Origin: Actinobacteria bacterium IMCC26103
GTDB taxonomy: Bacteria > Actinomycetota > Actinomycetes > Nanopelagicales > Nanopelagicaceae
DNA: 64,000 nt
Assembly: GCA_002284875.1 (NCBI GenBank)
Contig: CP015604.1
Coordinates: 682,001-746,000, forward strand
Direction of reading: 5' to 3'
Part shown: piece after piece, positions 1-64,000 of the stretch
Layout of the letters: each line of letters begins with the position of its first letter
How positions within the stretch are numbered: position 1 is the first letter of the stretch
Made by a program: the position numbers and the translations under genes
The notes under the pieces: model-generated
What the model saw: only the letters and a program-made list of their open reading frames with translations
Database searches by the model: none
Told to the model about the DNA's origin: nothing

Positions 1-1519
1 TTGCGTTAGCGGCTACGACTTCTGCTTCGGCGGCTGCATTTGATCCAGCATCTGATTGACGGTTGGCTTCTTGCAAGGAGGCAGCGGCAGCCGCTGCTGC
101 ATCTGCATAATTTCCGGATGAGGTAGCAGCATCACTTAAAGACTTAGCGGCGGCATCGAGGGCATCTGAACGAGCAGTCGCCGCACTGGATGCCGCATCT
201 GCGGCAGCTTTGGCAGCCGCAACGGCCAGCAACTCAGCTTGGCGTGCTGCATATTCAGCAGCGGCCGCCTTGGCATCATTTTCCAATTTCAATTTATCTT
301 GAGCGGCTTTTACTGCAGCGTTATCAAGGCGTACTTTCTTGGCCGCCGCCTCTGCAGCAAGTTTGGCCGCATCCTGTGCAACTTTCAATGCGGCAGCTGC
401 TGCAGCATCGGCAACGGCTTTAGCTGCATCGGCAACATCCTGACGGGCCTTTGCCTCGGCAGCGGCTGTTGCGGCAGCGGCAGCAGCTGCATCTGCAGCA
501 GCCTTGGCAGTAACCGCAGCAGCGGCTGCTGCATCCGCAGCTGCTTTATCAGATGCATCTTTATCACTAATTAATTTTGCAGCAATATATGCAGCTCTTA
601 GCGCTGTTAAATCGGGACTAATGTATTTGGCGTCAGGAAATTCCGGCAGAACTTCATCTGTAATAGTTTGAGTATCTGTGGAAACGTTTGCGCGCAGAAG
701 GGTCCCGCCCGCGTTTTGATAAGCAGTGAGCGCATCAAGTGTTGAATTGGCAGATGCACTCGCTTTAGTCGCCGCTTCTTGAGCAAGTCTTGCCTTTTCA
801 GCTGCTGCTAAATCAGCGGCATCCTTTGCTGCAACTGCTGCACGGTTTGCCGTTGCTTTAGAATTTGCCTCTTCTAAGGCCAGGGCCGCCGCGGCATTCT
901 TTGCATCAACTTCTGCCTGCAGTGCAGCCTGCTTGGCTTGATATTCACGAAGTGCGGCAGCTGCTAAATCGTTCTGCCGTTGTACTTCAACTCGCTGGGC
1001 TTCGACAGCTGCTTCTGCCAAACGAATTTTTTCAGCAGCAGCTGCGGCTTCGCGCACCAAATTTGCTGCTGCAGTTTCAGCTTTAGTCTTTGCTGCTGCA
1101 ATTTCTGCCTTCTTGTTATTCTCAGCCGTCAGGGCCGCCTCCGCCGCATCTATGGCTTGTTGTTTTGCAATTGCTGCGTTATCCGCTGCTATTTTTGCCC
1201 GGTCGGCCGCAGCTTTAAAGTCTGCTTGCGAACTAGCAGCCGCGATTGATGCTGCAATTGCATCCTGCTCTTCCTTGTCGGCCCGCGCTTTCGCCGCCGC
1301 AGAAGCCGCGGCTAATGCCGCATCTTCTGCTTGTTTCTGCGCGACTTTCTGGGCTTCAGCTACTGGGTCAAGACAATCAGGCAAATCTGGGGGATAGGCG
1401 GCAGGACCTAAGCAGTAAACGACTGCAGGTGCTGATGTATTTGGTAATTGCGCAAATAGCAACGACAACACAACGGTAGTTACCGCAGAGATTATGTGGC
1501 GTTGCGAAAGTTTACGCAT
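1..1519 (-). CDS. Secreted alanine-rich coiled-coil protein (3' end cut by window)
   Basis: The minus strand stays open from an ATG at 1519 to the window edge (506 complete codons, no stop). Residues 1-30 form a signal peptide (MRKLSQR, then a hydrophobic run ending near APA), followed by a short Cys/Pro segment (YCLGPAAYPPDLPDC). The rest is almost entirely Ala, Lys, Asp, Glu and Gln in heptad-like runs such as AAAAKADAAA, broken once near residues 280-310 by a non-repetitive stretch containing PEFPDAKYISPDLTALR. The composition is that of a long TolA- or tropomyosin-like helical rod. The gene starts 6 bp after the stop of the DUF4012 gene, so it is probably the third gene of that operon. 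Function unknown; a cell-surface or periplasmic-space stalk is the likeliest role. The plus-strand reading frames here are shadows of the GCN-rich codons. Confidence 0.8.
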   Translation of the reverse strand, partial: MRKLSQRHIISAVTTVVLSLLFAQLPNTSAPAVVYCLGPAAYPPDLPDCLDPVAEAQKVAQKQAEDAALAAASAAAKARADKEEQDAIAASIAAASSQADFKAAADRAKIAADNAAIAKQQAIDAAEAALTAENNKKAEIAAAKTKAETAAANLVREAAAAAEKIRLAEAAVEAQRVEVQRQNDLAAAALREYQAKQAALQAEVDAKNAAAALALEEANSKATANRAAVAAKDAADLAAAEKARLAQEAATKASASANSTLDALTAYQNAGGTLLRANVSTDTQTITDEVLPEFPDAKYISPDLTALRAAYIAAKLISDKDASDKAAADAAAAAAVTAKAAADAAAAAAATAAAEAKARQDVADAAKAVADAAAAAALKVAQDAAKLAAEAAAKKVRLDNAAVKAAQDKLKLENDAKAAAAEYAARQAELLAVAAAKAAADAASSAATARSDALDAAAKSLSDAATSSGNYADAAAAAAASLQEANRQSDAGSNAAAEAEVVAANA

Positions 1520-1525
1520 ACTTAC

Positions 1526-2950
1526 TTAACACCCACCTTGAATGGAAAGTTGCGTTGGTCGCACCAAAGGTTGATCAACAAATGTAATTTTACCTACTCC
1601 GCCAGCGAAGTTGGCAAGCAAGTTCTCACTTTCACCTGGTGCTAGGTCAACATCTGCAACATATATCGGCCGGCCACGTTCGGTGGAGCCTCCGCCTAAG
1701 CCATTGGTGCGGTTCTCTCTCAATACAGAGACGAGCTTGGCATCGGTTGGACCATAAATAAATAGCTTAAATCTATGTTGCCCAGTTACTAGATTTGTAG
1801 GTTTTCCTTTATCTGCTCGCGTTAAAACATAAGCGGGCAAACCTTTACCGGATTTTAAAGTATTTGTAAGTCGAACACGCACCTGTGTCTGCTTAGGAAC
1901 TTTGCAAGACTTGCTTTCGATGGTCACAGATTTTTGCAGGTAATAATCAAGCTTGCTGGCATCAATATTTTGAATGACTGCTCGGAACTCATTATTTGGC
2001 GACGTTTCTAAGAACCCACCAAGTCGAACGGCAGCCAAATATTTTTCAGCTCCGGCATCTTCTGAATACATCAAGATTCGGTTTTCAATCAACCCTGTCT
2101 TAATAGCCTTTGCCATCTCCAGCTTAGAAAATTGTCGGCTAGTAATCTTGGCTGCCGCTGCGTTCATAATTTCTACTAAATATTGCTTACGCGCATTGTT
2201 ATTGGTCTCATAACGCTTATAAGCCTTTTGCAACGTCTCTGCTACGACGTTATCGCTGGTGATTACCTCACCTGTTTTCAGAGTGATCGGTCCAGTGGCT
2301 TTTAGAACATAACTAAGGGCGCTGGGATCAACTGCAATCACTCCATCTAATTGCTCACCAAATTGCTTTTTCCATAGCCCCATCCAAATTTGTGCGCCAT
2401 AAGGAAAGTGAGGGGAGAGGTTCGAATTCTGCAGAATTGCGGGGTTCTTGCCATAAAGCTTTGTAAATTCTGCCGGAACTTTAACTGGCACATCCTTAAG
2501 TGAATAAAGCACAGCATTTGAGCCTGTACGTATCACCGTAAAGGCACCTTTATTCATCTCCACAATGGCAAATGCACCCAGGATCCCGCCTGTGCCACGG
2601 GCTTCTGCGCTATTTTGAAAAGCGATCATGTAACGCTTTGGCGCATCGGCTCCTGCCAGCCAAGAACTGGCCTTAACCGTTGCTATTACTTCATCTCGTA
2701 TAGGTGTGAAGTCAACTCCAAAAGCTGCAGTTACTTGCTTAATAACCGGAAGATTTAGATCGAAAAATATATGGTTGATATCAGCGGCCAGATTGCCAGA
2801 TTGCTTATCAAGTGATGCGCGATCGTATTCACCGCTTAGCGATGACAGGTAAGTTTTTGCATGCACTGCTGCAATAGATATGTGAACTGCAAAGACAAGT
2901 GCGTAAATACCTAGAAATATCCCTAAAACCTTAAATACCCGGCTAATCAT
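1526..2950 (-). CDS. DUF4012 family membrane-anchored protein
   Basis: A 474-residue protein with one N-terminal membrane segment (about residues 7-28) and a large outside domain. The motifs EARGTGGILGAF (about 116-127), NSNLSPHFP and DGVIAVDPSALSYVL match the DUF4012 family, which in actinobacteria is usually found in exopolysaccharide or surface-glycan clusters and whose biochemical role is not settled. Its ATG overlaps the stop of the upstream phosphatase-like gene by 4 bp (ATGA), so the two are translationally coupled. The C-terminal third is beta-rich in appearance and ends in GGC. The polysaccharide context supports a cell-envelope role, but no enzyme activity can be claimed. Confidence 0.8.
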   Translation of the reverse strand: MISRVFKVLGIFLGIYALVFAVHISIAAVHAKTYLSSLSGEYDRASLDKQSGNLAADINHIFFDLNLPVIKQVTAAFGVDFTPIRDEVIATVKASSWLAGADAPKRYMIAFQNSAEARGTGGILGAFAIVEMNKGAFTVIRTGSNAVLYSLKDVPVKVPAEFTKLYGKNPAILQNSNLSPHFPYGAQIWMGLWKKQFGEQLDGVIAVDPSALSYVLKATGPITLKTGEVITSDNVVAETLQKAYKRYETNNNARKQYLVEIMNAAAAKITSRQFSKLEMAKAIKTGLIENRILMYSEDAGAEKYLAAVRLGGFLETSPNNEFRAVIQNIDASKLDYYLQKSVTIESKSCKVPKQTQVRVRLTNTLKSGKGLPAYVLTRADKGKPTNLVTGQHRFKLFIYGPTDAKLVSVLRENRTNGLGGGSTERGRPIYVADVDLAPGESENLLANFAGGVGKITFVDQPLVRPTQLSIQGGC

Positions 2951-3804
2951 GCTGAAATTACCGTGAATTCATCAGACATATAGGAAGCAAGGTAGGAATC
3001 GGCAAGTCGGCGCATGCGTGAATGGCGGGGTGCGGTAACCATTACTACGGGTGCTTGTTCTGCAAGTGCGCGAATCCATTCCCGCCACGAAGGTGATAGG
3101 AAGTATTTTTCCGGAAAATCAACTTGACGGCTGTGAGTGAGTATCTGATTTGTGTTGATCGGGGGAGTTTCACTAAGTCCAAATTGGTCAACGTCAAAGA
3201 AAACTCTCTCTAAACCGAGCTCTTTGATCTCGCCAGATAATGGCGCGCGCAGATCGGCATCGACCAATATCGCACCACTTGCGATGCGAGAGAATTGCGC
3301 CGAAGCAAGTGCCATTCCTAAATCGCTAACTCCGTAAGGCAAAACAGCATCGATGCTATTTACGTGGGGAAATCCCTTGGCATCAATGGCAGCACGCAGC
3401 GTGAGAGCCCCAACTTTGCCAAGTTCGCGCATCATTGCATCAGGCAATAGGCCACCGGGATCTACCGGGGTGAAATCTTGATCTTCAACAATTTCTTCAT
3501 AACTGCGAAGCGCACCCGCATATCCCAGATTACGGATCGCATCGCTATGTGAGTTCTCAGCGGTTATAACTAAATCTGCGCCCATTACATCGCCGCTTGC
3601 GCTGGCAAGTGAGCGAGATGAAATCTGAGTAATTGGAACTCCCCAATTCTTCGCAGTATCGATTACTGCCGGCAGTATGGAAGTGCCTTCTATTGCATTT
3701 ACGCCAGTCGATGAAACCTGATCTTCAGGGAAGTTACGCTCGAGCACCGCTTGCGCAAAAGGTGAACGCGCCTGATTCATCAGGCAGACCGTCACGATGC
3801 GCAT
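2947..3804 (-). CDS. Low-molecular-weight tyrosine phosphatase fused to a BY-kinase-like pseudo-domain
   Basis: Residues 1-125 look like a low-molecular-weight protein tyrosine phosphatase: the P-loop C7-x5-R13-S is intact (VCLMNQARSP) and an Asp-Pro pair (D115-P116) sits where the general acid is expected. The family is about 150 residues, but this protein has 285. Residues 145-285 resemble the cytoplasmic domain of bacterial tyrosine kinases: LPYGVSD at 155-161 lies where the Walker A LPxEGKST should be, with the Gly-Lys lost, and ILVDADLRAP at 179-188 matches Walker A prime. A weak VVMVTAP near 253 may be the Walker B remnant. Phosphatase function is likely; the second domain would not bind ATP in the usual way. 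The gene starts 16 bp from the divergent VanZ gene and close to the true BY-kinase, a plausible substrate. The pseudo-kinase reading is inference. Confidence 0.7.
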   Translation of the reverse strand: MRIVTVCLMNQARSPFAQAVLERNFPEDQVSSTGVNAIEGTSILPAVIDTAKNWGVPITQISSRSLASASGDVMGADLVITAENSHSDAIRNLGYAGALRSYEEIVEDQDFTPVDPGGLLPDAMMRELGKVGALTLRAAIDAKGFPHVNSIDAVLPYGVSDLGMALASAQFSRIASGAILVDADLRAPLSGEIKELGLERVFFDVDQFGLSETPPINTNQILTHSRQVDFPEKYFLSPSWREWIRALAEQAPVVMVTAPRHSRMRRLADSYLASYMSDEFTVISA

Positions 3805-3820
3805 GAGTTAAGGTTACGTT

Positions 3821-4261
3821 GTGACAGACCGAAGGAGACAATTGCCAAGGCGGAAAATTGCGGGTGTTGCATGTGCAATCTACCTATTCTCTCTTTCACT
3901 CTTTGTCCTCTTTCCTCGTCCCGTACTCGTAAATGGCAATCAATCGCAAATCGCCCAGTATCTTCAGATACACAGCAGCTTCTTCTATAAAATTCTCTAT
4001 GCCGACACACGTCTAGTTGCGTTAGGGAACTTCTTGATGCTGATTCCGCTTCCCGTCATCCTCAAAGCGATCTATCCGTTGGTGTCGCTCAAAAAGATCT
4101 TCCTATACGGTGCAGCCCTTTCCGCCTTCTTTGAGTTCACTCAACTGCTTATTCCAGGACGAGTAAGCGACCTTGCCGACTTCTTATCCAACTGCATGAG
4201 TGTGCTGATCGGTATTGCCCTTGTTCGGTTATTACGACTGAGAAATCGCTCAAGAAATTAG
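3821..4261 (+). CDS. VanZ-like membrane protein
   Basis: A 146-residue protein with about four hydrophobic segments and the VanZ-family signatures: an NFLMLIPL motif after the second segment and EFTQLLIPGRVSDLADFLSNCMSVLIG, the E-x2-Q-x-x-x-P-x-R-x-x-D-x-x-D-x-x-x-N pattern, between the third and fourth. VanZ-like proteins are small membrane proteins of unclear biochemistry, one of which gives low-level teicoplanin resistance; in polysaccharide clusters they are common accessory genes. The start is a GTG with no good ribosome binding site, so the exact N-terminus is uncertain. It is transcribed away from the phosphatase gene 16 bp upstream and is followed by a hairpin at 4268-4300. Confidence 0.7.
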   Translation: MTDRRRQLPRRKIAGVACAIYLFSLSLFVLFPRPVLVNGNQSQIAQYLQIHSSFFYKILYADTRLVALGNFLMLIPLPVILKAIYPLVSLKKIFLYGAALSAFFEFTQLLIPGRVSDLADFLSNCMSVLIGIALVRLLRLRNRSRN

Positions 4262-4267
4262 TAAAAA

Positions 4268-4300
4268 CCGACCCTTTGAAGTAGGGCCGGATGCTCTTTT
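4268..4300 (+). terminator. Probable rho-independent terminator after the VanZ-like gene
   Basis: An 8-bp stem with one internal mismatch (CCGACCCT and AGGGCCGG, loop TTGAAGT) begins 7 bp after the VanZ stop and is followed by a short T-rich tract (GCTCTTTT). It separates VanZ from the BY-kinase gene. The U-tract is short, so termination may be partial. Confidence 0.45.
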
Positions 4301-4365
4301 CTCGCTCACTGCCTAGCATTAAGCCATAAATATCAGGCTATTCCTGACCATGGCTGGGGGTGAGT

Positions 4366-5895
4366 ATGGAACTAATTCAATACTGGCGCCTGATTGTTCA
4401 AAACCGCATCATCATCGCTGCAAGCACGATGGTTGGCCTGATCATTGCTGCTGCAATTACATTTACAACCACTCCTCTATATGAATCACAAGCGCAGATA
4501 TTTGTATCTACCCCGGCATCAACTCTTGATATTTCTGCGCTCGCAACAGGTTCATCATTCTCACAACAGCGAGTGAAGTCATACGCGCAAATTATTAATA
4601 GCCCAAAAACCCTCGAGCCTGTAATTGAGCGACTTGGCCTGAAGATGAATGCAACGACCCTTAGCTCAATGGTCACAGCATCGGCACCTCTTGATACAGT
4701 TTTGATTTCACTTACAGTCACAGACACCGATCCAGAGCGCGCCGCCGTTATCGCAAACGCAGTTGCCGAACAATTTGGAATCACCGTTGGCGATCTGGAA
4801 CTGCACGGCATCGGCGTTGATTCACCTGTAAAAGTTTCAACGGTTAAGGATGCAATTCCTGCTGGTGCACCAGCATCGCCAAAGAAGGCAATCAACCTTG
4901 CACTCGGTCTGCTTCTTGGATTTGGTTTAGGCATTGGACTTGCATCTCTTCGCAAGTTGCTCGATAACACGGTTAAAAATGAAGATGATCTTCTTGGCAC
5001 TCCACTACTTGCAGCAATTGGTTTCGACGAGATTGCAGATGAAAAGCCACTTGTTACACAAATCGGACGCTACGCCGCCCGTACCGAAGCTTTTCGCACA
5101 TTGCGTACCAATCTTCAATTCTTGAACCCGGATGCCCACCCACAGGTAATTGTGATTACATCAGCTCTTCCAAATGAAGGTAAGACAACTTCATCTATCA
5201 ACCTTGCACTTTCTCTTTCACAAGCTGGAGCAAAGGTGGTTCTTGTTGAGGCAGATCTGCGTCGACCTAAGGTGCCGCTGTATCTTGAGATGTCATCAAT
5301 GTCTGAGGGATTAAGCGATCTAATTTCTGGTCCTAAGAAAATCACACCGCAAGCGGTCAAAGCAATGCTTCACCCTTATGAATCTACTGGGTTAAAAGTT
5401 CTACTTTCAGGAATGGTCCCGCCCAACCCAGCTGAACTCTTGAGTTCTAAAAAGTTTGAAGAGCTGATTGACACTCTCCGTAAGCAATTTGAATATGTGA
5501 TTATCGACTGCCCACCGTTACTGCCTGTTACAGATGCAGCAATTGTTTCCGCCAAAGCCGATGGCTGTGTTTTAGTTGTCCATGCCGGCGTTACCAAGAA
5601 ACCACACTTCATCGGTTCACGCGATGCGGTTAAGGCGGTTGGTTCAACAATTCTTGGAGTAATAATTAACAAGATCCCAGAATCATCACTGGAATACGAA
5701 TATGGGTACCGCTACGGTTATCCACGTTATTACGGCGCCAATTACCGCCCATATGCAAAGCGCGGATCTCAAGAAGGACAGTACGCACCAAGTGCTGATG
5801 TTCTATCGCGCCAGGCGTTAGAAGAGAACTTTCAGCACATAAAGGGTCAACGCTTTAAAGAAGAGTTAAAGCGCCAAGATAATAAGAAGGCTTAA
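4366..5895 (+). CDS. Wzz/BY-kinase: polysaccharide chain-length determinant fused to tyrosine autokinase
   Basis: About 509 residues combining a Wzz-type N-terminal half (membrane segments near 15-35 and 177-195 around an outside loop) with a cytoplasmic bacterial tyrosine kinase. The kinase has Walker A (SALPNEGKTT, Lys near 273), Walker A prime (VVLVEADLRRP; first acidic residue Glu rather than the usual Asp), Walker B (YVIIDCPPLLP, near 378) and a C-terminal tyrosine cluster of about ten Tyr between roughly 444 and 473, the usual autophosphorylation tail. Such proteins control polymer length and export in Wzx/Wzy systems. The ATG at 4366 has GGGGG 5 nt upstream; a GTG two codons earlier is possible. 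The stop overlaps that of the convergent sugar transferase by 4 bp. The phosphatase-like gene at 2947 is a candidate partner. Confidence 0.9.
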   Translation: MELIQYWRLIVQNRIIIAASTMVGLIIAAAITFTTTPLYESQAQIFVSTPASTLDISALATGSSFSQQRVKSYAQIINSPKTLEPVIERLGLKMNATTLSSMVTASAPLDTVLISLTVTDTDPERAAVIANAVAEQFGITVGDLELHGIGVDSPVKVSTVKDAIPAGAPASPKKAINLALGLLLGFGLGIGLASLRKLLDNTVKNEDDLLGTPLLAAIGFDEIADEKPLVTQIGRYAARTEAFRTLRTNLQFLNPDAHPQVIVITSALPNEGKTTSSINLALSLSQAGAKVVLVEADLRRPKVPLYLEMSSMSEGLSDLISGPKKITPQAVKAMLHPYESTGLKVLLSGMVPPNPAELLSSKKFEELIDTLRKQFEYVIIDCPPLLPVTDAAIVSAKADGCVLVVHAGVTKKPHFIGSRDAVKAVGSTILGVIINKIPESSLEYEYGYRYGYPRYYGANYRPYAKRGSQEGQYAPSADVLSRQALEENFQHIKGQRFKEELKRQDNKKA

Positions 5896-7322
5896 TAAGC
5901 GCCCTTACCTTTAAATACAGCACCAATTGTGGAAACAATAATCCAGAGATCTCGAGTAAAGCTCCAGTTAATCAGATAGTTCAAATCCAGCGCAACGCTC
6001 GTGCGCAGATCAAGATCTGAACGCCCTGAAATCTGCCACGGCCCAGTAATCCCAGGCTTTGCAATCAAGCGACGTTCATAGATGGAGTTATAAATACTAA
6101 CCTCGCTCGGCAGAGCAGGACGAGGTCCCACAACAGACATGCTGTTGTTGATTACATTCAGGAACTGTGGCAGCTCATCTAGCGAGTACTTACGCAAGAT
6201 GCGACCAACCGGCGTCACGCGGGGATCCTGCTTATTCTTGAAAATAACATGATCACCCGCATGAACATTTTCAACTTCATCAATAATTTTGTCCGCATCT
6301 TTAATCATGGAACGGAATTTATAGAACTTAAAGGTTTTTCCATTCAATCCCACACGTTTTTGTGAGTAGAAAACCGGCCAGCCACTTGAAATCAAAACAG
6401 CGATTGCTATCACAAGGAAGAGTGGACTCAAAAGGATCAATAGAGAGATAGCAAAGGCGAGATCGAAAGAGCGCTTGAGGACGCGCCAGGGCAGTGAGAT
6501 TTCAGATTTTTCAAAGGTAAGGAATGGAATTCCTTCTTGAGGAGATGGAATCAACCAATATCCAAGGTTGCCAGAATCAAGCGGGATCCAGTTGACATGG
6601 ATATCAAGATCTTCACAGTAGTGAATGAATTTAGAGAAGTTAGGGTCAGATTCCATGCCTGGAAGCATCAATACTTCGGTGATTTTTTGGTAACGCACCA
6701 ATCGATCGAACTCTTCAATCCAGATGCTATTGATCTCAGTGCAGACCAAACGAGATGCAATTGTGAAACCAAGTTTACGGTGAGCGATCAACCAGTCACT
6801 ATGTTCTTCTAAATCACTCTTTAGGCGACCGACGATCATCATCTTGGATGAGACTTTCTTACGCATGATCATAGGGCGAAGCACAAAACCATAGACGCTG
6901 ATGCGCACGATAAAGAGATAGACCAAGCCGCTCGCGAGCATCACCAAGAAGACAGAACGTGAGAACGATGCCTTTAAGATGAATGAGAGAAATCCAAGAA
7001 TAAAGAAGTAAGTGAATGATCTCTTGATAATCATGCGCAAGTTGAAGATAACCAGGGTTGCATGGTTGAAGCGATAAGTGCCGGTAGTAACAAGCGCAAG
7101 AATCCAGGCACAGACTAAGACAAAAAGAATTCCCTTGTACTCAAATTGAGCGATTGCAGGTTTCCCGTCAACAAGAGCTGCTGCATCTGGGAATCTAAAG
7201 TTATAAGCGGTCACAGCCGATAGTGCAATCGCAATGGCATCAGGAATAAGCATCAGCGCAAGGATGACAACTTGCTGGCGGTTGACTCGCTCTTTAATTC
7301 TCTGAATCAATGACTTCTTCAT
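5892..7322 (-). CDS. Polyprenyl-phosphate sugar phosphotransferase (initiating glycosyltransferase)
   Basis: A 476-residue protein of the WbaP/WcaJ type, which moves a sugar-1-phosphate from a nucleotide sugar to undecaprenyl phosphate at the cytoplasmic face and so starts repeat-unit synthesis. About four N-terminal membrane segments (20-130) are followed by a Rossmann-like middle region, then a membrane re-entrant helix (KRSFDLAFAISLLILLSPLF, near 285) and the catalytic block: KFRSM, DPRVTPVGRILRKYSLDELPQ and SVVGPRPALPSE, ending with the KPGITGPWQISGRSD motif. All conserved blocks of the family are present and the length is normal. Its start overlaps the upstream sensor kinase by 4 bp, making it the last gene of a regulator-sensor-transferase operon. 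Confidence 0.92.
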   Translation of the reverse strand: MKKSLIQRIKERVNRQQVVILALMLIPDAIAIALSAVTAYNFRFPDAAALVDGKPAIAQFEYKGILFVLVCAWILALVTTGTYRFNHATLVIFNLRMIIKRSFTYFFILGFLSFILKASFSRSVFLVMLASGLVYLFIVRISVYGFVLRPMIMRKKVSSKMMIVGRLKSDLEEHSDWLIAHRKLGFTIASRLVCTEINSIWIEEFDRLVRYQKITEVLMLPGMESDPNFSKFIHYCEDLDIHVNWIPLDSGNLGYWLIPSPQEGIPFLTFEKSEISLPWRVLKRSFDLAFAISLLILLSPLFLVIAIAVLISSGWPVFYSQKRVGLNGKTFKFYKFRSMIKDADKIIDEVENVHAGDHVIFKNKQDPRVTPVGRILRKYSLDELPQFLNVINNSMSVVGPRPALPSEVSIYNSIYERRLIAKPGITGPWQISGRSDLDLRTSVALDLNYLINWSFTRDLWIIVSTIGAVFKGKGAY

Positions 7323-9031
7323 TGCGAGTTTGGCTTTCCTGAAGGAATGCTAAAAGTTAAGAGAGATTGATCTCCTTCTCGTTCTAAAGACCAACTATGC
7401 GTAAAGGTGTTGAGCAGAATGGTTCCAAGACCAGCGCTAGTTTTATCTATCTGCATCGAACCATTATCTCGAACCGATACTGAAATAGATGAGCCACTTG
7501 CCATCGCTTTAATGGATATCTTTGAGGCCTTTCCATGGCGAATTGCATTAACCACCGCCTCTTCAATTAATTGCGATGTAATTTCACTCTGGCTATGGAA
7601 CTCACTAAATTCTGGAATTAGTTCAAATTCAATCTCTGCAAGGCCCTTCCACGATTGGGCTATTTCGGGCAATCTCTTGCTCGTCACCTTCGCAGAAGGG
7701 CGTTGGTATGGCTGTTTTATTTTCTCCATGCGCTCAACGATTTGAGCGGTGATTTCTGGGGGAAATATTTCAAAATCAGACTCTGCTGCCTTGAGTAGTA
7801 AGAGCTTGCAGGCAATGAGTTGAGATTGCACTTCAGCATGGACATATTGAGCGAATTGGGAATCAGTATTTCCACTCTGAGTCTGCTTCAGCAGAGTCGC
7901 AAGATCCCCTTTCTTAATGATGCCGCTCAGAAATTGAAATGCAAAGCCTTGGTCTTCCTGGATGCTAAAGAGCATGGCTCCGATTATGAATAGTGAGATC
8001 GCAGTGAAGCCACTTAGCACATATCCCGCAATCATGCCTGACATTGAAGATTTCACATCAACTGTAGCTAAAATTTGAAGTGTGAAAGTTATTGGATAAA
8101 TAACGGTAAATAGCGCCGCAATAAAGGTAAGGTTTATTTTCCAGAATCCCTGCTCACTATTCATTTTTGGCAAGAGCGCGCGATCAAGAATGACCACCAT
8201 GGATGTCCATGTCACTTGGACAACACAAGTTGCCCAAAATCCGATTCTGCTCGTCTGTGTAACAAAAGTAAAAGGAAGCGTTAAAAGTATGACTGGAATT
8301 GCCGGGATTTTCTGATTGGTCAGCGTTCTTCGCATGACTGAGAAGAAACCAGCTTTTATCCAGAGCAAGTTTCCATCTTTCCAACGCGCCTGCGAAAGTG
8401 GACGGATATGTTCATTGATGAGTAAATCAATATCTCTTGATGCTTGGTGGATATCAGATCGGCTTGGTGAGCGCCCGACTGTTTTCACAATCTTCTCTTG
8501 AAGCGCTCCAATGATTGATACCAATTCGCTCGTAGATTTCTTTGCGACCTGAGGAAGGTCAACGATTCCTTTCTCAAGGATTTCAGTCAGGAATTCCTTA
8601 ACCTTCTCTCTGAAGGTAAAGCTGTATTGGACAATAATTGCCCCTGCTTGCATCCAGTAAAACACTGCAAGCGCTGAGTTCAGAACGCGAACTGGCAAAG
8701 AGAGTGCATCCTCAAGCCCCATCAATGGAGATATTAGGCCAATGACGGAACCACGAGCCATACCCATGAGGATTACAAGGAGAACTTGCTCTAAAAGTTT
8801 TTTTGAAGTTCTTCCGTAGTACACAAATGGATACATAGCGCTGTGGGCAAGAAACCCAAGCAAGAGCCAGAGTAGAAGCTCCTTGCCCCCATCAATCTTC
8901 GTTGGGGTTGTCGCAACAGCTAAGACGAGGGAGATGGGATAGGTCCATAGAAACACTTTTGTGTTGATGAGTCCAGCCGGAAGCAATCTGACAACCTGTC
9001 GCACCTCATCAAAAATACTCGCTTGTTTCAT
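7319..9031 (-). CDS. Membrane sensor histidine kinase with HisKA_3-like and HATPase domains
   Basis: A 570-residue protein with two membrane blocks (about 25-135 and 240-355) split by a coiled, soluble linker. The C-terminal part is a kinase core: a putative phospho-acceptor His near 398 in QYVHAEVQSQL, and an ATPase domain with N-box EEAVVNAIRHG (about 491), G1 box VRDNGS (about 521) and G2 GLG (about 534). This places it loosely with NarL-type partner kinases, although the acceptor motif differs from the usual one. It overlaps both neighbours by 4 bp. The response regulator two genes upstream is the natural target. The stimulus is unknown; the two membrane blocks with little outside sequence suggest membrane or intramembrane sensing. 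Confidence 0.75.
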   Translation of the reverse strand: MKQASIFDEVRQVVRLLPAGLINTKVFLWTYPISLVLAVATTPTKIDGGKELLLWLLLGFLAHSAMYPFVYYGRTSKKLLEQVLLVILMGMARGSVIGLISPLMGLEDALSLPVRVLNSALAVFYWMQAGAIIVQYSFTFREKVKEFLTEILEKGIVDLPQVAKKSTSELVSIIGALQEKIVKTVGRSPSRSDIHQASRDIDLLINEHIRPLSQARWKDGNLLWIKAGFFSVMRRTLTNQKIPAIPVILLTLPFTFVTQTSRIGFWATCVVQVTWTSMVVILDRALLPKMNSEQGFWKINLTFIAALFTVIYPITFTLQILATVDVKSSMSGMIAGYVLSGFTAISLFIIGAMLFSIQEDQGFAFQFLSGIIKKGDLATLLKQTQSGNTDSQFAQYVHAEVQSQLIACKLLLLKAAESDFEIFPPEITAQIVERMEKIKQPYQRPSAKVTSKRLPEIAQSWKGLAEIEFELIPEFSEFHSQSEITSQLIEEAVVNAIRHGKASKISIKAMASGSSISVSVRDNGSMQIDKTSAGLGTILLNTFTHSWSLEREGDQSLLTFSIPSGKPNSQ

Positions 9032-10422
9032 AGCGCCTTCAATGTGAGAGATTCAATTGAATGCATACTCTCGCCCAGTAGCTGATTGGCACTTTCCAGC
9101 AGCTCCTTCTTACGCGATGCGCTGATCTGACCCAAACTCTGTGTCTCCATCAAATGCAGCGCCATCGTTACTCCAGCGATCTTTCCCTGTAGCGTTCCAA
9201 AGCGAGTATCAAAGAGAGATTGATCAATGACTTCATTGCGCAGCGATAAGAGATGGATTGCATCGCGTAAACCCAAACCCTTGGTGTTGGCGCCTTCAAA
9301 TTCTCGACCAATATTGACTACGACAGAGGCAATTACGGAGGCTACGTAGACTCCGTAGACAGATTTCAAACCTGAGTACCAAGGTGCATAAGGATTATTT
9401 AGATGAAATCCCAATGTGGGTTGATAAAGGTTAAAGACATATTGCACAGAAAATGCCGCGGCAAAGCCCAGGGGCATGAAGAAATAGCGATTTGCGGGAA
9501 ATCGCTTAATAAGAACAGATATAGGTGCAAGGATTGAGACGACAAAGATTGCACCCATGATTCCTGCCGCAATGCCTTTAATTCCATTTCGCGGGAATTG
9601 ACCCGTGGCCGAACCTAAAACCATCACCAAGAAGGTGAGACGAATAGAGATTATCTCTGGGATCACCTGTGACCAGTAAGTAATCTGTGGCCCAGAGTTA
9701 TATCCATCTTGGTAGCTCTTGCTACTTGCCTCATACTCTAACTTCTGCTGGTTGATCGCCCTTGATATCTCTTGGCTCTGGGTGAGAAGTTGGTGAAGGC
9801 CTTGCTCATTATCTGCATCACGACCTGCCAACAACTTCTGAATACCTGATCTGAGTACAACTACTTGCGGTAGCAATTGTGATTCAAAGACGCTGAGAAC
9901 ACGCTTTCGCTTCTCATCCTCTTGGTCTGTGAGCTGAGTGCGCTCTTCATGAAGTAGTCCACCAAGTGAGTTCAGGGCTTGAGTCTCAAGACGTCTGCGC
10001 TCGATCGTGCCAAAGTAAAAGGCGGTCACTGCCATGGCACCTGCCGTATATAAAACGGCTGCTGGAAGGCGAATGGGTAGCTCTGCCTCATACCCAAAGG
10101 CCCATACGGCATAGATAGCTGTGAATCCTCCACGCACGAGCCCAGTTGAAACCCAGACGAAGAGACAACGTGAGAGTTTTTGTAGTTTGGTTTTACGATC
10201 TCCAAGAACAAAGAGCTGCACAAGAAAGAGGTAGAGACTTGCAGTGAGTTCTCCGGCAAAGGCAATGGTTGCAGCCTGTGTTATGCCAACTCCATTGAGT
10301 AACTGTTCGCGTTCGATAGAAGTGAGAAAACCAAAGGGGAAGACTAATACGAGATAGGTGCGTATGGAGACGGCCCAACGTCCCGTTGCTGCGTATTTAA
10401 ATCGCTGCGCAGGAGATGTCAC
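9028..10422 (-). CDS. Sensor-kinase paralogue lacking acceptor His and ATPase domain
   Basis: About 464 residues with the same plan as the next gene: two membrane blocks (about 20-140 and 260-375) separated by a soluble helical linker. It stops after the segment that aligns with the dimerisation helix of its neighbour (RFGTLQGKIAGVTM against VHAEVQSQLIACKL); the acceptor His is replaced by Phe (near residue 408) and no HATPase domain follows. It is therefore probably a non-catalytic partner or receptor subunit. The GTG at 10422 is preferred because it gives the same 4-bp overlap seen throughout this operon, with AAGG upstream; a GTG at 10449 would add nine residues and a 31-bp overlap with the response regulator. 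Confidence 0.65.
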   Translation of the reverse strand: MTSPAQRFKYAATGRWAVSIRTYLVLVFPFGFLTSIEREQLLNGVGITQAATIAFAGELTASLYLFLVQLFVLGDRKTKLQKLSRCLFVWVSTGLVRGGFTAIYAVWAFGYEAELPIRLPAAVLYTAGAMAVTAFYFGTIERRRLETQALNSLGGLLHEERTQLTDQEDEKRKRVLSVFESQLLPQVVVLRSGIQKLLAGRDADNEQGLHQLLTQSQEISRAINQQKLEYEASSKSYQDGYNSGPQITYWSQVIPEIISIRLTFLVMVLGSATGQFPRNGIKGIAAGIMGAIFVVSILAPISVLIKRFPANRYFFMPLGFAAAFSVQYVFNLYQPTLGFHLNNPYAPWYSGLKSVYGVYVASVIASVVVNIGREFEGANTKGLGLRDAIHLLSLRNEVIDQSLFDTRFGTLQGKIAGVTMALHLMETQSLGQISASRKKELLESANQLLGESMHSIESLTLKAL

Positions 10423-11063
10423 TTCACAACAACCTTGCCTTGCTGCCACATGCGCACAGCCAAGACCCGAGGATTGAAATCCTCATCACTCTTAATGCCT
10501 AAGCTCGCAAAAGTTCTCTGCACCAGCGTCTCTGTTGCACGAAGTGATGTCCCGCGCTTGCGCGCAATCGCAGCATTGGTAAACCCTTCAGCAAGCATCA
10601 ACAAAATCTCACCTTGCGTAGCGCTAATAACAATCCGCTCATTGTCTATTTCAGGGCGTACAGCCGCAGATGTTGAATTAGAAATTGATTCTTCAACCGC
10701 CCTGACCAGATCAGTAATTGAACCCAACTCAGATTTGACCAAATATGTAACCCCAGCAGGAATGGCCACACCGTTAGGAATAGCAAGGGCCGGGGAAGCA
10801 TGCGAAGTCAGCACGACCTTGCCCACCCATGGGTAATCCTTCTCAACAAACTGCAACAAGTCGGCACCGCTTGGCCCCACACCGAAGTTCAAATCTGTAA
10901 TCACAACATGCGGATCAAAGGTACCCACCAGCGCAATTGCCTGCGCTACCGAGGTCACCGCCTCTACCTGAAAGTTTGCACCCTCAAGCACTTCGCGCAG
11001 AAGATTTAGCGTGAACTCTTCATCCTCTGCCACAAGTACGCGTGCATGAAAGTCGGTAGCCAT
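10419..11063 (-). CDS. Two-component response regulator, NarL/LuxR-like
   Basis: A 214-residue protein. Residues 7-125 are a receiver domain with acidic pocket residues E13-D14, phospho-acceptor D57 (VVITDLNFG), the switch Thr/Ser in VVLTSHAS and Lys in YLVKSELGS. Residues 145-200 form a LuxR-type helix-turn-helix (ATQGEILLMLAEGFTNAAIARKRGTS) that is somewhat divergent from the canonical L-T-x-R-E-x-E-V-L start. It is the first gene of an operon with two sensor proteins and the sugar transferase that starts polysaccharide synthesis, so control of surface glycan is the simplest hypothesis. The target promoter cannot be named from the sequence. Confidence 0.85.
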   Translation of the reverse strand: MATDFHARVLVAEDEEFTLNLLREVLEGANFQVEAVTSVAQAIALVGTFDPHVVITDLNFGVGPSGADLLQFVEKDYPWVGKVVLTSHASPALAIPNGVAIPAGVTYLVKSELGSITDLVRAVEESISNSTSAAVRPEIDNERIVISATQGEILLMLAEGFTNAAIARKRGTSLRATETLVQRTFASLGIKSDEDFNPRVLAVRMWQQGKVVVK

Positions 11064-11133
11064 GCTTCTCCAATGGGTAAGACCTTAAGTTTATGGGGTT
11101 AGCCCCTCAGAAAATAAGACCTACTATCGGTTT

Positions 11134-12357
11134 TTACTTAGACTGAACTAGCTCGGCAACCCAATTCAGATACTTCTTACGTCCAACTTCAGAATCAAGG
11201 TTTGCATCAGCAAAAACTCTTCCTCGTTTAGCTAAATCAGCGAGTTTCTCCGGCTCTTGACTGAGTTCTTCAATTGCTCTAGCCAATGCGATTGGATCTC
11301 CCGCCTCAACTAACTCAGCTACACCATCTAAGAACTTCCAGGTTGCACCGCCGCGGGGCACAGCAGCAATCACAGCGCGCTGGCTATAGAGATAAGAAGT
11401 CAATTTACTTGGCAGGCTCATCTCCAACTGAGTACTTCGCTCATTCACCAGTAACAAATCAGCAGCTGATAACAACGCTGAGTAATCTGCATCAGAGACC
11501 GCCGGTAAGACCGAAATATTGCTCTTACCTTTACAGAGCGTCTTCAATGTACTTTCTTGGTTTCCATGTCCAACTAGATAAATCTTGATCTGAGAGTTAC
11601 TTCCCAAGAAATCAGCAGATTTAACAACATTTTCAAGATCTTGCTTTGCTCCCATATTGCCGGTGTGGATCACAATAAAATCATCTGCGGGCCAGGAAAA
11701 GCGTCTGCGAGCATCAGCTTTTTCAATGGCAACAATTGATCGAGCTGAGTAGTTAAGGATTTGGCTAATTCGCGATTTCTCAACACCTAGCCCAACAACA
11801 ACATCTCTCATAGCCGGGGAGACCACAACTAAGCCGTTAGCTGCGTGGAGTGCTCGTCCTTCAACAAAGTGGGCAATCTTTGAAATAAGCGCTCCACCGC
11901 GCAAGCCAGATTGCTTTGCACCAGCGCCTGATAGATCCTGCACAATTAGGCCAAAGGGAATTCTTAGCTTCTTGGCAATGCGCTTTCCCACAATTCCAGC
12001 AGCAACCGTTGGGACGCAGGCGACGATTGCATCAAAATCTCCAGTTTTAAACTCTTTAGAAATTCTTCTCAAATTCCACCAGAGTGAACTTTCAAAGCGA
12101 ATACGAATAAGTGCATTCATCTTCGGTGGAATGAGGTGCTTAGCGCGAATTATAAAGACACCGCTTTGTTCAGATTTACCTTCAACCATATGTGAATACT
12201 CAGCTGGAATTCTCCACCATGGGTAATGCGGCAGACTGGTCAATACAGTTACCGAATTACCAACCGCCTTAAGGCTTTCTGCAAGATCAGTTGTGTAGAC
12301 AGATATTCCAGTTGGCTCTGGCCAATAGTTTGTAGTTACTAGAAGTACTTGGGACAT
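11134..12357 (-). CDS. GT4 glycosyltransferase, WcaI/WbuB-like
   Basis: A 407-residue GT-B fold glycosyltransferase. The N-terminus (LLVTTNYWPEPTGISVYTTDLAESL) and HYPWW motif are typical of the WcaI/WbuB group; the C-terminal half carries IHTGNMGAKQDLENVV and the donor-binding region LLVNERSTQLEMSLPSKLTSYL, where PSKLxxYL is characteristic. It adds a sugar to a lipid-linked repeat unit; donor and linkage cannot be read. The gene begins 7 bp after the WcaF-like acetyltransferase stop, so the two form an operon, the same gene pairing found in colanic-acid clusters. Confidence 0.85.
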   Translation of the reverse strand: MSQVLLVTTNYWPEPTGISVYTTDLAESLKAVGNSVTVLTSLPHYPWWRIPAEYSHMVEGKSEQSGVFIIRAKHLIPPKMNALIRIRFESSLWWNLRRISKEFKTGDFDAIVACVPTVAAGIVGKRIAKKLRIPFGLIVQDLSGAGAKQSGLRGGALISKIAHFVEGRALHAANGLVVVSPAMRDVVVGLGVEKSRISQILNYSARSIVAIEKADARRRFSWPADDFIVIHTGNMGAKQDLENVVKSADFLGSNSQIKIYLVGHGNQESTLKTLCKGKSNISVLPAVSDADYSALLSAADLLLVNERSTQLEMSLPSKLTSYLYSQRAVIAAVPRGGATWKFLDGVAELVEAGDPIALARAIEELSQEPEKLADLAKRGRVFADANLDSEVGRKKYLNWVAELVQSK

Positions 12358-12364
12358 CTTGTAA

Positions 12365-12898
12365 CTACCTGGGTGGTTCTATTGGGCGAATCTCGCCTGC
12401 GATCAACATGGAATAGTCCGGTACTGATTTACGAACAATTTCACCAGCGGAAACAACGGAGCACTCACCAATGGTTACACCAGGTAGGACTTTTGCATCA
12501 AGGCAGATCCATGCGCCATCTCTAATTGTCACTGGCTTATGGGCGTACTCAAGTGAAGCGCTTCGATAATCATGGCCACCAGAGCAAATAATTGACCTTT
12601 GAGAAATGCAGACATCAGAACCGATTGTGATTTTTTCGTGGTTGATAAACCAAACCGCTTCACCAATCCAGCAGTTGTCGCCAATGTTTAAGTTTAAAGG
12701 CAGATGAATTCTCAATCCTCTACGGAAAATGACTTTGGACCCAATCTGCGCCCCAAAGGATCGCAGAACTTGAGATTTCACGACGCTTGGGACCAAAAAA
12801 GGCTTGATAAGTAAATTATCTGCAAAATACCAGATTGCACGATACAGTTTTCCAGGCACTGAATTATGAGGATTAAAACCTTGAAGATCCCTTTTCAT
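12365..12898 (-). CDS. WcaF-like hexapeptide-repeat acetyltransferase
   Basis: A 177-residue left-handed beta-helix acyltransferase. The start (LQGFNPHNSVPGKLYRAIWYFADNLLIKP) and the SGGHDYRSASLEY motif match WcaF-type O-acetyltransferases; hexapeptide repeats run from about residue 48 to 160, including IGDNCWIGEAVWF, ITIGSDVCISQRSII and KVLPGVTIGECSVVSAGEIV. It would transfer acetyl from acetyl-CoA to a sugar of the repeat unit in the cytoplasm. It is upstream of and co-directional with the WcaI-like transferase. An 81-bp gap separates it from the divergent glycosyltransferase at 12980 and should hold both promoters. Confidence 0.88.
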   Translation of the reverse strand: MKRDLQGFNPHNSVPGKLYRAIWYFADNLLIKPFLVPSVVKSQVLRSFGAQIGSKVIFRRGLRIHLPLNLNIGDNCWIGEAVWFINHEKITIGSDVCISQRSIICSGGHDYRSASLEYAHKPVTIRDGAWICLDAKVLPGVTIGECSVVSAGEIVRKSVPDYSMLIAGEIRPIEPPR

Positions 12899-12979
12899 GT
12901 ACGTATCTTATCGAGGTTAATCCGCGATAGATAAGTTCGAAATCGCAAATTTCTAGGAGAAACTCTGTAGACTTTAAGA

Positions 12980-14131
12980 ATGCGCGTTTTGATGATTACG
13001 TCTGGGCTTGATAAGAATTTTGGAGGTCCTCCTGAAGCAGTAACTGGTGCATCATGCGCACTTGTCAAATTGGGGGTAAGTACATCCGTAGCTGTTTTTG
13101 GTCAAACTCTGGACAGTTGGAATTCAAGTCACTTCAAGGAGATTTTGGAGTCAAACGCAGTCGAAACGCATCATTACCCTTCAAGATGGACAAGTAAATA
13201 TGGTGGGATTTGTGGTTGGAAGGATTTAATTTTTCTGTGGGATTCAATCAGAAAAGCCGATTACATTACACTTCACCAAGTTTATAACTTTCAGAATATT
13301 CTTTGCGCCTTAATTTTAAGAATTCAACATAAACGATTTGCGGTCATGCCTCACGGATCTATGACTTCATATCAGATAAGAAAACACCGGATCAGAAAAT
13401 ATTTTGTTAGTCCAATATTTATGAGGGGAGTTGTTAATAAAGCAGATAGAATTTTTGTTGCAACAGAAAGTGAGAAAGAAGAAATTCTGGTAAAGTGGCA
13501 AAACAAGACAAGCGTTGTTGGATTGGGTATTGCTACACATCTTGGATCAACCAGGAAACTAAAGCACGATAATCCGTGCTTTACTTTTATCTACATGGGT
13601 AGATTGGCGTCTAAAAAAAGAATTGATGTCGCTTTGCGTTCACTCAAGCTAGCTTCAGAATTATCATCGAAGCCAATTAAGCTGATTGTCTGTGGTACCG
13701 GTGAACAATCAATAGTCAACCAAGTTTATGAATATCAAAAAACTCCTGGTTTGCTTCAAGTAGACTACAGAGGGTGGGTTGGCGGTCTTGAAAAAGAGCA
13801 ATTGTTAAGATCCGCTGACTGTTTCATTCTCACCTCAGAAGATGAAAATTTCGCGATTGCCGTTGCAGAAGGATTGAGTTTTGGACTGCCAGCGTTGATT
13901 TCTAGCAAAGTCGCACTTTCAATTTTAGTAAAGCGATATTCGGCGGGAAGTGTCTTCACTGGACTTGACATTAAAGCAATTGCACTTGAAGCGCTCAAGA
14001 TTATGGATACAAATATGTACCACCTATCTGAAAATGCCTTTAATGCAAGCAAAGAATTAACATGGGATTTTGTTGGGAAAAATTGGGCAGATGAAATAGT
14101 TTTGCGTGTAAATCATGATAATTCCAATTAA
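12980..14131 (+). CDS. GT4 family glycosyltransferase
   Basis: A 383-residue GT-B glycosyltransferase. It starts MRVLMITSGLDKNFGGPPEAVTG, a typical GT4 acceptor-side P-loop region for transferases of the MSMEG/WcaL kind; VMPHGSMTSYQIRKHRIRKY and FIYMGRLASKKRIDV (donor domain start) are recognised GT4 motifs, and the LTSEDENFAIAVAEGLSFGLPAL block gives the E-x7-E donor-binding pair. The gene is clearly more AT-rich than the flanking core genes, in keeping with an exchangeable glycan island. Acceptor and sugar are unknown. Confidence 0.85.
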   Translation: MRVLMITSGLDKNFGGPPEAVTGASCALVKLGVSTSVAVFGQTLDSWNSSHFKEILESNAVETHHYPSRWTSKYGGICGWKDLIFLWDSIRKADYITLHQVYNFQNILCALILRIQHKRFAVMPHGSMTSYQIRKHRIRKYFVSPIFMRGVVNKADRIFVATESEKEEILVKWQNKTSVVGLGIATHLGSTRKLKHDNPCFTFIYMGRLASKKRIDVALRSLKLASELSSKPIKLIVCGTGEQSIVNQVYEYQKTPGLLQVDYRGWVGGLEKEQLLRSADCFILTSEDENFAIAVAEGLSFGLPALISSKVALSILVKRYSAGSVFTGLDIKAIALEALKIMDTNMYHLSENAFNASKELTWDFVGKNWADEIVLRVNHDNSN

Positions 14132-14168
14132 ATCCGGCGTTTTGTTTGCAGATGAACAACTTGAGAAA

Positions 14169-15296
14169 TCAATTTACTCTCTTTAACAGAAAATTTTCCC
14201 ACTTAATTGCAATGTCACAGTCGTCAAAGATTCTCAAAACTTCTGTAGCTGGTCGATTGAGTCCAAATTCACGAATGAATATCTCTGAATTCATTTCAGA
14301 AAGTTTGTGTAAGTTCGGGTGACTAATCCATTCTGTAACACCGGTATACTTAGATGCATAGACTTGCATCCCGGACTGAAGCGCCTCGACGACCGCTAAT
14401 CCCCATGATTCAGCACCAGGCGCAAGTAAGGCCAAGTTAGATTCCATCAGCGCCAAAACTTCATTATGAGGAATAGCCCCTATAAAGTTAACGCCAGTTT
14501 GTTTCTGAAGCCATTTAATCGTAGCGGGATCGTACTTCCCAACGATATCGACTGGAATACCTAATTTCTGTGCAATCTCTACTGCTAAATCAAGTCGCTT
14601 ATCCGGCGCAGATCGCCCCACATATAGAAATCGATTTGATCGTGAGAATTTAACTTGATTGACAAAATTAAGCGCGTTTTTTTCCAATAGGGGAATAACA
14701 AGAATTCTGTTGGGCTCAGCTCCGGAGAGTTGAATCGACTGTTTAGCAACATTTGAGTAGGTGATGTAGCCATTGAATTCTAGAAATACCTTCCGTGGCA
14801 TAACTGGAATTCCAGATGATTCGGATGCGTTATCCTGGTGATATTCCAATGTAGGAATACGCAAAGTATCTATAAGATCTTGCGTAAGCCATCGAATTTC
14901 AAGAAGTACTCGAACCCGCATTCTTGGAGGGATCAAATCCCAGATATCCCCAGGTATTATCAGCAAGTCATTTCTAAAAAAAAGCCAGACTAATCTAATT
15001 CTAAAAAAAAAGGACACTGAAGAAAAAAAGATACGCCAAAACAATGTAGAGCCTCTACTCCTGGATCGCACGACCATTTCTAAAAGCAAGGAATTTCTGT
15101 ATTCGACTTCTTGGGATCCCAAAAAATGACTTCGTGCGAGGAGCTTCCTCACATGAGAGGACTTGACTCGCTTCAGGATTTTTTGTATCCGACTAGAAGG
15201 TATCCAAACTCTAAGCACAGTTACACTGGCAAAATGTGTAAGCAATTCTTCTGAAATTGTTGAGAATCTATGTAGACTTACATATGAAATCTTCAT
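14169..15296 (-). CDS. GT4-like glycosyltransferase
   Basis: A 375-residue protein whose C-terminal half is a clear GT4 donor domain: RFLYVGRSAPDKRLDLAVEIA, VDIVGKYD, FIGAIPHNEVLALMESNLALLAPGAESWGLAVVEALQSG with the E-x7-E pair, and ASKYTGVTEWI. The N-terminal half is divergent and basic (KILKRVKSSHVRKLLARSH) with an amphipathic or membrane-associated look around 90-115. It is transcribed toward the GT4 gene at 12980 and divergently from the unknown gene at 15338. Sugar specificity is not readable. Confidence 0.8.
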   Translation of the reverse strand: MKISYVSLHRFSTISEELLTHFASVTVLRVWIPSSRIQKILKRVKSSHVRKLLARSHFLGSQEVEYRNSLLLEMVVRSRSRGSTLFWRIFFSSVSFFFRIRLVWLFFRNDLLIIPGDIWDLIPPRMRVRVLLEIRWLTQDLIDTLRIPTLEYHQDNASESSGIPVMPRKVFLEFNGYITYSNVAKQSIQLSGAEPNRILVIPLLEKNALNFVNQVKFSRSNRFLYVGRSAPDKRLDLAVEIAQKLGIPVDIVGKYDPATIKWLQKQTGVNFIGAIPHNEVLALMESNLALLAPGAESWGLAVVEALQSGMQVYASKYTGVTEWISHPNLHKLSEMNSEIFIREFGLNRPATEVLRIFDDCDIAIKWENFLLKRVN

Positions 15297-15337
15297 GACT
15301 GCTCCTGAACTTTGTCACCCTAGAACTGGAGAATATC

Positions 15338-16330
15338 TTGTTTTCAGAATGGGCGCTTAAAAATGGGGGGACGCTATTTCCGATTATCTTTAACGCAAAT
15401 CTGATTGCCAATAAAAGCCTACTCAACCCATCATTAAGTATATCCGAAGATGGAACCGGAACATTTGTATTTAGATCCACCAATTATCGGTATCTTAGAC
15501 CGGTAGGAAATCTGAGCAGCTTGACCTCCACTGGATCAATCCAATATTTGAGCTCTCAAACTGGAGCAATCTCAAACTCATTCTTCCTCGCGCACTATGA
15601 CTTTCCTTCTAATAATTTGAAAACTTCTATGACTATCGAAATAGACAGAATTCAGACGCCGCTATTGCCATTTTTAAGCGAATTTGATTACTCCACATTA
15701 GAAGATCTTCGTATAAGTAGACTCGATGCAAAAGTAATTTTGCTTGGGAATATTGCGACTACGGAAGGTAAACGTCGACCATTTTATTGTGAAATCGATT
15801 CAATAGATAGAGATCAAGATCAATTCCGTTTACTTAAGCAGCAGTCCTTAGAAATTTCAAACATGAATATGATCGAGAAAAACTGGCTCCCAATCGAAGG
15901 TCGCTATGGTGAATTTATTAGATGGCCTATGTCACTTAAAATGTCAGGAGACCGACTTGCACAAGTAATTTCGATCTTCCAACCAGAATTACAAACTGAA
16001 ATCTTTATCGAACAACCCAATATCTACGGAGGAAGCCAATTCGCTAGATATGAAGATGGATATATAAGCGTTATACATTTCAGAAAGAACGGAATTCGAA
16101 AAAATAATCATCAATATTTACACCAGTTTTTTTTCTACGATAAAGATTTAAACTTTATAAAAAATTCTAAACCATTCTCATTTTTAGGATTCGATACTGA
16201 ATTCTGTTCTGGTATATCCATTTACAAGGATAAGATTTATGTCTCTTTCTCCTGTAATGACAGTTTGAATTTTGTCCTATCTTTCAATAGAACCGAATCT
16301 CTGTGGGGTAGCACTCATGATTCCAAATAG
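15338..16330 (+). CDS. Unrecognised protein, possible beta-propeller glycan-related enzyme
   Basis: A 330-residue soluble protein with no signal peptide. I do not recognise it with confidence. The second half has short motifs spaced as in five-bladed beta-propeller glycosidase-like or glycosyltransferase-associated proteins: MIEKNWLPIEG near 177, GGSQFARYEDGYISVIHF near 230, HQYLHQFFFYDKDLNFI and a FLGFDTEFCSGISIYKDKIYVSFSCND end block. The start is a TTG with GGAG six nt upstream and an in-frame TGA at 15296-15298, so the N-terminus is well supported. It overlaps the next gene by 14 bp. Role in surface-glycan assembly is inferred only from position. Confidence 0.6.
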   Translation: MFSEWALKNGGTLFPIIFNANLIANKSLLNPSLSISEDGTGTFVFRSTNYRYLRPVGNLSSLTSTGSIQYLSSQTGAISNSFFLAHYDFPSNNLKTSMTIEIDRIQTPLLPFLSEFDYSTLEDLRISRLDAKVILLGNIATTEGKRRPFYCEIDSIDRDQDQFRLLKQQSLEISNMNMIEKNWLPIEGRYGEFIRWPMSLKMSGDRLAQVISIFQPELQTEIFIEQPNIYGGSQFARYEDGYISVIHFRKNGIRKNNHQYLHQFFFYDKDLNFIKNSKPFSFLGFDTEFCSGISIYKDKIYVSFSCNDSLNFVLSFNRTESLWGSTHDSK

Positions 16331-16811
16331 CCATTCTTTCCCTAGCGATCAGGTATTCCATGAGGCTATGATCGAGAATTCGGTTGATGGGATTTACGAG
16401 TTGGCTCAGACGTATTTCCATGTGAACGACTACGGTGCAAGTATTGCATTATGCACGTTCTGCCTATCGAAAATTGATAATGCACAACGATTTGAAATGC
16501 ATAGACCTCTAATTCTACTTTCTGCGAATTTATATAGAAGCGGGCTATCAAGAAGAGTTTACTTGAGACCTCTTGCAATCTCGCTTATTAGGAATCGAGA
16601 AATTCGAATTCTAGTTAAACTCCGGTCATTCCAAGATACCGTAAAGCATCTAAGTATCTTAGAGATGGTTGTAATCGTTTCACTTATATCGAGAATAGTG
16701 CTACTGGAGTCTTGGGGTATATTCCCAAAATCAAAAGATGTAATCTACCAAAGAGTTTGTAAACTAATTTATGGTTTTTGTACTGCTGTATCTCGCTGCA
16801 TAAATAGTTAG
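16317..16811 (+). CDS. Unrecognised 164-residue helical protein
   Basis: A small protein coupled to the previous gene: its ATG at 16317 lies 14 bp inside that gene and is preceded by GGGG seven nt upstream. The N-terminal half (FHEAMIENSVDGIYELAQTYFHVNDYGASIALCTFCLSKI, interrupted here into parts) looks like a single TPR-type helical pair; the rest is rich in hydrophobic helices (LEMVVIVSLISRIVLLE near 120). No family is recognised. The last 48 bp overlap the convergent polymerase gene. A partner of the 330-residue protein is the simplest guess. Confidence 0.55.
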   Translation: MIPNSHSFPSDQVFHEAMIENSVDGIYELAQTYFHVNDYGASIALCTFCLSKIDNAQRFEMHRPLILLSANLYRSGLSRRVYLRPLAISLIRNREIRILVKLRSFQDTVKHLSILEMVVIVSLISRIVLLESWGIFPKSKDVIYQRVCKLIYGFCTAVSRCINS

Positions 16812-18023
16812 AAAGAACCACCCAAATATATTTGTATCATTTTGCCCATAAAGTGGGCCCTGCAAAAGCGTAATGACTAGAACCGGAAGTAAGAAAACCA
16901 TAAAATTGTCACGATTGTTCACAAGCTTAGAAAATGATTTCATAAGTGACAAAGCCCAATAAAACCTAAAAATGATGATTGATAATCCTAGAAGAAGACC
17001 AGCCTCCTGCAATATCCTGTCTAAGTCCCTTTCTATCCATTGCTGGCTGATATTTGAGTATCCAACAACTCCTATTGTGTGACTTGCCAAACCGTCGCCA
17101 AAAAATGAGTGATCTATTGATTCAATCCAAGAAAACTGCTGGCTAATAAGGCGGAGTAAGGAATTCTCACTTTGTGATGCTTGATAAATTCGAGTCGAGA
17201 ACGCTTTAAGAGTACCTGGAAAAATCAAAAAGATTAAAGTGACTGAAATTCCAATCCATTTGCCTATTCGTATTTCGTTCGCCCTGAAAGTTTTGATTCC
17301 GAATGAAGAAGAAGTTCTATCGCGTCTCGAGATGATGAAATAAATGAGGTACTGAACGAGTACGATTGCCAATGCAGTTCTACTTTGAGACATTAAAAGC
17401 ATGGCTAGTGATGCCAGTTGCAGCAAAATAGCTTTGGATTTAGGAATTTGATCGACACTTGAGAGACAGTAGGCAACAACTACAGCTAAGTACAAGGTGA
17501 AACCAGTTGTTGATGTAAATGTTCCATACGCCCTTATGTAGCCATCTGCCGATGATAAATGTTGTAAGTTAGACAGATCCGATTTTTGAAAGTATGGCAA
17601 TTTGAGAGGCACCTGTAAAATTGATAAGAAGAAATTTGGGACCATTGAAATTTGGATAGTTCTCGACAAATCAAGGGATTTGATTGCGCCATCGTTACTA
17701 TCTGTCGAGACAAACAAAAGCATCCCAAGGCAATATAGATTTACTCCTTGAACAAAACCTGCCAGGGACATATTCCCGGATTCAAACTTCATGAATACCA
17801 AGATTATTGAGGTGATTAGGATTAGCCATGATATTGTATGGCGAAAATGCAACTGTTTAGGTCTATATTTGAGAAAGATTGCCAGAATAAGTAAGTCATG
17901 TACAAAATAGAGTGGTGTGGAAATTGAAGGGATAGCATTTCTTATGAATCCAAGATATATCCAAGATATGAAAAGACTTTTCCACAGAAAAACCTTCTGG
18001 GTACTTGGCGAGGCAACATTCAC
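16764..18023 (-). CDS. O-antigen ligase/polymerase (Wzy-like) membrane protein
   Basis: A 419-residue polytopic membrane protein with about eleven hydrophobic segments. The order of features is that of the O-antigen ligase/Wzy superfamily: a RAYGTFTSTTGFTLYLAVVV block near residue 165, an MSQSRTALAIVLVQYLIYF segment near 210, and a long loop near 290-325 (QFSWIESIDHSFFGDGLASHT) before the last segments. Such proteins polymerise lipid-linked repeat units on the outer face of the membrane, or ligate finished glycan. Sequence conservation in this family is low, so the call rests on topology, these motifs and the wzx and glycosyltransferase neighbours. Confidence 0.75.
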   Translation of the reverse strand: MNVASPSTQKVFLWKSLFISWIYLGFIRNAIPSISTPLYFVHDLLILAIFLKYRPKQLHFRHTISWLILITSIILVFMKFESGNMSLAGFVQGVNLYCLGMLLFVSTDSNDGAIKSLDLSRTIQISMVPNFFLSILQVPLKLPYFQKSDLSNLQHLSSADGYIRAYGTFTSTTGFTLYLAVVVAYCLSSVDQIPKSKAILLQLASLAMLLMSQSRTALAIVLVQYLIYFIISRRDRTSSSFGIKTFRANEIRIGKWIGISVTLIFLIFPGTLKAFSTRIYQASQSENSLLRLISQQFSWIESIDHSFFGDGLASHTIGVVGYSNISQQWIERDLDRILQEAGLLLGLSIIIFRFYWALSLMKSFSKLVNNRDNFMVFLLPVLVITLLQGPLYGQNDTNIFGWFFLTIYAARYSSTKTIN

Positions 18024-18075
18024 GTGCTCATGTTAGTAGACTGGTTTCGAAATTAGAAATGAATTCGATTTAGTA

Positions 18076-19299
18076 ATGAAGAAAATTCTCAAATTTACCA
18101 GCGTGCTCATGTTTCGAATCCTGAATGTGCTCAGCAATGCCGTTATTGGAATTATCCTGGCTCGTCAATTAGACCTGGCAGATCGGGGTCATGTAGCGGT
18201 GATTACTTCAATAATCGGAATGGCTGTAGTCGTGATTTCATCTCCAAGAGGGGAGGAAATTTTGCGAAGTAGAGGAGAATTCGGTGATTCCAAAAAAACT
18301 AAAACTATTTCACTCAATATAGTTCATTGTATTTTTGTATTAATTGTGTCCCTGGGATGGATGTACAGAGCTGGAGACGTGAAACTTTCTCCCATCTGCA
18401 TCATATTAATCTGCGCACTCATAGTTGCATCATCCCTAAATTCCTTAGAACAGGCGATCCTTTTTCTTAAGTTCAAATCTCTTGGAAATCAATTGATCAT
18501 GACCTTCCATGCAATGGTTCTTCTTGCTTTTCTTGGAATTCTATTTCTGAATTCAACTCCTGGGATAGAAGCCTGGCTATGGGCATTTCTGATGGCCGAG
18601 ATACTTCTACTTATTGCTCTTCATAAACTGAATACCGACACTCGGATTGTCATAAATTGGCAAATTCGATTTAAGAACTTAAAGATTGTGGATGTAGAGA
18701 AAAGGCCAAAATTCGAAATCGTTTCTGTTTATCAAGGAGCCTTTTTTTTGCAAATCCTGACAATTTTGGTTTCTGTGAGCCTTCCCATTGAGTCAATTGC
18801 TCTTTTCGCAATTGGCATGACCTTGACTTCTTTGATGTCTTTGCCAATCGTCCCTTTTCTCCCAAAAATACTTTCAGAATCCGATGAAGTTACAAAATTA
18901 TTTCGCAGATTATCGGTACGAAGGATTTTCCTGACTTTATTTCTTATAATTATCTATGTCTATGTCTTGATGTATTTGTATCAATTCCTAATCCCAATGT
19001 TTTATGGTCAAAAATATTCGCCATTAGTCAATGCCGTTCCAATGATTGTGATGTCTGGATTAATGCTTGGAGTCCTGAATGTTGTTTCTACAATATTTCG
19101 TGGCAGTAGGAATTTTCTCGCGAGTGTTATCGTCTATTCTCTTGCAATAACTATTTTTGGTTTTGAGTTAGTCATTTTTGGAGACTCTATTGTAGAAATT
19201 CGACAGTTGTTTACATATCTCTTCTTTTCTCTTGCTATCCCTGTTTTTGCAGGAGGAATTCTTCTGTTTTCAACAAAAAAATTCAGTCTTCAATCTTGA
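18076..19299 (+). CDS. Polysaccharide flippase (Wzx-like, MOP superfamily)
   Basis: A 407-residue membrane protein with about twelve hydrophobic segments and a start (VLMFRILNVLSNAVIGIILARQLDLADRG, given here in parts) typical of RfbX/Wzx exporters: a first helix ending in ARxL followed by GxxAV. YGQKYSPLVNAVPMIV near 315 is a common Wzx feature in the second half. It would flip the undecaprenyl-linked repeat unit across the membrane for the Wzy-like polymerase encoded divergently 52 bp upstream. Its 3' end overlaps the convergent GT4 gene by 30 bp. Confidence 0.78.
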   Translation: MKKILKFTSVLMFRILNVLSNAVIGIILARQLDLADRGHVAVITSIIGMAVVVISSPRGEEILRSRGEFGDSKKTKTISLNIVHCIFVLIVSLGWMYRAGDVKLSPICIILICALIVASSLNSLEQAILFLKFKSLGNQLIMTFHAMVLLAFLGILFLNSTPGIEAWLWAFLMAEILLLIALHKLNTDTRIVINWQIRFKNLKIVDVEKRPKFEIVSVYQGAFFLQILTILVSVSLPIESIALFAIGMTLTSLMSLPIVPFLPKILSESDEVTKLFRRLSVRRIFLTLFLIIIYVYVLMYLYQFLIPMFYGQKYSPLVNAVPMIVMSGLMLGVLNVVSTIFRGSRNFLASVIVYSLAITIFGFELVIFGDSIVEIRQLFTYLFFSLAIPVFAGGILLFSTKKFSLQS

Positions 19300-20358
19300 A
19301 GCAAAAATTTCAAGACCAAACTTCTCCTCTGTTTGCACAGCAAGATCTTTCGAAGAGGTAAAGTTCACGACTCTTGAGGCAATTTCCGACCAGTCATTTT
19401 CTTGAAAAGAATTCTTTAGCACAATATTATGATCGCTGCTGATCTCCATAAAACTTGGTAGTAAGTTGTGTAAACACATAACCCCCAATGCATTTGCTTC
19501 TAAAATAGGTAGCCCGTAGCCCTCATAATTGCTAGTGGCAATACAAAAGAGTGCATTTTTATATAAATCCTTTAGGTTTGCGCTAGAAACGTGCTGAACA
19601 AATTTAATAAAATTTACGTCGTTCGAATGCAAACGAGATAGTTCATTTTCGACTAAATCATCCCCAACAACTATAAGCTCTAGGTCTTCTAGCTGGGGGA
19701 ACATACGAAGTTGATTTACTACATTTATTGCAAATGGTCTGTCCTTCCTCCATGAATTTGGACTTACCAGAACTCCATACTTCCTTGGAGTTACAATCTT
19801 TTCGATGGAATTAGGTTCAGTAAGGGGCCATGGAGCCCAAGTTAAATTCAAAATACTAATCTCTTGTGTAAATTGCAGTTCTATGAGTAGATCTCGTGTA
19901 AAATTCGATACAGCAAGTAATTTCCCAGATCGCCTTAATCCTCTGTTTATCGCTAATTGATACATTCTACCCAAGACGCCAATTCTAATTTCTGGAATCA
20001 AGGACTTTGCGGCAAGGTAGGCAAACTGGTCGTGGACCAATGTAATTGCTTTATTGGGTGGAAAAAAATATAAATGAATTGCATCACTGTGATCCACAAT
20101 CATAATTCGATTAATTGAGAATCGGGCCCGTACATTTAGTAATTGAAAAGGGAAGATGATGTGAAGCTCTAGGTAGCGAACATATTTCCTAAATCTAATT
20201 CCAGGAAATTTCGCACTTATTCTCGACTTAGGCCTAAGAATAATGATTTCCCCTGGAAATTGTTTCATGCATTGCTCTATCAATTGGGAGGTTTTAACCA
20301 TGCTATAACCCGAGCCAGGGTGGGACAGAATCAAGAGATTGATTTTCCTACGTCTCAT
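19270..20358 (-). CDS. GT4 family glycosyltransferase
   Basis: A 362-residue glycosyltransferase with the GT4 donor domain: GVLVSPNSWRKDRPF near 190, ELIVVGDDLVENEL, FVQHVSSANLKDLYKNALFCIATSNYEGYGLPILEANALG with the E-x7-E pair, and a preceding AVSNFTRDLLIEL acceptor-domain motif. The N-terminus (INLLILSHPGSGYSMVKTS) is the usual glycine-containing nucleotide-sugar side loop. AT-rich like its neighbours. It is the last glycosyltransferase of the cluster before the acyltransferase. Confidence 0.85.
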   Translation of the reverse strand: MRRRKINLLILSHPGSGYSMVKTSQLIEQCMKQFPGEIIILRPKSRISAKFPGIRFRKYVRYLELHIIFPFQLLNVRARFSINRIMIVDHSDAIHLYFFPPNKAITLVHDQFAYLAAKSLIPEIRIGVLGRMYQLAINRGLRRSGKLLAVSNFTRDLLIELQFTQEISILNLTWAPWPLTEPNSIEKIVTPRKYGVLVSPNSWRKDRPFAINVVNQLRMFPQLEDLELIVVGDDLVENELSRLHSNDVNFIKFVQHVSSANLKDLYKNALFCIATSNYEGYGLPILEANALGVMCLHNLLPSFMEISSDHNIVLKNSFQENDWSEIASRVVNFTSSKDLAVQTEEKFGLEIFASRLKTEFFC

Positions 20359-20479
20359 GCTGCCAAGGATAGACTGATTTCAGGGCAGATTAGAAGTCTT
20401 ATGATTTATAAACATCCGGAAATCATGTGAGTAGTATATTGGTCATGTTACCTTTTGGAAAAGCTGAGGTAGAAATCTA

Positions 20480-21529
20480 TTGATTAAATCTCTTGATGGG
20501 TTGAGAGCACTTGCCATTGGTTTTGTGGTTCTGTCTCATGCAGGCTTTCACATTGAAGGTAAGATTGGAGTGGAAGTATTCTTTGTTATTAGTGGATTTT
20601 TGATCACAAAAAACCTTCTCGAGGAATGCAAAGCGCTTGGCACCATCAGTTTTCGTAATTTCTACATCCGTAGATTCGCACGACTCTTTCCAGCTCTTGT
20701 CTTGGTCGCTATTACAACCATGGTTTTTTTAATTATAGCTAGAGAGTTTGAATCTATTTATATTGCAAGCCTCGTGTACATGTTGACATTCACTACTGAT
20801 TTGTGGATCTGGCTTGGCTCAGAAGTGATTACACATTTTTTTGATTTCTCATGGTCGTTGGGAGTTGAAGAGCAGTTCTATTTAGTCTGGCCAGTTATTT
20901 TGGCTTTCGTCCTTCGATTGAAGAGGATGCAGAGACCATTGTTGCTATTATTCTTTTTTGGATCAATCCTTTTTAGTTTTTTGTGGAGGTTGGGTCATAG
21001 CGGCTCTAACCATTCTGTGGATGCTCTGTTTTTTGGTCCATTAGCGCATCTAGGAGCGCTGGCGGGTGGATGCTTGATTGCTTTTCCAGCTACCTCGCGG
21101 TTCTTTCTCCTCTGCAAAGAGCGGTTTCCGACAGCAACGACTTTAACCGGATGGTCTTGCTTAATTAGTCTTTTTTATGTTTCACACTATCCAAGTCCAG
21201 TTCCATTTAAACTGGATATAAGCGCATTACTTTTTGCTTCCGGAGCATCAATAATTTTGGTCGGTTATTTAGTAAATAATGAAACTGACTTACTAGCAAG
21301 AGTTTTTGGTTCCAAGGTTCCAATTTTTGTCGGACGTTTAAGTTATACACTTTATTTATTCAACATTGTTTTTTTTGAAATAATACAATTCATCCTGAAA
21401 AAAAATCTTTCGGAATTTAACCTGGCAGAACTTGCAATTATGCTTTTTCTGCTTGTAATTTTTTGTTATGTCGTTTATAGGTTCTATGAGATGCCTCTAA
21501 GAAAATTGATAAACAGACTTCAAAATTAA
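20480..21529 (+). CDS. Membrane O-acyltransferase, acyltransferase 3 (OafA-like)
   Basis: A 349-residue integral membrane acyltransferase. It begins at a TTG with GAGGT about 11 nt upstream and shows the family landmarks: SLDGLRALAIGFVVLSHAG (catalytic-type His near 20), GVEVFFVISGFLITKNL, FYIRRFARLFPAL (the R-x10-H/R-x3-R region) and SWSLGVEEQFYLVWPV near 130, with about ten membrane segments. It ends after the membrane part, without the SGNH domain of the long OafA proteins. It would acylate a surface glycan using a cytoplasmic acyl donor. It closes the AT-rich polysaccharide region. Confidence 0.88.
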   Translation: MIKSLDGLRALAIGFVVLSHAGFHIEGKIGVEVFFVISGFLITKNLLEECKALGTISFRNFYIRRFARLFPALVLVAITTMVFLIIAREFESIYIASLVYMLTFTTDLWIWLGSEVITHFFDFSWSLGVEEQFYLVWPVILAFVLRLKRMQRPLLLLFFFGSILFSFLWRLGHSGSNHSVDALFFGPLAHLGALAGGCLIAFPATSRFFLLCKERFPTATTLTGWSCLISLFYVSHYPSPVPFKLDISALLFASGASIILVGYLVNNETDLLARVFGSKVPIFVGRLSYTLYLFNIVFFEIIQFILKKNLSEFNLAELAIMLFLLVIFCYVVYRFYEMPLRKLINRLQN

Positions 21530-21811
21530 ATTGCTATTCGGCCCTAACTAGAAATTTGAATATTATCGATGGAAAAGAATAGGAAATTATAGAAGCTTGG
21601 GGCGATGCAGTAACTTCATTAAATGTCAATCCAAGTAGGTTGTGAGGGACTCGAACTACATATCCTTCATAGGCCACATATGGATTCAATTGATCTTGAT
21701 CCACAACCCATATTAGGGATGGGGTCTGACAATTACTAGATTTTTAACAGAATTAGGATGGATTTGGGCGAGTCGTGGGAATTTGCAGGTAAGTCTCGGT
21801 ATTTTTCTCCG
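21530..21811. other. AT-rich intergenic stretch with tRNA remnant
   Basis: A 282-bp gap between the acyltransferase and the metallopeptidase gene. Apart from the tRNA-Lys 3'-end copy at 21633-21656, I see no gene, terminator or clear promoter. The reading frame of the next gene is open upstream to about 21758, but the signal peptide begins at 21812, so this part is taken as leader. Confidence 0.5.
21633..21656 (-). repeat. Copy of tRNA-Lys 3' end, putative attachment-site remnant
   Basis: The 19-bp string GGTTGTGAGGGACTCGAAC at 21638-21656 is identical to 23120-23138, the T-arm and acceptor 3' side of the tRNA-Lys gene; extending five bases outward gives 24 bp with one mismatch (21633-21656 against 23115-23138). 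The two copies are direct repeats about 1.48 kb apart. The rest of the tRNA is absent here, so this is not a gene. A duplicated tRNA 3' end is the usual mark of tRNA-targeted integration, with the intact gene at the other end. No integrase lies between them. Confidence 0.7.
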
Positions 21812-22990
21812 ATGCGCAAGACAGCTGTCACCTTCGCAACATTGCTATTTCTTTTAATTGAAATTCCACTGACACCTGCCCAAGCGGCCGTTAAGGCTGG
21901 TGCGGCGTGTAGTAAAGCAGGATTGAAATCTGTTGTATCGGGCATAACTTATACATGTATTAAGTCTGGCAAAAAGTTTGTCTGGGACAAAGGAGTAGCC
22001 GTTACAAAGTCAACCGCCGTGGCTACCCCAGCAGCCACCCCTTCTGCTGCACCGGTGGTAACTCCTACACCTACACCTGCGCCAACTCCTGAAATTGTCT
22101 ATGCAACGCTCTGGGAAAAATATGGCTGGAACAAGCCAAGTAGCGCCTCTGCAGTTGCCGCAACTGCCACCAAAGAATTTACGTCCTATGTTGCGACGGT
22201 AAGAGATCCAAATCCAAATATTGAATTTAAATATGAGGGTGGCGAGAATCCAATTGTGAAGAAATGGATAACGGATTCAGTCAATCTTGAGGCCAAAACT
22301 TTTGAATATCCAAAATTCGCAAAAACATATTATCCAGTCATTGGGCAAACTAAAAGTTGGTACGAGCAAACCTTAAAAAGCATTGGGCAAACACCGCAAA
22401 TAGTAAGTTCAGTTGCAAGCCGTTTCGATTCTTCAGGAGCTTATGGCGGAACAGAATTCATAACTTTTAATACGAAAAGATTAGAGCCAATGTTGGACTT
22501 ACCTAATGGGGTAGGCAAGCCTGGATTAGCCCAAACTGGTGGACACGAGTTCTTTCACACGATTCAAGAGTCTTTGGCAAAAAAGGGCCCGTCAGGTGGA
22601 TTGTTCGCTCCAAACTGGATCTGGGAAGGATCTGCGATGTTTGTCGGACTGCAGACTTCAAGTTATTTGGGATTCGATAATTACGCTACTACTGGACGTC
22701 AAACAAGTATTGATAGATATACCACTGATGGGCCAGAAACAAAGCTAAAACCTTTGATAGATATTTACCCCACCGACAATCCTAAAATTGATGCCTATGC
22801 AATTGGTGAGATTGCCGCTGAATTTATAGTAGCGAATGTAGGAATGAGTAAGTTGATTGGGATTTATGCCAATCTTGGCAAAGGAAATAATTTTGAAACT
22901 GCATTCAAGTTGTCTACCGGTGTACCACTAGCCGATTTCTACTCTATGTTTGAAGAGGTAAGAGTAATCTTGGGGGTACCTCGTGGCTAA
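21812..22990 (+). CDS. Secreted HExxH metallopeptidase-like protein
   Basis: About 392 residues. The start at 21812 is chosen because it gives a clean signal peptide (MRKTAVTFATLLFLLIEIPL then AQA). A short Cys-containing domain follows (AACSKAGLKSVVSGITYTC, then GKKFVWD), a repeat-like module often seen in secreted actinobacterial proteins, then a Thr/Pro-rich linker (near 75-90). The catalytic part has H245-E-F-F-H249 and a Glu at 272 in WEGSAMF, the H-E-x-x-H plus downstream E arrangement of gluzincin zinc peptidases. Substrate unknown. It lies between the tRNA-Lys remnant and the intact tRNA-Lys. A related C-terminus continues in frame right after its stop codon. Confidence 0.75.
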   Translation: MRKTAVTFATLLFLLIEIPLTPAQAAVKAGAACSKAGLKSVVSGITYTCIKSGKKFVWDKGVAVTKSTAVATPAATPSAAPVVTPTPTPAPTPEIVYATLWEKYGWNKPSSASAVAATATKEFTSYVATVRDPNPNIEFKYEGGENPIVKKWITDSVNLEAKTFEYPKFAKTYYPVIGQTKSWYEQTLKSIGQTPQIVSSVASRFDSSGAYGGTEFITFNTKRLEPMLDLPNGVGKPGLAQTGGHEFFHTIQESLAKKGPSGGLFAPNWIWEGSAMFVGLQTSSYLGFDNYATTGRQTSIDRYTTDGPETKLKPLIDIYPTDNPKIDAYAIGEIAAEFIVANVGMSKLIGIYANLGKGNNFETAFKLSTGVPLADFYSMFEEVRVILGVPRG

Positions 22991-22996
22991 ATCTTT

Positions 22997-23095
22997 TTTC
23001 AGGATTCGTTTAAGGCTGCAACTGGTGTTGAAAATGCAGACTTCTACTCGATGTTCGAAGAAATTCGTTCTTCGATGGATGTTCCCCGAACCTAA
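22997..23095 (+). pseudogene. Leftover C-terminus of a metallopeptidase-gene paralogue
   Basis: Immediately after the stop of the metallopeptidase gene, and in the same frame, 32 codons read FQDSFKAATGVENADFYSMF then EEIRSSMDVPRT and stop at 23095. They align with the last 30 residues of the gene itself (FETAFKLSTGVPLADFYSMF then EEVRVILGVPRG) at roughly 60 percent identity. There is no start codon or body, so this is a fragment. It suggests that one copy of the gene recombined into or next to a related copy that originally ended beside tRNA-Lys. Read-through of the TAA would add it to the protein, but nothing suggests that happens. Confidence 0.65.
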
Positions 23096-23117
23096 TTAAA
23101 GGTTCGATCTTCAAAAG

Positions 23118-23190
23118 TGGGTTGTGAGGGACTCGAACCCCCGACCCGGTGATTAAGAGTCACCTGCTCTACCAACTGAGCTAACAACCC
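23118..23190 (-). tRNA. tRNA-Lys (CTT)
   Basis: A complete cloverleaf on the minus strand: acceptor stem GGGTTGT/ACAACCC, D-arm GCTCAGTTGGTAGAGC, anticodon stem GGTGA/TCACC with loop CTCTTAA (anticodon CTT), T-arm with GGTTCGAGTCCC, discriminator A; CCA not encoded. Its 3' end is duplicated at 21633-21656. Confidence 0.95.
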
Positions 23191-23279
23191 ATTCAAACGC
23201 TTGAATGTTTGAATGCAGAGCAGACCCTATCAGGGCTGCGCGCCTTGTCTAACACGCTCGCTGCCGCGAGGATGGTGAC

Positions 23280-24298
<1,019 letters not shown>

Positions 24299-25567
24299 CT
24301 AGTACCGGTTGGAGTTTCCGGTGATGTCATAGGCCGATTCGGCATGGAATGTTGTATCTAGACCGTTTAGTTCGTCATCGCGGAATACCCGGAAGCCGAT
24401 GGTTTTGCTGATAATTGTGGCAATCAACCAGGTGGCGCAGAATGAGAAGGTAGCAACTGCAATTATGGCAATAACTTGTGACTGTAAAAGGTCGGTGCCG
24501 CCATTAAAGAACAGCCCATCCTTTCCTGATGCATTTGCAGTGACAGTTGCGGCAAAGCCAATGAATAGCATTCCAAGCAAACCACCAACGCCGTGAACAC
24601 CAACAACGTCCAGTGAATCGTCATAGCCATATTTATATTTACGAGTTACCGCCCAGGCAGATGCAACACCAGCAAGCAGGCCAAGAACCAGTGCGCCGAC
24701 TGGATTAACAAAACCACAAGCGGGTGTAATGGCAACGGCGCCTGCAATGGCACCTGATGCAACGCCAAGAGTTGTGGCTTTGCCATCGCGCTTTTTCTCA
24801 TAGGCAATCCAAGTCATAGCAGCTGCTGCAGTTGCGATTTGGGTATTGATCATCGCTGTCGCAGCAAGAGATCCTGCAGATAAAGCAGAGCCTGAGTTAA
24901 AGCCAAACCAACCAAACCAGAGCATTCCGGCGCCAAGCAGTACCAGCGGCATGTTGTGTGGGCGCATTGGATCTCGTCTGAAACCATCGCGCTTGCCAAG
25001 TACAAGTGCGAGCGCGAGAGCTGCAGCGCCAGAGTTGATTTCAACAACGGTTCCGCCTGCGAAATCTAGTGCGCCGAGTTTGTCAACGATCCAACCACCG
25101 GTGCCGCCTTGTGCGGCAAAGGCCCAATGCGCAACAGGCAGATAAACCAAGGTAATCCAGACTGCAACGAAGATAACCCAAGAACCATATTTAGCGCGAT
25201 CTGCAATCGCGCCAGATAGAAGTGCCACGGTGATGATTGCAAAAGTTAATTGGAACATTGCAAAGGCCAGCACTGGTATTTGATGTCCTTCGGGGCCAGT
25301 TACTTGATCCAAAGTATTGGAAAGCCCTAAGTGATCGAGCCCGCCGATTAACCCGCCATGTGATTTACCGAAGGCTAATGAATATCCATATAGCACCCAG
25401 ATAATTGTGGTCACACCGATTGCGGCAAATGACATCATCATCATATTTAGCGCACTTTTAACGCGAACCATTCCGCCATAAAAGACAGCCAAGCCTGGAG
25501 TCATAAAGAGAACCAGGGCCGCACTTGCTAGAACCCATGCGGTGTCGCCGGTATTTATATCAATCAC
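24299..25567 (-). CDS. amt: Ammonium transporter, Amt family
   Basis: A 422-residue, 11-segment Amt/Mep/Rh channel. Conserved blocks include TPGLAVFYGGMVR (about 23-35), DFAGGTVVEINSG (168-180), FGWFGFNSGSALS and DDSLDVVGVHGVGGLLG. The Asp of DFAGG is present and the second twin-His (VHGVGG) is present, but the first twin-His (H168 in E. coli AmtB, expected in TVVHIN) is Glu176 here. Such a replacement is known in fungal Mep proteins. The start is a GTG with GGAG about 9 nt upstream. It forms an operon with glnK, as usual for nitrogen-regulated ammonium uptake. Confidence 0.95.
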   Translation of the reverse strand: MIDINTGDTAWVLASAALVLFMTPGLAVFYGGMVRVKSALNMMMMSFAAIGVTTIIWVLYGYSLAFGKSHGGLIGGLDHLGLSNTLDQVTGPEGHQIPVLAFAMFQLTFAIITVALLSGAIADRAKYGSWVIFVAVWITLVYLPVAHWAFAAQGGTGGWIVDKLGALDFAGGTVVEINSGAAALALALVLGKRDGFRRDPMRPHNMPLVLLGAGMLWFGWFGFNSGSALSAGSLAATAMINTQIATAAAAMTWIAYEKKRDGKATTLGVASGAIAGAVAITPACGFVNPVGALVLGLLAGVASAWAVTRKYKYGYDDSLDVVGVHGVGGLLGMLFIGFAATVTANASGKDGLFFNGGTDLLQSQVIAIIAVATFSFCATWLIATIISKTIGFRVFRDDELNGLDTTFHAESAYDITGNSNRY

Positions 25568-25631
25568 AAATCACTCCGAATCTGCGTGGCTCGAGAGTGG
25601 CTACGCAATGGAGCAATGTTAAAGGGCTTAG

Positions 25632-26117
25632 TTAGTGGCTTTCGTTATATCGCTTGTAAGACGCGAGAATTTCTTCTTCCGCGGCGTCATGTCCGACCCA
25701 ATCTCCGCCATGAACTTCCTTGCCGGGCTCAAGGGTTTTATAGACCTCGAAGAAGTGCTTAATTTCATCGAGTTCATAAACAGGGACATCATCTAGATCA
25801 TTGAGGTTTGATTTGCGGATATCACCGGCTGCAACGCACAGCAGCTTGTCATCGCCGCCCTTTTCATCGGTCATGCGGAACATTCCGATAACGCGGCAAG
25901 AGACCACACATCCCGGAAAAGTTGGCTCATCTAACATAATCAAGGCATCCAGCGGATCGCCATCGTTAGATAAAGTATTTTTCACAAAGCCATAATCGTG
26001 TGGGAAACGAGTTGCAGTAAAGAGCATGCGATCTAGGCGAACTTCACCAGTTGTGTGGTTGATCTCGTATTTATTGCGTGAGCCAGCTGGAATTTCGACT
26101 ACTACGTCAAAGATCAT
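25632..26117 (-). CDS. ppa: Inorganic pyrophosphatase (family I)
   Basis: A 161-residue soluble pyrophosphatase that hydrolyses PPi to two phosphates. The family I residues are visible: EIPAGSRNKYE at 8-18, YGFVKNTLSNDGDPLDALIM (the D-x-D-P-x-D metal site) and GGDDKLLCVAAGD, followed by the K-x-x-x-Y-like HFFEVYKTLEPGK. Length is typical of the compact actinobacterial hexameric form. It sits alone between amt and tRNA-His. Confidence 0.95.
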   Translation of the reverse strand: MIFDVVVEIPAGSRNKYEINHTTGEVRLDRMLFTATRFPHDYGFVKNTLSNDGDPLDALIMLDEPTFPGCVVSCRVIGMFRMTDEKGGDDKLLCVAAGDIRKSNLNDLDDVPVYELDEIKHFFEVYKTLEPGKEVHGGDWVGHDAAEEEILASYKRYNESH

Positions 26118-26160
26118 TTTTACCGCTCTCGTTTGTAATTAATAAACTGCAAAAACTTGG

Positions 26161-26234
26161 GGTGAACGACGGGGCTCGAACCCGCGACATCCCGGACCAC
26201 AACCGGGTGCTCTACCAGCTGAGCTACGTCCACC
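26161..26234 (-). tRNA. tRNA-His (GTG)
   Basis: Minus strand; acceptor GTGGACG/CGTTCAC with the extra G at position -1 (26234) opposite discriminator C, the His identity pair. Anticodon stem CCCGG/CCGGG with loop TTGTGGT (anticodon GTG); T-arm GGGTTCGAGCCCC; CCA not encoded. Confidence 0.95.
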
Positions 26235-26273
26235 ATGTGCTGATTAAGTGCTTATCTTACCTGTTAACTGGAC

Positions 26274-26840
26274 TTACTCGTTCCCTGCAACGGTCGGGAT
26301 AAATAGAGAAGCGCGGTAATAAGCCAGTTCAGCGATCGAATCTTGGATATCTCCCAGCGCGCGGTGGTTGCCGGTCTTGGCCGGGGATGCGAAATAGAGT
26401 TTGGGATACCAGCGGCGGGCTAACTCTTTAATGGATGAGACATCAACGGTGCGATAGTGCAGGTACTCGCTAAGGCGCGGCATATCGCGGGCGATGAAAT
26501 TACGATCGACGCTAACTGAATTTCCTGCCAGCGGTGATTTGCCGGCGACGGTGCCAGTTGATTCAAGGTATGCCAAGATCGCATCTTCTGCTTGGCTGGC
26601 AGTTGTCCCATTTGGAATTTCAGTGATCAACCCTGATGTGGTGTGCATTTGGGTGACGTATTCGTTCATGCCAGATAACTTTTCGGCACTGGCCTTAATT
26701 ACCAAATCAACGCCGTCGCCAATAACGTTTAGGTCAGAGTCTGTGACCAAGACGGCAATTTCGACCAGGACATCATTGTTGAGGTCCAGGCCAGTCATTT
26801 CGCAGTCGATCCAGATCAGGTGGGGCAGAGGTGTAGTCAT
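26274..26840 (-). CDS. orn: Oligoribonuclease (3'-5' exoribonuclease, DEDDh)
   Basis: A 188-residue DEDDh exonuclease that degrades 2-5 nt RNA leftovers to mononucleotides and also pGpG. Motifs: WIDCEMTGLDLNND (Exo I, D12 and E14), GNSVSVDRNFIARDMP (Exo II), and HRALGDIQDSIAELAYYR (Exo III with His and Asp). Full length for the family. It lies between tRNA-His and tRNA-Arg; the start ATG overlaps nothing and no ribosome binding site is strong. Confidence 0.95.
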   Translation of the reverse strand: MTTPLPHLIWIDCEMTGLDLNNDVLVEIAVLVTDSDLNVIGDGVDLVIKASAEKLSGMNEYVTQMHTTSGLITEIPNGTTASQAEDAILAYLESTGTVAGKSPLAGNSVSVDRNFIARDMPRLSEYLHYRTVDVSSIKELARRWYPKLYFASPAKTGNHRALGDIQDSIAELAYYRASLFIPTVAGNE

Positions 26841-26841
26841 G

Positions 26842-26915
26842 TGCGCCTGGCAGGAATCGAACCTGCGACAACTCGCTTAGAAGGCGAGTGCTCTATCCGA
26901 CTGAGCTACAGGCGC
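26842..26915 (-). tRNA. tRNA-Arg (TCT)
   Basis: Minus strand; acceptor GCGCCTG/CAGGCGC, D-arm GCTCAGTCGGATAGAGC, anticodon stem CTCGC/GCGAG with loop CTTCTAA (anticodon TCT), T-arm AGGTTCGATTCCT, discriminator A, no encoded CCA. Its 3' end is 2 bp from the orn start. Confidence 0.95.
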
Positions 26916-26967
26916 CTGCAGAGGTCGATAGTTAATTGTACCGACACGAGCCACTAAGGTTTTGCCC

Positions 26968-28635
26968 ATGGCTGAATTCATTTACACGATGAAAAAGACG
27001 CGCAAAGCGCATGGTGACAAGGTAATTCTCGATGATGTCACTTTGATGTTCTACCCCGGCGCCAAGATCGGCGTAGTCGGTCCCAACGGAGCCGGTAAAT
27101 CCACGGTCCTACAGATCATGGCTGGGTTGCAACAACCATCTAATGGTGAGGCATACCTATCTCCTGGTTACACCGTCGGCATCTTGTTGCAAGAACCACA
27201 CTTGAATGAAGAGAAAAATGTAATTGATAACGTTAAAGAAGGCGTAGCTGAAACTGTTGCAATGCTCGATCGCTTTAATGCAATTAGCGATGAGATGTCA
27301 CAACCTGATGCTGATTACGACAAGTTATTGGCTGAGATGGGAACGCTGCAAGAACAGCTAGATCATCGCAATGCTTGGGAGCTCGATTCATTGCTTGAAC
27401 AAGCGATGGATGCGCTGCGCTGTCCACCACCTGATGCGGATGTGAAAGTTCTATCGGGCGGTGAAAAACGCCGCGTTGCCTTATGTAAGTTGCTTTTGGA
27501 AGCACCAGATCTATTGCTTCTTGATGAACCAACTAACCACTTAGATGCTGAATCTGTCCTTTGGCTAGAACAACATCTAAATAAATATCCTGGCGCAGTC
27601 GTTGCGATCACGCACGATCGTTACTTCTTGGACAACGTTGCGCAATGGATCTTAGAACTTGATCGCGGGCGCGCTTATCCATATGAAGGAAATTACTCAA
27701 CTTACCTAGAGACAAAAGCAACGCGTTTAAAGATTGAGGGGCAGAAAGATGCCAAGCGCGCCAAGCGTTTGACTGAAGAACTTGAATGGGTTCGCCAGAA
27801 TGCAAAGGGGCGCCAAGTTAAATCAAAGGCGCGTCTGGCACGCTATGAGGAGATGGCAGCTGAAGCTGACAAGATGCGTAAATTGGACTTTGATGAAATT
27901 CAGATTCCACCTGGCCCGCGTCTTGGAAACATTGTTGTTGAAGTAGATCACTTAACCAAGGGCTTTGGCGATCGCGTACTTATCGACGATCTCTCCTTTA
28001 CCTTGCCGCGTAACGGAATTGTCGGGGTTATCGGACCTAACGGAGCCGGTAAGACAACGCTCTTTAAAACAATCCTAGGGCTAGAAAAAGCCGATTCTGG
28101 AAATGTGAAGATTGGTGAGACGGTAAAGATCGCCTACGTTGATCAATCACGTGGCGGAATCGATCCAGCGAAATCACTTTGGGAAGTTGTCTCAGATGGT
28201 TTGGACTTTATAAAAGTTGGCCAAGTTGAAATGCCATCTCGCGCATATGTCTCAGCCTTTGGTTTTAAGGGTCCAGATCAACAGAAGAAGGCCGGTGTTT
28301 TATCAGGCGGTGAACGTAACCGATTAAATTTAGCGCTGACCTTAAAGCTCGGCGGAAACTTACTTTTACTCGATGAGCCAACGAACGATCTTGATGTAGA
28401 AACCCTTGGTTCACTCGAAAATGCGTTACTTGAATTTCCGGGTTGCGCGGTTGTGATCTCTCACGATCGTTGGTTCTTGGACCGCGTAGCCACTCACATC
28501 TTGGCCTATGAAGGTGAATCGAATTGGTTCTGGTTTGAAGGCAACTTCGAGTCTTACGAAGAAAATAAGATCTCTCGATTAGGCGCAGATGCAGCGCGTC
28601 CGCACCGTGCAACTTACCGAAAGCTCACTCGCTAA
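26968..28635 (+). CDS. ettA: EttA, energy-dependent translational throttle (ABC-F)
   Basis: About 555 residues with two ABC domains and no membrane part. The ATG at 26968 gives MAEFIYTMKK, matching the EttA N-terminus; a TTG two codons earlier is less likely. Domain 1: GPNGAGKST near 39, LSGGEKRRVALCKLLLEAPD, LLLLDEPTNHLD; then the arm and linker (EGNYSTYLETKATRL to about 310); domain 2: GPNGAGKTT near 356, LSGGERNRLNLALTL, LLLLDEPTNDLD. ABC-F proteins of this group bind the ribosomal E site and gate translation according to the ATP/ADP ratio. Followed with a 1-bp overlap by a thioesterase gene. Confidence 0.93.
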   Translation: MAEFIYTMKKTRKAHGDKVILDDVTLMFYPGAKIGVVGPNGAGKSTVLQIMAGLQQPSNGEAYLSPGYTVGILLQEPHLNEEKNVIDNVKEGVAETVAMLDRFNAISDEMSQPDADYDKLLAEMGTLQEQLDHRNAWELDSLLEQAMDALRCPPPDADVKVLSGGEKRRVALCKLLLEAPDLLLLDEPTNHLDAESVLWLEQHLNKYPGAVVAITHDRYFLDNVAQWILELDRGRAYPYEGNYSTYLETKATRLKIEGQKDAKRAKRLTEELEWVRQNAKGRQVKSKARLARYEEMAAEADKMRKLDFDEIQIPPGPRLGNIVVEVDHLTKGFGDRVLIDDLSFTLPRNGIVGVIGPNGAGKTTLFKTILGLEKADSGNVKIGETVKIAYVDQSRGGIDPAKSLWEVVSDGLDFIKVGQVEMPSRAYVSAFGFKGPDQQKKAGVLSGGERNRLNLALTLKLGGNLLLLDEPTNDLDVETLGSLENALLEFPGCAVVISHDRWFLDRVATHILAYEGESNWFWFEGNFESYEENKISRLGADAARPHRATYRKLTR

Positions 28636-29042
28636 TGAAGTATTTAAATAAGCAATTTGTTCGCTGGGATGACCTAGATGCGATGGGCCATGTCAACAAT
28701 GCCAAGTATTTAACATTTGCTCAGGAAGCACGTTTCTTATGGGCAACCGAAGAATTTTCGGGGGCGATGCAAGAGACATCACTTATCGGAATGGTTGTGG
28801 CACGCGCAGAAATCGATTTTATTGCTCCCATTAACGAAGGTGGAAAGTTTGTAGATGTAGAGATAACCGTGGGAAAGATCGGGACCTCCTCATTTGACAT
28901 GCTCTTTACTATTTCAGATGCTGGAAAAGTATTGGCCAAGGTGAAGACGGTGCAGGTTGCCGTAAATGTTGAGACGATGAAATCTCGCCCGCTGACCGAT
29001 AAGGAACGCCAATTCCTTAACATTTATCTGGAGTCGAATTAA
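28635..29042 (+). CDS. Acyl-CoA thioesterase (hotdog fold, 4HBT)
   Basis: A 135-residue single hotdog protein. The N-terminal motif VRWDDLDAMGHVNNAKYLTF carries the catalytic-type Asp and the HVNN helix of 4-hydroxybenzoyl-CoA thioesterase/YbgC-like enzymes. It would hydrolyse an acyl-CoA; chain length is not readable. The ATG overlaps the ettA stop by 1 bp (TAATG), so translation is coupled, and the MFS gene follows directly. This pairing of ettA and thioesterase is recurrent in actinobacteria (from memory). Confidence 0.85.
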   Translation: MKYLNKQFVRWDDLDAMGHVNNAKYLTFAQEARFLWATEEFSGAMQETSLIGMVVARAEIDFIAPINEGGKFVDVEITVGKIGTSSFDMLFTISDAGKVLAKVKTVQVAVNVETMKSRPLTDKERQFLNIYLESN

Positions 29043-30317
29043 TTGAGTCAAACCGCTAAGCCCCGCAAAGTACATCCGGGCTGGATTGCAGTTGCGGTTA
29101 CTTTTGTAACTTTGATGGCAACTGCAGGATTTCGTTCCGCGCCATCGGTTCTGATTATTCCGCTGCAAGATGCCTTTGGTTGGTCGCGATCTGATATCTC
29201 ACTTGCAATTGCAATAAACGTACTTTTATTCGGACTTATCTCCCCATTTGCGGCAGCTTTGATGGAGAAATTTGGAATTCGTCGCGTCGTCATGTCGGCG
29301 CTGACCACCGTTTCACTTGGCGCATTTCTAACGATTTTTATTCAAGCGCCATGGCAGTTAATTGCAACTTGGGGAGTAATAGTTGGAGCCGGTACTGGTT
29401 CAATGGCGCTGGTCTTTGCCGCAACTGTTGCGAATCGCTGGTTCGTTGCCAAACGCGGCCTAGTAACTGGGGTGCTTACCGCAGCATCTGCCACTGGGCA
29501 GCTTATTTTCTTACCGGGCCTTTCACATTTAGCGCATACCTACAGTTGGAAGAGCGTTTCTATAACGGTCTCCTCCTTTGCAATGTTGGTTGTGCCATTT
29601 ATTTATCTCTTCCTTAAGGAAAAGCCAGCCGATATGGGGCTATTGCCATATGGCGCACCATCAGATTGGCAGCCTCCGGCCAAGAGTGAGTTAAGCGCAT
29701 ACGCACTTGCGATCGATACTTTAAAGCAGAGCGCAATACGTAAAGATTTCTGGTTTTTATTTGGATCATTCTTTGTCTGCGGACTTTCAACCAGTGGGTT
29801 AATTGGCACACACTTTATTCCGGCAGCTCACGATCACGGAATGATGGATACCTTAGCGGCATCTTTACTTGCACTTGTCGGAATCTTCGATGTGATCGGT
29901 ACTTTATTTAGTGGATGGCTCACCGATCGTTTTGATCCTCGCAAGTTGCTCTTCTTCTATTTTGGCACACGCGGCCTATCGCTCTTCCTGTTGCCATCAA
30001 TTCTCTTCTCACACATCCATCCTTCAACGATGGTCTTTGTAATTTTCTATGGTTTGGATTGGGTGGCCACGGTTCCGCCAACGATCATGCTCTGTCGCGC
30101 GGTTCTTGGCCCACAACGCGCTAGCGTTGTTTACGGCTGGGTATTTGTCGGACATCAAATAGGTGGTGCAGTAGCAGCATTTGGCGCAGCGATCTTGCGA
30201 GTCCAAATTGGTGATTATGCGGCAGCGTTTTATATCAGCGGTGCGATGTGCATCATTACTTCTTACTTTGTATTGCAGATTGCTAAAAACGTTCCAGATA
30301 GCCAGATGCGCACATGA
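29043..30317 (+). CDS. Major facilitator superfamily transporter
   Basis: A 424-residue, 12-segment MFS carrier. It starts at a TTG immediately after the thioesterase stop. The loop-2 signature appears as ALMEKFGIRRVVMSALTT and the corresponding second-half loop as SGWLTDRFDPRKLLFFYFGTRG. The layout (N-terminal GFRSAPSVLIIPLQDAFGWSRSDIS) resembles oxalate/formate-antiporter or monocarboxylate-type MFS proteins. Substrate unknown. Its stop overlaps the truncated haemoglobin start by 4 bp (ATGA). Confidence 0.8.
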   Translation: MSQTAKPRKVHPGWIAVAVTFVTLMATAGFRSAPSVLIIPLQDAFGWSRSDISLAIAINVLLFGLISPFAAALMEKFGIRRVVMSALTTVSLGAFLTIFIQAPWQLIATWGVIVGAGTGSMALVFAATVANRWFVAKRGLVTGVLTAASATGQLIFLPGLSHLAHTYSWKSVSITVSSFAMLVVPFIYLFLKEKPADMGLLPYGAPSDWQPPAKSELSAYALAIDTLKQSAIRKDFWFLFGSFFVCGLSTSGLIGTHFIPAAHDHGMMDTLAASLLALVGIFDVIGTLFSGWLTDRFDPRKLLFFYFGTRGLSLFLLPSILFSHIHPSTMVFVIFYGLDWVATVPPTIMLCRAVLGPQRASVVYGWVFVGHQIGGAVAAFGAAILRVQIGDYAAAFYISGAMCIITSYFVLQIAKNVPDSQMRT

Positions 30318-30700
30318 GTACTTTCTACGAAGAAGTCGGGGGAGAGGCCTTCTTCAACGACTTCGTTTCTCAGTTCTATGCCCGCGTTGCCACCGATCCA
30401 ATTTTGCGCCCGATGTATCCCGAGAAAGATATGCAGGGAGCGGCGCTACGTTTGAAGATGTTCCTTGCGCAGTATTGGGGCGGACCGAGTACTTACTCCG
30501 AAGAACGTGGACATCCTCGGCTGCGGATGCGCCATGCTGGTTTCAAAATTGATATAGCCGCGCGCGATGCGTGGCTGGCTTGTGCAATGGGTGCGTTAGA
30601 TGGAATGCAAATGCCAGATACTAATCGCGCGCAGCTGCGGGAATATCTAGAGATGGCAGCGCACGGGATGATTAATTCTTCTGAGAACCATTCCCTATAA
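30314..30700 (+). CDS. glbO: Group 2 truncated haemoglobin
   Basis: A 128-residue 2-on-2 globin of the trHbO group. Seen: the FYEEVGGEAFFNDFVSQFY start with B10 Tyr22, FLAQYWGGPSTYSEERGHPRLRMRH with proximal His74, and the conserved Trp87 (G8) in RDAWLACAMGALDG. These proteins bind oxygen or detoxify NO and peroxide. Translationally coupled to the MFS gene; its 3' end overlaps the convergent MscS gene by 29 bp. Confidence 0.92.
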   Translation: MSTFYEEVGGEAFFNDFVSQFYARVATDPILRPMYPEKDMQGAALRLKMFLAQYWGGPSTYSEERGHPRLRMRHAGFKIDIAARDAWLACAMGALDGMQMPDTNRAQLREYLEMAAHGMINSSENHSL

Positions 30701-31217
30701 CTAAGATTTCACCATTACGTACATACCAAAGCACACCTTTTTTATCGCGCACTGTTGTAATACGTAAGCCCACCTTTTCAACAACGCCTTCAATCTCTAA
30801 CACCTTGATCTGATCGCCAACGCCGTATTGATCTTCAATCAACATAAAAATTCCAGATAAAATATCGCGAACTAAGGTTTGCGCGCCAAGACCGATAGCA
30901 ACACCAATCACGCCAGCTGATGCGATGACTGGCCCGAGATTAAATCCAAATTCACCCAGAATCATTCCAATAGCGATGATCCAGATGACAGCATTTAGGA
31001 TTGAGGTAAGAACTGAACCGGTAGTGCGCGCACGTTCTGCTTGGCGCTTGGCAAAACCGGGACCGGGCTTTAAATCGGTGGTCGCAAGTTTGTTGATAGC
31101 GCGATCAATGGCGCGCCGGCCAATGCTGTGGCTGATCCAGGCCGCAACCAGGATGGTGAAGATGCGCAGCGGGGAACCACTTAGCCAATCGAGAATATTG
31201 CGGGTCTGCTCGCTCAT
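30672..31217 (-). CDS. Short MscS-family mechanosensitive channel
   Basis: A 181-residue MscS-type protein with two or three membrane segments (about 15-35, 70-88, 93-112) and the pore/beta-domain signature GVIGVAIGLGAQTLVRDILSGIFMLIEDQYGVGDQI, then VEKVGLRITTVRDKKGVLWYVRNGEI. It ends shortly after the beta domain, lacking the C-terminal alpha-beta cage of E. coli MscS (286 residues). Short versions are known in actinobacteria. It would release solutes on hypo-osmotic shock. The C-terminal codons lie inside the convergent haemoglobin gene. Confidence 0.85.
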   Translation of the reverse strand: MSEQTRNILDWLSGSPLRIFTILVAAWISHSIGRRAIDRAINKLATTDLKPGPGFAKRQAERARTTGSVLTSILNAVIWIIAIGMILGEFGFNLGPVIASAGVIGVAIGLGAQTLVRDILSGIFMLIEDQYGVGDQIKVLEIEGVVEKVGLRITTVRDKKGVLWYVRNGEILVIGNGSQKN

Positions 31218-31337
31218 AGATCAAACTCTAATCCAATTCTTTACCAAAAATTGACCTGTAAATACCCCTAACTCACGCCTTCTTAGTGCAAGATAAACCA
31301 ATCGGCGCGAGCCACGCGCTTCGAAACTGGGGTCTGT

Positions 31338-31853
31338 ATGTCTCGCTCGTTAGTTCTAAACGCCACCTATGAACCACTAGGTGTCGTGACTGAACGTCGC
31401 GCGCTCCTGCTTGTTCTTAACTCCCGCGCCACCATGGTTGAGTCATCCGGAACAGTTCTGCACTTTGCGCAAGGTGAGATCGAACTCCCATCTGTTATCC
31501 GCTTAAATAAATTTGTAAAGATTCCATATCGCCATGCAGTTCCTCTCTCACGTCGCGCCATTTTTGCGCGCGATGGTGGCCGCTGTGTTTACTGCGCAGC
31601 ACCTGCAACATCGATTGATCACGTGATTCCAAGATCTCGTGGTGGCGGACATAATTGGGAAAATGTTGTGTCGGCCTGTCACAAGTGCAATCACTTAAAG
31701 GCTGATAAACCGCTGAAAGATTTGGGATGGAGACTTCGCTCACTTCCGCGCGAACCAGTTGGAGCGGCATGGCGAATTCTCGGTACCGGTCGAACCGATA
31801 ATCGCTGGCTGCCCTATTTGGCGCCATTCGGTGTGGCTGCAGCTACTGCGTAA
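31338..31853 (+). CDS. HNH endonuclease family protein
   Basis: A 171-residue protein with an N-terminal beta-rich domain (SLVLNATYEPLGVVTERRALLL) common to a conserved actinobacterial HNH family, then an HNH domain: CVYC (C83, C86), SIDHVIPRSRGG (D94-H95), NWENVVSACHKCNHLK (N106, N110, C114, C117). The four Cys form a structural zinc site and the D-H/N residues the metal-dependent active site. A chromosomal housekeeping-type gene rather than a homing enzyme; substrate unknown. Followed 19 bp later by a small membrane protein. Confidence 0.88.
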   Translation: MSRSLVLNATYEPLGVVTERRALLLVLNSRATMVESSGTVLHFAQGEIELPSVIRLNKFVKIPYRHAVPLSRRAIFARDGGRCVYCAAPATSIDHVIPRSRGGGHNWENVVSACHKCNHLKADKPLKDLGWRLRSLPREPVGAAWRILGTGRTDNRWLPYLAPFGVAAATA

Positions 31854-31872
31854 CTGACTTACACTTGCACTC

Positions 31873-32091
31873 ATGATGATTCATATTGCATCGGCTATCC
31901 ATGCCTTTACGCAAGGTGCACAAGAAGATGGCACAAATGCAGGCGTTGGCTTAAGCGCAATCCAGACCTTTACTTACTTCTTCGTGGCGCCAGTTGCGCT
32001 CTTTCTTGTTATCTCACTGCTTGCGTATGTTGCAACAGGAGATCGCAAGAAGAAGGCAAAGAACGATTCGGTTATAACCTCAATCGATTAA
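31873..32091 (+). CDS. Small single-pass membrane protein, unknown
   Basis: A 72-residue protein: a short N-terminal part, one hydrophobic segment (about 35-53, TYFFVAPVALFLVISLLAYV) and a basic cytoplasmic tail (TGDRKKKAKND). Actinobacteria often carry a protein of this shape near aminopeptidase N, but I do not recognise a named family. Its stop lies directly against the convergent pepN stop. Confidence 0.65.
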   Translation: MMIHIASAIHAFTQGAQEDGTNAGVGLSAIQTFTYFFVAPVALFLVISLLAYVATGDRKKKAKNDSVITSID

Positions 32092-34632
32092 TCAGCGAGC
32101 ATCGACTGCGCGCGCTTTGAGCGCCCGAGTCATTGCATCGCGGCCTTCAGCAACGGTACGGCGCAAAGCATGCGATGCATCTTTGCCAGTCACATCAAGC
32201 CAATGCTGTGCCTTTTTAACCGTTTCATCGCTAATTGCCCAAGTTGGGAAAGCGAGCGTTGCAGTTGTTTCGGCGATCTCAAAGCCTTTGGTAGCCCAGA
32301 CTTTTAAGATCGCATCGAAGTATTCATCTACAAATGCTTCCAAAAGTTCGTGATGGATATTCTCGTTAAATCCACGGCACTTGTATGAATGAATGGTGTT
32401 ACTTAAATCATCGGTAGTAATTGATTTAAAGGCGGCAACTTTTGCATCCCGGTTCGGCAGCGCAGCATGTGCATATGCCACATATTGCTTGCCGTGAGCT
32501 GTTTTATCGCGATCTGCTTCGGCTTGGATATCAGAGACGCCAAAGATGCCGCGTTTTACACCACATAGGAATAGGTACCAACGAAGATCAGTATCCATAA
32601 CTAGACCGTCTACTGAACCATTGAGCATCGCCTTGACGCGTTCGTAATGTTCAGGCGAGATGGCGTTATTTGCAAATGCGCGTGCATATTGCAACTGTGC
32701 ATCGCTGCCTGGCTTTGCGCCATCGAGTAATACTTGCGCTGCATTTCCTACAGCAAGGCGAATTGCATCACGATTCTTCGGTGCAACGTATGCCCAGATG
32801 GCAGTCTCAATCTGCATAAAAGTTGCAGTTATCATCGAAATATCTGTCTCGCCCCTTAGGGTGTTGATTGCGATATTGATGTAATCACTGGCAGAGAGTT
32901 CGCCATCGCGGGTGGAATCCCAGAGAGATGCCCAGATAAGTCCGCGCGCAAGTGAATCATCTAGATTGCCTTCATAACTCTTCATAGTTTCAACAGATCG
33001 CTCATCAAAGCGCAACTTGGCATAGCTTTGATCGTGATCGTTGATTAGCAAGAGGTCGGCAGCTTTCTTACCAGCGAATTCTTTAATCTCAGTAAGTTCG
33101 CCTTCAATATCTACTTCAATGCTCTCGCGGCGCACCAGTGTTCCATCATGCAGGTCGAAGAGGCCAATAAATAAATGGTGTGGGCGAAGTTCTTTAGATC
33201 CAACCGGCATTGGTGGCACTTCTTGCTTTACCGAAACAGATGCATATTTGTCACCGTCTAAAGTTACGACCGGGCGCAAAGTATTTACACCTGCTGTGCG
33301 TAGCCAGGTAGCAACCCAAGCAGTTAGATCCTTGCTGCTGGCAGCTTCTAGTTCTGTAATCAAATCGCTGAGTTCAGTGTTCTTGTAAGCATGCTTGGCA
33401 AAGTACTTACGAAGGCCAGAGATGAAATTATCGCGACCGACGTGTGCAACTAGCTGTTGTAGAACAGATGCGCCCTTGGCGTATGAAATGCCATCAAAGT
33501 TGGTGCGCACATCATCGAGATCTTCCATCTCAACTGCAATTGGGTGGGTAGAAGTTAATTGATCTGCGCGATAGGCCCAGTTCTTGCGAACTGAGTTAAA
33601 TTCAGTCCAAGCGTTCTTATATTTAGTTGATTCACTTACTGAAACATAGGATGCCCATTCGGCAAATGATTCATTGAGCCAAAGGTCTTGCCACCATTTC
33701 ATCGTTACTAAATCACCAAACCACATATGGGCCATCTCGTGGTGGATAGTTGTGGCGCGGCTAATGTAATTGCGCTCGGTTACTTTGCTACGGAAGATCA
33801 ATACATCTTCGTGGAAAGTCACACAGCCAACATTCTCCATCGCACCCCAGTTATATTCGGCAACGGCGATTTGATCGTACTTACCAAATGGATAAGCCAG
33901 ACCGAAAGTCTTCTCGAAGAAGGCAAAGCCTTGCTTGGTTACTTCAAAGATTTTTTCAGCGTCTACGTGCTGGAAGAATGATTTACGGGCATAGATGCCC
34001 AGGGGAATGGTCTTCTCGCCCTTGTATTCATCGTGAACTGATTTATATGCACCCGCAACGATCGCTGTGACATATGTTGAAATTACTTGAGATTTCGCAA
34101 ATTGAATATGTTTGCGATCGCCATCTAGATCTTTAGTGGATTCGATACCGTAATTCGAAATTACTTCCCAGTGTTTTGGAGTAATCGTGCTAATTACAAA
34201 TGTTGCCTTTTGATCAGGTTGATCAAAGCAGGCATACATGCGGCGGGCATCTCCTGTTTCAAACTGGGTATAGAGATAGACCTCGTCATCTGCTGGATCT
34301 ACAAAGCGGTGCAAGCCTTCGCCAGAATGAGAGTAAATGCCTTCGTGCTCGATCTCTAAAGTGTTAGCAGCAGCAAGTGGCGGCAAGAAGATTGATTCGC
34401 CATCGAACTTCGGGTCAAAATCTGCGCCATTTAACTTTGCGCTGATTACGCGCTTTCCAACACAGTCGATAAATGTTGTTGCCCCAGGCTTTAGCCCAGC
34501 AAATTTAATTGTCGTCTTTACCAAGAAGGTATCAGCGCCAGTAGTCACATCTAAGTCGATTTTGTAGCTTTCAACCTTTAGGATTTGGGAACGCTCGGCT
34601 GCTTCAACTTGCTTGAGGTTAGTACCTGACAC
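32092..34632 (-). CDS. pepN: Aminopeptidase N (M1 zinc metallopeptidase)
   Basis: About 846 residues. The GTG at 34632 is preferred over an upstream start 78 bp away because AAGGAG lies five nt before it and the resulting SGTNLKQVEAAERSQI start matches actinobacterial PepN. M1 landmarks: GAMEN exopeptidase motif at 263-267, HEMAHMWFGD with zinc ligands H298 and H302, and E321 in LWLNESFAEW. The C-terminal half is the helical ERAP1-like domain. It removes N-terminal residues from peptides in the cytoplasm. Divergent from trmB by 62 bp with the new start. Confidence 0.95.
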   Translation of the reverse strand: MSGTNLKQVEAAERSQILKVESYKIDLDVTTGADTFLVKTTIKFAGLKPGATTFIDCVGKRVISAKLNGADFDPKFDGESIFLPPLAAANTLEIEHEGIYSHSGEGLHRFVDPADDEVYLYTQFETGDARRMYACFDQPDQKATFVISTITPKHWEVISNYGIESTKDLDGDRKHIQFAKSQVISTYVTAIVAGAYKSVHDEYKGEKTIPLGIYARKSFFQHVDAEKIFEVTKQGFAFFEKTFGLAYPFGKYDQIAVAEYNWGAMENVGCVTFHEDVLIFRSKVTERNYISRATTIHHEMAHMWFGDLVTMKWWQDLWLNESFAEWASYVSVSESTKYKNAWTEFNSVRKNWAYRADQLTSTHPIAVEMEDLDDVRTNFDGISYAKGASVLQQLVAHVGRDNFISGLRKYFAKHAYKNTELSDLITELEAASSKDLTAWVATWLRTAGVNTLRPVVTLDGDKYASVSVKQEVPPMPVGSKELRPHHLFIGLFDLHDGTLVRRESIEVDIEGELTEIKEFAGKKAADLLLINDHDQSYAKLRFDERSVETMKSYEGNLDDSLARGLIWASLWDSTRDGELSASDYINIAINTLRGETDISMITATFMQIETAIWAYVAPKNRDAIRLAVGNAAQVLLDGAKPGSDAQLQYARAFANNAISPEHYERVKAMLNGSVDGLVMDTDLRWYLFLCGVKRGIFGVSDIQAEADRDKTAHGKQYVAYAHAALPNRDAKVAAFKSITTDDLSNTIHSYKCRGFNENIHHELLEAFVDEYFDAILKVWATKGFEIAETTATLAFPTWAISDETVKKAQHWLDVTGKDASHALRRTVAEGRDAMTRALKARAVDAR

Positions 34633-34694
34633 GACGACTCCTTCTAGGGATCTGATTTTTGCTTCCCGCAGTCTAATCGTGAAAGAGTTGCGGC

Positions 34695-35354
34695 GTGGAA
34701 CCAATGACAAACCGTAGTTATCGCTTACGCGGCGTGCGGATCACCCCAGCACAACAGGCCGCGCGCGATACTTTATGGGAGAAATATGGGGTTAGCTTTG
34801 AAGAATCACAAATTGATTTAGATGCTCTATTTCCCAAGAAGCAACCGCTCGTTATGGAGATCGGTTATGGCATGGGTGAGGCGACCTGGCAGATCGCCAA
34901 AGCCAATCCTCATATTAATTATTTAGGTGTTGAAGTACATATGCCGGGCGTTGGTAAATTAATGGCACGTTTGGCTGAATACGAATTAACCAATGTGCGA
35001 TTGATTGAACGCGATGTCTTTGAAGTCTTTTACTACATGGTCAAAGATGAAAGCCTGGATGGGGTCAATTTATTCTTTCCAGATCCTTGGCCAAAAAAGC
35101 GCCACTTTAAACGCCGCATAGTTCAAGAACGTTTCTTAAGCGAAGTAGCTGCCAAGTTAAAGCCAGGCGGATATTTACAAATCGCAACCGACTGGGTGCC
35201 ATATGCCGAATGGATCACCGAGATATTTTCCCAAACCAATTTATTTACTGGGGGAGTAATAGATCGACCCGATTGGCGGCCGTTAACTAGATTTGAAGGA
35301 CAAGGTATTTCTAAAGATCACGCCGTAAATGATTTTAAATTCGTAAAAGCTTAA
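34695..35354 (+). CDS. trmB: tRNA (guanine-N7-)-methyltransferase
   Basis: A 219-residue SAM-dependent methyltransferase that makes m7G46 in tRNA. Seen: LVMEIGYGMGEATWQIAKANP (SAM-binding motif I), YLGVEVHMPGVGKLM, NLFFPDPWPKKRHFKRRIVQ (catalytic DPWPKKRH block) and YLQIATDWVPYAEWI near the end. The GTG at 34695 has AAAGAG seven nt upstream; an ATG three codons later is an alternative. rpiB is convergent, 1 bp away. Confidence 0.93.
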   Translation: MEPMTNRSYRLRGVRITPAQQAARDTLWEKYGVSFEESQIDLDALFPKKQPLVMEIGYGMGEATWQIAKANPHINYLGVEVHMPGVGKLMARLAEYELTNVRLIERDVFEVFYYMVKDESLDGVNLFFPDPWPKKRHFKRRIVQERFLSEVAAKLKPGGYLQIATDWVPYAEWITEIFSQTNLFTGGVIDRPDWRPLTRFEGQGISKDHAVNDFKFVKA

Positions 35355-35355
35355 G

Positions 35356-35811
35356 TTAGATATTTCCAGTCTCTTCGTATTTTGAGATCATATTAATCCG
35401 GCGGATATGGCGCTCATCATTACTAAATGGTGTTGCAATAAAGGCATCGATAATCGCCTTACATTCTGCAATTGAATGCATCCGCCCGCCGATAGCAACG
35501 ACATTTGCATTGTTATGCTCCTTGCCTAGCTTGGCTGTTTCGATACTCCAGGCAAGTGCTGCGCGAACTCCCTTAACTTTATTGGCCGCCATTTGTTCGC
35601 CATTGCCCGAACCGCCCAGAACAATTCCAAGGGAAGTTGGATCTTTGGCAGCGGCGATTGCTGCAGGAATACAGAAGACGGGATAGTCATCTAAAGCGTC
35701 ATATTCGTAAGGTCCGTGATCGGTAATGTCATGGCCGTTATTTACTAGGTGGGCAATTAACTCGCTCTTTAATTCCAGACCTGCATGATCGCTGCCAATG
35801 TGTAGACGCAT
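35356..35811 (-). CDS. rpiB: Ribose-5-phosphate isomerase B
   Basis: A 151-residue RpiB/LacAB enzyme interconverting ribose 5-phosphate and ribulose 5-phosphate. Motifs: IGSDHAGLELK at 5-15, DHGPYEYDALDDYPVF, LGGSGNGEQMAANKVKGVRAAL and EHNNANVVAIGGRM, which hold the catalytic base region (here Ser-Gly-Asn-Gly rather than the Cys of some RpiBs, as in mycobacteria) and phosphate contacts. Single gene unit. Confidence 0.95.
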   Translation of the reverse strand: MRLHIGSDHAGLELKSELIAHLVNNGHDITDHGPYEYDALDDYPVFCIPAAIAAAKDPTSLGIVLGGSGNGEQMAANKVKGVRAALAWSIETAKLGKEHNNANVVAIGGRMHSIAECKAIIDAFIATPFSNDERHIRRINMISKYEETGNI

Positions 35812-35860
35812 GTCTGAAGTCTCTCACGGCGTTATTTAGATGAGCCTGATCGCAACAACA

Positions 35861-35898
35861 AAAAACCCGCCGCGAAGGAGAATTCGCGACGGGTTTTT
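35861..35898 (-). terminator. Strong rho-independent terminator
   Basis: A long hairpin (AAAAACCCG, one mismatch, CGCGAA; loop GGAGAA; TTCGCG, CGGGTTTTT) with poly-T on both strands, so it can work in either direction. It lies 40 bp past the stop of the minus-strand secreted protein gene, which it most likely ends. Confidence 0.85.
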
Positions 35899-35937
35899 CT
35901 ACCCTTGGAGGAACTACCTGAAATTAATCAGTAGAAC

Positions 35938-36651
35938 TTATGCTGCTGGTGTTGCAGATGTTGTTGGTGCAGGAATCTTTGGAGCCTTGCCCATGCCGCC
36001 CATTGCTGGACCTCCATGTCCACGACCATCGTGATCACCCTTGCCGCCCATTGCTGGACCGCCCTTACCGCGAACTTCTTCAACTTCTGCTGTTACATGT
36101 GCAGTAAGGCCTGCCTTGAGAGTTGTTGCTTGTGCAGCAGTCAACTTTCCGGCAGTTACAGCTGCATCGATTCGCTTTGTCTCATCAGCAACTAGGACTG
36201 AAATAAGTTCAGCTTTCTTTGCACCTGCGATTGCACCAAGTGATTCACCTGCAGCAAGACGACTACGGACAGTTGCACTGTCAACGCCAATTGTCTTTGC
36301 AATCAACGCATCAATTGCTGCACGATCTGCATCCATTGGACCTGCGCCCTTACCAGGTCCATCAAACCCACGAGCTGGTGCTGCGGCAGCGAATGCTGCT
36401 TTCACTGCATCTGCTTGTGCTTGCGTAATAGTGCCCTTGGCAACTAATGATGAAAGAACCGATGTGATTGCATCTTCTGGTCCATTCACATTTGCCATCG
36501 GATTAGCAATTCCGGTTGAGGAAGTGCGAGTTGTCTTAGTAGCGACAACCTTTGTCTTAGATGCAGCTTGCCCTATTCCAACAGTTCCGATTGTTAGCGC
36601 AACAGTTGTAATCGCAACTGCGATGACTTTCTTCTTTGATGACATTTGCAT
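35938..36651 (-). CDS. Secreted protein of unknown function with Gly/His-rich tail
   Basis: A 237-residue protein; ATG at 36651 with AGGAAG four nt upstream, followed by a signal peptide (SSKKKVIAVAITTVALTIG, cleaved near QAAS). The middle has two similar helical repeats: ITQAQADAVKAAFAAAAP and LTAAQATTLKAGLTAHV, of the kind T-x-x-Q-A-x-x-[LV]-K-A, plus DSATVRSRLAAGESLGAIA. The tail (from about 205) is Gly/His/Met-rich with GGPAMGG twice. Such T-Q-A helical secreted proteins occur widely in actinobacteria; metal binding by the tail is possible but unproven. Monocistronic, with a strong terminator. Confidence 0.75.
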   Translation of the reverse strand: MQMSSKKKVIAVAITTVALTIGTVGIGQAASKTKVVATKTTRTSSTGIANPMANVNGPEDAITSVLSSLVAKGTITQAQADAVKAAFAAAAPARGFDGPGKGAGPMDADRAAIDALIAKTIGVDSATVRSRLAAGESLGAIAGAKKAELISVLVADETKRIDAAVTAGKLTAAQATTLKAGLTAHVTAEVEEVRGKGGPAMGGKGDHDGRGHGGPAMGGMGKAPKIPAPTTSATPAA

Positions 36652-36904
36652 GTCTTCCTTTCATCCCTTGGAGCACTTGGCCGAAACCCTCGTTATCGAC
36701 TGGTAGTAGATAACTACCTGATGCTCAAAAAACTACCCCTATTTCCTGTGAGACCCTTGCGAGTTTTTGCCCGATCCTCCCGCATAGAAAAGGGGATATT
36801 CCTATCGCCTCTAAGAAAAATCTCAGGGAAAGCCCCCTTCGCGGCAAATGTGCCTCGCTTCACAATTTTCTTTAACACCCTAAGCCAGTGGACCTGGAGG
36901 TTCC

Positions 36905-38011
36905 ATGAAACGCAACCGGACAATTATCGAGGTATTTGCCACTCTCTTACTTACAGCTCTGATCACAGACTCGGCTATCCCTATTTCTGTCGCGGCAACA
37001 AAGCCCAAATCTGCCGGCAGAACATCTAACGCAATCACTAACACGATATTAAATGGCAAAGGTGCGCCTCTTAGCACCCTAGGTATCGATGGTGATTTCT
37101 ATATTGATACTCGATCGCTCGTAATTTATGGCCCAAAGAAAACAGGCAAATGGCCGCTGCCGCAAAGTTTGCAAGGACCAGCAGGAATTCCAGGTGTTGA
37201 TGGAAAGAATGGAAGTGAAGGCAAAACTATTTCTAACGCATCGACAGTTGTTGGACCAACTGGTGCGCAAGGCGAGAAAGGTGCGCAAGGCGAGAAAGGT
37301 GAACCGGGTCTTCCTGGTGGAAATGGTGCGCCAGGTCCAGCAGGTGCCAAAGGTGAAACAGGTGCTACTGGACCGCAAGGTGCAACAGGTCCTTCAGGTG
37401 GTGGCGGTGGAACAACTGGGCCAGCAGGCCCAACCGGTGCAACGGGTGCGAAAGGTGACACGGGTGCAACGGGTGCTGCAGGTGCACAAGGAACATTTGG
37501 TTTAACTGGTGCGAAAGGTGAAACAGGAACTGCGGGAAGTAACGGAGCTACTGGTGCAGTTGGTGCGACGGGTGCGACAGGTCCATCAAATGTTTATCGT
37601 GGAACGTTTGTATTTCCTGATATCAGTGGAGGTGCTGGAACAAGTCAGAGCGCTTCACTTTCAGGTTTTAAGTCAGGCCTGAGTTATTCGGTTGAAGTGG
37701 CGATCGTGGTTTATCAGCCCACAAGAAATATAGATAACTCACTTCCGCTAGGCGTTACTGTGACAAATAATATTGGTAGTGCTTCGATTTGGTACAAGTA
37801 TCAAACATCAAAAGGGAGGTCATACAGATCTGGAGCCTCATCAGAAAGATATGAATACACGGCGTTAGTTCAGCTAGTTCTTGATGGGACAACTAGCGCC
37901 GATTATTCAATCAATCTGCAATTATCCGTGGGCATTGATACATCTAATTACTTAGCGAGATCAGAGGCGAGTTTTACTGCAACCCTCGTAGGAGCGGCTG
38001 GCACACTTTAG
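36905..38011 (+). CDS. Secreted collagen-like (Gly-X-Y) repeat protein
   Basis: A 368-residue protein starting at an ATG with GGAGG six nt upstream. It has a signal peptide (MKRNRTIIEVFATLLLTALI, cleaved near VAA), then a short domain with LGIDGDFYIDTRSLVIYGPK and GKWPLPQSLQ that precedes collagen regions in many bacterial and phage proteins. About 40 Gly-X-Y triplets follow in two blocks (near 93-110 and 118-228), rich in GAT, GPA, GEK and GAK. The C-terminal 135 residues form a beta-rich, likely trimerising head. It is probably a surface fibre. No anchor motif is visible. Confidence 0.85.
   Translation: MKRNRTIIEVFATLLLTALITDSAIPISVAATKPKSAGRTSNAITNTILNGKGAPLSTLGIDGDFYIDTRSLVIYGPKKTGKWPLPQSLQGPAGIPGVDGKNGSEGKTISNASTVVGPTGAQGEKGAQGEKGEPGLPGGNGAPGPAGAKGETGATGPQGATGPSGGGGGTTGPAGPTGATGAKGDTGATGAAGAQGTFGLTGAKGETGTAGSNGATGAVGATGATGPSNVYRGTFVFPDISGGAGTSQSASLSGFKSGLSYSVEVAIVVYQPTRNIDNSLPLGVTVTNNIGSASIWYKYQTSKGRSYRSGASSERYEYTALVQLVLDGTTSADYSINLQLSVGIDTSNYLARSEASFTATLVGAAGTL
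37262..37297 (+). repeat. 18-bp tandem duplication inside the collagen region
   Basis: GGTGCGCAAGGCGAGAAA occurs twice in tandem without mismatch and encodes GAQGEK twice. It is a recent expansion of the Gly-X-Y array; further near-repeats (GGTGCAACGGGTGC-type) follow. Confidence 0.85.
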
Positions 38012-38063
38012 GCTGGTAGGAATACGGTGTTTCGCCCCAAAACCTAGAAATTCCTGAGAGTAA

Positions 38064-39059
38064 ATGGGTAAAGTTTCGCGCATGTCAGGTCAGGCACTTG
38101 TTTCAATCCGTGCGCTTAAGCGTTCCTTCGGCGATGTTCGGGCGGTAGATGGCGTTGATCTTGATATTCGCGAAGGTGAATTCTTAACTCTTCTTGGACC
38201 TTCTGGTTCGGGTAAAACAACTGTGCTGCGAATGATTGCTGGTTTTGAAAAGCCTGATTCAGGTTCGATAACTTTGGCGGGTAAAGATGTTTCGCAACTG
38301 CCACCGTATGAAAGAGATGTAAATACAGTCTTTCAAGATTACGCACTTTTTCCACATATGGATGTCTTAACGAATATCGAATACGGGCTACGAGTCAAAG
38401 GTGTTTCTAAGGAAGAACGTCGAGCCCAAGCCCTGGTGGCGTTAAAACAAATTCGCCTTGAAGGATACGAAGATCGAAAGCCTGCTCAGTTATCTGGCGG
38501 ACAGCGCCAACGTGTTGCTCTGGCTCGTGCATTAGTTAATAAGCCATCGGTGCTTTTATTAGATGAGCCACTTGGTGCGCTGGATCTGAAGCTGCGTGAA
38601 CAAATGCAAATAGAGTTAAAAGCACTGCAGCGAGAAGTTGGAATCACCTTCATATTTGTAACTCACGATCAAGAAGAAGCTCTTTCTATGAGCGACCGAA
38701 TAGCAATCTTTAATCATGGCAAGATTGAGCAGCTTGGCACGCCCCGAGAGATCTACGATAATCCCAAGAGCGCATTTATCTCAGAATTTGTTGGGCAAAC
38801 TAATCGGATTGAGATAGACGGTAAGAAAGTCAATATACGTCCAGAATTCGTCTCTATTTCAAAATCTGGCACAACTGGTGATCGAGTTGTGCAAGGGATT
38901 CTTCGTGATGAGATATTTGTCGGAGCATCCACCAGATATTTGGTCGAAACAAATTTGGGTTTTTCCATGATTTCAACCCAAGTAGAGAATGATTTAAAGA
39001 TCGGCGATGCCGTGACTTTATCGTGGCAGAAAGAAAGAGAATTCCTAGTTCAGATATGA
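38064..39059 (+). CDS. potA: Polyamine-type ABC transporter ATP-binding protein
   Basis: A 331-residue ATPase of the PotA/spermidine group. Walker A GPSGSGKTT near 47, Q-loop VFQDYALFPHM, signature LSGGQRQRVALARAL near 140, Walker B VLLLDEPLGALDLKL, H-loop VTHDQEEA, and a C-terminal OB-like regulatory domain (from about 240) beginning FVGQTNRIEIDG. It powers the two permeases encoded downstream. The ATG at 38082 (MSGQAL) is a possible later start. First gene of the potA-D-B-C operon. Confidence 0.9.
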   Translation: MGKVSRMSGQALVSIRALKRSFGDVRAVDGVDLDIREGEFLTLLGPSGSGKTTVLRMIAGFEKPDSGSITLAGKDVSQLPPYERDVNTVFQDYALFPHMDVLTNIEYGLRVKGVSKEERRAQALVALKQIRLEGYEDRKPAQLSGGQRQRVALARALVNKPSVLLLDEPLGALDLKLREQMQIELKALQREVGITFIFVTHDQEEALSMSDRIAIFNHGKIEQLGTPREIYDNPKSAFISEFVGQTNRIEIDGKKVNIRPEFVSISKSGTTGDRVVQGILRDEIFVGASTRYLVETNLGFSMISTQVENDLKIGDAVTLSWQKEREFLVQI

Positions 39060-39112
39060 ATTGGGTGGCCATATTCAACCGCTGAATATGGATGATCAAG
39101 ATGGAGGTACAG

Positions 39113-40306
39113 ATGCAAAAGAAGCGTCTGTTTTCACAGATAGCAGTTGCCTCAGTTGCAGCGCTAATTCTCGCTGGATGTTCATCTAGTAAAGATGCAG
39201 CATCAAACAGTGGTGTGCCTGATGTCCCAATGATGGAATCACTTGGCGCTGGGGAAGGCCAAGTAAATGTCGTTGCCTGGGCAGGATATGTAGAAAACGG
39301 TTCTACCGATCCAAAAGTTGACTGGGTAACTGGTTTTGAAAAAGAGACCGGTTGCAAAGTAAATGTTAAGACTGGTGCGACTTCAGATGAGATGGTCGCT
39401 TTAATGAAAACCGGTGAATACGACGTTGTTTCGGCATCGGGTGATGCATCACTTCGCTTGATTTACGGTGGAGATGTTGCTCCAGTAAATACAGACTTAG
39501 TTCCAAACTACGCTGATATTTTTGATAATTTGAAGTTGCAGCAGTGGAACTCAGTTAATGGCGTTGCCTACGGTATTCCACACGGTCGCGGTGCAAACTT
39601 GCTCTCTTACCGCACAGATATCGTAAAACCTGCTCCAACTTCTTGGGCATCTGTATTTGATGCAAATTCACCATACAAGGGCAAGATCACAGCTTACGAT
39701 TCACCAATTTACTTGGCGGATGCAGCCCTTTACTTGATGAAAACTCAGCCTGATCTAGGAATCACATACCCATACGCACTTGATCAAAAGCAATTCGATG
39801 CAGCTGTTGAATTGCTAAAGGCGCAGAAGCCTTTGATCGGTGAATACTGGGGAGATTACCTAAAGCATGTGGCTTCGCTTAAGTCTGGTGGAACCGTTCT
39901 AGGTACTACCTGGCAGGTAAATATCAACCTTGCTAAAGGTGAAGGAACAAAGGTTGAAGGAATCAAGCCAACTGAAGGTTCAACCGGATGGTCAGATACA
40001 TGGATGGTCTCTTCTAAAGCGAAGAATCCAAACTGTGCATATATGTGGATCAATCACATCGCCTCTCCAGTTGCTAACGCTGGCGTTGCAGAATGGTTTG
40101 GCGAGGCACCATCAAATGCCAAATCTTGCGATCTGACTGCAGATAAGAACCACTGTGCAACTTTCCACGCATCAGATGATGCATATTGGAAAGATGTTTA
40201 CTACTGGAATACACCAACTGATGCGTGCCTTGATGGACGCACAGATGTGAAGTGTGTTCCTTACGCTGAATGGGTCAAAGCTTGGTCCAGCCTGCGTAAC
40301 TCATAA
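39113..40306 (+). CDS. potD: Extracellular polyamine-binding lipoprotein (PotD-like)
   Basis: About 397 residues. The ATG at 39113 is chosen because GGAGG lies six nt upstream and it gives a lipoprotein signal (QKKRLFSQIAVASVAALILAGC, lipobox LAGC). The mature part is a spermidine/putrescine-type periplasmic-binding fold: VNVVAWAGYVENGST, GCKVNVKTGATSDEMVALM, YDVVSASGDASLRLI, GIPHGRGANLLSYRTD and STGWSDTWMVSSKAKNPNCAYMWI. It captures the substrate outside the cell for potB/potC. The exact ligand is not provable from sequence. Confidence 0.9.
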   Translation: MQKKRLFSQIAVASVAALILAGCSSSKDAASNSGVPDVPMMESLGAGEGQVNVVAWAGYVENGSTDPKVDWVTGFEKETGCKVNVKTGATSDEMVALMKTGEYDVVSASGDASLRLIYGGDVAPVNTDLVPNYADIFDNLKLQQWNSVNGVAYGIPHGRGANLLSYRTDIVKPAPTSWASVFDANSPYKGKITAYDSPIYLADAALYLMKTQPDLGITYPYALDQKQFDAAVELLKAQKPLIGEYWGDYLKHVASLKSGGTVLGTTWQVNINLAKGEGTKVEGIKPTEGSTGWSDTWMVSSKAKNPNCAYMWINHIASPVANAGVAEWFGEAPSNAKSCDLTADKNHCATFHASDDAYWKDVYYWNTPTDACLDGRTDVKCVPYAEWVKAWSSLRNS

Positions 40307-40312
40307 GTAAAT

Positions 40313-40342
40313 AGCCGGGCGCGGATATTTCCGCGCCCGGCT
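40313..40342 (+). promoter_or_regulatory. Perfect 12-bp stem-loop between potD and potB
   Basis: AGCCGGGCGCGG and CCGCGCCCGGCT pair without mismatch around the loop ATATTT, starting 6 bp after the potD stop. The tract after it (CTCTTAATTTAA) is not a clean poly-U, so this is more likely a 3'-end stabiliser or partial terminator that raises binding-protein output relative to the permeases. Confidence 0.7.
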
Positions 40343-40365
40343 CTCTTAATTTAATAGGAAGAGTG

Positions 40366-41226
40366 ATGCTTCAAGAAGTTGCAAACACAATGCATAAGAG
40401 GCCTAAGTTGCGCCTTTTTGCGCTGTTGACTGCCCCAATTTTATGGTTGGTGGTTGCTTATCTTGGTGCCCTTGCGACATTACTTATTAATGCTTTTTTT
40501 ACGATTGATTCCTTTACTGGCAACGTCGTTCAAACATTCAACTTTGGTAATTTTCAAGATATGTTCTCGGATGCGGCATATAAGAATGTAGTTTTACGCA
40601 CGCTTGGAATAGCGGGTGCCGTAACAGTACTTTGCACGATTCTTGCAATACCGATGGCCTTTTATATGGCTAAAATTGCAAAACCTGAAACGCAAAAGAT
40701 TTTAGTTGCACTAATTCTGACTCCGCTGTGGGCTTCCTATCTGGTAAAGATTTATGCCTGGCGCACCATGTTGGAACCGGGCAATGGAGTTCTAGATTGG
40801 TTACTTGGTCCGATCGGATTTAAATCACCAGGATTTGGGGGACCAGCGATCATCATCGGCCTTTCATATCTATGGCTGCCCTACATGATTTTGCCGCTAT
40901 ATGCAGGGTTATCACGTCTACCAAGTAATTTACTAGATGCTTCTGGAGATCTTGGTGCGCATAATTGGTATACCTTCCGCCGAATAATTCTGCCTTTGAT
41001 ATTTCCAAGTTTGGTAGCGGGTTCGATGTTTACCTTCTCTTTGAGTTTAGGTGACTACATAACTGCAACAATCATTGGTGGAAAGCTGCAAATGCTTGGC
41101 AATGTTGTCTATCAAAACTTCAGTATTAACCTGCCATTTGCAGCAACTATCGCAACAATTCCAGTAACAATTATGGCGATCTACTTGTGGATGGTGCGCC
41201 GTACAGGTGCGCTAGCGAACCTCTAA
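40366..41226 (+). CDS. potB: Polyamine-type ABC permease (PotB-like)
   Basis: About 286 residues with six membrane segments. The ATG at 40366 follows AGGAAGA by three nt; a GTG one codon earlier is possible. The permease EAA-type loop reads LPSNLLDASGDLGAHNWYTFRRIILPLIFPSL (about 188-218), typical of PotB. The first outside loop (NAFFTIDSFTGNVVQTFNFGNF) is also usual for the group. Its stop overlaps potC by 1 bp. Confidence 0.9.
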   Translation: MLQEVANTMHKRPKLRLFALLTAPILWLVVAYLGALATLLINAFFTIDSFTGNVVQTFNFGNFQDMFSDAAYKNVVLRTLGIAGAVTVLCTILAIPMAFYMAKIAKPETQKILVALILTPLWASYLVKIYAWRTMLEPGNGVLDWLLGPIGFKSPGFGGPAIIIGLSYLWLPYMILPLYAGLSRLPSNLLDASGDLGAHNWYTFRRIILPLIFPSLVAGSMFTFSLSLGDYITATIIGGKLQMLGNVVYQNFSINLPFAATIATIPVTIMAIYLWMVRRTGALANL

Positions 41227-42032
41227 TGACGATTTCAAAAAGTGCACGTTTAGCCCTGGCGGCTTTGCTCGGGATTGGACTTGCCTTTATCTATGTTCCG
41301 TTGACGGTCGTAATAATTAACTCATTTAATGCCAGTCGCACATTTAGCTGGCCACCAACTGAATTGACTACAAAATGGTGGGCCAAGGCGATTGAAAATA
41401 CAGGAGTACGTGAAGCTCTTAAGTGGTCAATTATCGCTGGGCTCTCAGCGACTGTAATTGCCCTCCTACTGGGCACCGCGCTTGCCTTTGCCGTAAGCCG
41501 TTACGAATTTTTCGGAAGAGAAGTTATTTCGTTGTTAGTTGTTTTGCCAATTTCTCTCCCGGGTGTCGTAACAGGTATTGCACTAAATAACGCCTTCACA
41601 AAGCAATTAGGAATGTCGACGGGATTGATTACAGTGGTAATTGGACATGCCACTTTTTGTATTGTGGTTGTTTATAACAACGCACTTGCTCGTTTGCGGC
41701 GTATGGGTACTTCGCTGCAAGAGGCATCTATGGACTTAGGCGCAAATGGGATTACAACTTTCAGATTGGTCACCTTGCCTAACATGGCATCTGCGCTCGT
41801 GGCTGGCGGCTTACTTGCCTTCGGGCTCTCATTCGATGAAATTGTTGTCACGACATTTACCGCAGGGCCGGGAATACAAACGCTGCCACTTTGGATTTAC
41901 AACAATCTTTTTCGTCCGAACCAAGCGCCAATCGTGAACGTTGTGGCGGCAACGCTGGTCTTACTTTCAATTGTTCCTATTTATCTCTCGCAACGATTAA
42001 GCAGCGATAGTTCAACGGGCGGGCGCTTTTAA
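41226..42032 (+). CDS. potC: Polyamine-type ABC permease (PotC-like)
   Basis: About 268 residues. The ATG at 41226 overlaps the potB stop by 1 bp (TAATG), preferred to a start 39 bp upstream inside potB. Six membrane segments; FNASRTFSWPPTELTTKWW is the PotC first-loop motif and MGTSLQEASMDLGANGITTFRLVTLPNM is the EAA loop; GLSFDEIVVTTFTAGPGIQTLPLWIY completes the signature. Last gene of the operon. Confidence 0.92.
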   Translation: MTISKSARLALAALLGIGLAFIYVPLTVVIINSFNASRTFSWPPTELTTKWWAKAIENTGVREALKWSIIAGLSATVIALLLGTALAFAVSRYEFFGREVISLLVVLPISLPGVVTGIALNNAFTKQLGMSTGLITVVIGHATFCIVVVYNNALARLRRMGTSLQEASMDLGANGITTFRLVTLPNMASALVAGGLLAFGLSFDEIVVTTFTAGPGIQTLPLWIYNNLFRPNQAPIVNVVAATLVLLSIVPIYLSQRLSSDSSTGGRF

Positions 42033-42054
42033 AGCATCGATAACGCTTAATTCT

Positions 42055-42128
42055 TGGAGCGGGTGACCGGGATCGAACCGGCATGGCCAGCTTGGAAGGC
42101 TGGGGCTCTACCATTGAGCTACACCCGC
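42055..42128 (-). tRNA. tRNA-Gly (TCC)
   Basis: Minus strand; acceptor GCGGGTG/CACCCGC, D-arm GCTCAATGGTAGAGC, anticodon stem CCAGC/GCTGG with loop CTTCCAA (anticodon TCC), T-arm CCGGTTCGATCCCGG, discriminator T. The CCA end is encoded (42055-42057), unlike the Lys, His and Arg tRNAs here. Confidence 0.95.
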
Positions 42129-42226
42129 GAGTGTTGCTGACCAGTGAACTGGCTTCGCGATACGGGTAAGAGTACTGCCTCGGTAACCGAGAGTAAAAAA
42201 TTACTCTAGACTCACCAATTGCGCCA

Positions 42227-42302
42227 CGGGGCGTAGCGTAGTGGCTAGCGCGCCTGCTTTGGGAGCAGGAGACCGGGAGTTCGAATCTCCCCGCCCCGAC
42301 CA
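42227..42302 (+). tRNA. tRNA-Pro (TGG)
   Basis: Plus strand; acceptor CGGGGCG/CGCCCCG, anticodon stem CCTGC/GCAGG with loop TTTGGGA (anticodon TGG), T-arm GGAGTTCGAATCTCC, discriminator A and encoded CCA (42300-42302). Divergent from tRNA-Gly, 98 bp away. Confidence 0.95.
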
Positions 42303-42358
42303 TAAGTTCGATGAAATATTTATATCGCTTTATTTAATTTCTAATCAAGGAGCACTTT

Positions 42359-43654
42359 GTGAAGAGCACGGTTGAAACACTTTCTCCAACTCGCGTCCGT
42401 CTCGATATTGAAGTTCCTTACGCAGATCTAACTAATTACATCAGCGAGGCCTACACAGTCGTTGCCAAGAAGATCAATGTCCCTGGTTTTCGTAAGGGCA
42501 AAGTACCGGCAGCGATGATAGATCAGCGCGTTGGTCGTGGTTCAGTAATCGATGAGGCTATTAACAACGCACTTCCTGAATTTTACGGAATGGCAGCTCG
42601 CGAACACTCAGTTCTCGTCGTTGGCCGTCCTGAAGTTGAGATCAAGGAATATGTAGATAACGAGAAGTTAGTCTTTGCCGTTGAAGTCGATGTCCGCCCA
42701 GAAATAACCCTTCCTGACTTTTCTAAGATCACCATTGAAGTAGATGACGTATCTGTCACCGATAAAGATATTGATGAGCAGATAGATGAGCTCCGCGCTC
42801 GCTTTGGGACGCTTTCAACTGTTGAGCGCGAAACGAAAGATGGCGACTTTGTAACTATTGATCTAACAGCCAAAATCGATGGCGCCGAAGTCGATGGCGG
42901 CAAGGCAAACGATATTTCTTACGAAGTCGGTTCAAATCGCATGATCGATGGCTTAGATGCTGCTCTTATTGGCATGAAGGCGGGAGATGTTAAGAACTTT
43001 GAAACACAGCTCGTCGGTCAGAAAGATGACGAAAAAGGCGATGTTGAAATCAAGCTCAAGGCGGTTAAAGAGCGCGAGCTTCCTCCAGTCGATGATGCCT
43101 TTGCCAAGCTGGCATCTGAGTTCGACACAATTGCAGAACTCAAAGCAGATTTCACAGAACGCCTAAAGCGCGTTAAGGCACTCGAACAAGGCGCACAAGC
43201 ACGCGACTTACTCTTGAAGAAGATGATTGATGATCTTGATATTCCAGTGCCAGATAAGTTAGTTGCCGATGAAGTTCACCAGCACCTTGACGGTGAAGGC
43301 CGCCTTGAGGATGCAGAACACCGCGCTGAAGTAGAAGGCGAAGTTCGCGTATCAATCAAATCTGATTTCTTATTAGATGCCATCGTTAAGGCCGAAGAAG
43401 TTCAAGTTAATGAAATTGAATTAACTGAATATTTAATTCGTACTTCACAGCGATACGGAATGCCACCAGAACAATTTGCAAAGCAGCTTCAGGATGCAGG
43501 CCAGATCTCACAGCTCGTCGCTGAGGTATCTCGTACCAAGGCTTTGGCTGGCGCACTTGGTCGAGTCAACGTGGTCGATAAATCCGGCAATAAGATCGAT
43601 CTCGAGGCGCTTCGCCCGCAGACACCACCCGTTGAGGCTCTTCCAGAGGTTTAA
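42359..43654 (+). CDS. tig: Trigger factor, ribosome-associated chaperone
   Basis: A 431-residue chaperone/prolyl isomerase. The GTG start has AAGGAG about eight nt upstream. The ribosome-binding domain carries VPGFRKGKVPAAMID (about 40-54, the signature loop), the FKBP-type PPIase domain spans about 150-245 (GDFVTIDLTAKIDG, GSNRMIDGLDAALIGMKAGD), and the helical C-terminal domain fills 250-420. It catches nascent chains at the exit tunnel. It is followed by clpP1, clpP2 and clpX, the usual arrangement. Confidence 0.95.
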   Translation: MKSTVETLSPTRVRLDIEVPYADLTNYISEAYTVVAKKINVPGFRKGKVPAAMIDQRVGRGSVIDEAINNALPEFYGMAAREHSVLVVGRPEVEIKEYVDNEKLVFAVEVDVRPEITLPDFSKITIEVDDVSVTDKDIDEQIDELRARFGTLSTVERETKDGDFVTIDLTAKIDGAEVDGGKANDISYEVGSNRMIDGLDAALIGMKAGDVKNFETQLVGQKDDEKGDVEIKLKAVKERELPPVDDAFAKLASEFDTIAELKADFTERLKRVKALEQGAQARDLLLKKMIDDLDIPVPDKLVADEVHQHLDGEGRLEDAEHRAEVEGEVRVSIKSDFLLDAIVKAEEVQVNEIELTEYLIRTSQRYGMPPEQFAKQLQDAGQISQLVAEVSRTKALAGALGRVNVVDKSGNKIDLEALRPQTPPVEALPEV

Positions 43655-43699
43655 CTTTCGGAGTAGTTTGGTTGTTCCAACGCTGATTTGAGGTTGCAG

Positions 43700-44092
43700 T
43701 TGCGCCTATTAATACTTCGTATTTTTCTAATTTTGGCGTTGCAATTCTCTTTTTCAAATACCGCAGCGATTGCATCCGATGACCCCGATTCTGTAACTGT
43801 GACTGCCCAGCCTTCAGTTGCGACCGCTTTGGTTCTGCCACCAATAATGATTAATCCGTTAAAGGCCAAGACAATCTCGGTCAAACTCGGCAAGGTTGTT
43901 GTATTCACCGTGGCCGATCCAGCAATCTGGAAAGGCAAAGTAGTTGACCCTAAAATTGCAAAGTTTGTGGCTGGGGGACCAAAGTCCACTTATGAAACCA
44001 ATCCATCGCTAACGCTGCTGAAAAAGGGTAAGACCACAGTCTCGTTGACCGATGGCAAAAAGACTTATCTCCTCAAACTGACCGTCTCGTAA
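43700..44092 (+). CDS. Small secreted or anchored protein, unknown
   Basis: About 130 residues. A TTG at 43700 with GAGG six nt upstream gives a signal peptide (RLLILRIFLILALQFSF, cleaved near AIAS); TTGs at 43688 and 43694 are alternatives. The mature part is beta-rich: KAKTISVKLGKVVVFTVADPAIWKG and KKGKTTVSLTDGKKTYLLKLTV, like a small Ig-like or pilus-associated domain. No family recognised. It lies between tig and clpP1 and is closed by its own hairpin terminator. Confidence 0.6.
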   Translation: MRLLILRIFLILALQFSFSNTAAIASDDPDSVTVTAQPSVATALVLPPIMINPLKAKTISVKLGKVVVFTVADPAIWKGKVVDPKIAKFVAGGPKSTYETNPSLTLLKKGKTTVSLTDGKKTYLLKLTVS

Positions 44093-44102
44093 CAGATCTG
44101 CT

Positions 44103-44129
44103 CTGCCCTGAGCGAACAAGGGCAGTTTT
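44103..44129 (+). terminator. Rho-independent terminator before clpP1
   Basis: CTGCCCT and AGGGCAG pair around a nine-nt loop and are followed by TTTT. It ends the small secreted protein transcript and implies a separate promoter for clpP1 in the 90 bp that follow. Confidence 0.65.
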
Positions 44130-44218
44130 GCGCCGATTTTTCGATATTTGGGAAGCATTTGACCGTAAGGATTGTTAAGGTCACTACATATAAAGAAGTA
44201 ATCAATCAGGAGGATCAC

Positions 44219-44845
44219 GTGGATTATCAAGACCCACAGTCGGCCGGGGTAAACGCTCGAACTGCACCAACCGGCGCTAACTGGCTAGATGACAATGTTT
44301 ATAACCGTTTGCTGCGCGAACGCATCATTTTCCTTGCCGGAGAATTTCGCGACGAGATGGCCAATGCAATCTGCGCACAGATGTTGTTGCTCTCAGCTGA
44401 AGATCCTGAGAAAGATATCTTCCTTTACATCAACTCACCTGGTGGTTCCGTAACCGCAGGTATGGCGATCTACGACACTATGCATTACATCAAAAACGAT
44501 GTTGCAACAGTTGCGATGGGAATGGCTGCTTCTATGGGTCAATTTATTCTTACAGCTGGCGCACCAGGAAAGCGTTATGCAACTCCTAACGCCCGTATCT
44601 TGATGCACCAACCACTCGGTGGCATCGGCGGTACTGCAACTGATATTCGTATCCAAGCAGAACAGATGGCGATTACTAAGCAGACCATGTCTGAGCTAAA
44701 TGCCAAGCACACTGGTCAGCCACTAGAAAAAATCATTGCTGACTCTGATCGCGATAACTGGTTTAACGCCAAGGATGCACTTGCTTACGGCTTTATCGAT
44801 CACGTTGCAACAAATGATGGCCAAATTGCGGGAGGCAAGAAGTAA
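44219..44845 (+). CDS. clpP1: ATP-dependent Clp protease proteolytic subunit 1
   Basis: About 208 residues. The GTG at 44219 follows AGGAGG by four nt and is preferred to an upstream start at 44159. Serine protease features: [21 protein letters not shown], catalytic Ser in [11 protein letters not shown], catalytic His in [14 protein letters not shown], Asp further on near the C-terminus. Actinobacteria need two different ClpP subunits that form a mixed 14-mer; this is the first. The stop overlaps clpP2 by 1 bp. Confidence 0.95.
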
Positions 44846-45471
44846 TGAAACATATTCAAGAAATTACCAACCGCTACGTTCTTCCAACTATTGAAGAGAA
44901 GACCGCCTACGGTTACAAGCGCCTTGATCCGTATACAAAGTTATTCGAAGAGCGCATCATCTTCCTCGGTCAACCAATTGATGACACCGTTGCAAACGAT
45001 GTTATGGCGCAGCTATTAACCCTTGAATCAATGGATCCAGATCGCGATATCTCGATCTATATCAACTCACCTGGTGGATCATTTACTGCGCTAACTGCAA
45101 TTTATGACACTATGCAATTTGTTCGCCCTGACATCACAACAATTTGTCTTGGCCAAGCAGCATCTGCTGCTGCGATTATCTTGGCCGGTGGTACAAAGGG
45201 AAAGCGTTACGGACTAGAACATTCAAGAATCCTCATCCACCAACCTTCATCTGAAGGTGGGGGACAGGCATCTGATATCGAGATCCAAGCTCGCGAAATT
45301 ATGCGTATGCGTGGTTTGTTAGAGACGATGCTAGCTAAGCATTCTAATAAAACGATCGAAGAAATCGAAAAAGATATCGAACGCGACAAGATCCTGACCG
45401 CTGCTGAAGCAGTTGAATACGGAATTATAGATAAGGTTATGTCATCTCGTAAGGCAAAGCCTTCCGCATAA
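44845..45471 (+). CDS. clpP2: ATP-dependent Clp protease proteolytic subunit 2
   Basis: A 208-residue ClpP paralogue: [22 protein letters not shown], Ser in [14 protein letters not shown], His in [14 protein letters not shown]. The Ala-rich segment after the Ser and the QPSSEGGG loop mark the ClpP2 type. It is coupled to clpP1 by TAATG and would assemble with it and with ClpX encoded 1.3 kb downstream. Confidence 0.95.
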
Positions 45472-45500
45472 TTCTTACCTAAAGGGGCGTCGGTTTAGAA

Positions 45501-46760
45501 ATGTTTAAAAAATATTTCGAACCCGGCGCTCTTTTCTCTATTCCGGCATATAGAAATATGCTCATTTCAAGTACTTTGACCAGCATTGCGATGTCGGCAT
45601 TTCCAATTGCTCTGGCAGTTACCGTTTTGGATGCCGGTGGCAGCGCTTCAACTCTTGGTTTGATTCTCGCCGCCCGAGTTCTCTCTGGTGTTTTACTTGC
45701 TCCAGTCGGAGGCGTTTGGGTTGATCGTCTGCCGCGCAAAACAATTCTGATACTTTCAGATGGATTTCGCGCTGTAATGGCTAGCGTTGTTATCTTTATT
45801 AATCCTGAAAATATCGCGATGTGGATTTTAGGCACCATTGTCATATTAATGGGCGTTAGTGATGCCTTTGGAGGCCCTGCATCCGGCGCTATTATTCCAA
45901 GCATTCTTCCTGATTCATTATTGCCATCTGGAAATGTGATTCATGGAATCGCTAAGAAAACTTCGACAATTATTGGCCCAGGGGTTGCAGGAATAATTGT
46001 GGTCTCACTCGGAACTCATGCAACTTATATAGCGACCTCTGTCCTATTCCTGATCGGTGCAGTTTTACTTGTTCGTATCAATGAAGGCTCACGTATCTCA
46101 CCTGAAGGCGGGAAAACAAAGTTCCTCTATGAAGTAAAAGAAGGCTTACGTGTTGTCTGGTACTACAAGTGGATTGCCGCAATGATCGTTATGGCATCAG
46201 TTCAATTGATGATGGTCATTGGCGTGGAAAATGTTTTACTGCCGGTTATTACCAAGCGAGACTTTGGTACAGCATCCGTCTTTGCAACGGCAGCTGCTTT
46301 ATTTAGCGCAGGTGGGGCGATTTCAGCAGTAATTTGCATAAAAGCAAAGGTTAAAAACCCTGGACTCGTTTCAGTCATCGTCTGGGGATTGTTTATTTTC
46401 GCACCACTTGTTTTGGCTTTTCCATCAACGAGAGAGGTAATTTTTATCGCCTATTTCTTGGCAGGTTTTTCTGTTGGCCCTTGGGAAGCTTTCTGGAGTA
46501 CTCAGGTACAGCGTGAAGTTCCAGCCGAGTATCAAGGTCGCGTTTTCGCAATCGATTACATGGGTTCACTTGGCTTGATGCCCCTTGGCATGGCGCTGGC
46601 TGGACCACTTGTAAATATCTTTGGGGAACGAGAACTGTTGATCGGTGTTGCCGTCTTTCATTTACTGGTTTGCGCAATCGTTTTATTTGTCCCTGGGGTT
46701 AAGCAGATGAAGTCCACAAATCCTCCATATTATTCTCAGGGCGAACAGATCCAATCGTAA
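45501..46760 (+). CDS. Major facilitator superfamily transporter
   Basis: A 419-residue MFS protein with about twelve membrane segments, of the enterobactin-exporter/macrolide-efflux-like type (RNMLISSTLTSIAMSAFPIALAV start; GGVWVDRLPRKTILILSDGFRA loop; TQVQREVPAEYQGRVFAIDYMGS near 345). Substrate unknown. It lies between clpP2 and clpX on the same strand, separating genes that are usually adjacent. Confidence 0.8.
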   Translation: MFKKYFEPGALFSIPAYRNMLISSTLTSIAMSAFPIALAVTVLDAGGSASTLGLILAARVLSGVLLAPVGGVWVDRLPRKTILILSDGFRAVMASVVIFINPENIAMWILGTIVILMGVSDAFGGPASGAIIPSILPDSLLPSGNVIHGIAKKTSTIIGPGVAGIIVVSLGTHATYIATSVLFLIGAVLLVRINEGSRISPEGGKTKFLYEVKEGLRVVWYYKWIAAMIVMASVQLMMVIGVENVLLPVITKRDFGTASVFATAAALFSAGGAISAVICIKAKVKNPGLVSVIVWGLFIFAPLVLAFPSTREVIFIAYFLAGFSVGPWEAFWSTQVQREVPAEYQGRVFAIDYMGSLGLMPLGMALAGPLVNIFGERELLIGVAVFHLLVCAIVLFVPGVKQMKSTNPPYYSQGEQIQS

Positions 46761-46801
46761 TTAACGACCCATTTATTAAGCCTAGAAACTAAGATTTACC
46801 C

Positions 46802-48097
46802 ATGACTCGTATTGGCGAAACTAGCGACCTGCTCAAATGTTCATTCTGCGGAAAGACCCAGAAGCAGGTTAAGAAACTCATCGCCGGCCCTGGCGTTTAT
46901 ATCTGCGATGAATGTATTGAACTCTGTAACGAGATCATCGTTGAAGAACTCGCAGAAGCCACCACTCTCGGACTTACTGAACTTCCTAAACCACAAGAGA
47001 TCTTTGAATTTCTAGATCAATATGTAATCGGGCAAGATCGCGCTAAGAAATCTCTCGCGGTTGCCGTTTACAACCATTACAAGCGCGTGCAATCTGGCCA
47101 ATCCAAAGGCGAAGATGGCGTTGAACTTGCCAAATCAAATATCTTATTACTAGGCCCAACTGGTTGCGGCAAGACTTTAATGGCGCAGACTTTAGCTCGT
47201 ATGCTCAATGTGCCATTTGCTATCGCAGATGCAACTGCGCTTACTGAAGCAGGTTACGTCGGTGAAGACGTTGAAAACATTCTTCTTAAGCTTTTACAGG
47301 CAGCAGATTACGATGTTAAGAAAGCTGAAACCGGAATTATCTATATCGATGAGATCGATAAAGTTGCGCGCAAATCTGAAAACCCATCGATTACCCGCGA
47401 TGTATCTGGGGAAGGCGTACAACAAGCGCTTCTAAAGATTCTGGAAGGAACGGTTGCATCTGTTCCACCACAAGGCGGACGCAAGCACCCACATCAAGAA
47501 TTTATTCAGATCGATACCACCAACGTTCTCTTTATCGTCGGTGGTGCATTTGCTGGCCTCGATAAGATCATCGAAGCCCGCAGCGGAAAAGCTGGCGTTG
47601 GCTTTAATGCGACTTTGCAAGAGGCAGCAGATAAGAACCGAAAAGATATCTTCGCTGATGTAATGCCAGAAGATCTCCTAAAGTTCGGAATGATTCCAGA
47701 ATTTATTGGTCGCCTCCCAGTTTTAACTAGCGTGGAAAACCTAGATAAGACTGCTTTGATGGAGATCTTGACCGAACCAAAGAACGCTCTGGTTAAGCAG
47801 TATCAGCGCCTATTTAATTTAGATGATGTAGAACTTGAATTCACCGCTGATTCTCTAGATGCCATCGCCGAATTAGCGTTGGACCGAGGCACTGGCGCCC
47901 GTGGCCTGCGCGCAATCTTGGAATCAGTTCTGCTGACTGTGATGTACGAGGTACCAAGTCGCGCCGATATCGCCAAAGTAATAATTACTAAAGAGTGCAT
48001 TGATCAAAGCGTGGCCCCAACCTTGGTTGAGCGCACCGGTGATCTTCCAAAGCGCGCATCTCGCCGCGAAAAAGGTACAGAGGAGAAGAGCGCGTAA
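46802..48097 (+). CDS. clpX: ClpX, ATPase subunit of ClpXP
   Basis: A 431-residue AAA+ unfoldase. The N-terminal zinc-binding domain has C13, C16, C35 and C38; Walker A GPTGCGKT near 118; Walker [10 protein letters not shown] near 180; pore loop GYVGEDVE; sensor and C-terminal [10 protein letters not shown] region near 365. It recognises tagged proteins, unfolds them and feeds them to ClpP1P2. Followed by valS after 15 bp. Confidence 0.96.
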
Positions 48098-48112
48098 TCT
48101 AGACTGCGCTCT

Positions 48113-50701
48113 ATGTCTTCTGCATCGCCAACCGGCGCTGAACTCGCCTCGACCTTTACACCGGTCGATATCGAGCCGCGCCTATATGAAAAATGGTTGA
48201 GCGCTAATTACTTCACTGCTGATGCTACCTCAAAAAAAGAAGCTTTCACAATAGTTCTGCCTCCACCAAACGTCACAGGTGTTCTGCATATAGGCCACGC
48301 CCTTGATCAAACATTGCAAGATTGTTTATCGCGTATGAAGCGCATGAAGGGTTACGAAGTTCTATGGCTACCCGGAATGGATCACGCAGGTATTGCAACC
48401 CAGAACGTTGTTGAGAAACAATTAGCTTCGCAAGGTTTATCGCGCCATGATTTAGGGCGCGAAGCATTTGTCAAGAAAGTTTGGGAGTGGAAGGGCGAAT
48501 CTGGTGGAGCAATTCTTGATCAGATGAAGCGCTTGGGCGCAAGCGTTGATTGGTCGCGCGAGCGTTTCACAATGGATGAAGGAATGTCCAAGGCCGTTGT
48601 TTCACTCTTTAAGAAGATGCACGATGCCGGGCTGATTTATCGCGCCGAGCGAATCATTAACTGGTGTCCGCGCTGTTTAACTGCGCTTTCAGATATCGAA
48701 GTAGATCACCAAGACGATGCTGGTGAATTCGTGCAGATTCGCTATGGCGAAGGCGAGCAATCTATTGTTATTGCAACTACCCGTGCGGAAACCATGCTCG
48801 GTGATGGCGCAGTTGCTGTGCACCCAGATGATCCACGTTATAAGCATTTAATTGGCACCGAAGTATTACTGCCGTTGGTAAATCGCATGATTCCGATTAT
48901 CGCTGATGAATTAGTTGAGCAAGATTTCGGTACAGGCGCCGTAAAAGTAACCGCCGCGCACGATGCCAATGACTTTGAAATGGCAGTTCGCCACAATGTG
49001 CCCTTTGTTGTAATCATGAACGAACACGGCGTGATGGATGGCACCGGTACTGAATTCGATGGCATGGATCGCTTTGCTGCACGTACTGCAGTTGTTGCCA
49101 AGCTAAAAGAGATGGGGCGCGTCGTTGCCGAAAAGCGTCCTTATATCCACGCAGTTGGCCACTGTTCACGTTGCGATACAACTGTTGAGCCACGTTTATC
49201 TAAGCAATGGTTTGTAAAGGTTTCACCACTTGCTAAGGCATCAGCTGATGCAGTTCGCAGCGGTGAAGTAAAGATCGAACCAGAATCACTCTCACCTCGT
49301 TACTTCGAGTGGGTAGATAACATGCACGACTGGTGTATCTCTCGCCAACTTTGGTGGGGACATCGCATTCCAGTTTGGTATGGACCAGATGGAGAAATAA
49401 AAGTTGTCGGTCCTGATGAAGTTGCACCTACCGGTTGGATGCAAGATCCAGATGTTTTAGATACTTGGTTCTCATCTGGCCAATGGGCATTTTCTACCTT
49501 TGGTTGGCCAGAAAAGACTGCTGATTTAGCAAAGTTCTATCCAACTAGCGTTCTTGTAACGGGCTATGACATCTTATTTTTCTGGGTAGTACGCATGATG
49601 ATGATGTCTACCTTTGCCATGGATGGGGTTGCGCCTTTTAAAACAATTATGTTGCACGGGTTGGTACGCGATCAATTTGGCAAGAAGATGTCAAAGAGTC
49701 GTGGAAATGTCATTGATCCAATTGAATTTATGGATAAGTACGGCGCAGATGCTTTGCGTTTTACCTTAGCGCGTGGTGCAAACCCCGGTACTGATCAGGC
49801 TTTGGCCGAAGATTGGATCGGCGGATCACGTAACTTCGCCACCAAGCTATGGAATGCAACGCGTTTTGCGATGATGAACGGTGCAACAGTTGCCGGCCCG
49901 CTGCCTGAAGTATCGAAGCTAAACGCGATTGATCGCTGGATCCTGTCGCGCTTGAGCGAGACGCTGCGCGATGTCGATGCGCTACTTGAAGGTTATGAAT
50001 TTGCCCGCGCCTGCGAAATTGCCTATCACTTTGCCTGGGATGACTTATGCGACTGGTATCTAGAACTTTCTAAAGAGACTTTTGCATCAGAAGATAAGGC
50101 GGCGTCCCAACGCGTGCTTGGCCATGTTCTAGATCAGCTAATGCGTGTGCTGCACCCGGTAATGCCATTTATTACTGAAGAGCTCTGGTGCACGCTTACT
50201 GGTGGTCAATCTTTGGTAGTTGCAGATTGGCCAGTATCTAACCCAGCCCACATTGATAAGAAGTCAGAAGCACTTGTAACTTCGCTACAAGAAGTTGTTA
50301 CCGAAGTCCGCCGCTTCCGCAACGATCAAGGTTTGAAACCATCTCAGAAAGTGCCTGGTCGCTTTATCGGTTCGAAAGATATTGTCGAATATTCCATTGC
50401 GCTGCGCTTTATTTTGAAGCTAGAAGATAAAGATTTCACGCCATCTGCGGCTCTGGAAATTGCTGGCGTAAAGATCGAACTTGATCTAACTGGATCCATC
50501 GACGTTGTTGCAGAGCGTGCTCGTTTAGAGAAAGATTTAGCAGCAGCTAAAAAGGATTTACAAACAGCTGAAGTAAAACTCGGAAACGCCGGCTTTATGG
50601 CTAAAGCGCCAGCGGATGTAGTTGTTGAAATCAAAGATCGTCTGGCCAAGACATCTGCCGATATTGAACGTATTACCGCAGCCCTTGCTTCGTTGAAGTA
50701 G
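48113..50701 (+). CDS. valS: Valyl-tRNA synthetase
   Basis: An 862-residue class I synthetase. HIGH motif at 59-62 (PPPNVTGVLHIGHAL), editing domain with ATTRAETMLGDGAVAVHP, and KMSKS near 524-528 (KKMSKSRGN), then the anticodon-binding domain and a C-terminal coiled coil (RARLEKDLAAAKKDLQTAEVK). It charges tRNA-Val. Complete. Spacing to folC is 14 bp. Confidence 0.96.
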   Translation: MSSASPTGAELASTFTPVDIEPRLYEKWLSANYFTADATSKKEAFTIVLPPPNVTGVLHIGHALDQTLQDCLSRMKRMKGYEVLWLPGMDHAGIATQNVVEKQLASQGLSRHDLGREAFVKKVWEWKGESGGAILDQMKRLGASVDWSRERFTMDEGMSKAVVSLFKKMHDAGLIYRAERIINWCPRCLTALSDIEVDHQDDAGEFVQIRYGEGEQSIVIATTRAETMLGDGAVAVHPDDPRYKHLIGTEVLLPLVNRMIPIIADELVEQDFGTGAVKVTAAHDANDFEMAVRHNVPFVVIMNEHGVMDGTGTEFDGMDRFAARTAVVAKLKEMGRVVAEKRPYIHAVGHCSRCDTTVEPRLSKQWFVKVSPLAKASADAVRSGEVKIEPESLSPRYFEWVDNMHDWCISRQLWWGHRIPVWYGPDGEIKVVGPDEVAPTGWMQDPDVLDTWFSSGQWAFSTFGWPEKTADLAKFYPTSVLVTGYDILFFWVVRMMMMSTFAMDGVAPFKTIMLHGLVRDQFGKKMSKSRGNVIDPIEFMDKYGADALRFTLARGANPGTDQALAEDWIGGSRNFATKLWNATRFAMMNGATVAGPLPEVSKLNAIDRWILSRLSETLRDVDALLEGYEFARACEIAYHFAWDDLCDWYLELSKETFASEDKAASQRVLGHVLDQLMRVLHPVMPFITEELWCTLTGGQSLVVADWPVSNPAHIDKKSEALVTSLQEVVTEVRRFRNDQGLKPSQKVPGRFIGSKDIVEYSIALRFILKLEDKDFTPSAALEIAGVKIELDLTGSIDVVAERARLEKDLAAAKKDLQTAEVKLGNAGFMAKAPADVVVEIKDRLAKTSADIERITAALASLK

Positions 50702-50715
50702 ACTGAAGAAATTTA

Positions 50716-52086
50716 ATGAACAACATCAGCCCCGATGATCAAGAACGTATTGATGCAATTGAAAAGGCGTTACTTGCGCGTTGGCCAGAAAATCGCATCG
50801 CACCGACTTTAGAGAGAATTGCAGCTCTGGTAGATATCTTGGGTTCACCACAGCTGACCTACCCAACGATCCACATCGGTGGCACTAACGGCAAGACCAC
50901 AACAGCACGCATGATTGATTCATTGTTATTTGAAATGGGTCTGCGCACCGGCCGATTTACTAGTCCACACCTAGAAAGTTACTTGGAGCGAATCTGTATC
51001 AATGGTCAACCAATCGATGCTAAAGAGTTGATCTTCTCCTTTAACGATGTCAGCCCCTATTTTGATTTGATGGATAGTAAATTCGATAATCCAATATCTT
51101 TCTTTGAAGCAATTACCGCGCTGGCTTTTGCTGCATTTGCAGAGCATCCCATCGATGTAGGTGTGATTGAAGTCGGAATGGGCGGGCAATGGGATGCCAC
51201 AAATGTGGTGGATGCTGATGTTTCAGTAATTACGCCGATCGGTTTAGATCATATGGAGTACTTAGGGAAGACAATTAGCGAAATCGCAGCTACCAAAGCA
51301 GGGATCATTAAAGAACAAGGCTTTGTAGTTCTGGCTCAGCAAACTCCTGAGGCGGCAGTTGAACTGCTGCGTCGCGCAGCAGAAGTTGGTGCTGATGTGG
51401 CGCGTGAAGGGCTGGAGTATTCAATTGATTCGCGCGCGATCGCAGTCGGTGGCCAGCTGATTTCCATTACTGGTCTGCGTGGACATTACGACGATATTTT
51501 CTTACCTCTTCACGGTAAGCACCAGGCATCAAATGCGGCAGCAGCCCTAATCGCTGTCGAAGCATTCTTTGGCGAGCAGGACTTAGATATCGATGCCGTT
51601 CGTGCTGGGTTTGCTAACGTGACATCACCTGGAAGATGCGAAGTAATTCATCGCGATCCGACAATCATCTTGGATGCAGCCCACAACCCTCATGGCGCTA
51701 AAGCGATCGCCGAAACCATGCAGACCGAATTTACCTTTGATGATGTCACCGGAATCGTGGCTTTGATGGCCGATAAAGATGCGCTCGGTATTTTGCAAGC
51801 ACTTGAGCCAGTTATGAATCAAATAATCGTTACTACTAATTCCGCTGAGCGCTCTATGAACGTGGTCGACTTAACTAAATTGGCGACCCAAGTATTTGGC
51901 GCTGATCGTGTTTTTGCAGAAGATACTTTGCAAGCCGCAATTGATCGCGCAACAAAAGATGCGATCCGCCCGTTAAGTGATGAGTCACTTGCGATCTTGA
52001 TTACAGGATCGGTTGTCACCGTTGGTGAAGCTCGCACTGCGGTCCGCAAGAAATATACCAAGTTAAGCGAAGGCAGCGATAAGTAA
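50716..52086 (+). CDS. folC: Folylpolyglutamate/dihydrofolate synthase
   Basis: A 456-residue Mur-ligase-like enzyme adding glutamate to (dihydro)folate. P-loop IGGTNGKTTTARMI near 54-66, FTSPHLESYLERICING, VIEVGMGGQWDATNVV and LDAAHNPHGAKAIAETM are the family motifs. Both activities are usual for the bacterial protein. Its stop overlaps the next gene by 1 bp. Confidence 0.93.
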   Translation: MNNISPDDQERIDAIEKALLARWPENRIAPTLERIAALVDILGSPQLTYPTIHIGGTNGKTTTARMIDSLLFEMGLRTGRFTSPHLESYLERICINGQPIDAKELIFSFNDVSPYFDLMDSKFDNPISFFEAITALAFAAFAEHPIDVGVIEVGMGGQWDATNVVDADVSVITPIGLDHMEYLGKTISEIAATKAGIIKEQGFVVLAQQTPEAAVELLRRAAEVGADVAREGLEYSIDSRAIAVGGQLISITGLRGHYDDIFLPLHGKHQASNAAAALIAVEAFFGEQDLDIDAVRAGFANVTSPGRCEVIHRDPTIILDAAHNPHGAKAIAETMQTEFTFDDVTGIVALMADKDALGILQALEPVMNQIIVTTNSAERSMNVVDLTKLATQVFGADRVFAEDTLQAAIDRATKDAIRPLSDESLAILITGSVVTVGEARTAVRKKYTKLSEGSDK

Positions 52087-52445
52087 TGCGCGTCCTTGGC
52101 TCTGCAGTTTTAGGTATGGAATTTTTAATTATGGGATTTGCAATGTTGTTGGCCAAAGATAGCCACGAAAGTTCGACGATCGTTTATGGCTTTGTTGTCA
52201 TGTTTCTCATGATTTATTCAATCCGTTTGTTAAAGAAACGCACCGGTTGGATTTTGGGTTCCATTCTCCAATTTGCAATGGCTGCCTATAGCTTCGTGGT
52301 GCCTTCGATGGCGATCGTAAATCTGCTATTCATGGGGTTATGGGTTGCGGCGATAATTGTGGGGCGCAAGGGTGAGGCAGCAAGGGCGGCGCTATTGGCC
52401 AAACCGAGGGAAAATCCCGTGGCGCCAACTCCGCCAGATGCCTAA
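52086..52445 (+). CDS. DUF4233 small membrane protein
   Basis: A 119-residue protein with four short membrane segments and a basic, Pro-ending tail. It is the DUF4233-type gene that actinobacteria place between folC and ndk; function unknown. Start overlaps folC by 1 bp. Confidence 0.8.
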   Translation: MRVLGSAVLGMEFLIMGFAMLLAKDSHESSTIVYGFVVMFLMIYSIRLLKKRTGWILGSILQFAMAAYSFVVPSMAIVNLLFMGLWVAAIIVGRKGEAARAALLAKPRENPVAPTPPDA

Positions 52446-52457
52446 TAGACTGCACCT

Positions 52458-52877
52458 GTGAGCACCGAAAAGACTTTAATCCTGGTAAAGCCAGATGGCG
52501 TGCGTCGCCAATTAATCGGCGAAGTTATCGCACGAGTTGAAGCTAAGGGTTATGTAATTTCTGCGCTAAAAATGATGCAAGCAGATCGTGCGTTACTAGA
52601 ACGCCACTATGAAGAACATAAAGGTAAGCCATTTTTTGAACCACTCGTTGAATTTATGATGTCAGGACCCATCGTTGCCATCGTTGCCGAAGGTAATCGC
52701 GTAATCGAAGGATTTAGATCACTAGCTGGTGCCACTGATCCAACCGTTGCAGCGCCCGGCACCATCCGCGGAGATCTAGCGCGCGATCAAGGAACCAAGG
52801 TTGTTCAAAATATTGTGCACGGATCAGATTCACCAGAGTCAGCTGCACGCGAGATTGAGATTTTTTTCGGTAAGTAA
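52458..52877 (+). CDS. ndk: Nucleoside diphosphate kinase
   Basis: A 139-residue NDP kinase starting at GTG. TLILVKPDGVRRQLIGEVI start, and the NIVHGSDSPESAAREI motif with the phospho-His near 119-120. It passes the terminal phosphate from ATP to NDPs. Between DUF4233 and mreB. Confidence 0.96.
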   Translation: MSTEKTLILVKPDGVRRQLIGEVIARVEAKGYVISALKMMQADRALLERHYEEHKGKPFFEPLVEFMMSGPIVAIVAEGNRVIEGFRSLAGATDPTVAAPGTIRGDLARDQGTKVVQNIVHGSDSPESAAREIEIFFGK

Positions 52878-52905
52878 GTTCAAGTAAATAACTGAAGGGT
52901 AAAAA

Positions 52906-53937
52906 ATGAGTAACAGAATGTCATTTATAGGCCGAGATATGGCGGTTGATTTAGGCACCGCAAATACTTTGGTCTATGTGCGCGGTCGTGGCATAGTTCT
53001 AAATGAGCCTTCAGTAGTTGCGGTAAACCAAGATACCGGTGGAATTCTTGCCGTAGGACTTGAAGCCAAGAAGATGATTGGTCGCACCCCCGGAAATATC
53101 GTTGCGATTCGTCCACTTAAAGATGGCGTTATTGCAGACTTCGACACAACCGAGCGCATGCTCCGTTACTTCATTCAGAAAGTCCACCGTCGTCGTTACT
53201 TAGCAAAGCCACGTATCGTTGTGTGCGTTCCTTCAGGTATCACCGGTGTAGAACAGCGCGCGGTGAAAGATGCTGGCTATGCAGCTGGTGCACGTAAGGT
53301 TTACATTATTGAAGAACCAATGGCTGCGGCAATTGGTGCAGGTCTACCTATCCACGAACCAACTGGAAATATGGTTGTAGATATCGGTGGCGGAACCACA
53401 GAAGTAGCCGTTATTTCACTCGGCGGAATCGTTACATCTCTATCTATCCGCGTTGGTGGAGACGAGCTAGATCAATCGATTATTAACTGGGTTAAGCGCG
53501 AATTCTCACTACTTCTCGGCGAACGTACCGCCGAAGAAATCAAGATGGCGATTGGTTCTGCTTACCCATTGCAAGGCGAAAATGATGCAGAAATTCGCGG
53601 TCGAGATCTGGCAACAGGTCTGCCAAAGACCATCGTTGTATCAGCTGCAGAAATTCGTAAAGCGCTGGAAGAACCAGTAAATGCAATTATCAACGCCGTA
53701 AAGAGCACCCTTGATAAATGCCCACCTGAACTATCTTCAGATCTGATGGATCGTGGAATTGTTCTAACTGGTGGCGGCGCGCTACTCAAGGGACTCGACG
53801 AAAGACTTCGCAAAGAGACTGGTATGCCAATTCATATCGCTGATCGCCCGCTAGATGCAGTTGTTGAAGGTAGCGGTAAGTGCATTGAAGAGTTCGAAGC
53901 CCTTGAAAAGGTTTTGATCTCCGAGCCACGTCGATAG
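52906..53937 (+). CDS. mreB: MreB rod-shape actin homologue
   Basis: A 343-residue actin fold ATPase. Phosphate-1 [22 protein letters not shown], connect-1 [13 protein letters not shown], phosphate-2 [16 protein letters not shown] and adenosine motif [15 protein letters not shown] are present. It forms membrane-bound filaments that guide lateral wall synthesis. First of mreB-mreC-mreD-mrdA-rodA. Presence of MreB in an actinobacterium fits a rod or vibrioid cell. Confidence 0.96.
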
Positions 53938-53946
53938 GTTTTAAGG

Positions 53947-54870
53947 ATGCGAAACGGCGGCGATAACCGCGGTCGTCTGCTGCTAATCTCTTTAATTGTT
54001 ACCTCGCTCTTTCTTATCACGTTAGATTTACGCGGCGTGCAAGTCCTTGGCGGACTTCGCAACGGATCCCAGACAGTTCTATCTCCACTGCAATCGGTTG
54101 CCGCAACCGTCTTTAGACCAGTTGGCAATTTCTTCTCAGATATAACTCACCTAGGACGCACTCGTGGTGAGATTGAAAAACTGAAAGCAAATAATGAAAT
54201 GCTGCTCCAAGCTCTGATTAATCGTAAAAACGCTGATGCCGAACTTTCTCAATTGAAATCAGTTTTAGATTTAGCTGGAACTGCAAAATATAAAGTGGTA
54301 AACGCCAAGGTAATCTCACTCGGCTCAACTTCTTCATTTACCCAGACAATCTCTATCGACGCCGGCACCAATAATGGGATTCGCCAGAACATGACGGTAA
54401 TTACCGGCCTGGGCCTAGTTGGCGTTGTGAAGATGTCTTATCCAAATAGCGCGCTTATTCAGTTAGCAACAGATCCAGCGTTTCGTGTGGGCGCGCGCGT
54501 TGCGGGAAGCCAGCAAATTGGAATTTTAAGCGGACAAGGCACCGGTAAAGGCGTCCTTCAACTTCTCGATAATCGAACAACTCTTAAAGTTGGCGATGTT
54601 ATTTTGGCGCGCGGCAGTCAACATAACCGTCCATTTGTTCCGGGTGTACCCATCGGAGAAGTAACTTCAGTTGATAACGCTGCTGGTGCAATAACGCAGA
54701 CCGCCGATGTTAAGTTCTATGTCAATTTCTCTTCTTTAAGCATCGTTGCAGTCGTTGTTGGCGCCCCACAATCTGATCCACGAGATGCGTTGGTACCGAA
54801 AGCGCCGGTCCCGACTCCAGTTCCAACGGTAACTATCTATGCCAAGCCATCAGAATCGCCAACACCATAA
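53947..54870 (+). CDS. mreC: MreC cell-shape protein
   Basis: A 307-residue protein: one N-terminal membrane segment (about 12-30), a coiled coil (about 72-105, GEIEKLKANNEMLLQALI) and two beta-barrel domains (VISLGSTSSFTQTISID, GLVGVVKM, SGQGTGKGVLQLL). The tail is Pro/Thr-rich. It links MreB to the wall enzymes outside the membrane. Directly followed by mreD with no gap. Confidence 0.92.
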   Translation: MRNGGDNRGRLLLISLIVTSLFLITLDLRGVQVLGGLRNGSQTVLSPLQSVAATVFRPVGNFFSDITHLGRTRGEIEKLKANNEMLLQALINRKNADAELSQLKSVLDLAGTAKYKVVNAKVISLGSTSSFTQTISIDAGTNNGIRQNMTVITGLGLVGVVKMSYPNSALIQLATDPAFRVGARVAGSQQIGILSGQGTGKGVLQLLDNRTTLKVGDVILARGSQHNRPFVPGVPIGEVTSVDNAAGAITQTADVKFYVNFSSLSIVAVVVGAPQSDPRDALVPKAPVPTPVPTVTIYAKPSESPTP

Positions 54871-55392
54871 ATGTTCGCTCGTAGATTTCTAATTTCATTC
54901 CCAATCTTTGCGGTTATCTTTGTAATTCAAGAGACGATTGTTAGTCAATTCCGTCTCTTCGGCAGCGGCTTCTCGCTCTTTCTAATATTCACACTTCTCT
55001 GGTCGGCACTTGGTACGCCAGAACTTGGTGCACTTACCGGATTTGGCGCAGGACTTCTGATGGATCTCTCGCAGTCATCCTCTGGTCCGGTGGGGCAGTG
55101 GACTTTAATTATGATTCTGGCTGGATTTTCCATCTCTTATCTGGGATATGGTGATGACAACTTCCGCGGCAATCCAATCTCACTTGTTGTAATAGTCGCG
55201 ATCGCAGTGCCAATCACTAGGTTGGTTTATCTAATTCTTGGCCTGATGTTTGGTGGAGAATTCGGTAGCACGCTGCAAATATTTATCTCACTCATTGCAT
55301 CCGGACTCTGGACGGTTGCAGTCGTTCCACTGTTGATGCCTTTCGTAACGCGCATACATAGCGGGCTTTTCCAAGATTTGAGTCGGGGATGA
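54871..55392 (+). CDS. mreD: MreD membrane protein
   Basis: A 173-residue protein with about five or six membrane segments; GALTGFGAGLLMDLSQSSSGPVGQWTL is the MreD family block. Starts right after the mreC stop and overlaps mrdA by 4 bp (ATGA). Part of the elongasome. Confidence 0.88.
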   Translation: MFARRFLISFPIFAVIFVIQETIVSQFRLFGSGFSLFLIFTLLWSALGTPELGALTGFGAGLLMDLSQSSSGPVGQWTLIMILAGFSISYLGYGDDNFRGNPISLVVIVAIAVPITRLVYLILGLMFGGEFGSTLQIFISLIASGLWTVAVVPLLMPFVTRIHSGLFQDLSRG

Positions 55393-57479
55393 ATCAACGC
55401 GCACGCTTGAGTTTGTTGGTCGTCCAAATCTTTATCCTTTCACTTCTGGTCGGGCTATTAGGCAGACTCTTTTATTTGCAAGTCGCCGCAGGTCCTAAAT
55501 ATCGCGATGCTGCTTTATCCATTCAAAGCCGTGATGTGGTTACTCCCGCAACGCGCGGATTAATCGTTGACTCATCTGGCGTGCCTCTCGCGCTGAACCG
55601 CGTTGGAATTGCGGTAACTGTCGATCGCACCAAAATAGATCGCCAGCCAGATAAAGGTGTTGCCGTCTTGCAATCTCTTGCGACGTTACTTGGACTTGAA
55701 TATAAAGATGTCTATCAACGTACTCGGCTATGCGGTGAGTTGGCTAAAGGTTTGCGCGCTGGCTGTTGGACTGGTTCACGTTTTCAACCGATACCAATTA
55801 CCAAGGAAGCTGATCCTGAAGTAGCACTTCGAATTGTTGAGCGATCAGATCAATATCCTGGAGTTTCAGCAACGCCAGTTTCGATTCGAAACTATCCCGG
55901 TAACGCCGGGGTAAATGGCGCGCATTTGTTGGGTTATGTAGGACCTTTAACTGATAGTGATTTATCAGGCGCTAATGGGCGAAGCTATTTCCGATCTGAA
56001 ACTATTGGTAAAGCCGGTCTTGAGATTCAATACGACAATTATTTAAGAGGTACACCAGGAATTAAAACCGTTATTGTTGATCGTAAAGAGGCAGTTACTA
56101 GTACAAGTCAAAATACCAAGCCAATTGGTGGAAATCATCTAGTAACCAGTATTGATGCACGTGTTCAAGCCGCCGCCGAAAGCGCTTTAGCTGATGCTGT
56201 TCGTAGAGCACGTGCTTCTGGAAATCGATCAGATGGCGGCGCTGCAGTTGTCATGGATGTAACCAACGGTCAGATCTTGGCACTTGCTTCGTATCCAACT
56301 TATGATCCAAATGCCTTTGAACGCGGGCTTACAGTCGCCGAAGCGGAAAGTCTCTATAGCGAAAAGGGCGGAGTACCTGCGCTATCTCGTGCGCTACAAG
56401 GCCTCTTTGCGCCGGCATCTACCTTCAAATCAGTCTCAGTAGTTGCGGCTGCAAATGCCGGATATGACTTAAACGCTTCTTACGATTGTCCATCACAAGT
56501 TGAAGTTGGAACGCGCGCTTTCCAAAACTTCGAGAGCAAAGCGCAGGGACGCATCTCACTTAAGAAAGCTATCGCAGTCTCGTGCGACACTATTTGGTAT
56601 CGCATCGCCTTCGATGAATGGTTACGTGATGGAGGACTTAAACCAAAGTCAGATGCCAATGATTACTTCTATAACGCCGCTAAAGGGTTTCAAATTGGTG
56701 TGAAGACTGGAATTGATCTGCCTTCCGAATCTTCTGGGCGGCTAGCCGATCGCGAGTGGCGTAAGGCTTGGTATGCCCAGAATAAAGATTTCTACTGTAA
56801 CTACAAGACGCGTGCACCTAAGAGCCAGCAAACCGCTTTTCTAGTTCAGCTCGCTTATGAAAACTGTTTAGATGGAGACAAGATTCGCGCCGGAGATGCC
56901 GTTAACTTCTCGATCGGCCAAGGTGACACAGTTATTACACCAATAAAGCAAGCGCAGATGTATGCAGCCATTGCAAATGGTGGAACTATCTGGAAGCCAA
57001 CTGTAGCCAAAGCGATTGTAAAGACTGATGGAACGGTTATTAAAACCTTTGGGAAAGAGAAGTTAGGGACGATTCCTGCAGATAAGGCGACGTTGAAATT
57101 CTTACACAGTGCGTTACGTGAAGTGGTAATTAGTGGAACTGGCGCTGGAGTATTTAGCGGTTTTCCAATTGCTATAAGTGGCAAGACCGGAACTGCGGAA
57201 GTCTTCGGACGAAATCCAAATGGCAGCAAGAAGGCGAACACTTCATGGTTTGCTTCATATGGTCCTACTGAAAAACCTCGGTATGCAGTTGTCATGATGG
57301 TGAGCCAAGGTGGTTTTGGTGCTTCGACATCTGGCGTCGGTGTTAGAAAAATTTACGAAACGCTTCTAGGCGTGCAAGGTTCCAAAGTTGTATCTGCCAA
57401 GATTCTCTTTCCAAGCGGTATCCCACCAGTTGCACTTCCCAAAATTTCTCCAGCTACCAAAGTTAAAGGAGCAAAATGA
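55389..57479 (+). CDS. mrdA: Penicillin-binding protein 2 (peptidoglycan transpeptidase)
   Basis: A 696-residue class B PBP. One membrane anchor (about 8-32), PBP dimer domain (50-230), and transpeptidase domain with active-site S344-T-F-K347, S398-C-D (the PBP2-type second motif) and K599-T-G. It cross-links lateral wall with RodA, whose gene overlaps its stop by 4 bp. An insertion between the SCD and KTG motifs (about 405-500) is longer than in E. coli PBP2. Confidence 0.95.
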   Translation: MNQRARLSLLVVQIFILSLLVGLLGRLFYLQVAAGPKYRDAALSIQSRDVVTPATRGLIVDSSGVPLALNRVGIAVTVDRTKIDRQPDKGVAVLQSLATLLGLEYKDVYQRTRLCGELAKGLRAGCWTGSRFQPIPITKEADPEVALRIVERSDQYPGVSATPVSIRNYPGNAGVNGAHLLGYVGPLTDSDLSGANGRSYFRSETIGKAGLEIQYDNYLRGTPGIKTVIVDRKEAVTSTSQNTKPIGGNHLVTSIDARVQAAAESALADAVRRARASGNRSDGGAAVVMDVTNGQILALASYPTYDPNAFERGLTVAEAESLYSEKGGVPALSRALQGLFAPASTFKSVSVVAAANAGYDLNASYDCPSQVEVGTRAFQNFESKAQGRISLKKAIAVSCDTIWYRIAFDEWLRDGGLKPKSDANDYFYNAAKGFQIGVKTGIDLPSESSGRLADREWRKAWYAQNKDFYCNYKTRAPKSQQTAFLVQLAYENCLDGDKIRAGDAVNFSIGQGDTVITPIKQAQMYAAIANGGTIWKPTVAKAIVKTDGTVIKTFGKEKLGTIPADKATLKFLHSALREVVISGTGAGVFSGFPIAISGKTGTAEVFGRNPNGSKKANTSWFASYGPTEKPRYAVVMMVSQGGFGASTSGVGVRKIYETLLGVQGSKVVSAKILFPSGIPPVALPKISPATKVKGAK

Positions 57480-58636
57480 GCCTTTCTTCACAGCGGATTA
57501 ATTACCGTAAGAGTTCTCGGACATCTGCCTTCGCAGGTTTTGATCCAATTTTAACCATCGCCGTTGGACTCTTATTAGTAATGGGAACCCTCTTGGTCTA
57601 TGCCGCCACCCGTAATTGGTATGCGGCAAATGGATTAGATCCTGAGTATTACTTGAAACGCCATGTAATTAACATTGCAATTGGATGCCTTTTGGCATGG
57701 GGAACAACGGTCGTTGATTACCGATTAATACGCGCCTACACACCAATTTTATGGATCCTAGGAGTTATTGGACTTACCGCTGTTTTAATCCCAGGCATTG
57801 GCGCTGAAGTAAATGGTGCAAAGGCCTGGATCGGTCTTCCCTTTGGATTTCAACTACAGCCGGCAGAGCTAGCCAAGATTTCTATCATCGTCGGTATGTC
57901 GATGATTTTATCTGAGCGTTCGCACGACAGTGATGCTGCACAAGATAGAGATGTCTTACAGGCTCTAGTAGTTGCAGCTATTCCAGTCTTATTGATTTTG
58001 AAGCAGCCTGATATGGGAACCATCTTCATTATTAGTATCGCGGTCGTGACAATAATTGCTGTGTCTGGCGCACCGATGCGCTGGGTGGTGGGACTTATAT
58101 TGGTTGCGGTAATCGGAAGTTTTGCAGCAGTTAAAGTTGGTGTGATTAATGATTACCAAGTAAAACGTTTGCAGGCCTTTGTTGATCCAAATTCTGATTC
58201 GCAGGGCAGTGGTTACCAACTTCGCCAGGCGCGCATCACCGTTGGTTCCGGTGGGTTAATCGGAACAGGTCTATTTAACGGACCGCAGACAAATGGGCGC
58301 TTTGTACCGGAGCAACAGACTGACTTCATCTTTACAGTTGCCGGTGAGGAACTTGGCTTCCTCGGTTGTGGTTTTATTTTAATTCTCTATCTAACGGTAT
58401 TAATGCGCGCCTTTGGAATTGCGCGAAGATCAAGTGACCCCTATGGAAAATTAGTATGCACAGGCGTCATTGCTTGGTTTGCTTTCCAAGCTTTTGAAAA
58501 TATTGGCATGACACTTGGAATGATGCCGATGACGGGCGTGCCGTTGCCCTTTGTCTCATACGGCGGTTCAAGTATGTTTGCAACGATGATGGGCTTTGGG
58601 TTGCTTCAGAACGTGCATGCTCGCCATCGCGGCTAA
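57476..58636 (+). CDS. rodA: RodA SEDS-family peptidoglycan polymerase
   Basis: A 386-residue, ten-segment SEDS glycosyltransferase. GAKAWIGLPFGFQLQPAELAKI near 105, KQPDMGTIFII, RLQAFVDPNSDSQGSGYQLRQA and the VPLPFVSYGGSSM end motif are all conserved. It polymerises lipid II and works with PBP2 encoded directly upstream. The 219-bp gap after it is the rne leader. Confidence 0.95.
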   Translation: MSLSSQRINYRKSSRTSAFAGFDPILTIAVGLLLVMGTLLVYAATRNWYAANGLDPEYYLKRHVINIAIGCLLAWGTTVVDYRLIRAYTPILWILGVIGLTAVLIPGIGAEVNGAKAWIGLPFGFQLQPAELAKISIIVGMSMILSERSHDSDAAQDRDVLQALVVAAIPVLLILKQPDMGTIFIISIAVVTIIAVSGAPMRWVVGLILVAVIGSFAAVKVGVINDYQVKRLQAFVDPNSDSQGSGYQLRQARITVGSGGLIGTGLFNGPQTNGRFVPEQQTDFIFTVAGEELGFLGCGFILILYLTVLMRAFGIARRSSDPYGKLVCTGVIAWFAFQAFENIGMTLGMMPMTGVPLPFVSYGGSSMFATMMGFGLLQNVHARHRG

Positions 58637-58855
58637 AGCGAGGTAAATCAACGCTCATTTCGCCCTTTGGCTAGTCTGTGTGCCATACTAATCCCAACAG
58701 TTCAGCGCGGCTCGCGAACCAATTCGCGACCAAAGCCAGCGGCGGACTAACAAAGATTTGCTTGAAGGATTTACTGAGGTCAACCTAAAGGTTGTTAGCC
58801 AGATAAGTGACTACAAGCCAGAGCGCGTTAATTAACGCATAGAGGATTTGGTGCC
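58637..58855 (+). promoter_or_regulatory. Structured 5' leader of the RNase E/G gene
   Basis: The 219-bp gap before rne holds three inverted repeats: TCGCGAA/TTCGCGA around CCAA (58712-58729), CAACC/GGTTG around TAAA (58781-58794), and the 14-bp palindrome GCGTTAATTAACGC (58825-58838) close to the start. RNase E autoregulates through its leader in E. coli; the same here is inference. Confidence 0.5.
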
Positions 58856-61030
58856 ATGGCGATTGAGCCAAAGTCACCGCGCAAGCGTGCGGTGAAAAAA
58901 ATAAGTAAGAAGAAATCTCTTGCTGCAGATACATCAACTGAAATTGTTGATGCTCCATCTGTTGAAGCAAATGAAACTAAGAGCAAGAAGAAAGCACCGG
59001 CTATTCCGGTCCCAATTTTCCAAGAGGCCACAACCGAGAAAGCTCCTAAGGCTGCTCGCAAGGCCGTTGCGAAGGTTAAAGAGGAAGAGAGCGCTCCCGA
59101 AAGCGCAGCAACTTCCGAAGATGATGATTCACGTGGCGGACGCAATCGTCGCCGCCGTCGTGGTGGACGTGGGCGTCGCAAGCCAAACGCTGACGGCGCA
59201 GATACTCAGGATTCCACAGATGATGGTGAAGAGACCAGCACTGAGGCAAGTGAAGAAGGCGCAGAAGGCGGAACACATCGCCGCCGCCGCCGTCGTCGCG
59301 CAACTGGCGAAGGTGTAACACCTGGTGAGATTGTTGATGAAGATGGCGTAGTAACTGTTGTAAAGGTGCGCGAAGTTCGCGAACGCACAGAGCGCCCAGC
59401 GCGTGCAGAACGCGCCGAACGCGGAACTCGCAACCGACGTGATCGTGGTTCTAGATCAGATCGCTCCGATAACCGTGGTGATTACCGCGAGCCATACCGT
59501 CGTCGCGGAACGATCATTACAGATGGCGAATTTTTAGCTCGTCGCGAGAACGTTGATCGTGAAATGTTGGTCCGCCAAATTGGTGACCGCATTCAGATCG
59601 CTGTTATCGAAGATAAGGTAATGGTCGAGCACTATGTAAACCGAAATGCCAACGTTTCATATGTCGGCAATGTTTACTTGGGTCGCGTCCAGAACGTACT
59701 TCCTTCCATGGAAGCTGCCTTCGTTGATATCGGTAAGGGCCGTAACGCAGTTTTATACGCCGGTGAAGTTAATTGGGATGCCGCAGGTATTTCAGAGACC
59801 CAACCGCGCAAGATTGAAATGGTTTTAAAGACCGGTCAACCAGTTCTTGTCCAAGTTACTAAAGATCCAATTGGCCAAAAAGGTGCGCGTTTGACTAGCC
59901 AGATCTCACTTCCCGGACGTTACGTTGTGTACGTACCTGGCGGCGGAATGAGCGGAATCTCAAAGCGTCTTCCTGAATCAGAGCGCACTCGTCTGAAAGC
60001 AATTCTTAAGAATTTAATTCCGGAAGAAGCCGGCGTAATTGTTCGTACCGCAGCTGAAGGCGTTAGCGAAGAAGAGCTCACTAACGACGTGGCACGTTTG
60101 AAGGCGCAATGGGAAGATATTTATCAGAAATCTGAAAACCCAAATTTCCACGCACCTGCCCTGTTGCTTTCTGAGCCAGATCTAGCAGTACGCGTTATCC
60201 GCGATATCTTCAACGAAGATTTCCGCAAACTTACTATTCAAGGCAACGATGCTTGGGAAGAGATCAGTTCTTATCTGGGCGGAATTGCTCCTGAATTAGT
60301 CGGCAAGTTGCAGAAGTACTCTGGCAACGGAGATCTCTTCGCCGAATTCCGCGTCGAAGAACAATTAGCTAAAGCATTCGATCGCAAGGTTTATCTACCA
60401 TCTGGTGGATCATTGGTTATCGATCGCACTGAAGCGATGATCGTGATCGACGTTAACACCGGTAAATTTATTGGTAAGGGTGGAAACCTGGAAGAGACTG
60501 TTACTAAGAACAACTTGGAAGCAGCTGAAGAAATCGCCCGCCAACTTCGCCTGCGCGACTTAGGTGGAATTATCGTTATCGACTTTATCGATATGGTTCT
60601 GGAATCTAACCGTGATGCAGTTCTACGTCGCTTGGTTGAATGCTTAGGCCGCGATCGCACCAAGCACCAAGTCGCAGAAGTAACTTCACTTGGTTTGGTA
60701 CAGATGACTCGCAAGCGCGTTGGCCAAGGCTTAATCGAGGCTTTCTCAACTACTTGTGATTCATGTGCTGGACGCGGTATTCATATTCATATGGAGCCGG
60801 TAAAGATGAAGGCGCCAATGCCACAAGTAAATTCACAATCGGCATCTCATGAAGATGTAGATGAAGATCAGGCAACTGAACATGAATTTCACGAGACCCA
60901 AAACACAGAAGCCATCACAACAGATGCAGATTCTGACGTGAATTCTGAAGGCGAGAGCGAAAGCGCAGCAGCCAAACCTGCCGGACGCCGTCGCCGTAGG
61001 GCTGCCTCTAGCGGGATCATCACCGCCTAG
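58856..61030 (+). CDS. rne: Ribonuclease E/G
   Basis: A 724-residue endoribonuclease. The N-terminal 220 residues are a low-complexity, alternately acidic and basic extension (runs such as RRRRRGGRGRRK) as in actinobacterial RNase E, followed by the S1-like domain (NVSYVGNVYLGRVQNVLPSMEAAFVDIG), the 5' sensor, and the DNase I-like catalytic part with Asp in MIVIDVNTGKFIG (near 530) and IIVIDFIDM (near 577). CDSCAGRG near 633 is the zinc-link. It cuts AU-rich RNA and matures rRNA. ATG with AGAGGA upstream. Confidence 0.93.
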   Translation: MAIEPKSPRKRAVKKISKKKSLAADTSTEIVDAPSVEANETKSKKKAPAIPVPIFQEATTEKAPKAARKAVAKVKEEESAPESAATSEDDDSRGGRNRRRRRGGRGRRKPNADGADTQDSTDDGEETSTEASEEGAEGGTHRRRRRRRATGEGVTPGEIVDEDGVVTVVKVREVRERTERPARAERAERGTRNRRDRGSRSDRSDNRGDYREPYRRRGTIITDGEFLARRENVDREMLVRQIGDRIQIAVIEDKVMVEHYVNRNANVSYVGNVYLGRVQNVLPSMEAAFVDIGKGRNAVLYAGEVNWDAAGISETQPRKIEMVLKTGQPVLVQVTKDPIGQKGARLTSQISLPGRYVVYVPGGGMSGISKRLPESERTRLKAILKNLIPEEAGVIVRTAAEGVSEEELTNDVARLKAQWEDIYQKSENPNFHAPALLLSEPDLAVRVIRDIFNEDFRKLTIQGNDAWEEISSYLGGIAPELVGKLQKYSGNGDLFAEFRVEEQLAKAFDRKVYLPSGGSLVIDRTEAMIVIDVNTGKFIGKGGNLEETVTKNNLEAAEEIARQLRLRDLGGIIVIDFIDMVLESNRDAVLRRLVECLGRDRTKHQVAEVTSLGLVQMTRKRVGQGLIEAFSTTCDSCAGRGIHIHMEPVKMKAPMPQVNSQSASHEDVDEDQATEHEFHETQNTEAITTDADSDVNSEGESESAAAKPAGRRRRRAASSGIITA

Positions 61031-61042
61031 AAAAACCTCAAT

Positions 61043-61072
61043 TTGACCCTGGGGGTACGAAATCCGTACCCT
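61043..61072 (+). promoter_or_regulatory. Candidate promoter for rplU-rpmA, with overlapping stem-loop
   Basis: TTGACC (61043-61048) and TACCCT (61067-61072) are spaced 18 bp, matching the -35 and TAnnnT -10 pattern of actinobacterial housekeeping promoters. The spacer and -10 also form a 7-bp inverted repeat (GGGTACG/CGTACCC, 61053-61071), so the element could instead act as an operator or RNA hairpin. Confidence 0.5.
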
Positions 61073-61137
61073 TAGCCTCTGCTCGATCGCATCCCATCTA
61101 GGGCTGTGCGAGCGTGAAATGAACTGGAGCAAGAAAC

Positions 61138-61452
61138 GTGTACGCAATTGTTAAAGCTGGCGGACGCCAGGAGAAAGTCACCGTTGGTGAGACCATCACT
61201 GTCGATCGTATCGACCAAGCTGCTGGTGCATCAGTAACTTTCCCTGCACTTCTCGTCGTTGATGGCGCAAGCGTCACTTCTGATCCAAAGGTTCTCAGTG
61301 GCGTAAAAGTTACTGGCGAAGTTATCGATGAAGTAAAAGGTCCAAAGATCGACATCCTTCGTTACATGAACAAGACTGGCTATCGCCGTCGTCAAGGTTT
61401 CCGTGCACAGCAAACTCGAGTCAAGATCACCGCTATTAGCGGCGTGAAATAA
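61138..61452 (+). CDS. rplU: 50S ribosomal protein L21
   Basis: A 104-residue L21; GTG start with GGAG about eight nt upstream. [20 protein letters not shown] and the basic end [21 protein letters not shown] are characteristic. Binds 23S rRNA. Cotranscribed with rpmA, 12 bp downstream. Confidence 0.97.
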
Positions 61453-61464
61453 GGGGTGTGAACA

Positions 61465-61719
61465 ATGGCAAGTAAGAAGGGTGTCTCCTCGACACGTAAC
61501 GGTCGCGATTCAAATCCACAGTACCTTGGCATCAAGCGCTTCGGTGGACAAGAAGTAAATGCTGGCGAGATCTTGGTCCGTCAGCGCGGTACACATTTTC
61601 ACCCAGGCAAGAACGTAGGTCGCGGTAAGGATGACACTCTCTTTGCACTTGCTGCAGGAGCAGTTGAATTCGGTCGCGCTCGCGGACGTCGTGTAGTGAA
61701 TGTGGTTCCGGTCGCTTAA
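61465..61719 (+). CDS. rpmA: 50S ribosomal protein L27
   Basis: An 84-residue L27: [20 protein letters not shown] start and [24 protein letters not shown] body. Its N-terminal tail reaches the peptidyl-transferase centre; no cleavable Firmicutes-type extension. Followed by a strong terminator. Confidence 0.97.
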
Positions 61720-61735
61720 TTTAGGTTTCTCAAAG

Positions 61736-61767
61736 AGAGCGAGCCGCATTCGTGGCTCGCTCTTTTT
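61736..61767 (+). terminator. Strong rho-independent terminator after rpmA
   Basis: A perfect 10-bp stem (AGAGCGAGCC/GGCTCGCTCT, loop GCATTCGT) followed by TTTTT. It separates the rplU-rpmA unit from obgE. Confidence 0.9.
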
Positions 61768-61821
61768 ATTTCATAAACTATTTTTTGGCTAGTTAACAGA
61801 TACGGAAAGGAGCGTTAAGAG

Positions 61822-63312
61822 ATGGCAACATTCATCGATCGTGTAACGCTCTATGCCGCAGCCGGAAAAGGTGGCGATGGTTGCGTCTCTGTTAAACGTG
61901 AAAAATTTAAACCACTAGGTGGCCCAGATGGTGGCAACGGTGGTCGTGGTGGCGACATCATCTTGATCGTTGATTCCAGCGTTACAACCCTTTTAGATTT
62001 CCATCATTCACCACACCGCAAAGCAACATCGGGTTCACAAGGTTATGGCGATCGTAAAGATGGTACATATGGTGAAGATTTAATTCTGCCAGTCCCAAAT
62101 GGCACAGTTGTACTAGACGATAAAGGCAATCAACTTGCAGATTTAATTGGTATCGGAACAACTTTTCTTGCTGCCCAAGGTGGACACGGGGGACTGGGCA
62201 ACTTAGCTCTCTCATCTTCTAAGCGTCGCGCACCAGGCTTTGCACTTCTCGGAGAGCCAGGCGAAGAACGCACTCTTTACTTAGAACTTAAATCTGTTGC
62301 TGATATTGCACTCGTTGGATACCCAAGCGCCGGTAAGTCATCTCTTATTGCAGCAATTTCGGCTGCTCGCCCAAAGATTGCTGATTATCCATTTACAACT
62401 CTGGTTCCTAACTTAGGCGTTGTTCAAGCAGGAGATACACGTTTCACTGTTGCAGATGTTCCAGGTTTAATTCCTGGCGCATCACAAGGTAAAGGTTTAG
62501 GCCTGGAATTCTTACGTCACGTAGAACGGTGTGTGGCTTTAGTTCATGTACTCGATTGCGGAACTCTAGAAACAGATCGCGATCCAGTAAAAGATTTAGA
62601 GATCATTGAACAAGAGCTTGCGCAATACGGTGGGCTAGAAGATCGCATTCGTATTGTTGCGCTAAATAAAATTGATCTACCTGATGGTAAAGCGATGGCA
62701 GATATGGTTGCGCAGACTTTGCGCGATAGGGGCTATGAGGTTTATGCAGTATCGGCGGCAAGCCGCGAAGGTTTACAAGAGTTGCTCTATGCCATGGCGC
62801 GCTTAGTTCAGAAAGCGCGTGCTGCAGTCGTTACTGACGAGCGCACTCGAATTATCTTGCGTCCAACCGCTGTCGATGATTCTGGATTTACCGTGCAGGC
62901 AAATGCCGATGGTTCATTTAGCGTGCGCGGACAGAAAGTTGTTCGCTGGGTTCGCCAAACAAACTTTAAAAATGCGGAAGCAATCGGTTACTTGGCAGAT
63001 CGCCTTGCACAATTAGGCGTTGAAAAAGATCTATTTAAAAAAGGCGCCGTCGCCGGCAGTGAAGTTCGTATCGGTTCTGGCGATAACGAGGTCGTCTTCG
63101 AATGGGAGCCAACTATCGAAGCTGGCGCAGAACAATTAGCCGGACATTTACATCGCCGTGGCGAGGATTCTCGCCTGGAAGGTGCCTGGGTTGTAGAAGA
63201 AAAGGTTGTCGATCAACTATCTGATGATGAAATTGCGCAACAATGGGAGTACAACGTGGAGGACCCAAAAACTCCACGCTTGATCGAGCCACAACCAAGC
63301 GAGGATAAGTAA
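61822..63312 (+). CDS. obgE: Obg-family GTPase ObgE/CgtA
   Basis: A 496-residue GTPase; ATG with AAGGAG about nine nt upstream. Glycine-rich Obg domain ([20 protein letters not shown], 1-158), G domain with GYPSAGKSS near 165, [16 protein letters not shown] (G3) and NKIDLPD (G4), and a C-terminal OCT domain (about 345-425) plus acidic tail. Acts in 50S assembly and stress signalling. The stop is directly followed by proB. Confidence 0.95.
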
Positions 63313-64000
63313 ATGAGCCGCAGCGCAGTAACTTCTGCCAAACGCGTTGTCATTAAAATTGGCTCTTCATCTCTTACTGGTACTGCCGGTTCTAAGTTAG
63401 ATAACAACGCTGTCTCGAAAATTGCAGATCTAATTGCCTCTCTTCGTTCGCGCGGATCAGAAGTTGTTCTAGTTTCATCTGGTGCAATTGCTGCTGGCCT
63501 TGCACCATTGGGCTTAAACGCACGCCCTAAGGATCTAGCCACTCAACAAGCGGCAGCCTCTGTTGGCCAAGGTTTATTGATCGCCAAATACAACGAAAAT
63601 TTCACACGCCATAACTTGGTTTCATCCCAAGTTCTCTTGACGACCGAAGATGTCGTGCGCCGCTCGCATTATCAAAATGCGCAGCAGACCCTAAATAAAT
63701 TGCTTTCACTTGGCGTTGTGCCAATCATCAACGAGAACGATTCAGTTGGAACCCAAGAGATCCGCTTTGGCGATAACGATCGTTTAGCGGCCCTTGTCGC
63801 CTTGCTTATCGGTGCAGATTTACTCGTGTTGATCTCAGATGTTGATGCTTTATACGATGCGCCACCTTCACAGGCCGGTGCCAAAGCAATTCACTTTGTA
63901 GATCGCATCAGCGATATCGAAAAGATTGAAGTTGGTGGAGTTGGTTCATCTGGCGTGGGCAGCGGGGGAATGGTCACCAAGATTGAAGCTGCGCGGATAT
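63313..64000 (+). CDS. proB: Glutamate 5-kinase (3' end cut by window)
   Basis: Starts at an ATG right after the obgE stop and stays open to the window end (229 complete codons). VVIKIGSSSLTG near 14, RGSEVVLVSSGAIAAGLAPLG, NENDSVGTQEIRFGDNDRLAALVA and LLVLISDVDALYDAPP are the amino-acid kinase motifs of ProB, which phosphorylates glutamate in the first step of proline synthesis. A PUA domain, if any, would lie outside. Confidence 0.95.
   Translation, partial: MSRSAVTSAKRVVIKIGSSSLTGTAGSKLDNNAVSKIADLIASLRSRGSEVVLVSSGAIAAGLAPLGLNARPKDLATQQAAASVGQGLLIAKYNENFTRHNLVSSQVLLTTEDVVRRSHYQNAQQTLNKLLSLGVVPIINENDSVGTQEIRFGDNDRLAALVALLIGADLLVLISDVDALYDAPPSQAGAKAIHFVDRISDIEKIEVGGVGSSGVGSGGMVTKIEAARI

Follow-up and report, generated by a model that had tools for sequence, protein, structure and literature searches.

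What has placed a second copy of the 3' end of a tRNA-Lys gene, pointing the same way, on the far side of a single gene in the genome of Actinobacteria bacterium IMCC26103 (G000)? This genome, probably that of a freshwater acI-type actinobacterium, is a single contig of 1,456,516 bases, of which a stretch of 64,000 nucleotides (positions 682,001-746,000 of CP015604.1, here called the window) was analysed; bare coordinates below are window positions, and other genomes and loci carry G and L numbers. An earlier note on this DNA had read the repeat as the footprint of a tyrosine-integrase attachment site and had offered two origins for it: either an element that has decayed, or a small cassette that owed its movement to an integrase gene outside it. 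Of these the second fits better and the first is less well supported, because units with the same end and no integrase recur in relatives, one of them nearly identical across genera. The features of the locus are as follows.

21633-21656, plus strand: attachment core, duplicating the 3' end of tRNA-Lys; direct repeat of 23115-23138 in 23 of 24 bases
21633-21769, plus strand: left end (LE) of type A, 137 bases, consisting of core, arm and a common 62-base module (21708-21769)
21812-22990, plus strand: cargo gene, with a signal-peptide-like start (by eye) and an HEFFH...WEG zinc-peptidase-like motif
23003-23095, plus strand: 30-codon C-terminal fragment of a second cargo-gene copy, from direct sequence reading and a homologue match
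23115-23138, plus strand: intact-tRNA copy of the attachment core, at the gene's 3' end; right cassette boundary, from repeat comparison
23117-23190, minus strand: tRNA-Lys(CTT), the intact docking gene, with an Rfam tRNA match of 71 bits

The repeat is as the earlier note described it: the two copies lie 1,482 bp apart in the same orientation and agree over 19 unbroken bases and over 23 of 24 in all. They are the only two places in the whole window, on either strand, with at least 17 of 24 core matches, and the best match in 100 Markov shuffles of the window was 19 of 24, against 23 of 24 for the remnant. The description of what lies between them also holds, namely one open reading frame (410 codons) and the C-terminal gene fragment, which is 79% identical at the DNA level, across 48 nt, to the terminal part of a homologue; no integrase was seen among the ORFs of this interval. 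The unit measures 1.5 kb and has room for one gene only. The G+C content is 0.50 at 23001-24000, 0.43 at 22001-23000 and 0.37-0.39 at 19001-22000. Just to the right of the tRNA, at 23280-23936, there is a gene with a GmrSD_C domain, which occupies the same place in many of the relatives that were read.

The cargo start at 21812 is our choice; the longest reading frame begins at 21758, within the LE. The protein has no Pfam match. Four residues, H245, E246, H249 and E272, are invariant in 11 homologues, and a structure model (mean pLDDT 78.4) gave one PDB match at E <= 0.001, to a collagenase peptidase domain, followed by weaker matches to collagenase and M1 peptidase with TM-scores near 0.4. 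Together these suggest, but do not prove, that the cargo is a zinc peptidase; it is probably a secreted enzyme, judging from a signal peptide read by eye. The cargo family was found in 90 of 296 family genomes at E <= 1e-15, often over the N-terminal part only. Conservation of the gene at this one place in all relatives, which the earlier note had named as evidence against an insertion, was not what we found: the family occurs at differing places, and its longer members have no one genomic location in common. Two distant homologues, with 47% and 39% protein identity, are themselves cargo of LE cassettes (in G209 and G144). The nearest relative of the window gene is that of G146. Another gene follows it there, and the 4.9-kb contig, whose left edge cuts into the homologue, contains neither a tRNA nor an LE.

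Is the docking site occupied in some relatives and free in others? The 19-base core, with at most one mismatch, is present in 91 of the 135 genomes of the genus, and in 11 of them (G000, G006, G031, G049, G056, G103, G104, G105, G108, G113 and G122) two or more copies stand in the same direction on one contig within about 10 kb. Among the 13 near-complete single contigs of the genus, four have a second copy (G000 and G006, and with 2-3 mismatches G012 and G132); nine have only a single tRNA-Lys end, as judged from a whole-genome scan at up to one mismatch and, for all but G133, a scan of a 20-kb stretch at up to 4 mismatches in 20. Absence of a second copy is not proof of an empty site, since G004 and G005, which lack a remnant, still have a right end of the cassette type next to their tRNA. 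When window positions 20001-26000 were compared with stretches of G003, G004, G005 and G103, alignment began only at the tRNA 3' end and ran rightwards, except that G103 also aligns at the LE itself. Other relatives have different genes between the repeats, and in G006, G049 and G031 an integrase lies there (by Pfam in G006 and G031). Nor did the repeat turn up as a common motif, the reversed-pattern control giving no match in the genus scan or in the family scan. Single-end sites, other genes and integrases being all found at this place in relatives, the attachment-site reading is supported. Most of the family genomes are fragmented drafts.

The integrases of G006 (L033) and G049 (L035) belong to a second family. 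It too uses this end of tRNA-Lys, without an LE and with a right end of its own (AAGGAAGGACCTACTGATTC...). As a candidate driver this integrase was set aside, since its repeats agree with the LE over no more than 22-24 nt and extend further into the tRNA.

The remnant proved to be more than a fragment of a tRNA gene, being the first part of a conserved, non-coding sequence of 137 bases (21633-21769). The window copy is 97.1% identical to the 137-base consensus of the copies in other genomes. A 27-base pattern spanning core and arm occurs, with at most 3 mismatches, in 17 of 296 family genomes and 6 of 17 genera, and its reverse in none. A search with the LE consensus listed 102 of the 296 genomes, many of the matches being only 24 bases of the tRNA gene. 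We counted as an LE site a match of more than 55 nt to one of three end types (A, B and T), and regarded the core as reached if the alignment begins within the first 12 bases of the end. The loci drawn from searches of the 296 family genomes then give 58 sites in 39 genomes; the core is reached at 52 of them, in 36 genomes of 9 genera, and 6 have no core. These counts are lower bounds, as type A was the only query and mostly two candidates were scored per genome; the end in G295 was found only via its integrase. Not included are type C, which is a fourth kind of end, any match no longer than about 55 nt, the overlapping locus L170, and L088-L097, which lie on contigs duplicated under G handles.

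Across types the LE is 135-148 bases long. Types A and B start with a tRNA-Lys end and type T with a tRNA-Val(TAC) end, and a module of about 62 bases is common to all three. Mixed sites exist, such as L136, where a type B arm is joined to a type T-like module. In the type A LE (window 21633-21709) both strands of the tRNA-Lys acceptor stem recur 73 nt apart, about the length of a tRNA; one base differs in the window copy, and the second strand is absent from types B and T. Type C ends (core followed by TTATCAAACCTTCAAACCATTCCC...) stand by tRNA-Lys-type cores at L048:14820-14907, L167:11963-12055, L079 and L018. The common module also occurs away from a tRNA core, in some cases followed by a gene (L148:1218, L149:5658, L150:411, L131:5059 and L144:2643); these core-less copies may be decayed ends or may mark another docking site. 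Exact LE patterns of types A, B and T were found in no viral contig.

What do these ends delimit? Both sides could be bounded, by a core, an end or a tRNA on the right, at 38 of the 52 core-bearing sites; the coreLys and coreVal labels of the loci do not separate the two tRNAs, because the patterns cross-match. The bounded units have a median length of 1,393 bp, with 29 of the 38 between 0.6 and 2.2 kb, although the 38 include two (124 and 244 bp) that are abutting copies of an end and not real cassettes. An ORF of at least 60 aa is present in 35, exactly one in 22 and two in 8. No integrase was found in 36 of the 38, and the other two have a tyrosine integrase. Forty-six core-bearing sites have an ORF, and at 38 of these the first such frame points the same way as the LE and reads away from it. 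Between the LE start and the first co-oriented ORF the median distance is 180.5 nt, a spacing that made us consider an LE promoter; we do not claim one. Profiles matched by cargo in the units tested were TMEM175, Trypsin, Multi_Drug_Res, SOUL and Gly_transporter.

Integrons hold rows of mostly co-oriented one-gene units whose order can change, and tandem, co-oriented single-gene units are found here as well. There is a row of four units in G209, with no tRNA in the 12-kb stretch, and one of three units in G204 with tRNA-Val at its end; G108 and G261 each have two units with tRNA-Lys at the end; and G258 has two units and an open third, with no tRNA on the contig. Wherever the end of an array could be located, it lay at a tRNA-Lys or a tRNA-Val.

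Some LE elements are longer and have an integrase of their own. A complete one in G031 has a type B end, is 6.28 kb long and lies at tRNA-Lys with its integrase beside the tRNA; another in G295 has a type T end, is 5.1 kb long and lies at tRNA-Val, again with an integrase of the same family beside the tRNA. A partial LE with an integrase is found at tRNA-Val in G068. At E <= 1e-20 this integrase family matched 12 of the 296 genomes, as against 39 with an LE. In 9 of the 12 (that is, 9 of 296) the integrase lies beside tRNA-Val (G068, G144, G295, G039, G067 and G021) or tRNA-Lys (G031, G228 and G066); in G184 the neighbour is tRNA-Arg, and in G270 and G151 no whole tRNA adjoins it. A type II methyltransferase adjoining a restriction enzyme was recognised by profile in G031, G295 and G228, while two proteins tested from G068 had no defence-model match. 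The type II restriction-modification pairs differ among the integrase-bearing elements at L034, L186 and L187, and the autonomous form may therefore spread by serving as a defence element. Among phage records, 22 matched the integrase, the best with 30.5% identity over 86%; in viral contigs six stretches fitted its pattern and none was confirmed as this integrase.

Some right ends are common to the two kinds of unit. A CCGCCGA...TCGGCG-like motif marks the right ends of the integrase units of G031, G066, G068, G144, G270 and G295, and these cluster with the right ends of four integrase-less cassettes, in G170 (L152), G204 (L135 and L136) and G258 (L078); the cluster contains one artefact (in G278, a second end copy) and counts G031, G270 and G295 twice. 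A different right end is common to two tRNA-Val units (G201 and G205) and two tRNA-Lys units (G261 and G286). The G228 integrase element lies outside the first cluster, and no right end for comparison was obtained from G039, G067 and G021. Short ORFs beside cores (cluster c10) were not counted as genes, being translations of a conserved right end. The right end of the window unit matched none of those compared.

G000 itself has no match to the LE-linked integrase family at E <= 1e-20. It has three tyrosine recombinases, two of them Xer-like by our reading and the third a protein of 399 aa with tRNA-Leu nearby. The latter (G000:C1:77494-78036; L100, L169) is a phage-type integrase with the tRNA-Leu on the same 10-kb stretch, which also has an ORF resembling, by eye, a restriction enzyme or methylase; this locus is probably another integrated element.

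Have such units moved between genomes? A transporter unit is 99.5% identical over 997 nt in G261 and G286, which belong to different genera and whose argG genes are 79.5% identical. The identity begins at the core on the left, ends within tRNA-Lys-derived sequence on the right, and is bordered by unrelated flanks. The window gene is 88.0% identical over 853 nt to that of G146, a member of another genus, against 75.0% and 75.4% for argG, which blastn aligned in two pieces. A trypsin-like gene and a TMEM175 gene stand in opposite order in G105 and G108, and G105 differs from G113 by one end-plus-gene unit. Of 32 cargo pairs, several aligned over only part of the gene, 24 have an argG value; in half of these the cargo identity is above that of argG (by 5 points or more in 7) and in the other half below it, 12 pairs each. 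From this even split, cargo held in common seems often to be of old descent or related in part only. For one pair at least, G261 and G286, cassettes with the same kind of end appear from their sequences to have passed between genera.

We propose that the window unit is a non-autonomous cassette that was inserted at tRNA-Lys and moved in trans by the tyrosine integrase of LE elements, a reading to which we give a probability of about 0.72. The segment 21633-23116 would be the integrated cassette, made up of the LE with its copy of the tRNA-Lys 3' end, one gene, and the boundary with the intact tRNA-Lys. The driver, which would both insert and remove cassettes of this family, would be the tyrosine integrase of the longer relatives, which combine an integrase with restriction-modification genes and dock at tRNA-Lys or tRNA-Val. 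A circular form of the cassette would carry one core, which the integrase would join to the 3' end of the tRNA gene; the core brought in by the cassette would rebuild the tRNA, and the displaced old end would stay behind as the remnant on the far side. Further insertions at the tRNA would push older units away from it and so build rows of one-gene units. We infer the circle, the order of the steps, the mobilisation in trans and the identity of the driver from the anatomy described above (the repeat, the conserved LE, the rows, the ends common to these units and integrase elements, and one sharp-ended transfer between genera) together with what is established about tyrosine integrases. The window cassette itself is probably stranded, as the driver integrase was not found in G000 and no known right-end motif is left. 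An unmatched right end beside a gene fragment suggests, too, that the unit may be immobile.

These last features would also be expected if a complete element of the same family had once stood at tRNA-Lys and had lost its integrase and most of its genes, leaving the peptidase-like gene. Integrase-bearing LE elements that are complete, at 5-6 kb, do exist, and the window unit has both a gene fragment and no recognised right end. Decay nevertheless seems unlikely to us. Compact LE units with one gene are found repeatedly, and four share their right-end motif with integrase elements; one is 99.5% identical across genera (G261/G286); and LE cassettes in G209 and G144 carry the two distant homologues of the window gene mentioned above. 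The recurrence of compact units and the intergenus identity suggest that such units move as they are.

Could cassettes be exchanged by homologous recombination through LE and tRNA sequences, with no integrase taking part? At about 137 nt the highly conserved LE is perhaps long enough to help, and the partial copies without a core (6 of 58) are of the kind that recombination or deletion would leave. The identity between G261 and G286, however, stops at the core on one side and inside tRNA-derived sequence on the other, with unrelated flanks, though this is one pair. Furthermore, the tRNA-Lys and tRNA-Val types of LE each carry the matching tRNA end, and integrase-bearing units have the same ends. 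We regard this alternative as improbable.

A third possibility is a mechanism of the integron kind, with folded attC-type sites and single-strand recombination. The rows of one-gene units and the co-orientation of the first ORF at 38 of 46 sites would suit it, and the DNA fold of type B, tried like the others on one copy, is slightly better than shuffles (z about -1.6; 11 and 14 of 200 shuffles were as good). But the DNA folds of types A and T are no better than shuffles (z -0.59 to 0.35), nor are the RNA folds of the LE copies tried (z -0.36 to -0.96), and the anchor is the 3' end of a tRNA; this mechanism is very unlikely to operate here. Finally, that the repeat arose by chance or belongs to a functional tRNA-like RNA gene can be dismissed as highly improbable, since 23 matching bases exceed the shuffle maximum of 19 and, despite the recurrence of both acceptor-stem strands 73 nt apart in the type A LE, the LE has no Rfam match and no significant type A fold, and types B and T lack the second strand.

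How much of this is new? It was already known that cassettes dock at tRNAs and that elements without an integrase stack there. One freshwater example comes from 'Ca. Methylopumilus', a member of a different phylum from the window organism. Its additive island has recurring 20-nt repeats of tRNA-Lys(ctt) in varying number, with island sizes from 330 bp to 42 kb (PMC10872708). The window unit is of the kind of a tRNA-docked additive-island cassette, being small, lying at a tRNA and having a partial tRNA repeat at its far end. The resemblance to Methylopumilus extends to freshwater habitat, streamlined genomes and repeats of the tRNA-Lys(CTT) end, but the repeat there is a different one and, in the part of the paper available, no conserved end beyond it is described (PMC10872708). 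In the marine 'Ca. Actinomarinales', tRNA-docked cassettes with partial tRNA repeats lie at an envelope-sugar island and have been transferred between genera, and similar islands are known in Nanopelagicales (PMC7771536). These cassettes too are small units at tRNAs in streamlined actinobacteria, at the edge of a sugar-decoration island; the available text describes no conserved end for them, and the word 'integrase' does not occur in the main text (PMC7771536), whereas here a modular LE is common to two tRNA docking sites and to units with an integrase.

CIMEs are known to keep att sites while having lost their integration genes and to accrete in tandem, with one example at tRNA-Lys (PMC5704250). 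The window cassette, flanked by direct repeats of the end of its target gene as by attL and attR, resembles them in having att sites with no integrase found between them, as the rows do in tandem stacking; CIMEs, though, are decayed conjugative or mobilizable elements (PMC5704250), while the units here mostly have 1-2 genes and an LE conserved across genera. The tycheposons of Prochlorococcus are tRNA-linked cargo elements of 4-200 kb with tyrosine recombinases, as described in the portion consulted (PMC10872708). They share with the present units tRNA-linked cargo in streamlined plankton, but the latter are mostly 0.6-2.2 kb and without an integrase; at 1.5 kb and with no recombinase, the window unit lacks both the size of at least 4 kb and the tyrosine recombinase of its own that define a tycheposon. 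The accessible parts of two further papers (PMC11039613 and PMC10202952) contain nothing on such tRNA-docked cassettes. Within the full-text literature searched, which leaves most subscription papers outside, we found no description of this LE or its link to an integrase, and none of one end family serving two tRNAs.

With the integron, the system has in common co-oriented rows of one-gene units and changed gene order; it departs from it in its tRNA anchor and in an end that, for two of the three types, does not fold strongly. It may be, at somewhat less than even odds, that a tRNA-Lys/tRNA-Val platform, a recombination end of 135-148 bases and the integrase of restriction-modification elements, perhaps encoded in another genome, make up an integron-like system that is differently built. 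That cassettes carry differing genes, can stand in rows and in one instance at least appear to have crossed genera suggests a simple means of swapping genes that is distinct from the known integrons. A tRNA remnant such as the one in the window can be the first sign of an organised family of cassettes, and because the end is recognisable, its units can be found by sequence. If the proposal is true, an integron-like tRNA platform allows gene-by-gene exchange among streamlined freshwater actinobacteria, with many of the genes apparently encoding secreted proteins. This would be a testable route by which abundant small-genome freshwater bacteria could exchange single genes, sometimes between genera, without large mobile elements.
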